Below are positions 1-41,868 of a stretch of DNA of 41,868 bases, one piece after another. The stretch is from NCBI GenBank assembly GCA_030065815.1, contig JASJCU010000021.1, forward strand, positions 1-41,868, given 5' to 3'. The DNA comes from Gammaproteobacteria bacterium (GTDB lineage Bacteria > Pseudomonadota > Gammaproteobacteria > Chromatiales > Chromatiaceae). The position numbers and the translations under genes are program-made. The notes beneath the pieces were generated by a model, which worked only from the letters and a program-made list of their open reading frames with translations, searched no databases and was not told the DNA's origin. Every line of letters begins with the position of its first letter. Positions within the stretch are counted from its first letter, which is position 1.

Positions 1-1
1 C

Positions 2-349
2 GACCAGGCGCTCAAAGTGACGTTCCAGCCGGCGCTGTTCGATGCCGGCAGCACCGAGCTGAACGCCGGCGCGCGCAAGTACCTCGGCCAGCTCGCCGGC
101 AAACTGCGCGAGAAGCCCAAGCTGCGCGTGCGCGTGTGCGGCGTCGTCGTCGCTGCCGAGCGCCGTCGCGACGACAAGGGCAAGGCCGTCGACAGGCCGG
201 AAGACCTGCTCAAGGTCGCCCAGCTTCGCGCCGATGCCGCCAAGGCCTACCTCGCCAGCCAGGGCGCCGGCGGCCGCCAGCTGCGCCGCTGCCGCCCGTC
301 GCTGGACGCCGGCGCCGACGCCAAGCCGCGCGTCGACATCAAGTTCTGA
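2..349 (+). CDS. C-terminal end of a DUF748-type AsmA-like envelope protein (partial)
   Basis: The frame is open from the window edge to a TGA at 349, so only the last ~115 residues of a larger protein are present. The visible part begins with a stretch of the form FxPALFDAGSTELN, then a helix with KYLGQLAGKLREKPKLRVRVCG, and ends in DIKF. This resembles the OmpA-like tail at the C terminus of DUF748 proteins (large AsmA-related proteins of the Gram-negative envelope), where a beta strand is followed by a helix rich in LA..L..RP.L and then an LxVxG strand. The GTG at 17 is an internal valine codon, not a convincing start. The family call rests on pattern memory. An OmpA-like domain of another envelope protein is the alternative. 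Confidence 0.55.
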   Translation, partial: DQALKVTFQPALFDAGSTELNAGARKYLGQLAGKLREKPKLRVRVCGVVVAAERRRDDKGKAVDRPEDLLKVAQLRADAAKAYLASQGAGGRQLRRCRPSLDAGADAKPRVDIKF

Positions 350-533
350 GCCGACCGCGCCGTCGCCGGCGCGACGCCGCTGACAGTGCGGCAGGCCGGG
401 CGTGCGTTTCGTTCCTGAGCTGCACGCCCCGGCTAACTTTTGCCGACCCGCGACCGCTAAGCCCTGTATGCAGTCCGGCCGGTCGCGGAGATGTCGCGGC
501 GTGCCGCCAACCCAGTACAGGAGTGGCCCCGCG

Positions 534-1703
534 ATGGCGCAAATCGATGTCCCGCAGATCCTGCAGATCATGGTCAAGAACAACGCCGCCGACGTGTTCA
601 TGTACACCGGCGCGCGCATCTCGATGAAGACGCCGAAGGGGTTCGCCCAGCTCGGCGACCCGCTCGAGCCGGGCGACGCCGAACGGGCCGTGCGCGAGAT
701 CCTCAGCGACGAGAAGCTCAAGCAGTTCGAGGAGAACGGCGAGGTCGACTTCTCGCTGTCCTACGGCGGCATCGGCCGCTTCCGCGGCAACGCATTCCGC
801 CAGCGCGGCGAGGCGGCACTGGTGCTGCGCCACATCAACACCGATGTGCCGACCATCGAGAGCCTGAACATGCCGCTGATCCTCAAGGACCTGGTGATGC
901 AGCGCAACGGCCTGATTCTGGTCGTCGGTGCGACCGGGTCGGGCAAGTCGACGACGCTGGCGGCGATGATCGATCACCGCAACTCCAGCGCCGGCGGCCA
1001 TATCCTGACGCTCGAGGACCCGATCGAGTTCATGCACCAGCACAAGAAATCGATCGTCGCGCAGCGCGAGGTCGGCGTCGACACCGCGTCGTTCAGCACC
1101 GGTATGAAGGCCGCGTTGCGCGAGGCGCCGGACGTGATCCTGATGGGCGAGGTGCGCGACCTCGAGACCATGGAATACGCGCTCAAGTTCTCCAACACCG
1201 GGCACCTCGCGCTGTCGACGCTGCACGCCAACAACGCGACGATGACAATGGAGCGGATCCTCGGCTTCTTCCCGAAGGAGGGCATCGAGGCGCAGGCCAA
1301 GCGCATCTCGCAGAACCTGCGCGCGATCATCTGCCAGCGCCTGGTACCGGGCATCAACGGCGGCAAGGTCGCCGCGGTCGAGGTCATGATCAACACCGGC
1401 TATATCGCCGACATGATCGCGAAGATGGAGATCGGCGGCATCAAGGACGCCATCGAGCGCGGCGGCCAGTACAAGATGCAGTCGTTCGACCAGCACCTGG
1501 TCACGCTGTACAAGCAGGGGCGGATCGCGGCCGCGACCGCGATCGAGTTCGCCGATTCGCAGAGCAACGTCAAGATCCAGATCAAGACCGGAGACGCCGG
1601 CAAGCGCCTGAGCAAGGAAGACTGGCAGAGCGGCCTGTCGCTCGAGCCGACCGATCAGGACGGCGACGCCGACGCCGTGGTCGCCGACTTCGGCCGTCCC
1701 TGA
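534..1703 (+). CDS. pilU: Type IV pilus retraction ATPase PilU
   Basis: This 389-residue cytoplasmic ATPase of the PilT/GspE family assists PilT in pulling back type IV pili, for twitching, attachment and DNA uptake. The sequence shows the Walker A motif GATGSGKST, an Asp box around TLEDPIEF, the Walker B region ILMGEVRD and the His box HLALSTLHANNA. GEVRD rather than the GEMRD usual in PilT, together with the long acidic C-terminal tail after the FADSQSN segment, favours PilU over PilT. The ATG at 534 has a CAGGAG ribosome-binding site about 10 bases upstream and gives the MAQIDVPQIL start normal for the family. Upstream ATGs in frame would add an unrelated arginine-rich stretch. No pilT is present beside it in this window. 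Confidence 0.93.
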   Translation: MAQIDVPQILQIMVKNNAADVFMYTGARISMKTPKGFAQLGDPLEPGDAERAVREILSDEKLKQFEENGEVDFSLSYGGIGRFRGNAFRQRGEAALVLRHINTDVPTIESLNMPLILKDLVMQRNGLILVVGATGSGKSTTLAAMIDHRNSSAGGHILTLEDPIEFMHQHKKSIVAQREVGVDTASFSTGMKAALREAPDVILMGEVRDLETMEYALKFSNTGHLALSTLHANNATMTMERILGFFPKEGIEAQAKRISQNLRAIICQRLVPGINGGKVAAVEVMINTGYIADMIAKMEIGGIKDAIERGGQYKMQSFDQHLVTLYKQGRIAAATAIEFADSQSNVKIQIKTGDAGKRLSKEDWQSGLSLEPTDQDGDADAVVADFGRP

Positions 1704-1812
1704 GCGCGTCACCGGGCGTCGCATCGCCGCGTGCCACGCCGCCGCCGCGTCGCGGCCGTGTTACATTGCGTGCCATCTCGATGGCCGACACGGCCGCATC
1801 CGGATACTCGCG

Positions 1813-2352
1813 ATGTCTGCGACACCTCTGCGCCGCACCGCCGCGGCACTGGCACTGTTCGGCCTGGTCTCGCCGTCGACCGTCGTGGCCGCATCGCTGC
1901 AGGGCAGCGAATGGATACCGTTGCGTATCGGCGATGACGCGCTGCCGCCCGACACCGCGGCATTCGTGCAGTTCCACAGCAAGGGCCGGCTGTTGGGCCA
2001 TGGCGGCTGCAACCGCCTGTTCGCCGACTACGACGCGCACGACGGGCGGATCTTCGTCGGCCCGGTCGCGGCGACGCGCATGGCCTGCACCGCCAGTGTG
2101 ATGGCGCGTGAGGCGGCACTCGCCGGCGCACTCGAGAACGCGCGGACGTATCGACGCGACGGCATCCAGCTGGTGCTGTTCGACGCCGCTCAGGTGCCGA
2201 TCCTGGAGCTGCGCCAGACCGACTGGGACCGAGGCCGCGGTCACCGTTCGCCGCGCCGCCGCGTGACTATACTTTGGCAGTCCTGCCGCCCGCCAAGGAT
2301 CTGCCTATGCCGTCACGCAACCGCTCGCGTGCCACGCCCGACCACCCGCTGA
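1813..2352 (+). CDS. META-domain (HslJ-like) exported protein
   Basis: The protein begins with a hydrophobic signal-like segment (about residues 8-27, ending AAS). A META domain follows, recognisable by GSEW near the start, the motif GHGGCNRLFADY around residue 70 and a strand ending near LRQTDWD at about residue 138. META domains occur in HslJ and related envelope proteins linked to stress or antibiotic tolerance; the biochemical role is unclear. After the domain the frame runs on for about 40 arginine-rich residues and ends 46 bases inside the next gene. That tail does not look like part of the fold. Either the stop codon has been lost or the tail is junk. A TATACT box at 2268-2273 could serve the next gene. 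Domain call good, C-terminal boundary doubtful. Confidence 0.75.
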   Translation: MSATPLRRTAAALALFGLVSPSTVVAASLQGSEWIPLRIGDDALPPDTAAFVQFHSKGRLLGHGGCNRLFADYDAHDGRIFVGPVAATRMACTASVMAREAALAGALENARTYRRDGIQLVLFDAAQVPILELRQTDWDRGRGHRSPRRRVTILWQSCRPPRICLCRHATARVPRPTTR

Positions 2353-4157
2353 CCGCGGTCCAGGATGTCCCCGACCTGCGCGACTGGCCGTTCGAACCGT
2401 CGCTGCGCAAACTGCGTCGTTACGTCACGGCGCCGCGCGCGCTGCAGATCCTCGACCAACAACGCGAGGGCGCGTGCACCGGCTTCGGCCTCGCCGCGGT
2501 CGTCGATCTGCTGAACAAGCGCCGCGGCAGCAAGGTGCGGGTCAGCCCGCGCATGCTCTACGAGATGGCCAAGCTGCACGACGAGTGGCCCGGCGAGGAC
2601 TACGCCGGCTCGAGCTGCCGCGGCGCGATAAAGGGCTGGTACAACATGGGCGTGTGCAGCGACGCCAAATGGCCGTATGTCGACGGCAAGCCGGGGTCGC
2701 TGACGGTCGCACGCGCCAAGGCCGCACGTGACAACACGATCGGCGCCTATTACCGGGTGCAGCCGGCGATCGCCGATTTCCATGCCGCGCTCAACGAGGC
2801 CGGCGCGATCTACTGCTCGGCGCAGACCCACAGCGGCTGGCTGCGGCCCAACGCGCGCAGCGGCGTGATCCCGTACCGCAAGACACCGCAGGGCGGGCAC
2901 GCGTTCGCGATCGTCGGTTACAACAGCAAGGGCTTCTGGGTGCAGAACTCGTGGGGCCGGCGCTGGGGCAAGTCGGGACTCGGCCTGTGGTCGTACGAGG
3001 ACTGGCTCGACAACCTGATGGACGCCTGGGTGTTCAGCCTGGCGCTGCCGACGCCGCAGATCTGGCACCTGCCGCAGACCAGCGAGCGCAACCGCAGTGG
3101 CGTGTCGCTGCGCGGCAGCCCGGCGCGCAGCGAGATCGCCGGGCATTTCATCCATGTCGACGACGGCCGTTTCCACACCCGCGGTCGCTACTGGAGCAAC
3201 GCCGGCGACGTGCGCGAGACCGCACGCCTGGTCGCCGGCAGCGGCGCCAAGTACCGCCACCTGCTGCTGTACGCGCACGGTGGCCTGAACTCGCCGCGCG
3301 ACTCGGCGCGGCGCATCGCGGCGATGAAGGAGACGTTCAAGGCCAACGGCATCTACCCGTATCACTTCATGTACGACACCGGCATCGTCGAGGAGCTCAA
3401 GGACGTCGTGCTGCGGCGTGGCGATGCCAGCGCGGCGCGTGCCGGTGGCCTGTCGGACTGGAGCGATCGTCTGCTGGAGTGGGGCACGCGTATCCCGGGC
3501 AGGGCGCTGTGGCGTGAGATGAAAGACGGTGCGCGCCTGCCGTTCCTGCCGCAACGCGCCGGCAGCGAGACGCTGGCGATCTGGCTGACCGAGATGGCGC
3601 GCCGCAACGCGGCGAAGCTCGATGTGCATATCTGCGGTCACAGCACCGGCGCCATCCTGCTCGCGCGCCTGCTCGAGACCATGGAAGACCTCGCACCGAC
3701 GCTGCGCATCAAGAGCTGCACCCTGCTCGCACCGGCCGCGACCACGGACCTGTTCGAGAGCCACTATTACCCGTACCTGGTCGCGCCGCCCGGCACCTTC
3801 GGTATCGACGGCATGCAGGTGATCAACCTCGACGACCGCCTGGAACGCGATGACACGGTCGCCGGGATGTACCGCAAGTCCCTGCTCTACCTGGTCGCGA
3901 ACGCGTTCGAGGAAGACCTGCCGCAGGACCTGCTCGGCCTGCACAAGGACGCCGACGCGCTGCAGGCGCGCGCCAAGATGGCGGCGGTCGCCGACCGCTT
4001 CACCTTGCATGTCGCCGACGGCCAGGTCAGCGACGTCACCGAGAGCACGACCCACAGCGGTTTCGACAACGACGTCAAGACCATGAACCACGTGCTGCGA
4101 ACGATCCTCGGCGCCGCACCGGCACGACCGTTCGATCGCGACACGCTCGATTACTGA
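2307..4157 (+). CDS. Papain-like cysteine protease fused to a serine alpha/beta hydrolase
   Basis: This 616-residue protein has two enzyme domains and no signal peptide or membrane segment. Residues ~20-245 look like a papain (C1A) fold: Gln51/52 and Cys57 in QQREGACTGF, His198 in GGHAFAIVGYN, and Asn214 in VQNSWGRRWG, so the full Q-C-H-N set is present. Residues ~310-600 look like a lipase-type alpha/beta hydrolase: an oxyanion HGG in YAHGGLN (322-328), nucleophile Ser446 in GHSTG, and a candidate catalytic His583 in TTHSGF. There is no inhibitory propeptide before the protease domain. The next gene, 12 bases downstream, encodes a muramidase, so the two are probably co-transcribed. I infer a cell-targeting or lytic role (effector, endolysin-like or predation-related). 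A cytoplasmic housekeeping role cannot be excluded. Domain calls are strong; function is open. Confidence 0.8.
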   Translation: MPSRNRSRATPDHPLTAVQDVPDLRDWPFEPSLRKLRRYVTAPRALQILDQQREGACTGFGLAAVVDLLNKRRGSKVRVSPRMLYEMAKLHDEWPGEDYAGSSCRGAIKGWYNMGVCSDAKWPYVDGKPGSLTVARAKAARDNTIGAYYRVQPAIADFHAALNEAGAIYCSAQTHSGWLRPNARSGVIPYRKTPQGGHAFAIVGYNSKGFWVQNSWGRRWGKSGLGLWSYEDWLDNLMDAWVFSLALPTPQIWHLPQTSERNRSGVSLRGSPARSEIAGHFIHVDDGRFHTRGRYWSNAGDVRETARLVAGSGAKYRHLLLYAHGGLNSPRDSARRIAAMKETFKANGIYPYHFMYDTGIVEELKDVVLRRGDASAARAGGLSDWSDRLLEWGTRIPGRALWREMKDGARLPFLPQRAGSETLAIWLTEMARRNAAKLDVHICGHSTGAILLARLLETMEDLAPTLRIKSCTLLAPAATTDLFESHYYPYLVAPPGTFGIDGMQVINLDDRLERDDTVAGMYRKSLLYLVANAFEEDLPQDLLGLHKDADALQARAKMAAVADRFTLHVADGQVSDVTESTTHSGFDNDVKTMNHVLRTILGAAPARPFDRDTLDY

Positions 4158-4169
4158 GGGGGCAAGGCC

Positions 4170-4739
4170 ATGGCCGAATTCAGCGACGCCTACCGACTCA
4201 CGTCGGCGCACGAGGGGGGTTACGTCAACGACCCGGTGGACCGCGGCGGCGAGACCTACCGCGGCATCGCGCGCGTGCACCACCCCGACTGGTCGGGCTG
4301 GAAGCGCGTCGATGCACAGCGCCGCAAGGCCGGCTTCCCGCGCGTGCTCGACCGCGACGCGGCGCTGCAGAAGGCGGTCAAGGCATTCTACAAGCGCGCC
4401 TACTGGGACCGCTTCGACGGCGACGGCATCCCCGACCAGGCGCTGGCCAATGAACTCTACGACACCGCCGTGAACATGGGCGTGCGCCGCGCGGTGCGGT
4501 TTCTGCAGTCGTCGCTGAACCTGCTCAATCGCAACCAGAAGGACTACCGCGACCTGGTCGTCGACGGCTGGTTCGGCGACAAGACCCTGGCGACGCTGCA
4601 GCTGCTGTTGCGCAAGGACCGCGGCAGTGAGCCGCTGGTCAAGATGATGAACATCCAGCAGGGCGCACGCTATGTCGAGATCATGAGTGGTGATGCGCGC
4701 CAGGAGCGTTTCGCGCGGGGGTGGATCAAGCGGGCCTGA
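4170..4739 (+). CDS. GH108 N-acetylmuramidase with peptidoglycan-binding domain
   Basis: The 189-residue product should cleave the glycan strand of peptidoglycan. The N-terminal motif SAHEGGYVNDPVDRGGET carries the family catalytic glutamate (Glu15), and the first ~95 residues fit glycoside hydrolase family 108 (ZliS-like muramidases). A C-terminal helical part, with VDGWFGDKTLATLQ, fits the linked peptidoglycan-binding module (PG_binding_3 type). There is no signal peptide, as in phage endolysins, GH108 toxins and some type VI effectors, which need another export route. The start ATG at 4170 follows GAGGGGGCAAGGCC. The gene lies 12 bases after the protease/hydrolase gene on the same strand. 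No holin, immunity protein or phage structural gene is visible nearby. Confidence 0.9.
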   Translation: MAEFSDAYRLTSAHEGGYVNDPVDRGGETYRGIARVHHPDWSGWKRVDAQRRKAGFPRVLDRDAALQKAVKAFYKRAYWDRFDGDGIPDQALANELYDTAVNMGVRRAVRFLQSSLNLLNRNQKDYRDLVVDGWFGDKTLATLQLLLRKDRGSEPLVKMMNIQQGARYVEIMSGDARQERFARGWIKRA

Positions 4740-4830
4740 CGGTTCTTCCTGCGCCGAGGCTGTTGGGATCGTTTTGGTTCGCGCTGACGCGCGGGGTTTG
4801 TTTTGAATGCGCTCGGCGGAGCGCGCCCGC

Positions 4831-4864
4831 CCTTCTTTCTTTTGCTTGCCCAAAAGAAAGAAGG
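4831..4864. repeat. Perfect 14-bp stem-loop, left copy
   Basis: CCTTCTTTCTTTTG, a six-base loop CTTGCC, then CAAAAGAAAGAAGG: a perfect 14-bp stem that is pyrimidine on one arm and purine on the other. It forms the inner end of the left inverted-repeat arm. Its loop is identical to that of the right copy (reverse complement), while the stem differs at several positions that remain paired. It may act as a terminator for either convergent gene, but no run of T follows. Confidence 0.85.
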
Positions 4865-5254
4865 CAAAGAAAAGGGCACCCCGAAGGCTTGGTCGGCGCT
4901 GCGCGCCGACTGCCCTGCGCTCCTCGGCACAAAACGGGCGCTGCGGAACTCCCTCGCTGCGCTCGGTCAGACAGTCCTCGCGCTGATCCGTTTTGTACCT
5001 GCGGTGCTCGGCTGCACCAACGGGGACCCCGGGGGCTCCGTAGCCGGTCGTGGCGGTCTCGGGCATAGCCTTCAAACCTGCAGTATGCACCCCAGTCCCG
5101 TTGACGCCGCCGAGCATCGCAGGGGTTTTCGGAGACAAGCGCGTGCATGTCTGAGCGATCGGAGATCGCGAGTTCACGCGCGCCGGAAACGCCGAGAAGC
5201 GCAGGGAACCCCTCGCCAACGGCGAGGGGCAAGTCGTCGGGGGCCTTTCTTTTG

Positions 5255-5288
5255 GGTACTTTTCTTTGGGCAAGCAAAGAAAAGTACC
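5255..5288. repeat. Perfect 14-bp stem-loop, right copy
   Basis: GGTACTTTTCTTTG, loop GGCAAG, then CAAAGAAAAGTACC: a perfect 14-bp stem. Read on the minus strand its loop is CTTGCC, the same as in the copy at 4831-4864. Five stem positions differ between copies and each change is matched on the opposite arm, so the pairing itself appears to be kept. Confidence 0.85.
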
Positions 5289-5420
5289 GCGGGCGCGCGC
5301 CGCCGAGCGCTTTCAAAATCAAACCCCGCGCGTCAGCGCGAACCAAACCCCCATCCACCCCAAATCAGCGCCGGGCTCCAAAACACCAACCGCAGGTACA
5401 CGCCGCCGGCAAATCCCGAT

Positions 5421-7508
5421 TCACACACCCGCATACTGGACCTTGTGCCCGATCCAGCGATGGATCAGCGGCGCGACCCGCTCCGGGTGCTCGTCGAGCA
5501 GGCGGTCGGCCAGTGCCTGCACGTCGGCGACCATGTCCTGGTCGCGCAGCAGGTCGGCGATACGGAACTGCATCTCGCCGGTCTGGCGGGTCCCCAGCAC
5601 CTCGCCGGGGCCGCGGATCTCGAGGTCGCGGCGGGCGATCTCGAAACCGTCGCTGGTCTCGCGCATGACGCCGAGCCGCTCCTGCGCGACCTCGCCGAGC
5701 GGCGGGTGGTACAGCAGCACGCAATGGCTCTGTTGGGCGCCGCGTCCGACGCGGCCGCGCAGCTGGTGCAGTTGCGACAGGCCAAGCCGTTCGGCGTTCT
5801 CGATCACCATCAGGCTCGCGTTCGGCACGTCGACACCGACCTCGACGACCGTGGTCGCGACCAGCAGGTCGATCTGCGCGTCCTTGAACGCGCCCATGAC
5901 GGCCTCCTTGTCGGCCGCCTTCAGGCGGCCGTGCACGAGGCCGACGCGCAGTCCCTCGAGCGCGTCGGCCAGCGCCGCCGCGGTGTCCTCGGCGGCCTGC
6001 GCCTGCAGCGCCTCGGATTCCTCGATCAGCGTGCACACCCAGTACGCCTGGCGACCCTCGCGGCAGGCCAGCGCGACGCGCTCGACGACCCGGTCGCGGC
6101 GGCCGTCGGCGACGACGACCGTCGACACGGGCGTGCGTCCCGGCGGCAGCTCGTCGATCACCGACAGGTCGAGGTCGGCATACGCGGTCATCGCCAGCGT
6201 GCGCGGGATCGGCGTCGCGGTCATGACGATCTGGTGGGGTACCTGCTGCCCGGCGCCCTTTTCGCGCAGCGCCAGGCGCTGGTGCACGCCGAAGCGGTGC
6301 TGCTCGTCGACGATGACGAGGCCGAGACGGGCGAACACGACGTCGTCCTGGAACAGCGCATGGGTGCCGACGACCAGCGGCAGCGAGCCGTCGGCCAGTG
6401 CATCCACGGTAACCGCACGCCGCTTGCCCTTGTTGCGGCCGCTGAGCCAGCCGACGTCGAGCCCGAGCGGTACCAGCCAGTCGCGGAAATTGCGCAGGTG
6501 CTGTTCGGCGAGTAGTTCGGTCGGTGCCATCAGCGCGACCTGGTGGCCGGCCTCGATGCAGGCCAGCGCCGCCAGTGCCGCGACGATGGTCTTGCCGGAC
6601 CCGACATCACCCTGCACCAGGCGCAGCGCCGGATGTTGCTGCCCGAGGTCGCCTTCGATCTGTGCGAGCACGCGTTGCTGCGCGTCGGTCAGCGTGAACG
6701 GCAGCGCGTCGAGCAGGGCGCGCTGCAGGCGGCCGTCGCCACTGAGCGCCGGCGCGCCGCGCTGACGCTGGCGGCGGCGCAGCACGCGCAGACTGAGCTG
6801 GTGGGCGAGCAGTTCCTCGAACGCCAGGCGGCGCTGCGCCGGGTGGCCGGCCGCCGACAACAGGCGCTGCGACTCCTCGGGTGGCGGCCGGTGCAGCAGC
6901 CGCACGGCCGCGGCGAGCGGCGGCATGTGGCGCTCCGCGAGCACGCTGTCCGGCAACAGTTCCTGCAGGCCGCCGCGCTGCAGCTGGTCGAGCGCGCGCG
7001 CGCTGAGGTCGCGCCAGGTCAGCTGGTGCATGCCCTCGGTCGTCGGGTAGATCGGGGTCAGTGCCTGCTCGACCGCGGCCGGTTCACCGTCGGCGACGTA
7101 CTGCACCTCCGGGTGCACCAGTTCGTAGCTCTGTGGCCCGTTGCGCACCTCGCCGAAGCAGCGTAGGCAGGCGCCGCGCGTCATGTTGGCCTGCTGCGCG
7201 GCGCTGAAATGAAAGAAGCGCAGCGTGATGCTGCCGCTGCCGTCGGCAAGACGCACGAGCAGCGAACGTCGCCGCCCGTAGCGGATATCGGCGAGCTCGA
7301 CGTCGCCCTGGATGACCGCCTGGTCGCCCGGACGCAGGCTGCCGATCGGCACGATACGGGTGCGGTCCTGGTAACGCACCGGCAGATGGAACAGCAGGTC
7401 CTGGACGCTGTCGATGCCGAGCCGTGCGAGGCGCTCGGCGTTCTTCGGGCCGACGCCCTTCAGCGTCGTGACCGGCGTCTCGGCGAGCGAAGCGGGTGCG
7501 GAGGACAC
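5421..7508 (-). CDS. recG: ATP-dependent DNA helicase RecG
   Basis: RecG drives branch migration and regression of stalled replication forks. The 695-residue product matches the usual length. The N terminus has the wedge-domain start LKGVGPKNAERLARLGI and an OB-type region with RYGRRRSLLVRLADGSGSI. The helicase core shows Walker A GDVGSGKT, the DEQHRFGV box, TATPIPRTLA, and late motifs TTVVEVGVDVPNA and HQLRGRVGRG. I chose the GTG at 7508 because it gives a start (VSSAPASLAETPVTTLKGVG) of family-typical length; the frame stays open further upstream but encodes arginine-rich nonsense. No strong ribosome-binding site is visible. It is divergent from the HDOD gene, with 146 bases between the starts. 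Confidence 0.95.
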   Translation of the reverse strand: MSSAPASLAETPVTTLKGVGPKNAERLARLGIDSVQDLLFHLPVRYQDRTRIVPIGSLRPGDQAVIQGDVELADIRYGRRRSLLVRLADGSGSITLRFFHFSAAQQANMTRGACLRCFGEVRNGPQSYELVHPEVQYVADGEPAAVEQALTPIYPTTEGMHQLTWRDLSARALDQLQRGGLQELLPDSVLAERHMPPLAAAVRLLHRPPPEESQRLLSAAGHPAQRRLAFEELLAHQLSLRVLRRRQRQRGAPALSGDGRLQRALLDALPFTLTDAQQRVLAQIEGDLGQQHPALRLVQGDVGSGKTIVAALAALACIEAGHQVALMAPTELLAEQHLRNFRDWLVPLGLDVGWLSGRNKGKRRAVTVDALADGSLPLVVGTHALFQDDVVFARLGLVIVDEQHRFGVHQRLALREKGAGQQVPHQIVMTATPIPRTLAMTAYADLDLSVIDELPPGRTPVSTVVVADGRRDRVVERVALACREGRQAYWVCTLIEESEALQAQAAEDTAAALADALEGLRVGLVHGRLKAADKEAVMGAFKDAQIDLLVATTVVEVGVDVPNASLMVIENAERLGLSQLHQLRGRVGRGAQQSHCVLLYHPPLGEVAQERLGVMRETSDGFEIARRDLEIRGPGEVLGTRQTGEMQFRIADLLRDQDMVADVQALADRLLDEHPERVAPLIHRWIGHKVQYAGV

Positions 7509-7654
7509 CGGGCGAGCATACGTAACGCCCGTTCCGCCAACAAGCCTGGCAACAGCCGGCCTCAAGTCGCTGGCCGGCACAGCCGCTACCGGTAGAGGGA
7601 CCACGCCCCGCAGCAACCGCGAACCGGCTGTGGCGACACAGGAATTCACAACGG

Positions 7655-8908
7655 ATGTTTGGATCGGGTACGCCAACGCAACTGTCACCGGCCGCGACTC
7701 CGCGCGCCGCCGACCTAGGGCGCCTCGCACCCTATGCCGGGTTCGCCGGTGCCACGCTGGCGGCGATCGCCGACCAGTCGACGGTCGAGGCGCTGGCGTC
7801 AGGCAAGGTCCCGGCGCGCTGGTTCGACGACGCTGCGGTATTCCTGCAGTCCGGCCAAATCGAACTGCGCACCGCGAACCGCGGCCGGGTGTTCCTGTCC
7901 AGCGTGTCGCCGCCGGCGCGCTTCCCGCTGCCGGCACCCGATGCGGTACGCATCAGTGCGGTCGGCGCGACGACCTTCATCCGCGTGCCGCACGCGGCCC
8001 TGCCGGCGGGCCCGGCGGCAGACGGCGGGCCGACCGCGGACGGCGCGGCGCCGCACCTGTCATCGCTGCGCCGCCTGCTGGACGCGAAACTGGCCAGCGG
8101 CGAGATCGCGCTGCCGAGCATGCCCGACCTCGCGGTCAAGCTGAACAGTGCGCTGCGCACGCCCGACAACGGCAATGACGACCACGACGTCGCCAAGCTG
8201 ATCCAGCTCGACCCGGCGCTGGCAACGAAGGTCATCCACGTCGTCAACAGCGCGGCGTTCCGCTTCAACCGCAAGGCGTCGACGGTGCAACAGGCGGTCA
8301 CCCGCCTCGGCCGCGACCGTGTCCGCAACCTCGCGGTCGCCTTCCTGCTGCGGCATGCCTTCCATACCGACTCCGCGGCGCTGCAGCGCCGCGCCCAGGC
8401 GCTGTGGCTGCGCAGTTGCCAGATCGCCGCGATCAGCTTCACGCTGGCCCGGCAGCTGTCGACGCTCGACCCGGAACGGGCGATGCTCGCCGGCCTGATC
8501 CACCTGATCGGGCGCCTGCCGGTGCTCGGCCTCGCCAACCGCCATCCCGAGCTGTTCGGCAGCCGGTCGCTGCTCGACGCCGCGATGCAGGCCTTCGACA
8601 AGCCGCTCGGCAGGCTGGTCCTCGAACGCTGGTCGTTCGACGCCGACATGCTCGATGCCGTCGCCCATGCCGGCGACTGGACGCGGGTCGGTGCCGCGCT
8701 GCCGGACTATGCCGACGTCGTCGTGCTCGCGCAGCTGCATGCCGACATCGGCAGGCCGGGCGCCGCGCGGCGCCCGTCGCTGCCCGACGTGCCGGCCTTT
8801 CAGAAGCTGGAGCTCGGCAAACTCACGCCCAACAAGTCACTGCAGGCGCTCGAAGACGCCGACCACGAGATCCTCGAGCTGCGCCGCATCCTGTCGCGCT
8901 CGGGCTGA
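7655..8908 (+). CDS. HDOD-domain signalling protein
   Basis: The product is 417 residues. Residues ~150-340 form an HDOD domain, a degenerate HD fold without the metal site, used in bacterial signalling. Key stretches are IALPSMPDLAVKLNSAL, IQLDPALATKVIHVVNSAAFRFNRK, VQQAVTRLGRDRVRNLAVAFLL and AMLAGLIHLIGRLPVL, where the second HD position is lost. Residues ~30-115 are strand-rich and look like a worn cyclic-nucleotide-binding-type beta roll, but no ligand motif is clear. A proline/alanine-rich linker (about 112-135) separates the two. A weak AGGA lies upstream of the ATG. No partner GGDEF or kinase gene adjoins it. HDOD proteins often regulate motility or biofilm; the role here is not determined. 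Confidence 0.88.
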   Translation: MFGSGTPTQLSPAATPRAADLGRLAPYAGFAGATLAAIADQSTVEALASGKVPARWFDDAAVFLQSGQIELRTANRGRVFLSSVSPPARFPLPAPDAVRISAVGATTFIRVPHAALPAGPAADGGPTADGAAPHLSSLRRLLDAKLASGEIALPSMPDLAVKLNSALRTPDNGNDDHDVAKLIQLDPALATKVIHVVNSAAFRFNRKASTVQQAVTRLGRDRVRNLAVAFLLRHAFHTDSAALQRRAQALWLRSCQIAAISFTLARQLSTLDPERAMLAGLIHLIGRLPVLGLANRHPELFGSRSLLDAAMQAFDKPLGRLVLERWSFDADMLDAVAHAGDWTRVGAALPDYADVVVLAQLHADIGRPGAARRPSLPDVPAFQKLELGKLTPNKSLQALEDADHEILELRRILSRSG

Positions 8909-8956
8909 GCGCGGCGTGCTATCGTCGGCAGCGGATCCCCGACACCGCGCACGCCG

Positions 8957-9115
8957 ATGATGCCGACGCAATGGTCCTGGTTCCCGCTGCCGGACGTCAC
9001 GCCGCTGACGCCGCTGTCCGTGCTCGGCGAGGCCGCGGTCGACAGACGCCGGCACGCCCCGTTCGACCCGTGCCCGGGCGCACGCGGCGCCAACCGCGCC
9101 GACCCGACGCGTTAG
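8957..9115 (+). CDS. Possible 52-residue small protein
   Basis: An ATG-started frame encodes a 52-residue protein beginning MMPTQWSWFPLPDVTPLTPL and ending ANRADPTR. It has a tryptophan/proline-rich N terminus and an arginine-rich tail. It lies 48 bases after the HDOD gene and 6 bases before the next small frame, so it could sit in the same transcript. I recognise no family, and no ribosome-binding site stands out. It could be chance in GC-rich DNA. Confidence 0.35.
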   Translation: MMPTQWSWFPLPDVTPLTPLSVLGEAAVDRRRHAPFDPCPGARGANRADPTR

Positions 9116-9121
9116 CCGCGG

Positions 9122-9385
9122 ATGCAGCCCGAGATCGGCATCCTCGACGTCGTCGCGATGCTGGCGCTGTTCGCGACCGGCTTTGCGATGTGGGTGGCGT
9201 GGGAGCTGATCATTGGCCGCAAGGGCGCTGCGCTCGCGCTGGCAATCGCGACGTTCGCCGCGACCTGGGCGGTCGCCGGTGCCATTGGCGTACGCAGCCC
9301 GATACCGCTGTTGCTGGTGCAGGCCGCGGTGGCCTTCGTCATCATCCGCGTCGCCAACCGCGCACGGGACAACGACGACCGCTGA
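9122..9385 (+). CDS. Small integral membrane protein, 87 residues
   Basis: The product has two to three hydrophobic helices: about residues 9-31 (VVAMLALFATGFAMWVAWEL), 36-56 (AALALAIATFAATWAVAGAI) and 61-77 (IPLLLVQAAVAFVIIRV), with a charged end ARDNDDR. Composition and reading-frame quality look like a real protein. It probably lies in the inner membrane. I do not recognise a family. It follows the HDOD gene on the same strand, and a short hypothetical frame ends 6 bases upstream. Confidence 0.6.
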   Translation: MQPEIGILDVVAMLALFATGFAMWVAWELIIGRKGAALALAIATFAATWAVAGAIGVRSPIPLLLVQAAVAFVIIRVANRARDNDDR

Positions 9386-9694
9386 CAGCGCATGCAGCGC
9401 CGGACGCCGTGCGGCCGTGCGGCCCGCGTCCCGTCCCACGGCCGACGTGCCACCCGGCGTGGCCACCGGCCGCTACGTCAGGGCGCGCGCCGGCGTGCCG
9501 GCTGCGGCCGGCGCGAGTCAGCGTAGAATCGGCTGCAGTGATCGGGCAGCAGCGAAAGTGGACGCCAGCCGCGCGCCGCCGCGGACAGGCGTCCGCTGTG
9601 GACAGGTCGCGCATTCGCCCGCGAATGCGCCTGGCAACAGTGCACGGGTGACGGTCTGAGCGGTACGATGGTCGGGAACAGGACACCGGGCGCC
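9386..9694. other. Intergenic stretch with two perfect hairpins and no gene
   Basis: No convincing coding frame is present. The stretch holds two compact inverted repeats: GCGGAC/GTCCGC with a 4-base loop at 9581-9596, and GCGCATTCGC/GCGAATGCGC with a 2-base centre at 9609-9630. A TAGAAT box at 9524-9529 could be a -10 element, but no -35 sits at the right distance. The hairpins lie 65-115 bases before the YjbQ start, so they could end transcription from upstream or shape the yjbQ leader. Confidence 0.5.
9609..9630. repeat. Perfect 10-bp inverted repeat with 2-base centre
   Basis: GCGCATTCGC, CC, GCGAATGCGC. It could be a protein-binding palindrome or a tight hairpin. It lies 65 bases upstream of the YjbQ start codon. 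No T-run follows, so a standard terminator is unlikely. Confidence 0.7.
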
Positions 9695-10108
<414 letters not shown>

Positions 10109-10139
10109 CCGACGGTGCGCCGGCCCGCCGCGGCGGTGA

Positions 10140-10643
10140 CTATTTCAGGCTGGCAAGGGCCTTCGTGAACCCCTTCAGCGATAGCGGCAGCCCGACGACC
10201 TGCTTGTTCGGGGCTGCGACACGGACCACAGCGGCCTCGGCCTTCTTCATCGCCGTTACCATGTCTTCGGGCAACGGCGTCGCGACGCTCGTGCAACCCT
10301 CTGCGGCGCACAGGAAGAACGGCAGCTTGACCGGTTCCGCACCGTCCAGCACCAGCGCGGCGCCGGGCGGCAGCAGCGTGCCCAGCGGCACCGTCACGAC
10401 CAGCAGCGGGGACTCCTGCTCGGGCCGGTAGGCGACGCGCGCGCCCAGCACCAGTTCGCCGCCGTCTTTCTTGGTCACGTTCTGGAACACGTAACAGAAC
10501 TCGCCCGAATCGTCGGGCGCGTTTTCGCACTGGTGGCCCCAATCGCCGAAGTTCTTCGCCTCCTTGTCCTCGGCAACCGCGGTCTGGGCGACCAGCAGGG
10601 AGCCGGCCATCGCCAGCACTAAAACGCCTCTCAATCTACGCAT
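10140..10643 (-). CDS. IalB-like (invasion-associated locus B family) periplasmic protein
   Basis: A clear signal peptide (MRRLRGVLVLAMAGSLLVAQTAVAED) is followed by a ~145-residue domain. Its start FGDWGHQCENAPDDSGEFCYVFQNV and the strand-rich body with EPVKLPFFLCAAEGCTSVA match the IalB family, including the paired cysteines typical of these small exported proteins. IalB was named in Bartonella, but members are common in free-living proteobacteria with unknown function. The ATG at 10643 starts right at the signal peptide; the frame also contains a TTG four codons upstream. It is divergent from the peroxiredoxin operon, about 220 bases away. Confidence 0.85.
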   Translation of the reverse strand: MRRLRGVLVLAMAGSLLVAQTAVAEDKEAKNFGDWGHQCENAPDDSGEFCYVFQNVTKKDGGELVLGARVAYRPEQESPLLVVTVPLGTLLPPGAALVLDGAEPVKLPFFLCAAEGCTSVATPLPEDMVTAMKKAEAAVVRVAAPNKQVVGLPLSLKGFTKALASLK

Positions 10644-10751
10644 CTTGCAATCCAACTCGTCTCAAAGGTCCGCGCAGTCTAACGGAAAACACCCCGGTGA
10701 TTCTGACTTGACCGGCACAAATGCGGCGCGCGGCGGTCGCCGGCACCCCCT

Positions 10752-10788
10752 ATAGCAACCGACTATCAAACAATTAGAAACAAACAAT
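10752..10788 (+). promoter_or_regulatory. OxyR-like operator upstream of the peroxide-defence genes
   Basis: Four tetrads occur at the exact OxyR spacing: ATAG-N7-CTAT-N7-TTAG-N7-CAAT, against the consensus ATAG-N7-CTAT-N7-ATAG-N7-CTAT. That is 14 of 16 bases. The inner positions of the spacers match less well. It lies 76 bases before a peroxiredoxin-glutaredoxin gene, the kind of gene OxyR controls, in a locally AT-rich patch. A TATTAAT box at 10791-10797 directly downstream may be the -10. No oxyR gene is in the window. Confidence 0.6.
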
Positions 10789-10803
10789 TTTATTAATAGT
10801 CGG
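10759..10803. repeat. 8-bp inverted repeat flanking the AT-rich promoter
   Basis: CCGACTAT at 10759-10766 and its exact reverse complement ATAGTCGG at 10796-10803 enclose 29 AT-rich bases. The left arm overlaps the OxyR-like site and the right arm follows the candidate -10 box. Confidence 0.6.
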
Positions 10804-10863
10804 GCCGTCCCCACAATCCAATCATCGATTCGACACCCATGGCTGCAAAGGAGGCCAACCCGA

Positions 10864-11616
10864 ATGAAGCTGCAGAATCGTGCCGGCCAGCCGGTACCGC
10901 AAACCGTGTTCCGTACCCGCCGCGACCACGAGTGGGTCGATGTCACGGCGGATGACGTCTTCGCCGGCAAGACCGTGGTCGTGTTCGCGCTGCCGGGCGC
11001 GTTCACGCCGACCTGCTCGTCGACCCACGTCCCGCGCTACAACCAGCTGGCCCCGGCGCTGAAGCGCCACGGCGTCGACGACATCGTCTGCATCTCGGTC
11101 AACGACGCGTTCGTCATGAACGAATGGCAGGCCGAGCAAAAGGCCGACAACATCACGTTCCTGCCGGACGGCAACGGCGATTTCACGCGCGGCATGGGCA
11201 TGCTGGTCGGCAAGCACGACCTCGGTTTCGGCGAGCGCTCGTGGCGCTACTCGATGCTGGTCAAGGACGGCGTCATCGACCAGATGTTCATCGAACCGGA
11301 CCGACCGGGCGACCCGTTCGAGGTCTCGGATGCCGACACCATGCTCGCCCATGTCGCCCCGGACGCGACCAAGCCGCTCGACGTGACCCTGTTCACGCGC
11401 GATGGCTGCCCGTTCTGCGCGCGCGCCAAGGGCCTGCTGCGCGACGCCGGCATCGACTTCGACGAACTGGTCCTCAACCGCGACTACGGCGAGGTCACGT
11501 TGCGCGCGGTCGCCGGCGCGTCGATGGTGCCGCAGGTGTTCATCGACGGCACGCACGTCGGTGGCTCCGACGACCTCGAGGCCTGGCTCGACCGCCGCAA
11601 CGCCGCGGCCGCGTGA
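10864..11616 (+). CDS. Hybrid peroxiredoxin-5/glutaredoxin (glutathione-dependent peroxidase)
   Basis: This 250-residue fusion reduces peroxides with glutathione. Residues 1-160 are a Prx5-type peroxiredoxin with the peroxidatic cysteine in [17 protein letters not shown] and the conserved [15 protein letters not shown] region. Residues ~170-245 are a glutaredoxin with the CPFC redox motif in [16 protein letters not shown] and the cis-proline loop [10 protein letters not shown]. In such fusions (as studied in Haemophilus and Chromatium) the glutaredoxin part recharges the peroxidase with glutathione. A near-perfect ribosome-binding site (AAAGGAGG, 10847-10854) precedes the ATG. Glutathione reductase follows, completing the NADPH-GSH-peroxide route. 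Confidence 0.95.
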
Positions 11617-11642
11617 ACCGGCACGGCGAAACAAACCCGCGG

Positions 11643-11662
11643 GCCGGAGGGTCACCTCCGGC
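11643..11662 (+). repeat. 8-bp hairpin between the peroxiredoxin and glutathione reductase genes
   Basis: GCCGGAGG, loop GTCA, CCTCCGGC: a perfect stem 27 bases after the first stop and 29 bases before the next ATG. No T-run follows, so it is more likely an mRNA processing or attenuation element than a full terminator. It could lower glutathione reductase output relative to peroxidase. Confidence 0.6.
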
Positions 11663-11690
11663 ATTCGCAGACCGGATTCTGGACAAAACC

Positions 11691-13100
11691 ATGCACAAGC
11701 ACTTCGATCTCATCGCCATCGGCGGCGGCAGCGGCGGGCTCGCGGTCGCCGAAAAAGCGGCCCAGTTCGGCAGACGCGTCGCCGTCATCGAGGCGGCGAA
11801 GCTGGGCGGCACCTGTGTCAACAACGGCTGCGTGCCGAAGAAGGTCATGTGGTACGCGGCCAACCTCGCGCACGCCGTCGACGACGCCGCCGCGTTCGGC
11901 ATCGCGGCCGGCCGCGGCGCCACCGACTGGCGCAAGCTGGTGCACGGCCGCGAGGCCTACATCGGCCGGATCAACGACTACTGGGACGGTTACGTCGACG
12001 ACAGCGGCATCACCCGGATCGACGGCCACGCCCGCTTCGTCGACCCGCACACCGTCGACGTCGACGGCGCGACCTACAGCGCCGAGCACATCGTCATCGC
12101 GACCGGTGGCCGACCGATCGTGCCGCCGCTGCCCGGTGCCGAGCTCGGCATCACGTCCGACGGCTTCTTCGCGCTCACCGAGCAGCCGCGCCGGGTCGCG
12201 ATCGTCGGTGCCGGCTATATCGGTGTCGAGCTCGCCGGCGTGCTGCGCGCGCTCGGCTCCGAGGTCAGCGTCGTCGCGCTCGAGGCGCGCGTGCTCGAGA
12301 CCTTCGACACGATGATCAGCGACGTGCTGATGGCCGAGATGCGCAAGCAGGGCATCGCGCTGCACCTGGACTTCACGGTTGCCGGCCTGGCCGAGACCGC
12401 CGCCGGTATCGCGCTCGACGCTGCCGACGGCACCCGCCTGGACGGCTTCGACTGCGTGATCTGGGCGGTCGGCCGGGCGCCCAACACCGCCGACCTCGGC
12501 CTCGACCGGGCCGGCGTCGAGACCCGCGCCAACGGTGTCGTGCCGACCGACGAGTACCAGAACACCAACGTGCCGGGCATCTACGCGATCGGCGACATCA
12601 CCGGGCGCGCGGCGCTGACCCCGGTCGCGATCGCCGCCGGCCGGCGCCTCGCCGAGCGCCTGTTCGGCGGCCAGCCGCACCGCCATGTCGATTACTCCAA
12701 CATCCCGAGCGTGGTGTTTGCCCATCCGCCGGTCGCCACGGTCGGCCTGACCGAGCAGCAGGCGCGCGCGCGCCACCACGAGGTCACGGTCTACCAGACC
12801 GCGTTCACGCCGATGCGCCACGCGCTGTCGGCGCACGGCGTGACCACGGCGATGAAGCTGGTGTGTGTCGGCGAGGAACAGCGCGTCGCCGGCATCCACC
12901 TGGTCGGCGACAATGTCGACGAGATGCTGCAGGGCTTCGCGGTCGCCGTGAAGATGGGCGCGACCAAGGCCGATTTCGACAACACGATCGCGATCCACCC
13001 GACCAGCGCCGAGGAGCTGGTGACGCTCAAGGTCGCGGAACCCGACCCGGTCGAAGGGCACGCCACGGACCGCCCTGTGGCATGGAGCGCTACTGGTTGA
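11691..13100 (+). CDS. gorA: Glutathione-disulfide reductase
   Basis: This 469-residue flavoprotein reduces oxidised glutathione with NADPH. The sequence shows the FAD-binding start [17 protein letters not shown], the redox-active disulfide [16 protein letters not shown], the second dinucleotide site [14 protein letters not shown], the [21 protein letters not shown] stretch and the C-terminal catalytic [11 protein letters not shown]. The VPKKVMW context separates it from dihydrolipoamide and mercuric reductases. The ATG at 11691 gives [13 protein letters not shown], right for the family, though its ribosome-binding site is weak. Longer in-frame starts would run back through the preceding gene. 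It forms an operon-like pair with the peroxiredoxin-glutaredoxin gene. Confidence 0.94.
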
Positions 13101-13163
13101 CTGTCGGCTGCCGCCTGGCGCCCCGCCCGCGATCGGCGACGCGACCCGGCCGCGGCCGGCGTG

Positions 13164-13970
13164 TCAGGACGGATCCGGCTCGCCGTCGTACAGCACGCGC
13201 CCGTCGACGGTCACCCGGCACGCCGTGATCTTGTCGGTCATCCAGTGGTGATCGAGGTCGACGACGGCAGCGCGGCTCGCCGCACCGTCGTCGATCGCGA
13301 ACTCCAGCCGGCCCTGCCAGCCGAGTACCGAGATCTCCTCGTTGCGGGCGACGACCTCGCCATCGAGCTCGACCGTGTTCGGCATACCCAGCGTCGACCG
13401 CACGTCGATGACGTGCGTGCTGTCGGCCAGCGCCACGCGCAGCTTGCGCCGGTACCAGCTCTCGACGAGTACCTCCACCTGCCATGCCCCGGAAACCGCG
13501 TCGTCGCGTGCTGGCGGCGCTACGTCGGCGGCGCGCTGCGCGTCGCCCGCTGACGCGTCCGGCGGACGGCGACCGCCGTCGGGGACCAACGTGTCGGCCA
13601 CCGCGCGCAACAGGTCGCCGGTGCCCTCGGTCGGCGCGTCGCTGTTCCAGTCGCTGAGGTCGGCGGCCTGGATACGCCGGTAGCCGAGCGGGATGCGTAC
13701 CGCCTCGATCATCGCCGGCACCAGGATGCCGCGTCGCAGCCCCTCCTCGGCCTCGGCCTTGACCCAGTCCGACGCGACCGCCGCCCGCGACCACAGCACG
13801 ACGACACAGCCGGCCGCATCGATCGCCGCCTCGATGACGTCGTCGAACGAGCGTCCCGGCGGGATGTGCCTGTCCCACCACACCGACCAGCCCTGCTGTT
13901 CGAGCAGCGCCGCCAGAGACCGTGCCGTCTCCCGATCGCTGCTCGCGTAGCTGATGAAGACCTGGCTCAC
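13164..13970 (-). CDS. TIR-domain protein with a beta-rich C-terminal domain
   Basis: Residues 1-130 are a TIR domain: VFISYASSD at the start, VWWDRHIPPGRSF, and a WVKAE stretch in which Trp69 is followed four residues later by Glu73, the spacing of the catalytic glutamate in NAD-cleaving TIR enzymes. After a linker rich in alanine and aspartate (about 130-162) comes a ~105-residue strand-rich domain (WQVEVLVESWYRRKLRVAL, VELDGEVVAR, CRVTVDGRVLYDGE). Its repeated VDG-turn pattern reminds me of FAIM1-like beta sandwiches, but I am not sure. The GTG at 13970 has a GGAG five bases before it; an ATG at 13997 is the alternative. It is the last gene of a minus-strand set with the kinase and TetR genes. 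No signal peptide is seen. Confidence 0.8.
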   Translation of the reverse strand: MSQVFISYASSDRETARSLAALLEQQGWSVWWDRHIPPGRSFDDVIEAAIDAAGCVVVLWSRAAVASDWVKAEAEEGLRRGILVPAMIEAVRIPLGYRRIQAADLSDWNSDAPTEGTGDLLRAVADTLVPDGGRRPPDASAGDAQRAADVAPPARDDAVSGAWQVEVLVESWYRRKLRVALADSTHVIDVRSTLGMPNTVELDGEVVARNEEISVLGWQGRLEFAIDDGAASRAAVVDLDHHWMTDKITACRVTVDGRVLYDGEPDPS

Positions 13971-14069
13971 GACGACTCCACGCAGACCGTTGGCCATCCT
14001 GCGGATCAGTATAGCCGGGCCGCCGTGGCGCCCGGCGCGGGGCCACGGGCGGCGCTGCGCGACCGCGGG

Positions 14070-15341
14070 TCAGTCGGCGGCGAGCGGGATGACGACCCGG
14101 GCGAGGACCCGGCCGCTGGCGTCCTGCGTGATCGAGAACTCGCCACCCAGGCCGGCCACGCTGGACTGCACGATGGCCAGCCCGAGGCCGGTTCCGCGCG
14201 GCTTGGTCGTGTAGAACAGCTCGCCGGCGCGCGCACTGTCGAACGCGGCACCGGCGTTGCGGTTGGCGACATCGAGTCGCGCGGCGTGCTGCGCGGCATC
14301 GTGTTCGATCGACACCGTGACCGGGACATCGGGCGGCGACGCGTCGCAGGCGTTGTTGACGAGGTTGATCAGTACCTGGCGCAGGCGATCGGCGCTGCCG
14401 CGCACCGGCAGCCGGGCCGGCGCACGCGTCAGCGCGACGGCGGCGTAGGTCTCCGGCTGCGAACTGCGCAACGACGCCAGCGTATCGGCGACCAGCCGGT
14501 CCAGCTCGACGCGCTCGGCGGCGCCCGCGGTCGGCTTGGCATAGCTCAGCATGTCGTCGAGCAGCCTCGCCAGGCGCGCCGATTCGCCGACGGCGAGATC
14601 GACGCGCCGGCGGCTCGAATCGGGTAGCGACGACGCCTCCAGGTGGGTCAGCGTCAGGTCGATCGTCGACAGCGGCGAGCGCAGCTCGTGCACGATCATC
14701 GATGCGAACTCGCCGATCGCGGCCAGGCGTTCACGCTGGATCAGGCGCGCCTGGGTGTCGCGCAGCTCGCGGGTGCGCTCCGCGACCAGGCTCTCGAGGC
14801 GCTCGTTGAATGCGGTCAGGTCGCGGAATGCCCAGAAGCGCTCGATCGCCGCCGCGGCGCGTTCGGCGAACAGGCTGGCGATCTGCACCTGGGCCGGCGC
14901 GACACGCTTGGGCTGGCTGTGGAACGAGCAGATCGTGCCGATGACCCGCCCCGCGGACGTGCGCAGCGGCACGCCGACGTAGGCGCGGTAGCCGTCCGGC
15001 ACCTGGCCGTGCTGCGGCGCGGCCGCGGCGTCGGTCACGCACAGCGCCTCGCCGCTGCGCATGACCTGATCGGTCACGGTGCCGTGCAACGGGTAGGTCG
15101 CATCGGCCGCGGCACCGATGTCCACGGAACTGGCGAGGATGCGGTCGTAGCCCGGGGTTTCCGACAGGGTCACGACCGACCAGTCGATGCCGAGCAGCCG
15201 GCTCACCGACTCGGCGATCCGCGCCAGGTAGTCGTCGAGCTCGCCCGACTGGTACTCGAGGTCGCCGAGCATGCGCAGCGCGGCGGCAACATCGACGGTC
15301 GCGTCGGCCACGTCGGACAACCCGGACACGTCGTTCGGCAT
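14070..15341 (-). CDS. GAF-domain sensor histidine kinase
   Basis: This 423-residue cytoplasmic kinase has no membrane segments. Residues ~30-175 are a GAF sensor domain (DWSVVTLSETPGYDRILASS; AYVGVPLRTSAGRVIGTICSF). A coiled coil (~185-210) leads to a HisKA domain with the phospho-acceptor His218 in VHELRSPLSTID, then an ATPase domain with LINLVNNACDASP, GELFYTTKPRGTGLGLAIVQ and a final beta strand. The input is probably a soluble ligand or redox signal. No response regulator lies next to it, so it is an orphan within this window. Its start lies 19 bases after the TetR stop codon, and the TIR gene follows 99 bases downstream on the same strand. Confidence 0.9.
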   Translation of the reverse strand: MPNDVSGLSDVADATVDVAAALRMLGDLEYQSGELDDYLARIAESVSRLLGIDWSVVTLSETPGYDRILASSVDIGAAADATYPLHGTVTDQVMRSGEALCVTDAAAAPQHGQVPDGYRAYVGVPLRTSAGRVIGTICSFHSQPKRVAPAQVQIASLFAERAAAAIERFWAFRDLTAFNERLESLVAERTRELRDTQARLIQRERLAAIGEFASMIVHELRSPLSTIDLTLTHLEASSLPDSSRRRVDLAVGESARLARLLDDMLSYAKPTAGAAERVELDRLVADTLASLRSSQPETYAAVALTRAPARLPVRGSADRLRQVLINLVNNACDASPPDVPVTVSIEHDAAQHAARLDVANRNAGAAFDSARAGELFYTTKPRGTGLGLAIVQSSVAGLGGEFSITQDASGRVLARVVIPLAAD

Positions 15342-15360
15342 CGGTACCCCCGCTCGGCAG

Positions 15361-16011
15361 TCAGCGTGCGTGTGACGGAGCGTAGAGGGTCAGGAAATCA
15401 TCAACCACCTGTTCGAGATGGGGTTGCAGCTCGGCGTCGTCGATCGCGGCACGCAGGCCGAGCAGCAGCTGCAGCTGGTACATGCCGATCGCCATGTTGA
15501 GCAGCTGCACGGCAGCGTAGAGCACGCGCCCGGGCGCGATGTCGAGGCGCCCCTTGTCGACCTGGCGCTGCAGGAACGCGCGCACCGCGGCCTTGGTCTG
15601 CCGCGGCCCGCTGTCGAAGAACAGCGACGCGATGCGCGGCTGGGTCGCCGCCTCGCCCATGACGACGCGGTGCATCGCGACCACGTCCGGGTCGAACAGC
15701 AGGTCGACGAAGCGCCGCGCGATCGCCAGCAGCGCGGCACGCAGGTCGTCGTCGTCGACGACCGCGGCCTCGTCGAAACCATAGCCGGCGACCTTGGCGC
15801 CGATGCACGCCTTGAACAGCTCCTCCTTGTTGGCGAAGTGGCTGTAAACGGTCTGCTTGGACACGCCGGCACCCTGCGCGACCGCGTCCATCGACGTGCC
15901 CTGGAAGCCATTCGCCAGGAACAGTTCGGCGGCGGCGCCGAGGATCGCCTCGGCCTTGGCCTCGCTCTTCGGCCGGCCGGCGCGCGCGGCCGGAGCGGCA
16001 GACTCGGTCAT
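15361..16011 (-). CDS. TetR/AcrR family transcriptional repressor
   Basis: The 216-residue product has an N-terminal TetR helix-turn-helix (ILGAAAELFLANGFQGTSMDAVAQGAGVSKQTVYSHFANKEELF, about residues 24-66) and a helical ligand-binding C-terminal part (DPDVVAMHRVVMGEAATQPRIASLFFDSGP), of the type common in AcrR-like regulators beside efflux pumps. The ATG at 16011 is the first ATG; a TTG five codons upstream is possible. The gene is divergent from an RND pump operon, and two palindromes of TetR type lie in the shared region, so it most likely represses the pump and itself. An inducing drug or metabolite is likely but cannot be named. Confidence 0.93.
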   Translation of the reverse strand: MTESAAPAARAGRPKSEAKAEAILGAAAELFLANGFQGTSMDAVAQGAGVSKQTVYSHFANKEELFKACIGAKVAGYGFDEAAVVDDDDLRAALLAIARRFVDLLFDPDVVAMHRVVMGEAATQPRIASLFFDSGPRQTKAAVRAFLQRQVDKGRLDIAPGRVLYAAVQLLNMAIGMYQLQLLLGLRAAIDDAELQPHLEQVVDDFLTLYAPSHAR

Positions 16012-16044
16012 CGGAAAACCCCGCAATCTCTGTCACAAAAACGG

Positions 16045-16061
16045 AACTAGACAGTCTAGTT
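16045..16061. promoter_or_regulatory. TetR-type operator 1 (perfect 17-bp palindrome)
   Basis: AACTAGAC-A-GTCTAGTT is a perfect 8+1+8 palindrome between the divergent TetR and RND genes. It covers the -35 box (TAGACA) of the proposed RND promoter, so occupancy would block RNA polymerase. Confidence 0.82.
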
Positions 16062-16076
16062 TTATGGGTCTATTAT
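16048..16076 (+). promoter_or_regulatory. Sigma-70 promoter of the RND efflux operon
   Basis: TAGACA at 16048-16053 (5 of 6 to TTGACA), a 17-base spacer, and TATTAT at 16071-16076 (5 of 6 to TATAAT). The -35 box lies inside operator 1, and operator 2 covers the expected start of transcription. The predicted leader is about 75 bases before the ATG at 16158. Confidence 0.65.
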
Positions 16077-16078
16077 CA

Positions 16079-16095
16079 TACCAGACAGTCCAGTT
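16079..16095. promoter_or_regulatory. TetR-type operator 2 (imperfect palindrome)
   Basis: TACCAGACAGTCCAGTT matches operator 1 at 14 of 17 positions, keeps the AGACAGTC core, and is centred 34 bases from it. It lies just past the -10 box. Two spaced sites suggest cooperative binding of two dimers. Confidence 0.72.
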
Positions 16096-16157
16096 TGACG
16101 GAAATTCTAGCCGAGAAACCGGCCGACCGCCAGCCGACGCCGCGGAGGCGCAGACCC

Positions 16158-17324
16158 ATGACCGACATCATCCGGCCCCGATTGATCCTGTCCACGCTGG
16201 CCGTGGCCGGCCTGCTCGGCGCCGTTACGGCGGGCCTCGTGGTCGCGAACCCGCGCCCCGCGACCGTCGCCGCGGCGGCCGCCGCGCTGCCGGTCGAGAC
16301 CGTGGCGCTGACGCTGCAGGACGGTTACACGGTGCGGCGCGAGTTCTCCGGTCGCGTGCAGGCGGCGCGCGCGAGCGACGTCGGTTTCGAGATCCCCGGG
16401 CGACTCGCACGCGTGCTGGTCGACGAGGGCATGTCGGTCGAGGCCGGCCAGCTGCTCGCCGAGCTCGACCGCGAACGCCTGGCCGCACAGCGTGCCGAGC
16501 GCGTCGCCGCGCTGGCCGAGGCCGAGGCCAGGCTGGCGTTGGCCGAGGTCACGCTGCGCCGCCTGCAAGGCGTAGTCGACCAGGGCGGCGTGTCGCGCCA
16601 GGGCCTCGACGAGGCGCGCGAGGCGCGACGTGCCGGCGCGGCCGCGCGCGCGCTGGCTGCACAGCGCGTTGACAGCATCGACGTCGAACTGGCCAAGACG
16701 CGGCTGCTGGCACCGTTCGCGGCGACCGTCGTCGCGCGCAGCGCCGACGAGGGCCGCGTACTCGCCAGTGGCCAGGCCGTGCTGACGCTGCAGGAACGCG
16801 ACAGCCCCGAGATCCGCATCGGCGTCGCCGGCCTGGCACTCGACCGGCTGGTCGCCGGACAGCGCTACACGCTGGCCTGGCGCGACCGGCCGATCGCCGC
16901 GCGCCTGCGGGCATTACTGCCGCAGCGCGCCGCGACCGCGCGCACCGTCGATGCGCTGTTCGACCCGGTCGCGCCGCCGGCCGGCATGCTGCCCGGCGAC
17001 CTGGTCACGCTGACCCTCGACAGCCGGGTTGCGCAGCGCGGCGCCTGGTTGCCGCTCGGTGCACTCGCCGAGGGTCGGCGCGGGCTGTGGAGCGCCCTGG
17101 TCATCGAGTCGCTGGACCTGCCCGACGACGCCCTCGCCGCGACCCACCGCGTCGTACGGCGCACCGTCGACGTCGTCCATCACGACGACGAGCGGGTGTT
17201 CGTGCGCGGCGCCCTGCGTGACGACGAACGGATCGTGACGACCGGCCTGCAACGTATCGTCCCCGGCCAGCTGGTGCGTCTCGCCGCGGCGCCGGTCGTC
17301 GTCGCGGAGAGCCGTCATGACTGA
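16158..17324 (+). CDS. RND efflux periplasmic adaptor (membrane fusion protein)
   Basis: The 388-residue adaptor joins an inner-membrane RND pump to an outer-membrane channel. It begins with a membrane anchor or signal segment (about residues 8-30, LILSTLAVAGLLGAVTAGLVV). The lipoyl half-motif REFSGRVQAARASDVGFEIPGRLARVLVDEGMSVEAGQLL comes next, then an alpha-helical hairpin rich in Ala/Arg/Glu (about 110-195), the second lipoyl half TRLLAPFAATVVARSADEGRVLASGQAVLTL and beta-barrel domains. The ATG at 16158 has a GGAGG upstream; an ATG at 16095 would place an arginine-rich stretch before the anchor. Its end overlaps the pump start by 8 bases, showing tight coupling. No outer-membrane factor gene is present nearby. 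Confidence 0.93.
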   Translation: MTDIIRPRLILSTLAVAGLLGAVTAGLVVANPRPATVAAAAAALPVETVALTLQDGYTVRREFSGRVQAARASDVGFEIPGRLARVLVDEGMSVEAGQLLAELDRERLAAQRAERVAALAEAEARLALAEVTLRRLQGVVDQGGVSRQGLDEAREARRAGAAARALAAQRVDSIDVELAKTRLLAPFAATVVARSADEGRVLASGQAVLTLQERDSPEIRIGVAGLALDRLVAGQRYTLAWRDRPIAARLRALLPQRAATARTVDALFDPVAPPAGMLPGDLVTLTLDSRVAQRGAWLPLGALAEGRRGLWSALVIESLDLPDDALAATHRVVRRTVDVVHHDDERVFVRGALRDDERIVTTGLQRIVPGQLVRLAAAPVVVAESRHD

Positions 17325-20300
17325 GCGCGACGCCAATGACGACACGCCGACCACGCTGTTCACGCGCAACCCCCATCTGCTGATCCTGACCATCGTCATG
17401 ATCCTGGTCGCCGGCGCGTCGGCGCTGCTGACGCTGCCGCGCATCGAAGACCCGCGCATCACGACCCGCAACGCGACCATCATCACGCCATACCCGGGCG
17501 CCACCGCCGAACGCGTCGAGGCGCTGGTGTCTAAGAAAATCGAAGACCGCCTGCGCGAACTGGCCGAGATCAAGACCATCGAGTCGACGTCGCGCAACGG
17601 CATCTCGGTGGTCAACATCGAGCTGCAGGACTGGGTCGGGGCGGACGATAACGAACAGATCTTCTCCCAGGTCCGCGACCGCCTCGACGCCGCGGCAGCC
17701 GATCTGCCGGCCGCCGCCGGCATACCCGAGTTCGACGACATGCGCGGCGCCGTCGCGTTTTCGCTGATCTACGCGCTGGCGTGGCGTGACGACGCCATCG
17801 GCGAGCTCGGCATCCTCAAGCGCGTCGCCGAGCAGCTCGCCGACCGCCTGCGCAACCTCGCCGGCACCGAGCAGGTCGTGATGTTCGGTGTCGCCGACGA
17901 AGAGATCCGGGTCGATGTCGACGCCGCCGAGGCCGCCGCACTCGGCCTGACGCCGGCCGCGGTGGCGCAGCGCATCGCGACCGCCGATGCGCGCCGCTCG
18001 GCCGGCACGCTGCGTGCGGCGAGCCGCGACCTGCCGCTCGAGGTCGACGGCGCACTCGATTCCGTGCAGCGTATCGCCGCGGTCCCGCTGGCCGACAACG
18101 GCCGTGGCGGGCTCGTGCACGTCGGCGACATCGCCGCCGTCAGCAAGCAGTGGCAGGACCCGCCCGAGCAGATCGCACTGCACGACGGCCGCCGCAGCGT
18201 GCTGATCGCGGTGCGCACCGAGACCGACATCCGCCTCGACCGCTGGGCCGAGCAGGCGCGCGCGACCGCGCAGACGTTCGCCGCCGACCTCGACGGCGCT
18301 CTGACCCTCGACAGCGTGTTCGACCAGAGCCGCTACACCGGCGAGCGCCTCGGCGGCCTGGCCGGCAACCTGCTCGCCGGTGCCGGCGTCGTGGTCCTGG
18401 TCGTCTGGGTCATGATGGGCTGGCGGCCGGCGCTGATCGTCGGCGCGGCGCTGCCGTTGTCGGCCGGGCTGTCGCTGTTCGGCCTGACGCTGTTCGGCGA
18501 GCAGATCCACCAGATGACCATCTTCGGCATGATCATCGCGATCGGCCTGCTGATCGACAACGCCATCGTCATGACCGACCAGGTGGTCGCGCGGCGGCGC
18601 GCCGGCGACCCGCCGACGCTGGCCGTCGGCGCGGCGATCCGCCACCTGTTCGCGCCGCTGGCCGCATCGACGCTGACGACGATCCTCGGCTTCATGCCGG
18701 TGTTCCTGCTGCCCGGCAACGTCGGTGACTTCGTCGGCCCGATCGCGATCGCCGTCGTGCTCGCGCTGATCGCGTCGTTCGCGCTGGCGATGACCGTGAT
18801 CCCGGCGCTGGCCGGGCTGCTGGCCGATGCCGAGCGGCGCAGCGGCCGGCGCTGGTGGCGCGACGGTGTGCGCAGCGCGCGCGTCTCCGCCGGCTACCGG
18901 CAGCTGCTGGCGCTGGCCGTGCGCCGTCCGCGCCTGACCCTGCTCGCCAGCGCGGCGCTGCCGCTCACCGGCTTCGTGCTCGCCGGCGGCCTCGGCATGC
19001 AGTTCTTTCCGCCGGCCGACCGCGATCAGATCGAGATCCAGGTGTGGATGCCGGCCGGCACCGCTATCGCCCATACCCACGCACGGCTGCGCGCGATCGA
19101 GCAAACGATCCGCGACGACGCCGCGGTGCGCCACGTGACCTGGGTCGCCGGCGCCAGTTCGCCGCCGGTGTATTACAACCAGCTGCGCGAACAGGACAAC
19201 AACCCGCGCTACGCGCGCGGCGTCATCGCGCTGCGCGACAGCGCCGCGGCGAAGCGGTTCGAAGCGGTGCTGCAGGACCGCCTGACCGAGCACTTCGGCG
19301 ACGCCCAGGTGATCGTCAGGGCGTTCGGCCAGGGTCCGCCGATCCGCGCACCGATCGGCCTGCGCGTCTTCGGTCCGGATGCCGACCGCCTGCGCGAGCT
19401 CGGCGAGCGCCTGCGCGCGTTGCTGCACCGTCAGCCGGCCGTCACCCACACCCAGGCGTCGATCCAGGGTGGCGAACCGAAGCTGTGGCTGGACGCCGAC
19501 GAGCACCAGGCGCGGCTGGCCGGCCTGACCCTCGGCGGGATCGCAAACCAGTTCCAGGCCGCGCTCGATGGCCGCGTCGGCGGCCGCGTACTCGAAGACC
19601 TCGAGGACCTGCCGGTCCGCATCCGCTATGCCGACGGCGACCGCCGCAGCGTCGACGCGATCAGCACGCTGCGCCTGGGCAGCGCCGGCAGCGACGACTG
19701 GATCCCGGCAAACGCACTCGGCAGCGTGCGCCTGAGTCCGGCCCTGCAGGGCGTAACGCGGCGCAACGGCGAGCGGGTCAACGAGATCAACGGCTACCTG
19801 CGCCAGGGGGCGCTGCCGATCGAGGTCACTGCCGCGGTCATGACCGAGATCGACGCCGGCGCGCTGCAGCTGCCGCCCGGTTACCGCATCGAGCTGGCCG
19901 GCGACAGCGCCGAGCAGCAGCGCGCGGTCGGCCAGCTGCTGACCTATGTGCCGCTGCTCGCGACGCTGATGATCGCGACGCTGGTGCTGTCGTTCCGGTC
20001 GTTCGCGCTGGCCGGCCTGATCGGCGTGGTCGCGCTGTTCTCGGTCGGGCTGGGGATGCTGTCGCTGTGGGCGGGCGGCTACCCGCTCGGTTTCAATCCG
20101 CTGATCGGCAGCGCCGGCCTGATCGGCGTCGCGATCAACGGCAGCATCGTCGTGCTCGCGGCGATCCGTGCCAACCCGAGCGCACGTGCCGGCGACGACC
20201 GCGCGATCATCGCCGAGACGCTCGGCGCGACGCGCCACATCGTGTCGACGACACTGACCACGGTTGCCGGTTTCATGCCGCTGCTGCTGTTCAGCGGCGG

Positions 20301-20466
20301 CGACTTCTGGCCGCCCCTGGCGATCGTCATTGCCGGCGGTGTCGGACTCAGCGGCATGCTGTCGCTGCTGCTGACGCCCGCCGCGTATCGGCTGCTGGCG
20401 CGCCACGTCGCGACCCCGCAAGCGGCGCGCGCTGTACTACCGCGCGCGGGCGCGGCGATGCGATAA
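17317..20466 (+). CDS. RND family efflux transporter permease
   Basis: This 1049-residue proton-driven inner-membrane pump has the standard RND layout: a first helix at about 15-37, a large periplasmic loop, six helices (about 335-510), a second loop and a second helix bundle to the end. The TM4 proton-relay motif reads GLLIDNAIVMTDQV (around residue 414), with one Asp followed by Asn instead of the Asp pair of AcrB. FFPPADRDQIEIQVWMPAG marks the start of the second loop. It fits the HAE1-like drug-efflux branch more than metal exporters, which carry other residues in TM4. Substrates cannot be told from sequence. It is translationally coupled to the adaptor and under the TetR-type operators. 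Confidence 0.93.
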   Translation: MTERDANDDTPTTLFTRNPHLLILTIVMILVAGASALLTLPRIEDPRITTRNATIITPYPGATAERVEALVSKKIEDRLRELAEIKTIESTSRNGISVVNIELQDWVGADDNEQIFSQVRDRLDAAAADLPAAAGIPEFDDMRGAVAFSLIYALAWRDDAIGELGILKRVAEQLADRLRNLAGTEQVVMFGVADEEIRVDVDAAEAAALGLTPAAVAQRIATADARRSAGTLRAASRDLPLEVDGALDSVQRIAAVPLADNGRGGLVHVGDIAAVSKQWQDPPEQIALHDGRRSVLIAVRTETDIRLDRWAEQARATAQTFAADLDGALTLDSVFDQSRYTGERLGGLAGNLLAGAGVVVLVVWVMMGWRPALIVGAALPLSAGLSLFGLTLFGEQIHQMTIFGMIIAIGLLIDNAIVMTDQVVARRRAGDPPTLAVGAAIRHLFAPLAASTLTTILGFMPVFLLPGNVGDFVGPIAIAVVLALIASFALAMTVIPALAGLLADAERRSGRRWWRDGVRSARVSAGYRQLLALAVRRPRLTLLASAALPLTGFVLAGGLGMQFFPPADRDQIEIQVWMPAGTAIAHTHARLRAIEQTIRDDAAVRHVTWVAGASSPPVYYNQLREQDNNPRYARGVIALRDSAAAKRFEAVLQDRLTEHFGDAQVIVRAFGQGPPIRAPIGLRVFGPDADRLRELGERLRALLHRQPAVTHTQASIQGGEPKLWLDADEHQARLAGLTLGGIANQFQAALDGRVGGRVLEDLEDLPVRIRYADGDRRSVDAISTLRLGSAGSDDWIPANALGSVRLSPALQGVTRRNGERVNEINGYLRQGALPIEVTAAVMTEIDAGALQLPPGYRIELAGDSAEQQRAVGQLLTYVPLLATLMIATLVLSFRSFALAGLIGVVALFSVGLGMLSLWAGGYPLGFNPLIGSAGLIGVAINGSIVVLAAIRANPSARAGDDRAIIAETLGATRHIVSTTLTTVAGFMPLLLFSGGDFWPPLAIVIAGGVGLSGMLSLLLTPAAYRLLARHVATPQAARAVLPRAGAAMR

Positions 20467-20543
20467 CAGGGACCGGGCTAGGCGGCGCGCACACGCCGCC
20501 ATCTGACCGCGGCGCGGCGGAGACGTGCCGGCGGTGTCGCCGC

Positions 20544-20729
20544 CTACTGCGCGATGCGAATGTTGGTGTAGCCGCAGCTGTGCATCATGCGGCGCATCTG
20601 GCTCTGGCTGCCGAACATGCAGCGCACGTAGCAGCGGCCATGGTGGGTGCCGGAGCGGTCGCGGTAGTCGAATTCGACCAGGCGCGGCCTGCCCAGCCAG
20701 TCCAGCAGTCGGTTGATCAACGCGTGCAT
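20544..20729 (-). CDS. Small conserved-looking basic protein, 61 residues
   Basis: MHALINRLLDWLGRPRLVEF is followed by DYRDRSGTHHGRCYVRCMFG and a helix SQSQMRRMMHSCGYTNIRIAQ. A strong ribosome-binding site (GGAGG, six bases before the ATG on the minus strand) and sensible composition support a real gene. It has three cysteines, a helical start and a strand-like middle. I recognise no family. It converges with the RND pump gene, whose end is 77 bases away. Confidence 0.7.
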   Translation of the reverse strand: MHALINRLLDWLGRPRLVEFDYRDRSGTHHGRCYVRCMFGSQSQMRRMMHSCGYTNIRIAQ

Positions 20730-21020
20730 GGCGTTTCCTCCGCCGTTCTTTCCGTCCGTCGCCGCTGCGCGGCACCCAAGGTGTCGCATTCCCGGCGTCC
20801 GACAGATCCGCTGCAATCCGCGTGCCGCCTCAGCCAAGTTCGGGCGTCGCCCGACCGGAACCACGGTCGGCACACGCTGCAGTCATCCGTGTTATCGGCA
20901 CCACGCGGCAGATGCGTAGCACCGCACAACATTTCGGGAACGGGGTTCGCGTCGCGGCTGTGGACCGGCGACGCCATGCAGGCAGGGAAGCGGGCTACCG
21001 GCGCGGCGCCGCCCGGTGGG
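20730..21020. other. 291-base spacer with short hairpins, no gene seen
   Basis: This lies between two small minus-strand genes. It holds CGGGC/GCCCG (20841-20853) and CCGACCG/CGGTCGG with a 6-base loop (20851-20870), which overlap and could be alternative folds in the leader of the 61-residue gene. Open frames here are compositional shadows. Confidence 0.4.
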
Positions 21021-21227
21021 TCAGGCGTCCATGTCGGGTATCAGCATGCTCTCGATGCGTGCTATCGAATCCTTGAGCAGCAGTTTGCGCTTCTTCAGGC
21101 GGCGCAGGCGCAGCTGGTCGACGTGCACGCTGTCGGCGAGACCCGTGATGGCCTCGTCGAGATCGCGGTGCTCGATGCGCAGTTCGGTCAGCCGGGCCCG
21201 CAGTTCGTCGTCGGATAGTTCGTTCAA
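21021..21227 (-). CDS. DUF465/YdcH family small protein
   Basis: The 68-residue product is almost entirely helical: LRARLTELRIEHRDLDEAITGLADSVHVDQLRLRRLKKRKLLLKDSIARIES. The H.DLD..I pattern and the LKKRKL.LKD.I stretch are the signature of the DUF465 (YdcH) family of short coiled-coil proteins common in proteobacteria, whose function is not settled. The length matches the family. It lies between the small basic gene and the DctD-like regulator on the same strand, 65 bases after the regulator stop. Confidence 0.92.
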   Translation of the reverse strand: MNELSDDELRARLTELRIEHRDLDEAITGLADSVHVDQLRLRRLKKRKLLLKDSIARIESMLIPDMDA

Positions 21228-21292
21228 TTGGTGCTCTCGGTCGGCGCTGCGCGCTGCCTGGCGAAGACGTTAGCCGCAACGCAGGCCGCTGT

Positions 21293-22657
<1,365 letters not shown>

Positions 22658-22683
22658 TCGATCAGGATACTGCGCCGGCGATC

Positions 22684-22710
22684 GACAAGCACGCGCCGCA
22701 AGCGCTTGTC
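22684..22710. repeat. Inverted repeat upstream of the SCP2-like gene
   Basis: GACAAGC and GCTTGTC, perfect 7-bp arms separated by 13 bases, lie between the divergent regulator and SCP2-like genes. A second small stem, CAGGA/TCCTG (22710-22725), follows directly. They could be a regulator-binding site for either gene. Confidence 0.5.
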
Positions 22711-22818
22711 AGGACAGAAATCCTGCCGCGGCGGGCCACGTTGACGCCCCCGTCCGGCTGCGCTACTTCTTAGAGTCACCCCGAAGACTGCAACACCTGG
22801 CTACCAAGGAGAAAAACC

Positions 22819-23223
22819 ATGGCCGAACTGTTTTCCGCGCAATGGATGAACGAACTCAAGGACGCCTGGAATGCCGAACCGGAGGTCCGCGACAAGCTCG
22901 CCGAGATCAACTTCAACTCAGTGATCACGTGCGGCTTCAAGGACGAGGACCAGCCACGTGGTGTGTTCGTCGTCGAAAACGGCGAGTGCGTGCGCGCCGG
23001 CGACTATGCCGGCGAGGCGCCGGATTGGGACATGCGCGCGTCGCGTGACGACTGGATGAAATGGGTCGACAAGGGCATCGGCATGGCCGGCATGGGCACC
23101 GCGTTCGCGATGGGCAAACTCAAGTTCAAGCACGGTGACTTCAAGTCGATGATCAAGGACCCGCGCATGGCCGGCCCGTTCGTCAAGAGCTTCGGCCTGA
23201 TGCAGAAGATCGGCGCCGAGTAG
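22819..23223 (+). CDS. SCP2-like (sterol carrier domain) protein
   Basis: This 134-residue soluble protein starts MAELFSAQWMNELKDAWNAEPEVRDKLAEINFNSVITCGFKDE, with a later VENGECVRAGDYAGEAPDWDMRASRDDWMKWVDKGIGM and a final KFKHGDFKSMIKDPRMAGPFVKSFGLM. This is the usual plan of bacterial SCP2-like domains, which bind lipids or acyl chains in a hydrophobic tunnel. A clear AAGGAG ribosome-binding site precedes the ATG. It is transcribed against its neighbours and splits the kinase/regulator pair. Its lipid partner is unknown. Confidence 0.82.
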   Translation: MAELFSAQWMNELKDAWNAEPEVRDKLAEINFNSVITCGFKDEDQPRGVFVVENGECVRAGDYAGEAPDWDMRASRDDWMKWVDKGIGMAGMGTAFAMGKLKFKHGDFKSMIKDPRMAGPFVKSFGLMQKIGAE

Positions 23224-23369
23224 CGTGCCCTGCCGCCGCGACGGCAGGTGTGGACCGCGCGACGCGCAGACGGACACGACAGGCGCACCGATCCGCGACA
23301 GCGTGTCGCGCACCTTGCCGGTCTGGCCGGCTGCGCCGTGCCGGCATGCCCGGACAGCGCGCCATTGGG

Positions 23370-25220
23370 TCAGCGCTCGCCACGCCCGGCCTGGCGCCGC
23401 TCTTGCTGCCAGGCGGCCAACGTCAGCGTGAACACCGCGCCGCCGTCGGCGGCGTTGTCGGCGGTCAGCGTGCCACCGAGGCGCTGCGCGATCGTATGCG
23501 AGATCGACAGACCGAGGCCGAGGCCGCCGTCGCTGGTCGTAAAGAACGGATCGAAGACATGCGCCAGGTTGGCGGCCGGAATGCCGCGCCCGCTGTCGGC
23601 GACCTGCATGTGCACGCGCTCGCCGTCGCGACGCGCAGTTACCTCGATGCGCTTGATCTCGGCATCGCCGAGCGCATCGCAGGCGTTGCCGATCAGGTTC
23701 ACGAGCACCTGTTCGAGCTGCACCATGTCGCCGGCGACGTAGAGGTCGTCGGCGACGTCGACGACCAGCTCGATGCCGCTGTGCTCGATGCGCGTGCGCA
23801 GGATGCGCAGCGCACCGTCGAGGCACGACTGCAGTGGCACGCGCAGGCGCTGGCCGCTGGATTTGCGTGAGAACACCTTGAGCTGGCCGCTGATCTGCGC
23901 CATGCGCGAGGTCAGCTCGCTGATCTGTTGCAGGTTCCAGCCGGCCTGCTCGAGGTTCTCGCGCTCGAGGTAGGCGCGCGCGTTGTCGGCATAGGTGCGC
24001 ATCGCGGCCAGCGGCTGGTTGAGTTCGTGATTGATGCCGGCCGACATCTGACCGAGCGCGGCCAGCTTGGCTGCCTGGATCAGCTCGTCGCGCGTGCGCT
24101 CGTGTTCCTCGACCTCGTGGCGCAGCAGGCGGTTGGCCTCGGTCAGGTCGCTGGTGCGCCGGTCGACGCGGTTCTCGAGCTCGACCAGCGCCTCTTCCAT
24201 CGCCACCCGGCGCTCCTGATCGCGCTCGCGCCGGCGCCGCCGGCGCGCTGCATACAACCACGCGGTCGTCGCCAGCAACACCAGCAGGCTCATCGCGAAC
24301 AGCCGCGTCTGCCAGACCTGCGGCGCGATGACCTGCTGCGACACCAGCAGCTGGACCCGCCAGTCGGCCTCGGGCATGTCGGTCGCGACGGCGATGTAGC
24401 CGGCGCCGCCGGGCGCGCCGATCTGCAGCAGGCGCGCCCCCGATGCGAGACGCCGTTGCTCGCGGTAGCTGATCGGTGACAGCACGGCATCCGGGTAGCG
24501 TCGCGATGCGCGGATGCGCGCGATCGTCGCCGCACTCAGCGGCCCGACCGTGCGGTAGCGCCACTCCGGGCGCGTCGACACGAAGATCACGCCGTCGGGA
24601 TCGGTGACGACCAGTTCCGAGCCCTTGTCGCGCCAGACGTTCTCGAGCGTGTCGATGTCGATCTTGACGACGACGACGCCGAGCGGGTCGTCGCTGTCGC
24701 CGACCGGGTACGAGAAGTAGTAACCGCGCCGCCCCGACGTCGTACCCAGCGCGTAGTAGCGACCGGCGCGGCCCTGCATCGCCGCGGTGAAGTACGGTCG
24801 AAAACCGAAGTTGCGGCCGACGAACGTCGGCTCGTCCTGCCAGTTGCTGGCCGCCTGGGTCACGCCGCTGGCGTCCATCAGGTAGACATCCAGCGAGCCG
24901 GCGATCGCGTTGACGTGGCCGAGGAAGCGGTTGACCTGGTCGCGCTGCTCGGCATTGCTGGGCGCGATCAGCAGGCTGTGCAGGCGAAAATCGTCGGCGA
25001 GCAGCGGCGGCAGGTAGGCGAAACGGTCGAACTGGCCGACGAGGTGCGAGACGTACAGGTCGAGCTCCTGGCGGGCCTTGCGTTCGATCTCGCCGAGCAG
25101 CACGTCGCGCTGCAGGCTGCCGGCGAACCAGGACAGCGCGAGGATCAGCGTCGCGAGCAGCCACCAGCCGGCCGAGCGGCTGGCGCGCGCGACATCAGCC
25201 GCCCAGTTCGAGAACGCCAT
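23370..25220 (-). CDS. DctB-like membrane sensor histidine kinase
   Basis: The 616-residue kinase has a first membrane helix (about residues 17-35), a double-Cache-type periplasmic sensor ([55 protein letters not shown]) and a second helix (near 300). A coiled coil, a HisKA domain with His398 in [26 protein letters not shown] and an ATPase domain ([34 protein letters not shown]) follow. The [10 protein letters not shown] and NHELNQPL stretches are typical of DctB. Such sensors commonly read C4-dicarboxylates or related acids. I chose the ATG at 25220, with GGAG five bases before it, over a longer arginine-rich extension. The start overlaps the end of ridA by 26 bases. Confidence 0.92.
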
Positions 25221-25581
25221 CCATCTCCACGCTGGCGCCGCGCGGCAGTGCCGCGACGCCGAGCGCCGCGCGTGCCGGGAAAGGCTCGGCGAAGTACTCG
25301 GCCATGATCTCGTTGACCAGCGCGAAGTTGGCCAGGTCGACGAGGAACACATTGAGCTTGGCCATGTCGTCGAGGCGCCCGCCGGCCGCGGTCGCGACCG
25401 CGGACAGGTTGTCGAACACGCGCCGGATCTCGGCCTCGGTGTCGCCGTCGACCAGCGTCATGGTCTGCGGGTCGAGCGCGATCTGCCCGGACAGGTAGAC
25501 GGTCGTGCCGACCTTGACGGCCTGGGAGTAGGTACCGATGGCCTGCGGCGCCTGGTCGGTCTTGATGATCTCGCGGGGCAT
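25195..25581 (-). CDS. ridA: RidA family enamine/imine deaminase
   Basis: The 128-residue protein hydrolyses reactive 2-aminoacrylate and related imines made by PLP enzymes. Family landmarks: [25 protein letters not shown] near the start, a conserved arginine in the [24 protein letters not shown] stretch (with the Arg and Glu that bind the substrate carboxylate) and a trimer-type length. The ATG at 25581 follows GAGGAG six bases upstream. It is transcribed together with, and overlaps, the DctB-like kinase gene; the link between the two is unclear. Confidence 0.93.
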
Positions 25582-25625
25582 GCGCAACTCCTCGAACTGA
25601 CGCGGAAATTGACTAGACTGCGGGT

Positions 25626-25871
25626 ATGTCGCGACTTTATCGAATGCACCCGGTGCTGCCCAGCCTGTTGCTGGGCATCGCGTTCCCGTGGCTGGTGGCC
25701 TGCGAGGCCGAAGCGCCGCCGAAGGCGACCGCCGAAGCGGTCCCGAATGCCTACCTCGAACGGCTGCAGGAGGCCGAGGCGGTCAAGCACACGATCGAGC
25801 AGCGCAATCTCGAACAGCAACGCATCGACGCGCTGATCGGCCGCGGTCAGGCCGCACCGCCGGGCCGCTGA
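25626..25871 (+). CDS. Small predicted lipoprotein
   Basis: The 81-residue product has a basic start, a hydrophobic stretch ([17 protein letters not shown]) and the lipobox LVAC with Cys26, so it is probably lipidated. The mature part is a charged helix ([34 protein letters not shown]) that could form a coiled coil. No family is recognised. The next plus-strand region is empty; the gene end overlaps the end of lnt (transcribed oppositely) by 25 bases. lnt itself adds the third acyl chain to lipoproteins. Confidence 0.72.
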
Positions 25872-27337
25872 CGCCACGCGCCGACGCCGAGCAGGACCAG
25901 CGCGAGCGCGACGACGGCGACATTGCCCCAACGCGTGAACGGTGTCCGGCCGGTAAGCGGCACGATGTCGTCGGTCAGGATCGCCTGGTCGAACTGCGGC
26001 GCGGTACCGCGCAGCCCGCCGTGCTCGTCGATGATCGCCGAGATGCCGGTGTTGGTCGCGCGCAGCAGGAAGCGCCCGGTCTCGAGCGCGCGCATCCGCG
26101 CGATCTCGAGGTGCTGGTGCGGGGCCAGCGAATCGCCGAACCAGGCGTCGTTGCTGGCATTGACCAGGAACGCCGCGGCCGGCAGGCCGCGCACGACCTC
26201 GTTGCCGTAGGCGTCCTCGTAGCAGATGTTGATGCCGGCCGGGTGGCCGGCCAGCGTGATCAGCGGCGCACGGTCGTCGCCGCGTGCGAAGTCCGACATC
26301 GGGATCTCGAGGAAGTCCAGCAGCGGCCGCGTCCACGCATCCAGTGGCAGGTACTCGCCGAACGGCACCAGGTGGCGCTTGTGGTAGCGGTCGCGCCCGC
26401 TCACGCCGAGGCTCATCATCGCGTTGTAGTAGGCGCCGTCGATGTCGCCGTCGACGATGCCGAGCAGTACGTCCCTGCCCTGCCCGCGCAGCGCACGGTC
26501 GAGCGGCGCCAGCAGGCTCTGCTCGACCTCGGACGCGAACGCCGGCACCGCGGTCTCCGGCCAGATCACGAGATCGCTGTCGCCGACCGCAGCGGTCATG
26601 TCGAGATACAGTTCGAGCGACGGCTGGCGCATCGCGCGCAGCCACTTCTGCTCCTGCGCGATGTTGCCCTGCAGCAGGCTGACGCGCAGCGGCTCGCCGG
26701 CCGGCGCGACCCAGTCGAGCTGCTGCAGGCCGGCACCGCCGGCCCACAGCGCCAGCAACGCCAGCAGCGCCGGCAGCCGCGGCCACAGGTTGAGCAGCGC
26801 CGCCGACAGCGCGACCGCGAGACTGACCGCGTAGACACCGCCGAGCGGTGCGTAGCCGGCGAGCGGCATCGCGATCTGGCTGTAGCCCATCGCCAGCCAC
26901 GGAAACCCGGTCAGGAACCAGCCGCGCAGCCATTCGACCAGCAGCCACAGCGCCGGCACTGTCGCGAGCAGCCAGGCGCCCTCGCGCGCGCCGCGCATAC
27001 GCCCGGCGAGCCAGCCGGCGAGGGCGAAGTACAGCGCCATGAACAGCACGAACAGCAGGGTCGCGGTCAGCGCCAGCGCCAGGTTGACGCCGCCGAACTG
27101 GGCGATGCTGATGCGGATCCAGGAGACGCCGAAGCCCATCAGGCCGAGGCCGAAGGCATAGCCGGTCCAGCCATTGAGGCCGTCGCGCGCCGGATGTCGC
27201 CACAGGTAGAACAGCAGCGCCACGGCGAGCACCGCCAGCGGCGCGATGCCGAACGGCGCGAACGCCAGCACGGCGGTCGCGCCGGCGACGAATGCCAACA
27301 GCATCTGGCCCGCGGCAGGCCAGTGGGCAGGATTCAT
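25847..27337 (-). CDS. lnt: Apolipoprotein N-acyltransferase
   Basis: The 496-residue inner-membrane enzyme adds the third acyl chain to lipoproteins. The N-terminal ~210 residues are hydrophobic helices, with WLRGWFLTGFPWLAMGYSQ typical of Lnt. The C-terminal nitrilase-like domain shows the catalytic triad: Glu in VIWPETAVP, Lys in YHKRHLVPFGEYLP and Cys in GINICYEDAYG. A last helix anchors the C terminus. Its start overlaps the stop of corC (ATGA), so the two are translationally coupled, as in E. coli. Confidence 0.96.
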   Translation of the reverse strand: MNPAHWPAAGQMLLAFVAGATAVLAFAPFGIAPLAVLAVALLFYLWRHPARDGLNGWTGYAFGLGLMGFGVSWIRISIAQFGGVNLALALTATLLFVLFMALYFALAGWLAGRMRGAREGAWLLATVPALWLLVEWLRGWFLTGFPWLAMGYSQIAMPLAGYAPLGGVYAVSLAVALSAALLNLWPRLPALLALLALWAGGAGLQQLDWVAPAGEPLRVSLLQGNIAQEQKWLRAMRQPSLELYLDMTAAVGDSDLVIWPETAVPAFASEVEQSLLAPLDRALRGQGRDVLLGIVDGDIDGAYYNAMMSLGVSGRDRYHKRHLVPFGEYLPLDAWTRPLLDFLEIPMSDFARGDDRAPLITLAGHPAGINICYEDAYGNEVVRGLPAAAFLVNASNDAWFGDSLAPHQHLEIARMRALETGRFLLRATNTGISAIIDEHGGLRGTAPQFDQAILTDDIVPLTGRTPFTRWGNVAVVALALVLLGVGAWRQRPGGAA

Positions 27338-28233
27338 TGCGCGCGGCTGTCGCCGGTCCCGGCCGCCGCATCGCCGGCCGCGTCATCGCTGTCGTCGGGC
27401 AGGCGCTCGACATTGAGCAGGCGCACCTTGCGGCTGTCGGCGCGCACGACCTTGAAGCGGAAGCCCGTGACGTCGACCGATTCACCGCGCGTCGGCAGGT
27501 GCCCGAAGGCATTGACCGTGAGTCCACCGATGGTGTCGAAGTGGCTGTCGTCGAAGTCGACGCCGAAGTACTCGTTGAAGTCCTCGATCGTCGTGTGCGC
27601 CTTGATCGTGTAGTGGTTGTCGCCGCGCCTGAGAATGAACGCGCCTTCGTCGAAGTCGTACTCGTCCTCGATCTCGCCGACGATCTGCTCGAGCACGTCC
27701 TCGATCGTGACCAGCCCGGCGGCACTGCCGTACTCGTCGATGACGATCGCCATGTGGTTGCGGCTGGCACGGAACTCGCGCAGCAGCACGTTGAGGCGCT
27801 TGCTCTCCGGCACGAACACCGCCGAGCGCACGATGTCGCGCATCTTGAAGCGCGGCGCGTTCTCGCCGCAGTACTGCAACAGGTCCTTGGCGAGCATGAT
27901 GCCGACCACCTCGGCGCGGTCGTCGTCGATGACCGGGAAGCGCGAATGCGCCGACTCGGTGACCACCGGCAGCACCTGGCCGAGTTCGTGATCGCGCGCG
28001 ACGACGACCATCTGCGCACGCGGGATCATGATGTCGCGGACCTGCAGATCCGAGACCTGCAACACGCCCTCCATCATCGCCAGCGCCTCGGTGTCGAACA
28101 GCGCGCGCTCCTTGGCCTGCTTCAGCAACGCAATCAGATCGCCACGGTCCCTTGGCTCACCCACGACGCCGGGGAACAGGCGTTCCAGCCAGCGTGCAGC
28201 GAGTGAGCCGCTCGTCGATCGGTCTTCGCTCAT
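27334..28233 (-). CDS. corC: CorC/YbeX CBS-domain protein
   Basis: The 299-residue cytoplasmic protein has two CBS domains (VRDIMIPRAQMVVVARDHEL...HSRFPVIDDDRAEVVGIMLAKDLL and VRSAVFVPESKRLNVLLREFRASRNHMAIVIDEYGSAAGLVTIEDVLEQIVGEIEDE) and a C-terminal CorC_HlyC domain (TTIEDFNEYFGVDFDDSHFDTIGGLTVNAFGHLP). CorC/YbeX has been tied to magnesium/cobalt export and ribosome biology. The ATG at 28233 gives the usual MSEDRS start. It overlaps ybeY by 4 bases and lnt by 4 bases. Confidence 0.95.
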   Translation of the reverse strand: MSEDRSTSGSLAARWLERLFPGVVGEPRDRGDLIALLKQAKERALFDTEALAMMEGVLQVSDLQVRDIMIPRAQMVVVARDHELGQVLPVVTESAHSRFPVIDDDRAEVVGIMLAKDLLQYCGENAPRFKMRDIVRSAVFVPESKRLNVLLREFRASRNHMAIVIDEYGSAAGLVTIEDVLEQIVGEIEDEYDFDEGAFILRRGDNHYTIKAHTTIEDFNEYFGVDFDDSHFDTIGGLTVNAFGHLPTRGESVDVTGFRFKVVRADSRKVRLLNVERLPDDSDDAAGDAAAGTGDSRAQ

Positions 28234-28691
28234 GGTGTCTCGTCGTCGTAGGGGGCCGGGTATCCCAACCCGGCCAGGATAGCGGTCTCCAACGCCTCCA
28301 TCGTGGCGGCGTCGGATTCGTCGACGTGGTCGTAGCCCTGCAGGTGCAACATGCCATGCACGACCATGTGTGCCCAATGCGCGTCACGGCGCTTGCCCTG
28401 GGCATCGGCCTCGCGCAGCACGACCGGCGCACACAGCACCAGGTCGCCGATGTGGCGCAGTTCGATCTCGGGGACCGCCTCGTACGGAAACGACAGCACG
28501 TTGGTCGGCGCGTCGCGGCCACGAAACTCGCGGTTGAGGTGGCGGCTCTCGGCCTCATCGGTGATGCGCACGACGACCTCGGCATCGTGCACCGGGTCGC
28601 GCCACGCGGCCTTTGCCCAGCCGTCGATCTGCTCGCGCGATGGCAAGCCGTCGTCGTCGACCGCGAGCTGCACGTCAACCGCGACGCTCAT
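28230..28691 (-). CDS. ybeY: Endoribonuclease YbeY
   Basis: This 153-residue zinc-dependent RNase takes part in 16S rRNA 3'-end processing and ribosome quality control. The metal site HGMLHLQGYDH (H-x3-H-x5-H) is intact, preceded by the conserved TNVLSFPYE. The ATG at 28691 is the right length; the frame is open further upstream but only with arginine/cysteine-rich shadow of phoH. It overlaps phoH by 17 bases and corC by 4 bases. Confidence 0.95.
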   Translation of the reverse strand: MSVAVDVQLAVDDDGLPSREQIDGWAKAAWRDPVHDAEVVVRITDEAESRHLNREFRGRDAPTNVLSFPYEAVPEIELRHIGDLVLCAPVVLREADAQGKRRDAHWAHMVVHGMLHLQGYDHVDESDAATMEALETAILAGLGYPAPYDDETP

Positions 28692-29664
28692 CGCCGTCCT
28701 GTTCGCGGTCGAAGCGATCGTAGGCCTGCACGACGCGCTGCACCAGCGCGTGGCGCACGACGTCGCGCGCGTTGAAGAACGTGAAGCTGATACCGTCGAC
28801 CTCGCGCAGCACCTCGACGGCCTGGCGCAGGCCCGACTTCTGGCCACGCGGCAGGTCGATCTGCGTAACATCGCCGGTGATCACGGCGGTCGAACCGAAG
28901 CCGAGGCGTGTCAGGAACATCTTCATCTGCTCGGTGGTCGTGTTCTGCGCCTCGTCGAGAATGATGAAGGCCTCGTTGAGCGTGCGACCGCGCATGTAGG
29001 CCAGCGGCGCGACCTCGATGACATTGCGCTCGATCAGCTTGTGCACGCGCTCGAAACCGAGCATCTCGTATAACGCGTCGTACAACGGGCGCAGGTAGGG
29101 ATCGATCTTCTGCGACAGGTCACCGGGCAGGAAACCGAGACGCTCGCCGGCCTCGACCGCCGGTCGCACCAGCAGGATGCGGCGGATCTGGTCGCGCTCC
29201 AGCGCATCGACCGCGCACGCGACGGCGAGATAGGTCTTGCCGGTGCCGGCCGGTCCGACGCCGAAGTTGATGTCGTGGGTCAACACCTTGTGCACGTACT
29301 GCGCCTGGTTGGGCCCGCGCGGCCGGATCAGTCCGCGGCGCGTCTTGATCACGCTCTCCGGGACCTCGGGCACGTCGTCGAGCATCGCGTCGACGCCGGC
29401 GTCCTGCAGGAACAGGTGCACGCGCGCCGGACTCAGCGCCTCGTCGGCGGTCGCCTGGTAGAGACCCTGCAGGACCTCGGCACCGGCCGCGATCGCGGCC
29501 GCCTCGCCGAGCAGGCGGAACGCATTGCCACGGTTGTTGATCTCGATGCCGAGTCGCGACTCGACCTGGCGCAGGTGTTCATCGAGCTGACCGCAGACGT
29601 TGCGCAGGCGCTCGTTGTCCTCCGGTTCGAGCAGCAGGTCGAGCGATTCCGGGTGTTCAGCCAT
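28675..29664 (-). CDS. ybeZ: PhoH-like ATPase YbeZ
   Basis: The 329-residue PhoH family ATPase is usually linked to YbeY in RNA metabolism. Walker A is GVGPAGTGKT, Walker B FIILDEAQN, and the motif AVITGDVTQIDLPRG follows. The RPAVEAGERLGFLPGDLSQKIDPYLRPLYDAL stretch is a family hallmark. An N-terminal ~100-residue region with a KH-like feel (LEIEINNRGNAFRLLG pattern) precedes it. The ATG at 29664 starts MAEHPESL; a TTG two codons upstream is possible. It is 39 bases after miaB. Confidence 0.95.
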   Translation of the reverse strand: MAEHPESLDLLLEPEDNERLRNVCGQLDEHLRQVESRLGIEINNRGNAFRLLGEAAAIAAGAEVLQGLYQATADEALSPARVHLFLQDAGVDAMLDDVPEVPESVIKTRRGLIRPRGPNQAQYVHKVLTHDINFGVGPAGTGKTYLAVACAVDALERDQIRRILLVRPAVEAGERLGFLPGDLSQKIDPYLRPLYDALYEMLGFERVHKLIERNVIEVAPLAYMRGRTLNEAFIILDEAQNTTTEQMKMFLTRLGFGSTAVITGDVTQIDLPRGQKSGLRQAVEVLREVDGISFTFFNARDVVRHALVQRVVQAYDRFDREQDGDERRG

Positions 29665-29703
29665 GCGCAACCCGGTGCGGGTGACGTCGCCAGTCTTCGT
29701 CCA

Positions 29704-31056
29704 TCAGGCGCGCAACGCCTCCGCGCGCTGGTCATCGAGCAGCTCGCCGCGCAGCGAATTCGGGTTGGCCGCGGTGATGCGCACGTCGACGAACGCCCCG
29801 ATCAGCGTCGCCGGGCCGACGAAGTTGACGACGCGGTTGTTCTCGGTGCGCCCGCTGATCTCGTTCGGGTCCTTGCGCGACGGGCGGTCGACCAGCACGC
29901 GCTGCACGCTATCAACCATCTGCCGGCTGATGCGCTGCGCGTTGTCGTTGATCGCATGCTGCAGGCGCGCCAGCCTCGCCTGCTTGGTCGCGAGTGGCAC
30001 GTCGTCGGCGAGGTCGGCGGCCGGCGTGCCCGGGCGACGGCTGTAGACGAAGCTGAACGAATGGTCGAAGCCGATGTCGTTGATCAGACGCATCGTGTGC
30101 GCGAAGTCCTGCTCGGTCTCGCCGGGGAAGCCGACGATGAAGTCGGATGACAGGCTGATGTCGGGGCGTATGCTGCGCAGCCTGCGGATCTTCTGCTTGT
30201 AATCGAACGCGCTGTGGCCGCGCTTCATCGCCAGCAGGATGCGGTCGGAACCGGACTGCACCGGCAGGTGGAGGTGGCTGACCAGCTCGGGCACGTCGGC
30301 ATAGGTCTCGATCAACGCGTCGGTGAACTCGACCGGGTGCGAGGTCGTGTAGCGGATGCGATCGATGCCGTCGATCGCCGCGACGTAGCGGATCAGCAGC
30401 GCCAGGTCTGCGACCTCGCCGTCGTGCATCTGGCCACGGTAGGCGTTGACGTTCTGCCCGAGCAGGTTGACCTCGCGCACGCCCTGCGACGCCAGCTGCG
30501 CGACCTCGGCGAGCACGTCGTCGAAGGGCCGGCTGATCTCCTCGCCGCGGGTGTACGGCACGACACAGAAGGTGCAGTACTTCGAGCAGCCCTCCATGAT
30601 CGACACGAACGCGGTCGGACCCTCGGCGCGCGGCTCGGGCAGGCGGTCGAACTTCTCGATCTCCGGGAAGCTGATGTCGACCGCCGGGCGTCGGGTCGTG
30701 CGCACCTGCTCGAGCATCGCCGGCAGGCGATGCAGCGTCTGCGGTCCGAACACCAGGTCGACGTAGGGTGCGCGTTCGCGGATCGCCGCGCCCTCCTGGC
30801 TGGCGACACAGCCGCCGACGCCGATCACGAGGTCGGGCCGCCGCTGCTTCCACTCACGCCACACGCCGAGTTGCGAGAACACCTTCTCCTGGGCCTTTTC
30901 GCGGATCGAACAGGTGTTCAACAGCAGCACGTCGGCCTGTTCGGGATCGGCGGTCGGCTCGAGCCCGTGCGACGCGCGCAGCACGTCCTCCATCTTGCTG
31001 GAATCGTACTCGTTCATCTGGCACCCGAAGGTGCGAATGTAAAGCTTGCCCGCCAT
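29704..31056 (-). CDS. miaB: tRNA-2-methylthio-N6-dimethylallyladenosine synthase
   Basis: The 450-residue radical-SAM enzyme methylthiolates i6A37 of tRNAs. The N-terminal UPF0004 domain shows the three cluster cysteines in [22 protein letters not shown] and [11 protein letters not shown]; the radical-SAM triad is in [18 protein letters not shown]; a TRAM domain ends the protein ([12 protein letters not shown]...[20 protein letters not shown]). I chose the ATG at 31056, giving [19 protein letters not shown] at 31113 with 19 extra residues is possible. It heads the miaB-ybeZ-ybeY-corC-lnt operon. Confidence 0.96.
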
Positions 31057-31176
31057 GCCGCTCAAAACAGTCGAAGGGCCGGCGATTTTACGCTTGAAAT
31101 CAGGGGATTGCACCCGTCGTTGGGCACCAGCACGGGGCGCGGCCGGGCGCCGGGTGGCGCCGGCCGCAAACGCGGC

Positions 31177-31410
31177 TCAGAGACCGACCAGCTCGGCGCC
31201 GACGCCGTGGCGACGGACCATGTGCAGCAGCTCACCGGCCTGGATGCCTTGCGGATCGTAGTCGACCAGCATCAGGTGGCGGGCCCGGTCGTTGACGCAG
31301 GCACTGAACACCCCCGGCACGGCGCCGAGGTCGCGCTCGATCTCGTGGATCGCGTCGTCGGCCAGATCTTCGTCAATGTGTATCACCACGTCGGTACAAT
31401 GCTCGTACAT
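31177..31410 (-). CDS. HMA-like small protein lacking CXXC
   Basis: The 77-residue product (MYEHCTDVVIHIDEDLADDAIHEIERDLGAVPGVFSACVNDRARHL, then MLVDYDPQGIQAGELLHMVRRHGVGAELVGL) has the beta-alpha-beta-beta-alpha-beta plan and the final GxGAELVGL of heavy-metal-associated domains. The metal-binding CXXC in the first loop is missing; only Cys5 and Cys37 are present. It may be a metallochaperone relative that binds something else or a regulatory fold. An AGAGGG ribosome-binding site lies eight bases before the ATG. It follows the miaB end, with no obvious partner. Confidence 0.7.
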   Translation of the reverse strand: MYEHCTDVVIHIDEDLADDAIHEIERDLGAVPGVFSACVNDRARHLMLVDYDPQGIQAGELLHMVRRHGVGAELVGL

Positions 31411-31604
31411 CGAAAATCCCTCTACCTGGAAACCGCCCGGTACGGCGCGGTATGGGTAATAACTAGTCGAGCCAGCGCGGCCGGCAATCAGGACAAACCC
31501 TAACCGGGCGACCGGGCGCCGCCGGCGGCCGGACTGCGACAAGAACCGGTTATCGCCAGCGGCCGGGGCATGTTCTGGTAATAGGATCGCCCGCCGTCGC
31601 CGCC

Positions 31605-31959
31605 ATGAGTCTGCCCACCGATCGAGCCATCGCCCTGACCGCCTTCGTGGTCGGCGTCGTCGCGGCGATCTAGCTGCCGCTGGGCGCGCTGACCTCGCGC
31701 TTCTGGATCCCCGAGGACCGCACCGTCGTCGGCCTGATGGCCTTCGGCGGCGGCGCGCTCGGTGCGCTGCTGTTCAGCAACGTGTCGGCGGCGGACTTCT
31801 CGGTCATCGAAGGCCTCGCGGCCGGCGCGATGCTGACGATGATCGCGCAGACGATGCTGCCCGAGGCCTACATCAAGGGCGGCAACGTGGTCGGGCTGGC
31901 GACGCTGATGGGCTTCCTGGTCGCGCTGTTCTTCAAGGAACTCGGCTGCGGCCGGCGAC
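31605..31959 (+). pseudogene. Broken ZIP-like metal permease gene (in-frame TAG, probable internal deletion)
   Basis: From the ATG at 31605 the frame reads MSLPTDRAIALTAFVVGVVAAI, then a TAG at 31671-31673, and continues in the same frame LPLGALTSRFWIPEDRTVVGLMAFGGGALGALLF, SNVSAADFSVIEGLAAGAMLTMIAQTMLPEAYIKGGNVVGLATLMGFLVALFFKELG. The last part strongly resembles the C-terminal helices of ZIP-like permeases (IEGLAAGAMLTMIAETMLPEA is a family stretch, from memory). The product is much shorter than such transporters, and the MAFGGGALGALLF segment passes directly into the C-terminal part, which suggests an internal deletion. After KELG the frame runs on antisense into the next gene, to 32111. 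So it is likely a decayed gene. Confidence 0.7.
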
Positions 31960-32583
31960 TCAGCGGCCGTTCGACGCCGCTGCGCGGCGCACCGACCACC
32001 AACACCACCCCATCGCGATCAGCGCGCCGGCGAACGCCAGCGCGGTGTCTTTCTGCGCATCCCACTCGTCGCCCTGGGTGCCCAAGTAGGCGGCACCGAG
32101 CTCGGGGCTGACGATCACCGCGACGGCGCCCTCGAGCGCCTCGTAGAAGCCGCTGAAGCCGAGCACCGTGACGATTACCAGCAGGTAGGACCAGGCCGGA
32201 CGCACACCGGCCGCGCGCATCAGCAGCTCGCGGAACGGGTAGGCCAGCAACAGGCCGAACGCGAAGTGCACGATGCGATCGTAGTGGTTGCGCGAGAAGC
32301 CGAATGCGTCCTGCAGCCAGAAGCCGAACGGCGTCTCGGCGTAGGTGTAATGCGCGCCGACCAGGTGCAGGCTCAGGAACACGCCGAACAGGCCGTACGA
32401 CAGGTTGGAGAATGCGAAGCGCCGGTAGGTCGCGATCAGCAGGCCGCCGTAGAGGAACACCAGCAGGTTCTCGAGCAGCCAGTCGCGGCGGTTGAATGGC
32501 TCGATCGCGGTAACGATCCACAGTGCCACGAGCCAGATCAACAGCGCCTGCAGAAAGCGGTTGTCGCGAAACGCGCCCGCCAT
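31960..32583 (-). CDS. DUF2238 (YjdF-like) integral membrane protein
   Basis: The ~207-residue product has about six membrane helices, e.g. FLQALLIWLVALWIVTAIEPF, WLLENLLVFLYGGLLIATY, LSYGLFGVFLSLHLVGAHYTYAETPFGFWLQ and RIVHFAFGLLLAYPFRELLMR. The GAHYTYAE, NHYDRIVHFAFG and EGDEWDAQKD-like (GTQGDEWDAQKDTALAFAGA) patterns are family features of DUF2238. The function is unknown. The ATG at 32583 fits the usual N terminus, although no good ribosome-binding site is seen; a start up to 30 codons upstream is possible. It converges with the broken ZIP-like gene. Confidence 0.88.
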   Translation of the reverse strand: MAGAFRDNRFLQALLIWLVALWIVTAIEPFNRRDWLLENLLVFLYGGLLIATYRRFAFSNLSYGLFGVFLSLHLVGAHYTYAETPFGFWLQDAFGFSRNHYDRIVHFAFGLLLAYPFRELLMRAAGVRPAWSYLLVIVTVLGFSGFYEALEGAVAVIVSPELGAAYLGTQGDEWDAQKDTALAFAGALIAMGWCWWSVRRAAASNGR

Positions 32584-32703
32584 TACGTTGCAGCGGACAC
32601 GCGGCTGCATAGCGTCTGTTCGTTCATGGACGCCGAGCATCGCACCGATGCCCGGCGCGCCACAAGCCACCACGCGCGGCGCCGCGCCCGCGGCGGGCCC
32701 GGA

Positions 32704-33342
32704 TCAGCCGGCGCCCTCGCCTGCTGGCTCGGCGGCGGACTCGGCAGCCGCGGGTTTCGCGGCTTCGGGTTTGAACATCAGCGTCGACAGCGCCGCGTTC
32801 AGGCGCTCCCTGGCCTGCGCATAGTCGTCGAACAGGAACACCAGGTAGGCATCGGAGACGCGGTTGCGGTGGATTGCGACCAGCAGGCCCTGGCGGTACT
32901 CGGTCGCGAACGCGTCGACGGTGTCGAACACCGCGGCCGCAGCCCAGTCGGCGTTGAACTTGGCGCGCGCCTGGTCCGGCGGGTACTCGTTGCTCGGTGC
33001 GTGGCGGCCGCCGGCCCGGCGCGAGGCCAGCGATTCGAACACCAGCGGGAAGATGTGGTTCGGGTCGGGCGTCGAGCCGTGCGGGTCATCGTAGTCGATC
33101 TGCAGGCGCTTGATCGGGCGCACCGCGAGGCGGATCTCGAGCAGGCCGTCCTCGCTGCGCAGCGCGTGCTCGTAATCCAGCACCGGCGTACTCGCCGGCG
33201 GCCGGTCGACATAGCCGGCCGGGCGGTTGAACTGCAGCTCGGCCTCGTCGAGCAAGGCATCGAAACGCCCGTGTGTCGCCGGGTCGGCGGCGCACAGCGG
33301 CGCCAGCAGCAGCACCGCGATACCGATCCACAGCGCCTTCAT
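32704..33342 (-). CDS. Exported protein of unknown function, 212 residues
   Basis: A signal peptide (MKALWIGIAVLLLAPLCAA) precedes a ~160-residue soluble region: DEAELQFNRPAGYVDRPPAS, LEIRLAVRPIKRLQIDYDDPH, HIFPLVFESLAS, FNADWAAAAVFDTVDAFATEYRQGLLVAIHRNRVSDAYLVFLFDDY. The C-terminal ~25 residues are low-complexity Ala/Glu/Pro. I recognise no named family; it resembles other periplasmic proteins found near TPR lipoproteins. The ATG at 33342 overlaps the stop of the TPR gene by 4 bases (ATGA), so the two are co-translated and probably work together. Confidence 0.75.
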   Translation of the reverse strand: MKALWIGIAVLLLAPLCAADPATHGRFDALLDEAELQFNRPAGYVDRPPASTPVLDYEHALRSEDGLLEIRLAVRPIKRLQIDYDDPHGSTPDPNHIFPLVFESLASRRAGGRHAPSNEYPPDQARAKFNADWAAAAVFDTVDAFATEYRQGLLVAIHRNRVSDAYLVFLFDDYAQARERLNAALSTLMFKPEAAKPAAAESAAEPAGEGAG

Positions 33343-34226
33343 GAATCGGTCTTCGCGGCGGCCGCCTCGTTGGCCAGCGCGGTCTTCCAGTTCTGCAGCA
33401 GGTCCTCGGCGGCCTTGCGCCATGCGGCGTTGTCGGCCAGTTCGAGGAAGCGTTCGAGGTCGGCCAGCGCGGCGTCGCTGCGCCCCAGCTCCCAGTAGGT
33501 CGATGCGCGGTTGAAGTACGGCGCCGGCTGGTGCGGCGACACCGCGATGCAGTGTTCGAAGTCGACCAGCGCGCGGTCGAAATCGCCGCGCGCGTACAAC
33601 AGCGCACCGCGATTGAAGCGCGCCGGGACCAGGTCCGGGGCGTGCTGCACGGCGTGATCGAGATCGGCCAGCGCCTCGTCGAAGCGTCCGAACGCGCGGT
33701 AGGCCTGCGCGCGGTTGACGCGGATCGCGGCATCGTCGGGGGCCAGCCGCACGGCCTGTTCGAGATCGCGCAGCGCCAGGCTGGCCTGCTGGTTCTGCAA
33801 TCGCAGGCTGGCGCGTACGCCGTACAGCCGGGCGACCTCAGGGTACTTGGCGATACCGTCGGCGAGCGTCTTCAGCGCCAGCTCGTAGCGCCCCTCGCGG
33901 TCGTGCTGCAGCGCGACCTTGACCAGGCGCTCCGGATCGAGCTGGGCATGCGGGTCCTGCCTGGCGTGCGGTCCGCCGGCCTTCGGCGTGTGCTGGGGCG
34001 CGGCCGCCGCGGCGACCGCCGACGGTGCCTGGGGCGGCGACATCGCGATACCCGGCAGCGCCGCGCCGCTGTCGGCGGCCGCTTGCAGTGTCGCAAGATC
34101 CGCCGCGGATCCCTGTGTCGGGCTGGCACCCTGGGTCGGTGCCGCAGGCGGCGCGGCGGATTCACTGCAGGCGTATGCGACGGCCAGCGTCAGTGTCGCG
34201 ACGAACAAGCGGATCGAGATATTCAT
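33339..34226 (-). CDS. TPR-repeat lipoprotein
   Basis: The 295-residue product begins with a signal segment (MNISIRLFVATLTLAVAYAC); the final AYAC is a poor but possible lipobox, so it may be a lipoprotein. A ~75-residue Ala/Pro/Gln-rich linker follows, then about five TPR units (ALQHDREGRYELALKTLADGIAKYP; LYGVRASLRLQNQQASLALRDLEQAVRLAP; AIRVNRAQAYRAFGRFDEALADLDHAVQHAP; ARFNRGALLYARGDFDRALVDFEHCIAVSP; PYFNRASTYWELGRSDAALADLERFLELA). TPRs usually mediate protein-protein contacts. It is followed by, and coupled with, the exported protein of unknown function. Confidence 0.88.
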   Translation of the reverse strand: MNISIRLFVATLTLAVAYACSESAAPPAAPTQGASPTQGSAADLATLQAAADSGAALPGIAMSPPQAPSAVAAAAAPQHTPKAGGPHARQDPHAQLDPERLVKVALQHDREGRYELALKTLADGIAKYPEVARLYGVRASLRLQNQQASLALRDLEQAVRLAPDDAAIRVNRAQAYRAFGRFDEALADLDHAVQHAPDLVPARFNRGALLYARGDFDRALVDFEHCIAVSPHQPAPYFNRASTYWELGRSDAALADLERFLELADNAAWRKAAEDLLQNWKTALANEAAAAKTDS

Positions 34227-34250
34227 GGGTTGTCCGGCTGCGAAACAAGA

Positions 34251-34279
34251 GGCGTCCCCGGCATGATACCGGGGACGCC
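34251..34279 (-). terminator. Hairpin terminator of the dodecaheme cytochrome gene
   Basis: GGCGTCCCCGG, a 7-base loop, and CCGGGGACGCC form a perfect 11-bp stem beginning 11 bases past the cytochrome stop codon. On the minus strand it is followed by TCTTGTTTCG, a modest T-rich tail. It separates the cytochrome transcript from the TPR lipoprotein gene, whose start is 25 bases further on. Confidence 0.8.
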
Positions 34280-34289
34280 GGTCAGCGTG

Positions 34290-36668
34290 TCACTCCTTCG
34301 ACGCGGCGTACGTCTTGAGCAACGTGTTGAGCATCTCCGTATGCTGGGCATCGGTCAGCGTGCCCGGCTCGGAGACCTTGGCCCACAGCTCGGCATTGGT
34401 CATCTCGCGATGGCAGCCAAGGCACAGGCCGGTGCGCTCCATGCCGTCACGCATCTCTTTCGGCAGCGAGCGCGACAGCGGCCAGTGGGTACCAACGGTC
34501 TGGGTCTGCTGGCCGTCCTTGATGATCGTCGACCAGTCGTAGTCCAGATCGGCAATTTTCGGGATCTGGATCTGGTAGCGACCCGGGATCACCTGGCCGG
34601 TCTTCTGGTCGATCAGATCCTCGACGATGTCGACCGGGTAGCGGGCCTGGAACACGCCGCCGGAGACGCCGTAGCCGAGCGCCTTCGGGTTGTTGTGGCA
34701 CGACTCGCAGGTCCGTGCCTTGCGCTGTGCCGAGTGCGGCTGCACCGGTGCCATGTCGATCGAGTCCGGCGTACGCTCCTGGCCCAGCTCCCGCTGCTCG
34801 TCGAACGACTTGCCGAGCTGGTTCAGCGCGACGACCTCGTTGTTGCGGTCGAACACCGTGTAGACGATCTGGCAGCCCGGCATCAGCGGGGTCACGCGGC
34901 CCTCGCCGTTGATGCCCAGGACCGGCTCTTCCCAACGCAGGTAGGAGCGGGTCTCGAATACCTTGCCGGGGCTCTTCAGGCCATGCGTGCCGAGCGGCGA
35001 CTCGGCGGTCTGGCCGCGTTCGTCGCGCTTGCTGCCGCCGGCCAGCCAGTCGGTGTCGCTGTACGGCACGCCCGACTTGTCCTTGCCGTAGTTGACCTGC
35101 ACGTGGCAGCCGTAGCATTGCGGCACCCACGAGGCATGGCAGGCATAGCACTCGAGGCTGTCGTTGTGCTTCTGCACCGCGTTCATCGCGACCATCGCGT
35201 CCGGCGACTTCCAGGTGTTGTCGAGTTTCAGCTGCTTGAGCAGCGGCACCTCGAAGTCGTTGCCGGTCGCCGAGTGCATGATGACCTTCTTGCCGTCCTT
35301 GACGACGTTGCCGAACGCGTTGCCGCGCGTGGTCTTGAGGTAACCGTCACGCTTGTCGTAGGTCGTCGCGAACGCGGCGGTCTCGGTCTGCAGCGTGTCG
35401 GTCAGGCCGCGCGCCTTCTGCGGCAGGTCCTTGGCGAACTCTTCGGAGTAGCCGATCGGCAGCTCCCACGGGAACTCTTCGGTCGTGCCGTGGCAGTCCT
35501 GACATTCGATCTCGACCTGCGCCAGCGTGGTGCCGAAGATGTTGCCGTCACCGTGCATGTCGATCGACGTGTGGCAGTCCTGGCACAACAGGCCGCCGCG
35601 CGGGTTCTCCGGACGCGAATCGATCTGGTGATGCAGGTCGTCGGAGATGAACAGGTAGTTCTTGGTGTGCAGTTTCGGCTGCTTGCCGCCGCTGGAGTTG
35701 TACGGCGAGCCGTAGGGGAACTCCATCAAACCCTGGTAGGTCACGCCGATACGCTTGCCGCGGTTGTGGCAGGAGTTGCAGGTCTCGACCGGGATGCCCG
35801 AGTACTCGACGTCGCCGTGCTTGACCCTGGTCTTGCGCGTCGCCTGGATCTTGTGGGTAAGCATGTGGCCCTTCTCGGTCTTGTTGATGGTCGGGTCCTT
35901 GCCCTCGTAGTAGCCCTCGTTGCCGTACGGGATGTGGCACGACGAGCAGCCCATGCCGCGGTAGTCGCCGCGCTTCTCGCGCCCCTTGATGCCGACGTGG
36001 CAGCGCTGGCACTGCTGACGCTGGTACGTGAAGCCGGCCAGCTTGGGATCCTTCTCGATCTCCTCGACGCTCGGCTGCGGCACCTGGGTCAATTCAGTCG
36101 GGAACTGGTCGCCGTGCGCCGCGATCATCGCCTGCATGTAGGCCTTGTACTCGTCCGAACCGACCTGCGGCACCTGGCCGTCGGTATCCTTGACGTCGTA
36201 GTTGCCCCAAGGCACCTTGTGGTCCTGCACCTCGGCGATGCCCCAGGTATGCAGGTTGCCCTGGATCTTGCCGGCCTCGGTGTTCATCAGTGAGCGCTCG
36301 ACCCGGTAGGCGTAACCGATGTGGCACTGGCCGCACGAGCGGTCGGCAATCCACACCGAGCCCGGATCCGGGTAGAAGGCCTGCGGGCCCCTGCCGTTCT
36401 TCAGGCCGGGCGGCGAACCGCGGTGCGCGGCCTCGACGGTGGTGCCGTTGGGGTCGCCGCCGTGACAGGTGACACAGCCCTCGGGGTCGCCGTTGGCCGA
36501 GCCGATCGCCTTGATCTGCAGCATCATCGCCGCGGCGTCGTCACGGATATCCTCGATGCCGTCGTGACAGGCCAGGCAGCCCGGCTTGCCGGATGGCGAT
36601 ATCGGCGTGGCCCCGAATGCGGCGCCGGCAATCAGCGAGAGTGCCAGTAGCGCGATTATTCTTTGCAT
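34290..36668 (-). CDS. Dodecaheme c-type cytochrome, periplasmic
   Basis: A signal peptide (MQRIIALLALSLIAGAAFGA) is followed by 12 CXXCH heme-binding motifs in 792 residues, at about 31, 65, 112, 220, 241, 297, 362, 389, 507, 518, 654 and 749. Heme 1 to 3 and 4 to 8 form clusters, and a ~115-residue heme-free stretch lies before hemes 9 and 10. The motifs are CLACH, CVTCH, CGQCH, CQRCH, CSSCH, CNSCH, CQDCH (twice), CYACH, CYGCH, CESCH and CLGCH. I do not recognise a named enzyme; no CXXXCH or Lys-ligated CXXCK site is seen. An electron carrier or reductase is likely. The ATG at 36668 has a GGAG upstream. A sigma-54 promoter and two enhancer-like palindromes precede it, and a terminator follows. 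Confidence 0.9.
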   Translation of the reverse strand: MQRIIALLALSLIAGAAFGATPISPSGKPGCLACHDGIEDIRDDAAAMMLQIKAIGSANGDPEGCVTCHGGDPNGTTVEAAHRGSPPGLKNGRGPQAFYPDPGSVWIADRSCGQCHIGYAYRVERSLMNTEAGKIQGNLHTWGIAEVQDHKVPWGNYDVKDTDGQVPQVGSDEYKAYMQAMIAAHGDQFPTELTQVPQPSVEEIEKDPKLAGFTYQRQQCQRCHVGIKGREKRGDYRGMGCSSCHIPYGNEGYYEGKDPTINKTEKGHMLTHKIQATRKTRVKHGDVEYSGIPVETCNSCHNRGKRIGVTYQGLMEFPYGSPYNSSGGKQPKLHTKNYLFISDDLHHQIDSRPENPRGGLLCQDCHTSIDMHGDGNIFGTTLAQVEIECQDCHGTTEEFPWELPIGYSEEFAKDLPQKARGLTDTLQTETAAFATTYDKRDGYLKTTRGNAFGNVVKDGKKVIMHSATGNDFEVPLLKQLKLDNTWKSPDAMVAMNAVQKHNDSLECYACHASWVPQCYGCHVQVNYGKDKSGVPYSDTDWLAGGSKRDERGQTAESPLGTHGLKSPGKVFETRSYLRWEEPVLGINGEGRVTPLMPGCQIVYTVFDRNNEVVALNQLGKSFDEQRELGQERTPDSIDMAPVQPHSAQRKARTCESCHNNPKALGYGVSGGVFQARYPVDIVEDLIDQKTGQVIPGRYQIQIPKIADLDYDWSTIIKDGQQTQTVGTHWPLSRSLPKEMRDGMERTGLCLGCHREMTNAELWAKVSEPGTLTDAQHTEMLNTLLKTYAASKE

Positions 36669-36734
36669 GATGTCTCTCCGTTGGGAAATCGACCGCATCG
36701 ACCGGCTCGACGCGCGAAATCAGTTACGGAGGAC

Positions 36735-36749
36735 GCAGGATCCGTGCCG
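36735..36749 (-). promoter_or_regulatory. Sigma-54 (-24/-12) promoter of the cytochrome gene
   Basis: On the minus strand CGGCACG-GATC-CTGC matches the consensus TGGCACG-N4-TTGC at 9 of 11 defined positions, with GG and GC exactly 10 bases apart. It lies 67 bases before the start codon, and the predicted transcript starts near 36724. A sigma-54 regulator gene is directly upstream. Confidence 0.8.
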
Positions 36750-36889
36750 GCAGATTCGTGCCGTGCGGGCCGTTTGACCTGGCTCAAACCAGCCTGCCGC
36801 GACGACCACAATTCAACGACTTGACGCGGCGTCGAACGCGCCCGCTGCACGCGTGCGCGAACCGCGACACGCGCCGCCGCCGCGCGATC

Positions 36890-36908
36890 GCGGAACGAGT
36901 CGTTCAAC
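36890..36908. promoter_or_regulatory. Enhancer-like palindrome, promoter-proximal copy
   Basis: GAACGA-G-TCGTTC is perfect over the inner 13 bases and weaker outside. It shares the GAACGA/TCGTTC half-sites of the copy at 36931-36949, with centres 41 bases apart (about four helical turns). It is ~175 bases upstream of the predicted sigma-54 start. Confidence 0.72.
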
Positions 36909-36930
36909 GGGACGCGGCAAGCGGGCGCTG

Positions 36931-36949
36931 ATTGAACGAATCGTTCAAT
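36931..36949. promoter_or_regulatory. Enhancer-like palindrome, distal copy (perfect 19 bp)
   Basis: ATTGAACGA-A-TCGTTCAAT is a perfect 9+1+9 palindrome six bases past the stop codon of the sigma-54 regulator. Position, symmetry and the second phased copy fit an upstream activator site for that regulator, about 215 bases from the predicted promoter start. Confidence 0.8.
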
Positions 36950-36954
36950 GCAGG

Positions 36955-38327
<1,373 letters not shown>

Positions 38328-38331
<4 letters not shown>

Positions 38332-40934
38332 GCACGCACCCCCGCACCGACTCGGTCGCCGTCGTCGGTCGCCGTGAGTTCGCCGTTGGCCGGGGTCAGC
38401 GGCAGCTGCACGATCGCGCAGGTGCCGTGCGGCGGGTTCGGCGTCAGCGCGACGGCGGCGGCGTGCAGGTCGGCGATCTGGCGGACGATCGCCAGGCCCA
38501 GGCCGGTGCCCTTGGTGCGCGTCGTCACGAACGGCTCGAACAGGCGGTCGCGCACCTCCGGGTCGATGCCGTCGCCGTTGTCGCAGACGCGAAAGCAGAT
38601 CTGGCGACCGGACTCGTGCATGACCAGCTCGACGCTGAGCCGCACCTCGCGTCCGCCGACCGGCCGCACCGCCGCGGCCTGCAGCGCGTTGACCAGCAGA
38701 TTGGACAACAGCTGGCGCAGCTTCGACGCATCACCGGGAAAGGTCGGCAGGCCCGGTGGACAGGTCGCGCTGACGTGCACCTCGTACTCGGCGATGCGGC
38801 GGCGCACCGTGCCGATCACACCGGTCACCAGCTTCTCCGCGTCCAGCCACGTCGTCTTCAGTTCACCGGGGCGGGCGTAGGTCAGCATGTCGGTAATGAT
38901 ATCTTCCATGTAGCGCACCTGCTCCTGGCCGATCGCGACGGTCTCGCGCGCCTGCTGCGTCTGCACCTGCTTGCCGAGCATCTGCACCGCCATCTTCACC
39001 GATGACAGCGGATTGCGCAGGTCGTGGGCGAGCATCGTCGCCATCTGCCCCATCGCCGCGAGCGCCTGCGCGCGCGCCAGTTCCTGGCTGCGCGCGTCGA
39101 CCTCGCGCTGCAGCCGCTTGCGTTCGGTGATGTCCTCCTTGACTGCGAGGAAGTGCGTGATCTGGCCGTCGGCGTCGCGCAGCGCCGATATCGCCGCCGC
39201 CTCCCAGTACAGCGAACCGTCCTTGCGCCGGTTGTGGAACTCGCCGCGCCACTCCCCGCCCGTGGTCAATGCCTGCCACAGTGCCCGGTACTCGGATGGC
39301 GGGGTCTCGCCGGACTTGAGTACGCTCGGGTTGCGCCCGCGCACTTCGTCGAAGCGGTAACCGGTGACCTCGGTGAACTTCGGGTTGACGTACTCGATGT
39401 TGCCGTTGCGGTCGGTGATCTGCACGATCGCCGGGCTCTGCTGCACCGCCTGCGACAGTTTGCGCACCTCTTCTTCGGCGCGACGCCGCTCGGTGATGTC
39501 CTCGCCGATCGCCGTCAGGCCGACGACATGGCCGCGCGCATCGCGCGCCGGCGTGTTGTTCCATGCGATCAGGCGGCGCTCGCCGGCGCGGGTCACGACC
39601 TCGCCCTCGAACTCCGGCGGCAGCTCGCCGAAGCGGTCGAGGCGCTCGAGCACGCGCTGCACCGCATCGCGCTGTTCGACCGGCACGAACCGCTCCACCC
39701 AGTCGCTGCCGATCACCTCGTCGCGCCGCCAGCCGGTCAGATCGAGCAGGTAATGGTTGCAGAACGTCAGGCGCCCACGGATGTCGACCATCAACGCGGC
39801 CAGATCGATGTCTTCGAGGGTCTGGCGGAATCGCTGCTCGTAGGCGCGCTGACCCTCGGCGGCACGGCGGTGGTAATTGGCATGGGCGACGAGATAGGCG
39901 AGCAGCGCCAACAGGCCGAGTATGCCGAGGTACAGACCGGCGTGGCGCGCGATGAACGGGCCCAGACCGAGCGCCGCGGCGTCCAGCCGCACATGCGAGA
40001 CGACGCGCCATACCGGCCCTTCCAGCGGCGGCAGGGCGCGCGCGCTCGGCGCCGACGCGACCTCGACCGCCGGCCTGACCGTCGCGAACGTGAACATGCC
40101 GGCATCGACGATCTGTTGGCCCGACCCGCGCTGCCGGATCAGCCGCCATGCCGCCGGGAAACGCCGCGCGAAGGTCACGTCGCGTCCGAACATGAAGCCC
40201 CATGCCTCGTCGCGGCGCGGGCTGCTGAGCCAGTAGCCGTCGTCGTTGAGCAGCTGCACGTGGTCGGCGATATTCGCCGCGGCCTGGCGAAAGCGCTCGA
40301 GCAGACGGTCGCCGAGGTAGTTGAGCACGACCAGGCCCTGGCGTCGCCCGTCGATGTCGAACACCGGCGTCGCGAAGCGCAGCACCGGTTTCGCCGGCTG
40401 TTCGACGATACCGTCCTCGACGTTGAGGTCGAGCGGCGACAGGTAGACCTGGCCGCGATCGAGCTGCAGCCCCTGTTTGACGTAGTAGCGGCCGCCCTTT
40501 TCCTGCAGCGCGTCCGGCGCGACCAGCTCGGCACCGCCACGGCCGAGGTTGACGCGCACGACCTCGCGGCCGCGCAGGTCGATGAAGCGGATCTGGTCGT
40601 ACAGCTGCTTCTCGCGGGCGAAGGTCACGAACACCTCGGCGAGGAAGCGGCGCCGGCCTTCGGCGGTCTGCGGGTCGAAGTTGAGGCTCTCGAGCAGACG
40701 ACCGAGGAACATCAGGTCGGTCGTGACACCGGTGATGTCGGCGACCAGCGCACGCCGCGCCAGCTCGACGTTGAGCGTCTCGTTGGTATCGCGACGGGTG
40801 CGCTCGGCGCGGTAGTCGATGTAGAAATGGACGACGACGACGGCACCGAGCAGCAGCGTCAGTGCGACGAACAGGCCGGCGAACATCGGCCACGCCGACG
40901 CACGGGTCGGCAGTTGTGCCCCGGTATCGCTCAT
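38328..40934 (-). CDS. Membrane sensor histidine kinase with Cache and two PAS domains
   Basis: The 868-residue kinase has a first membrane helix (about 16-38), a large periplasmic double-Cache-type sensor (LYDQIRFIDLRGREVVRVNLGRG; PVLRFATPVFDIDGRRQGLVVLNYLG; DDGYWLSSPRRDEAWGFMFG) and a second helix (near 330). Two PAS domains follow (VDIRGRLTFCNHYLLDLTGWRRDEVIG; ITDRNGNIEYVNPKFTEVTGYRFDEVRGRNPSVLKSGETP), then HisKA with His637 in LAHDLRNPLSSVK and an ATPase domain (LLVNALQAA, DNGDGIDPEV, GTGLGLAIVRQIADLHAA). The ATG at 40934 lacks a strong ribosome-binding site; a GTG at 40964 is possible. It is co-translated with the sigma-54 regulator. The signal is unknown. Confidence 0.93.
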
Positions 40935-40975
40935 GACGGCGCGCGACCGGGTGCGGGAGGGCACGGTGACGGCAT
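40931..40975 (-). CDS. Possible 14-residue leader peptide coupled to the kinase gene
   Basis: An ATG at 40975 directly follows a strong AGGAGAG sequence and encodes MPSPCPPAPGRAPS, whose TGA overlaps the kinase ATG as ATGA. The kinase start itself has almost no ribosome-binding site, so its translation could depend on the leader. The proline/serine-rich peptide may also stall ribosomes. No direct proof; it may be chance. Confidence 0.4.
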   Translation of the reverse strand: MPSPCPPAPGRAPS

Positions 40976-41068
40976 CTCTCTCCTGTTGGCCGGACGGTCG
41001 ATGCGGCTAGTCTTGCAAGTATTCGTGTGGGCGGCAAAACCGCACGCCCCGATCCGCGGAGATGAGCA

Positions 41069-41809
41069 GTGGCCGACGATGCCGTCGAACTCGCCGATCT
41101 GACCTGGCTGCAGGCCCGCGATGCGTTGCGCCGCGACAGCGTCGTCATGATCCCGCTCGGCGCCGCCGCCAAGCAGCACGGACCGCACCTGCGCCTGGAC
41201 AACGACCTGCGACTCGCCGAGCACCTAAAACGGCGGGTCATGCGGCACTGCAGCGTGGTCGTCGCGCCGCCCCTGAACTACCACCACTACCCGGCGTTCA
41301 CCCGTTACCCCGGCTCGGTGAGCCTGGCCGCGGACACCGCGCGCGACCTCGTCGTCGACGTCGTGCGCAGCCTGGCCGCGTTCGGCCCGCGACGCTTCTA
41401 CGTGCTCAACACCGGGCTGTCGACCGCCGGACCGCTACGCCAAGCCGCTACCGTCGTGGCCGCCGACGGCGTGCTGCTGCGCTTCACCGACATCGAACGG
41501 GCCGGCGCCGACGTCGCTGCACGGCTGCTGCAGCAGGTGCGCGGCAGTCACGCCGACGAAGGCGAGACCTCGATGATGCTGCACCTCGACCCGCAGCGCG
41601 TCGACATGTCGCGTGCCGTGCGCGACGACCGGCCGCGCAACGGCCGCGGCGGCTTCTCGCCCGCGGCCGGCCACCCCGGCGTCTACTCGCCGTCCGGCAG
41701 CTGGGGCGACCCGACGCTGGCCACTACCGCCAAGGGCAAGGCGCTGGTCGACGCGCTGATCGACGCGATCGTCGCCGACATCGAGCGCCTGCGGCACACG
41801 CGGGCATGA
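41069..41809 (+). CDS. Creatininase-family protein with altered metal site
   Basis: The 246-residue product follows the creatininase amidohydrolase plan: IPLGAAAKQHGPHLRLDND near residue 30-46, NYHHYPAFTRYPGSVSL, and HADEGETSMMLHLDP near residue 161. In active creatininases the first motif contains Glu-x-His and a later Asn-Gly-His-Gly motif supplies a metal histidine. Here the Glu position is Lys35 and the later motif reads LNTGLSTAGPL, so both are lost, while His37, Asp46 and the Glu pair at 164/166 remain. I recall a subfamily with this KxHGPHL/NTGxST pattern, but its function is unknown to me. The GTG at 41069 has a GGAG eight bases upstream. It is divergent from the kinase gene. Confidence 0.85.
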   Translation: MADDAVELADLTWLQARDALRRDSVVMIPLGAAAKQHGPHLRLDNDLRLAEHLKRRVMRHCSVVVAPPLNYHHYPAFTRYPGSVSLAADTARDLVVDVVRSLAAFGPRRFYVLNTGLSTAGPLRQAATVVAADGVLLRFTDIERAGADVAARLLQQVRGSHADEGETSMMLHLDPQRVDMSRAVRDDRPRNGRGGFSPAAGHPGVYSPSGSWGDPTLATTAKGKALVDALIDAIVADIERLRHTRA

Positions 41810-41817
41810 CGGGCTCG

Positions 41818-41846
41818 CCGGCGGGAACCGGCGCGACGCCCGCCGG
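41818..41846. repeat. 8-bp inverted repeat after the creatininase-family gene
   Basis: CCGGCGGG and CCCGCCGG, perfect arms separated by 13 bases, begin 9 bases after the stop codon. It could be part of a terminator, but no T-run follows before the window ends. Confidence 0.45.
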
Positions 41847-41868
41847 TCACAGCAGCTCGCTGGGCGGG

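What the first reader, a model, noticed from the sequence alone, without database searches (positions are those of the whole stretch)
4773..5351. Large inverted repeat with two hairpins whose stems covary while the loop is fixed
The arms align over about 105 bases. Each ends in a perfect 14-bp hairpin with the same CTTGCC loop. Five stem positions differ between the copies and every one is compensated on the other arm, strong evidence that pairing matters. The element sits between convergent genes. It may be a non-autonomous mobile repeat, a bidirectional terminator or a bound nucleic-acid structure.
Basis: seen in the sequence. Interest (0 to 1): 0.6.

Follow-up and report, generated by a model that had tools for sequence, protein, structure and literature searches.

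The report
Bacterial repeat folding into triple-helix pseudoknots
A repeated piece of non-coding DNA, scattered in many copies through genomes of several bacterial phyla, keeps the ability of one strand to fold back on itself into a three-stranded knot, which suggests that this shape, and not just the sequence, has a job that nobody has yet identified.

Summary
In detail: window 4773-5347 is a large inverted repeat with two perfect 14-bp CTTGCC hairpins whose five stem differences are all compensated. But that is half of the structure. The element is two divergent units of about 185 nt; this genome has at least 21 units. The 'fixed' loop is conserved because it pairs with the GTGCC just 5' of the hairpin. 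The pyrimidine run between them follows the purine strand of the stem in parallel (T.A-T, C.G-C, G.T-A, T.C-G), as the third strand of a triple helix would. Stem, loop/flank and third strand covary, also in a hold-out set. The predicted fold is an H-type pseudoknot with a major-groove triplex on one defined strand. The core was found in 67 of 274 sampled genomes of the class and in several phyla, at 1 to 130 copies in 38 genomes. In some relatives Rfam's orphan TwoAYGGAY RNA is an alternative 5' domain. At one orthologous site the element is present, inverted, a relic or absent in different species. Best reading: a non-autonomous mobile repeat whose single strand (probably RNA) carries the fold; the trans-acting machinery is unknown. 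A bidirectional terminator is not supported.

The parts
4773..5347 (.). whole two-unit inverted element
   Evidence: repeat shared with other copies in the genome
4773..4804 (-). left terminal inverted repeat (32 nt, 97% to 5316-5347), contains a GC hairpin
5316..5347 (+). right terminal inverted repeat
4831..5015 (-). left unit (read on - strand, 5' at 5015): 5' domain plus triple-helix pseudoknot
   Evidence: row L001:1572-1756:-
5106..5288 (+). right unit (read on + strand)
   Evidence: row L001:1847-2029:+
4946..4973 (-). apical TGTCTGA...GAGTTC hairpin of the left unit
   Evidence: alignment
5148..5175 (+). apical TGTCTGA...GAGTTC hairpin of the right unit
   Evidence: alignment
4831..4864 (-). 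stem 2 (14 bp) with GGCAAG loop, left unit
5255..5288 (+). stem 2 (14 bp) with GGCAAG loop, right unit
4866..4873 (-). third strand TTTTCTTT, parallel to purine strand AAAAGAAA (4843-4836)
   Evidence: sequence; family statistics
5246..5253 (+). third strand TTTCTTTT, parallel to purine strand AAAGAAAA (5276-5283)
   Evidence: sequence; family statistics
4875..4878 (-). pseudoknot stem 1, 5' strand TGCC, pairs with loop bases GGCA 4850-4847
   Evidence: sequence
5243..5245 (+). pseudoknot stem 1, 5' strand GCC (3 bp in this unit), pairs with GGC 5269-5271
   Evidence: sequence
4170..4739 (+). flanking gene: glycosyl hydrolase 108 / peptidoglycan-binding protein
5421..7937 (-). flanking gene recG (ORF as listed), convergent

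Best explanation
The element is a dispersed, non-autonomous mobile repeat made of two divergent structured units. In each unit the strand read outward folds into a 5' domain (long stem closed by GCCGAGCAYCG / CGAGRAGCGC, apical TGTYTGA-hairpin-GAGTT) followed by an H-type pseudoknot. Stem 1 is GTGCC paired with the hairpin loop; stem 2 is the 14-bp hairpin; the pyrimidine joining strand lies in the major groove of stem 2 as the third strand of a triple helix. Supported by comparative data: the pairing of stem 2, the loop/flank pairing, the parallel third-strand match, the preferred strand, the repeat nature, and presence/absence and inversion at one orthologous site. Inferred: that the third strand really lies in the groove, that the folded molecule is RNA rather than single-stranded DNA, that the fold is the recognition or protection signal for mobilisation or persistence, and that an unidentified trans-acting protein uses it.
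For: Stem 2: 98.6% of cells paired, covariation score 0.381 against 0.105 shuffled. Third strand, 228 distinct units, 26 tract types: mean parallel match 6.34 of 7 against 5.51 +/- 0.11 with flanks shuffled among types (0 of 1000); on non-mirror tracts 46 of 70 exact parallel against 4 of 70 exact direct repeat. Hold-out of 59 sites from genomes whose handles first appear: parallel 6.71 against 5.76 (0 of 1000), direct repeat 5.98 against 5.75 (72 of 1000); 56 of 59 testable. Pseudoknot: 4-bp loop/flank match 73.5% (mean over 57 loop types) against 18.8% shuffled, 0 of 300; hold-out 65.5% against 25% (28 loop types), 0 of 1000. Strand: in stem 2, G-U 217 against A-C 7, other mismatches 32. 5' domain: column pair 12-116 is UA in 16 and CG in 13 of 31. 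Mobility: at least 21 units in the genome; orthologous site occupied, inverted, relic or empty. Two-unit geometry, distinct pairs: 41 divergent, 6 convergent, 2 tandem.
Against: No enzyme: Y1_Tnp, DUF3800 and RVT_1 have no hit in the own genome; protein clusters shared near units across phyla, where I looked, were ABC transporters and histidine kinases. No target-site duplication is visible. 103 of 194 loci showed a single unit only. 24 of 70 and 17 of 31 non-mirror tracts lack an exact 7/7 third strand; in the hold-out 7 of 31 fit the direct repeat exactly. In the lead set the direct repeat is also slightly above shuffles (4 of 1000). One of five covariation measures of the full unit is unremarkable (pair types 43 against 38.8, 38 of 500). 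The right unit of the window has only a 3-bp stem 1. The rule for T and C interruptions was set after seeing some of the lead set. No transcript was examined.
Confidence: 0.6

Rival explanations
1. DNA-level element: a pyrimidine-motif intrastrand triplex or cruciform forms in single-stranded DNA during replication, stalls forks and causes instability, with no RNA role (as proposed for BoxC/PIT repeats).
For: Mirror-repeat third strand; inversion and turnover at one site; BoxC-like purine-triplex motifs lie near units, 16 of 21 within 400 nt against 9.5% of random positions.
Against: The 5' domain covaries like a structured RNA and is replaced by an Rfam RNA family in some relatives; strong one-strand G-U bias. 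G-T pairs in single-stranded DNA would give the same bias, so it does not decide.
Confidence: 0.2
2. mRNA 3'-end device between convergent genes: bidirectional terminator or exonuclease block like some REP elements.
For: The window copy lies between convergent genes; a triple helix at an RNA 3' end can protect RNA (recalled, ENE/MALAT1).
Against: Orientation relative to neighbours is about random: +/+ 11, -/- 9, +/- 7, -/+ 5 in AT-rich loci, with crude ORF calling; terminator-like sites near chance.
Confidence: 0.1
3. REP/RAYT-type element mobilised as single-stranded DNA by a Y1 tyrosine transposase.
For: Paired inverted hairpins, high copy, extragenic; Y1_Tnp present in 26 of 38 searched genomes.
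Against: The own genome (98.9% complete, at least 21 units) has no Y1_Tnp hit, nor do G003, G004 and G014, which have matches to the repeat; units of about 185 nt are several times longer than REPs (20-40 bp in the PMC3733652 abstract as listed).
Confidence: 0.08
4. Third-strand similarity is a by-product of local duplication of T-rich sequence, not a triplex.
For: All sequences are T-rich, so weak matches are frequent by chance (shuffled mean 5.5 of 7); 7 of 31 non-mirror hold-out tracts fit a direct repeat exactly.
Against: As a rule the copy is the mirror, not the direct repeat (46 against 4 of 70; 14 against 7 of 31); interruptions map as G opposite T (12 of 14) and T opposite C (12 of 13) (on windows chosen for best match); length covaries.
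Confidence: 0.05

Closest known systems
TwoAYGGAY RNA (Rfam RF01731, candidate structured RNA of 2010)
   Same: Lies directly 5' of the pseudoknot core on the same strand in several relatives
   Different: In L108 the match ends at GUGCCCUUU, just before the hairpin, so the model does not include the pseudoknot; the window units carry another apical domain and do not match it; it also occurs without the core
BoxC / PIT / TM_ECO intrastrand triplex repeats (Holder et al. 2015, PMC4666352)
   Same: Extragenic high-copy bacterial repeat with a predicted intrastrand triplex, in part palindromic, linked there to genome instability
   Different: BoxC is a G/C-rich purine-motif triplex (class II); this is a pyrimidine-motif triplex in class IV order, inside a pseudoknot and a conserved longer unit; the word pseudoknot does not occur in that main text
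Telomerase-RNA-type triple-helix pseudoknot (recalled; also SAM-II and preQ1-II riboswitches)
   Same: Loop 1 pyrimidines in the major groove of stem 2
   Different: Bacterial, repetitive, no known partner; homology not claimed
REP/REPIN and MITE repeats
   Same: Inverted pairs, extragenic, presumably mobilised in trans
   Different: Longer units than REPs, no Y1_Tnp in the own genome, no target-site duplication seen

Membership tests
TwoAYGGAY (RF01731) | Gathering-score match of the covariance model | tested here: not met
   No match in window 4500-5600 at E up to 5 and none in the own genome; met next to other members of the same repeat, e.g. L108 55.3 bits against 43
BoxC/PIT/TM_ECO | CCCTCNCCC..GGGNGAGGG..GGGNGAGGG purine triplex | tested here: not met
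   0 exact matches in the window; 14 of 407 loci have one
REP/RAYT | Y1 tyrosine transposase in the genome | tested here: not met
   0 Y1_Tnp in the own genome, a 172-contig assembly
REP/RAYT | 20-40 nt hairpin with GTAG or CGTC tag | tested here: inconclusive
   By eye no constant tag at the stem base in the listing; not scored
MITE | Terminal inverted repeats | tested here: met
   32 nt, 97%
MITE | Target-site duplication | tested here: inconclusive
   None visible at 4773/5347; flanks at the compared orthologous site too diverged
MITE | Related autonomous transposon | tested here: inconclusive
   No candidate among protein clusters near 112 loci; Y1_Tnp, DUF3800, RVT_1 absent from the own genome; other families not searched
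H-type pseudoknot with major-groove triplex | Loop-to-flank helix | tested here: met
   Covariation
H-type pseudoknot with major-groove triplex | Parallel third strand on the purine strand of stem 2 | tested here: met
   (sequence evidence only)
H-type pseudoknot with major-groove triplex | Hoogsteen contacts in a solved or probed structure | not testable with these tools
   No structure probing available

The most novel reading that the evidence does not exclude
A cross-phylum class of mobile structured RNA: each copy encodes an RNA whose 3' triple-helix pseudoknot is selected on all three strands and is bound by a still unknown, widely distributed protein that copies or protects it; TwoAYGGAY and perhaps BoxC are detached modules of the same element family.
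Probability: 0.3. Interest if true: 0.92.

Novelty: new variant of a known kind. Interest (0 to 1): 0.76.

Why it matters
Base-triple covariation in natural sequences is, to my knowledge, rare and is strong sequence-only evidence for a triple helix. Here it is found in a repeat present in about a quarter of the sampled genomes of a large bacterial class (67 of 274) and in several other phyla. It gives an orphan Rfam RNA a genomic context, a 3' domain and a possible identity as part of a mobile element. It makes the old question of what intrastrand-triplex repeats do in bacteria testable with a short 53-nt core, and it asks for a new partner protein.

Tried and rejected
RAYT/Y1 transposase, DUF3800, recalled from memory as a neighbour of other Rfam motifs, and reverse transcriptase RVT_1 have no hit in the own genome. 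Shared neighbour protein: all-against-all of 2070 stop-to-stop ORFs within 3 kb of the core in the loci; the largest clusters came from related Dyella or Lysobacter loci; two clusters across phyla (9 and 7 loci) are, in the seven members scanned, ABC transporters and histidine kinases. Phages: no match for the element. E. coli: no match for a 61-nt core. IMG/VR: one contig for a 22-nt exact pattern. recG neighbourhood as empty site: no unit in 8 relatives, but gene order differs there, so it is not a clean test. Lysobacter copies were too entangled with other repeats for boundaries. Sequence-string literature searches gave nothing relevant, nor did. A first third-strand statistic with a 16-nt flank and 8-nt tract mis-placed part of the windows but pointed the same way (29 types, 6.17 against 5.28, 0 of 5000; direct repeat 5.72 against 5.39, 20 of 2000); it was redone with 28 nt and 7 nt.

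Rows dropped: the unit set comes from alignments that keep the best 150 of 180 and the best 150 of 207 matches; of those 300, 43 overlapping a better match were removed, and 8 more without a usable hairpin, leaving 249, of which 228 are distinct. Loci given to searches were 97 and 99 of those then held. One hold-out region was fetched twice and counted once.

Papers: PMC4666352 read as abstract, introduction, methods up to the finder, the sections on the database, abundance and G/C- versus A/T-rich motifs, part 1 of 2 of the discussion, and passages. PMC11701678, PMC2864571, PMC4333381, PMC11661157: passages only. All others: search listings only. Hoyne et al. 2000, which PMC4666352 says looked for intrastrand triplexes in three bacteria including Haemophilus, was not read; overlap with its list cannot be excluded.

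Full report
WHAT IS THERE. The window holds a 575-bp element (4773-5347) between a glycosyl hydrolase 108 gene and recG, which face each other. One search confirms the arms and the two perfect 14-bp hairpins with CTTGCC/GGCAAG loops. All five stem differences between the two hairpins are compensated. The pattern is not found in shuffles.

IT IS A REPEAT. A search of the own genome gives 65 BLAST matches at E <= 1, both orientations counted and many overlapping or weak. A covariance model of the core (R1) finds at least 21 units there (which scored only 21 candidates). By the coordinates and the contig lengths, 11 of the 21 lie within 250 nt of a contig end, as expected for repeats that break an assembly. 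The seven longest copies align over most of their length, with exchange of inner modules and arms.

TWO DIVERGENT UNITS. The element is two units of about 185 nt, left on the - strand (5015 to 4831), right on the + strand (5106 to 5288). In 194 loci with at least one unit, neighbours within 900 nt form 41 divergent, 6 convergent and 2 tandem pairs after identical segments are merged (42, 7 and 2 before), with 208-580 nt between the cores of divergent pairs. 103 loci show no partner and 46 more end too soon to tell; weak partners may be missing because only the best 150 matches of each search were kept.

CROSS-PHYLUM CORE. In one search most of the 112 carry GTGCC-nTTTCTTTTG or a close variant just 5' of the hairpin; a few are cut by the locus end or fused to other sequence. 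R1 hits 67 of 274 sampled genomes of the own class at E <= 0.01 (57 of 274 below 1e-5 by my count of the listing; 59 of 222 genera) and 57 of 299 of the phylum at E <= 0.001, 23 of them of the own class. In 38 genomes reached through the loci the count is 1 to 130, 30 or more in 14; at most 150 candidates were scored each. MAG assignments can be wrong; the isolates carry the claim. R1's E-values are rough.

WHY THE LOOP IS FIXED: A PSEUDOKNOT. Among 228 distinct units the loop changes together with the bases 5' of the third strand: GGCAAG with TGCC, GACAAG with TGTC, GGCCAG with GGCC, GCCACG with GTGGC, GCGAAG with TCGC, CAGC with GCTG and so on. A 4-bp Watson-Crick match is present in 73.5% (mean over 57 loop types) against 18.8 +/- 4.4% when loops are shuffled among types (0 of 300). 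Some loop types lack it, e.g. ACAA (0 of 5) and ACGA (0 of 4), where my script gives part of the loop to the stem. In the 31-unit alignment the four pseudoknot pairs hold in 88.6% of cells, three with double changes; the outermost fails in 8 of 31.

THE THIRD STRAND. The pyrimidine strand between GTGCC and the hairpin is the mirror image of the 5' stem strand, that is, the parallel Hoogsteen complement of the 3' purine strand: AAAGAAAA with TTTCTTTT, AAAAGAAA with TTTTCTTT, AAGAGAAA with TTCTCTTT, and with interruptions AATAGAAA with TTGTCTTT, AAATGAAA with TTTGCTTT, AAAGATAA with TTTCTGTT. Lengths follow too (AAAGAAAAA with TTTCTTTTT; AAAGAAA with TTTCTTT). Over 26 tract types the parallel match averages 6.34 of 7 against 5.51 +/- 0.11 shuffled (0 of 1000); the direct-repeat alternative gives 5.68 against 5.39 (4 of 1000). 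For tracts that are not mirror-symmetric, 46 of 70 match exactly in parallel and 4 of 70 as direct repeat. Tally over 227 of 228 units, windows chosen for best match and so biased upward: T.A 1309, C.G 229, G.T 12, T.C 12, all others 27. G.TA and T.CG are the usual tolerated interruptions of pyrimidine-motif triplexes (recalled); I adopted them after seeing some of these sequences. The two window units already show it: where stem positions 9 and 10 differ, the third strand differs correspondingly.

HOLD-OUT. With the rule fixed, I fetched 59 further sites from the listing, in 27 genomes whose handles first appear there. 56 could be tested. Parallel match 6.71 of 7 against 5.76 +/- 0.17 (9 types, 0 of 1000); direct repeat 5.98 against 5.75 (72 of 1000). 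Exact 7/7: 39 of 56 parallel and 32 of 56 direct repeat, which is uninformative for mirror-symmetric tracts; for non-mirror tracts 14 of 31 parallel against 7 of 31 direct repeat. 14 of the 17 misses match six bases and then have the G linker. Pseudoknot 65.5% against 25% (28 loop types, 0 of 1000). Sites found through TwoAYGGAY rather than R1 give a second look (20 regions): in G108 (L332, L333, L334) and less clearly G183 (L337) a hairpin with a matching T-run follows, and in the R1-positive G070, G179 and G290 too; in the 130 nt shown I see none after the hits of G047, G095, G112, G161, G207 and G280, and at best a doubtful one in G239.

WHICH STRAND, WHICH MOLECULE. Stem 2 shows 217 G-U but only 7 A-C oppositions on the unit strand, and 32 other mismatches (the model search favours G-U somewhat, and sequences are related). 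So the outward-reading single strand looks like the selected one. Pyrimidine triplexes can form in RNA and DNA (PMC4666352, introduction). A 1-2-nt linker crossing a 4-5-bp outer stem suits the deep groove of A-form RNA (established pseudoknot geometry, recalled). RNA is therefore favoured, not shown.

THE 5' DOMAIN. In 31 units from the own genome to Desulfobacterota-titled MAGs, GCCGAGCAYCG...CGAGRAGCGC closes a variable stem with TGTYTGA...GAGTT at its tip. 95.7% of the cells of the named pairs are standard and the covariation score is 0.473 against 0.136 shuffled; the number of pair types is not remarkable (43 against 38.8, 38 of 500); column pair 12-116 switches between UA (16) and CG (13). 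These rows were selected for the two motifs: 36 units were found and 31 aligned. In other lineages the tip is replaced by two AYGGAY hairpins: Rfam TwoAYGGAY matches directly upstream of the core in L108 and at several places of G167, G262, G031, G148 and G284. TwoAYGGAY occurs in 17 of 274 class genomes, 13 over the cut-off; 8 of the 17 are R1-positive (my comparison; 4.2 expected), so the modules also occur apart. In one search, 2 of 11 loci had a match; 18 other loci with cores gave no Rfam match at the gathering score.

MOBILITY. The own copy on contig C124 and the G006 copy lie at the same orthologous site but inverted. The distance from the end of the first gene to a fixed point in the next is 710 nt (own), 628 (G006, inverted), 340 with a relic recognisable by eye (G003), and 163, 128 and 231 (G001, G007, G008). 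R1 finds units there in the own genome and G006 only. G002 and G004 have other downstream genes and G005 ends there. Beside recG none of 8 other genus members has a unit by R1, but one has only 78 nt of sequence and gene order differs. No target-site duplication was seen.

CONTEXT. In AT-rich loci (51 sites), upstream/downstream neighbour strands relative to the unit are +/+ 11, -/- 9, +/- 7, -/+ 5, with 8 units inside predicted ORFs of 300-708 nt and 11 at edges (crude ORF calling). This speaks against a terminator or UTR device. In annotated records a divergent pair lies between a DUF484 gene and dapF in Pasteurella multocida and a unit between lpdA and aceF in Burkholderia.

MECHANISM. Most likely these are non-autonomous mobile repeats whose transcript or single strand is recognised, or protected from nucleases, through the triple-helix pseudoknot, with spread by an unknown trans-acting protein. 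Supported steps: fold by covariation, repeat nature, turnover at one site. Inferred steps: groove binding, RNA, protein partner, transposition chemistry.

NOVELTY. Intrastrand-triplex repeats (BoxC/PIT) and TwoAYGGAY are known; telomerase-like triplex pseudoknots are known elsewhere (recalled). In the ten paper searches made I saw no description of this family or of base-triple covariation in a bacterial repeat; subscription papers, such as Hoyne et al. 2000, were not available. Hence 'new variant of a known kind'.

Noticed in passing
loci, e.g. L104 2102-2136; also L237 1224-1256 and 1302-1334: BoxC/TM_ECO-like purine-triplex motifs lie close to the units: 16 of 21 (up to 2 substitutions, 17 of 104 loci) within 400 nt of a unit against 9.5% of random positions. 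At least 9 of the 17 loci are Dyella, so they are not independent; in L237 an inverted BoxC pair sits between two divergent units.
   Followed up: partly
L003 (copy C78, 5857-6563), L009 (C166), L054: Some copies carry an extra structured insert inside the hairpin tip, with related inserts in different genomes.
   Followed up: no
L005 1501-2070 and L031 1501-1971: The element at the same orthologous site is inverted between two species, perhaps by recombination between its arms.
   Followed up: partly
L120, L116 and other Bacteroidota loci: A third kind of 5' domain: a hairpin with loop GAAGCCTTGG, whose stem differs between Aquimarina and Kordia, precedes the core; no Rfam match.
   Followed up: no
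window 2319-4154 and downstream of recG: A papain-family protease gene and a GH108 gene stand beside recG here, while 6 of 7 relatives with sequence have another shared ORF (ending ..LVNE.FLP..) there: a local rearrangement next to the repeat.
   Followed up: no
L098: Record titled Pseudomonas stutzeri NCTC11607 has a 1.9-Mb genome and a unit flank much like Rodentibacter L092; the species name may be wrong.
   Followed up: no
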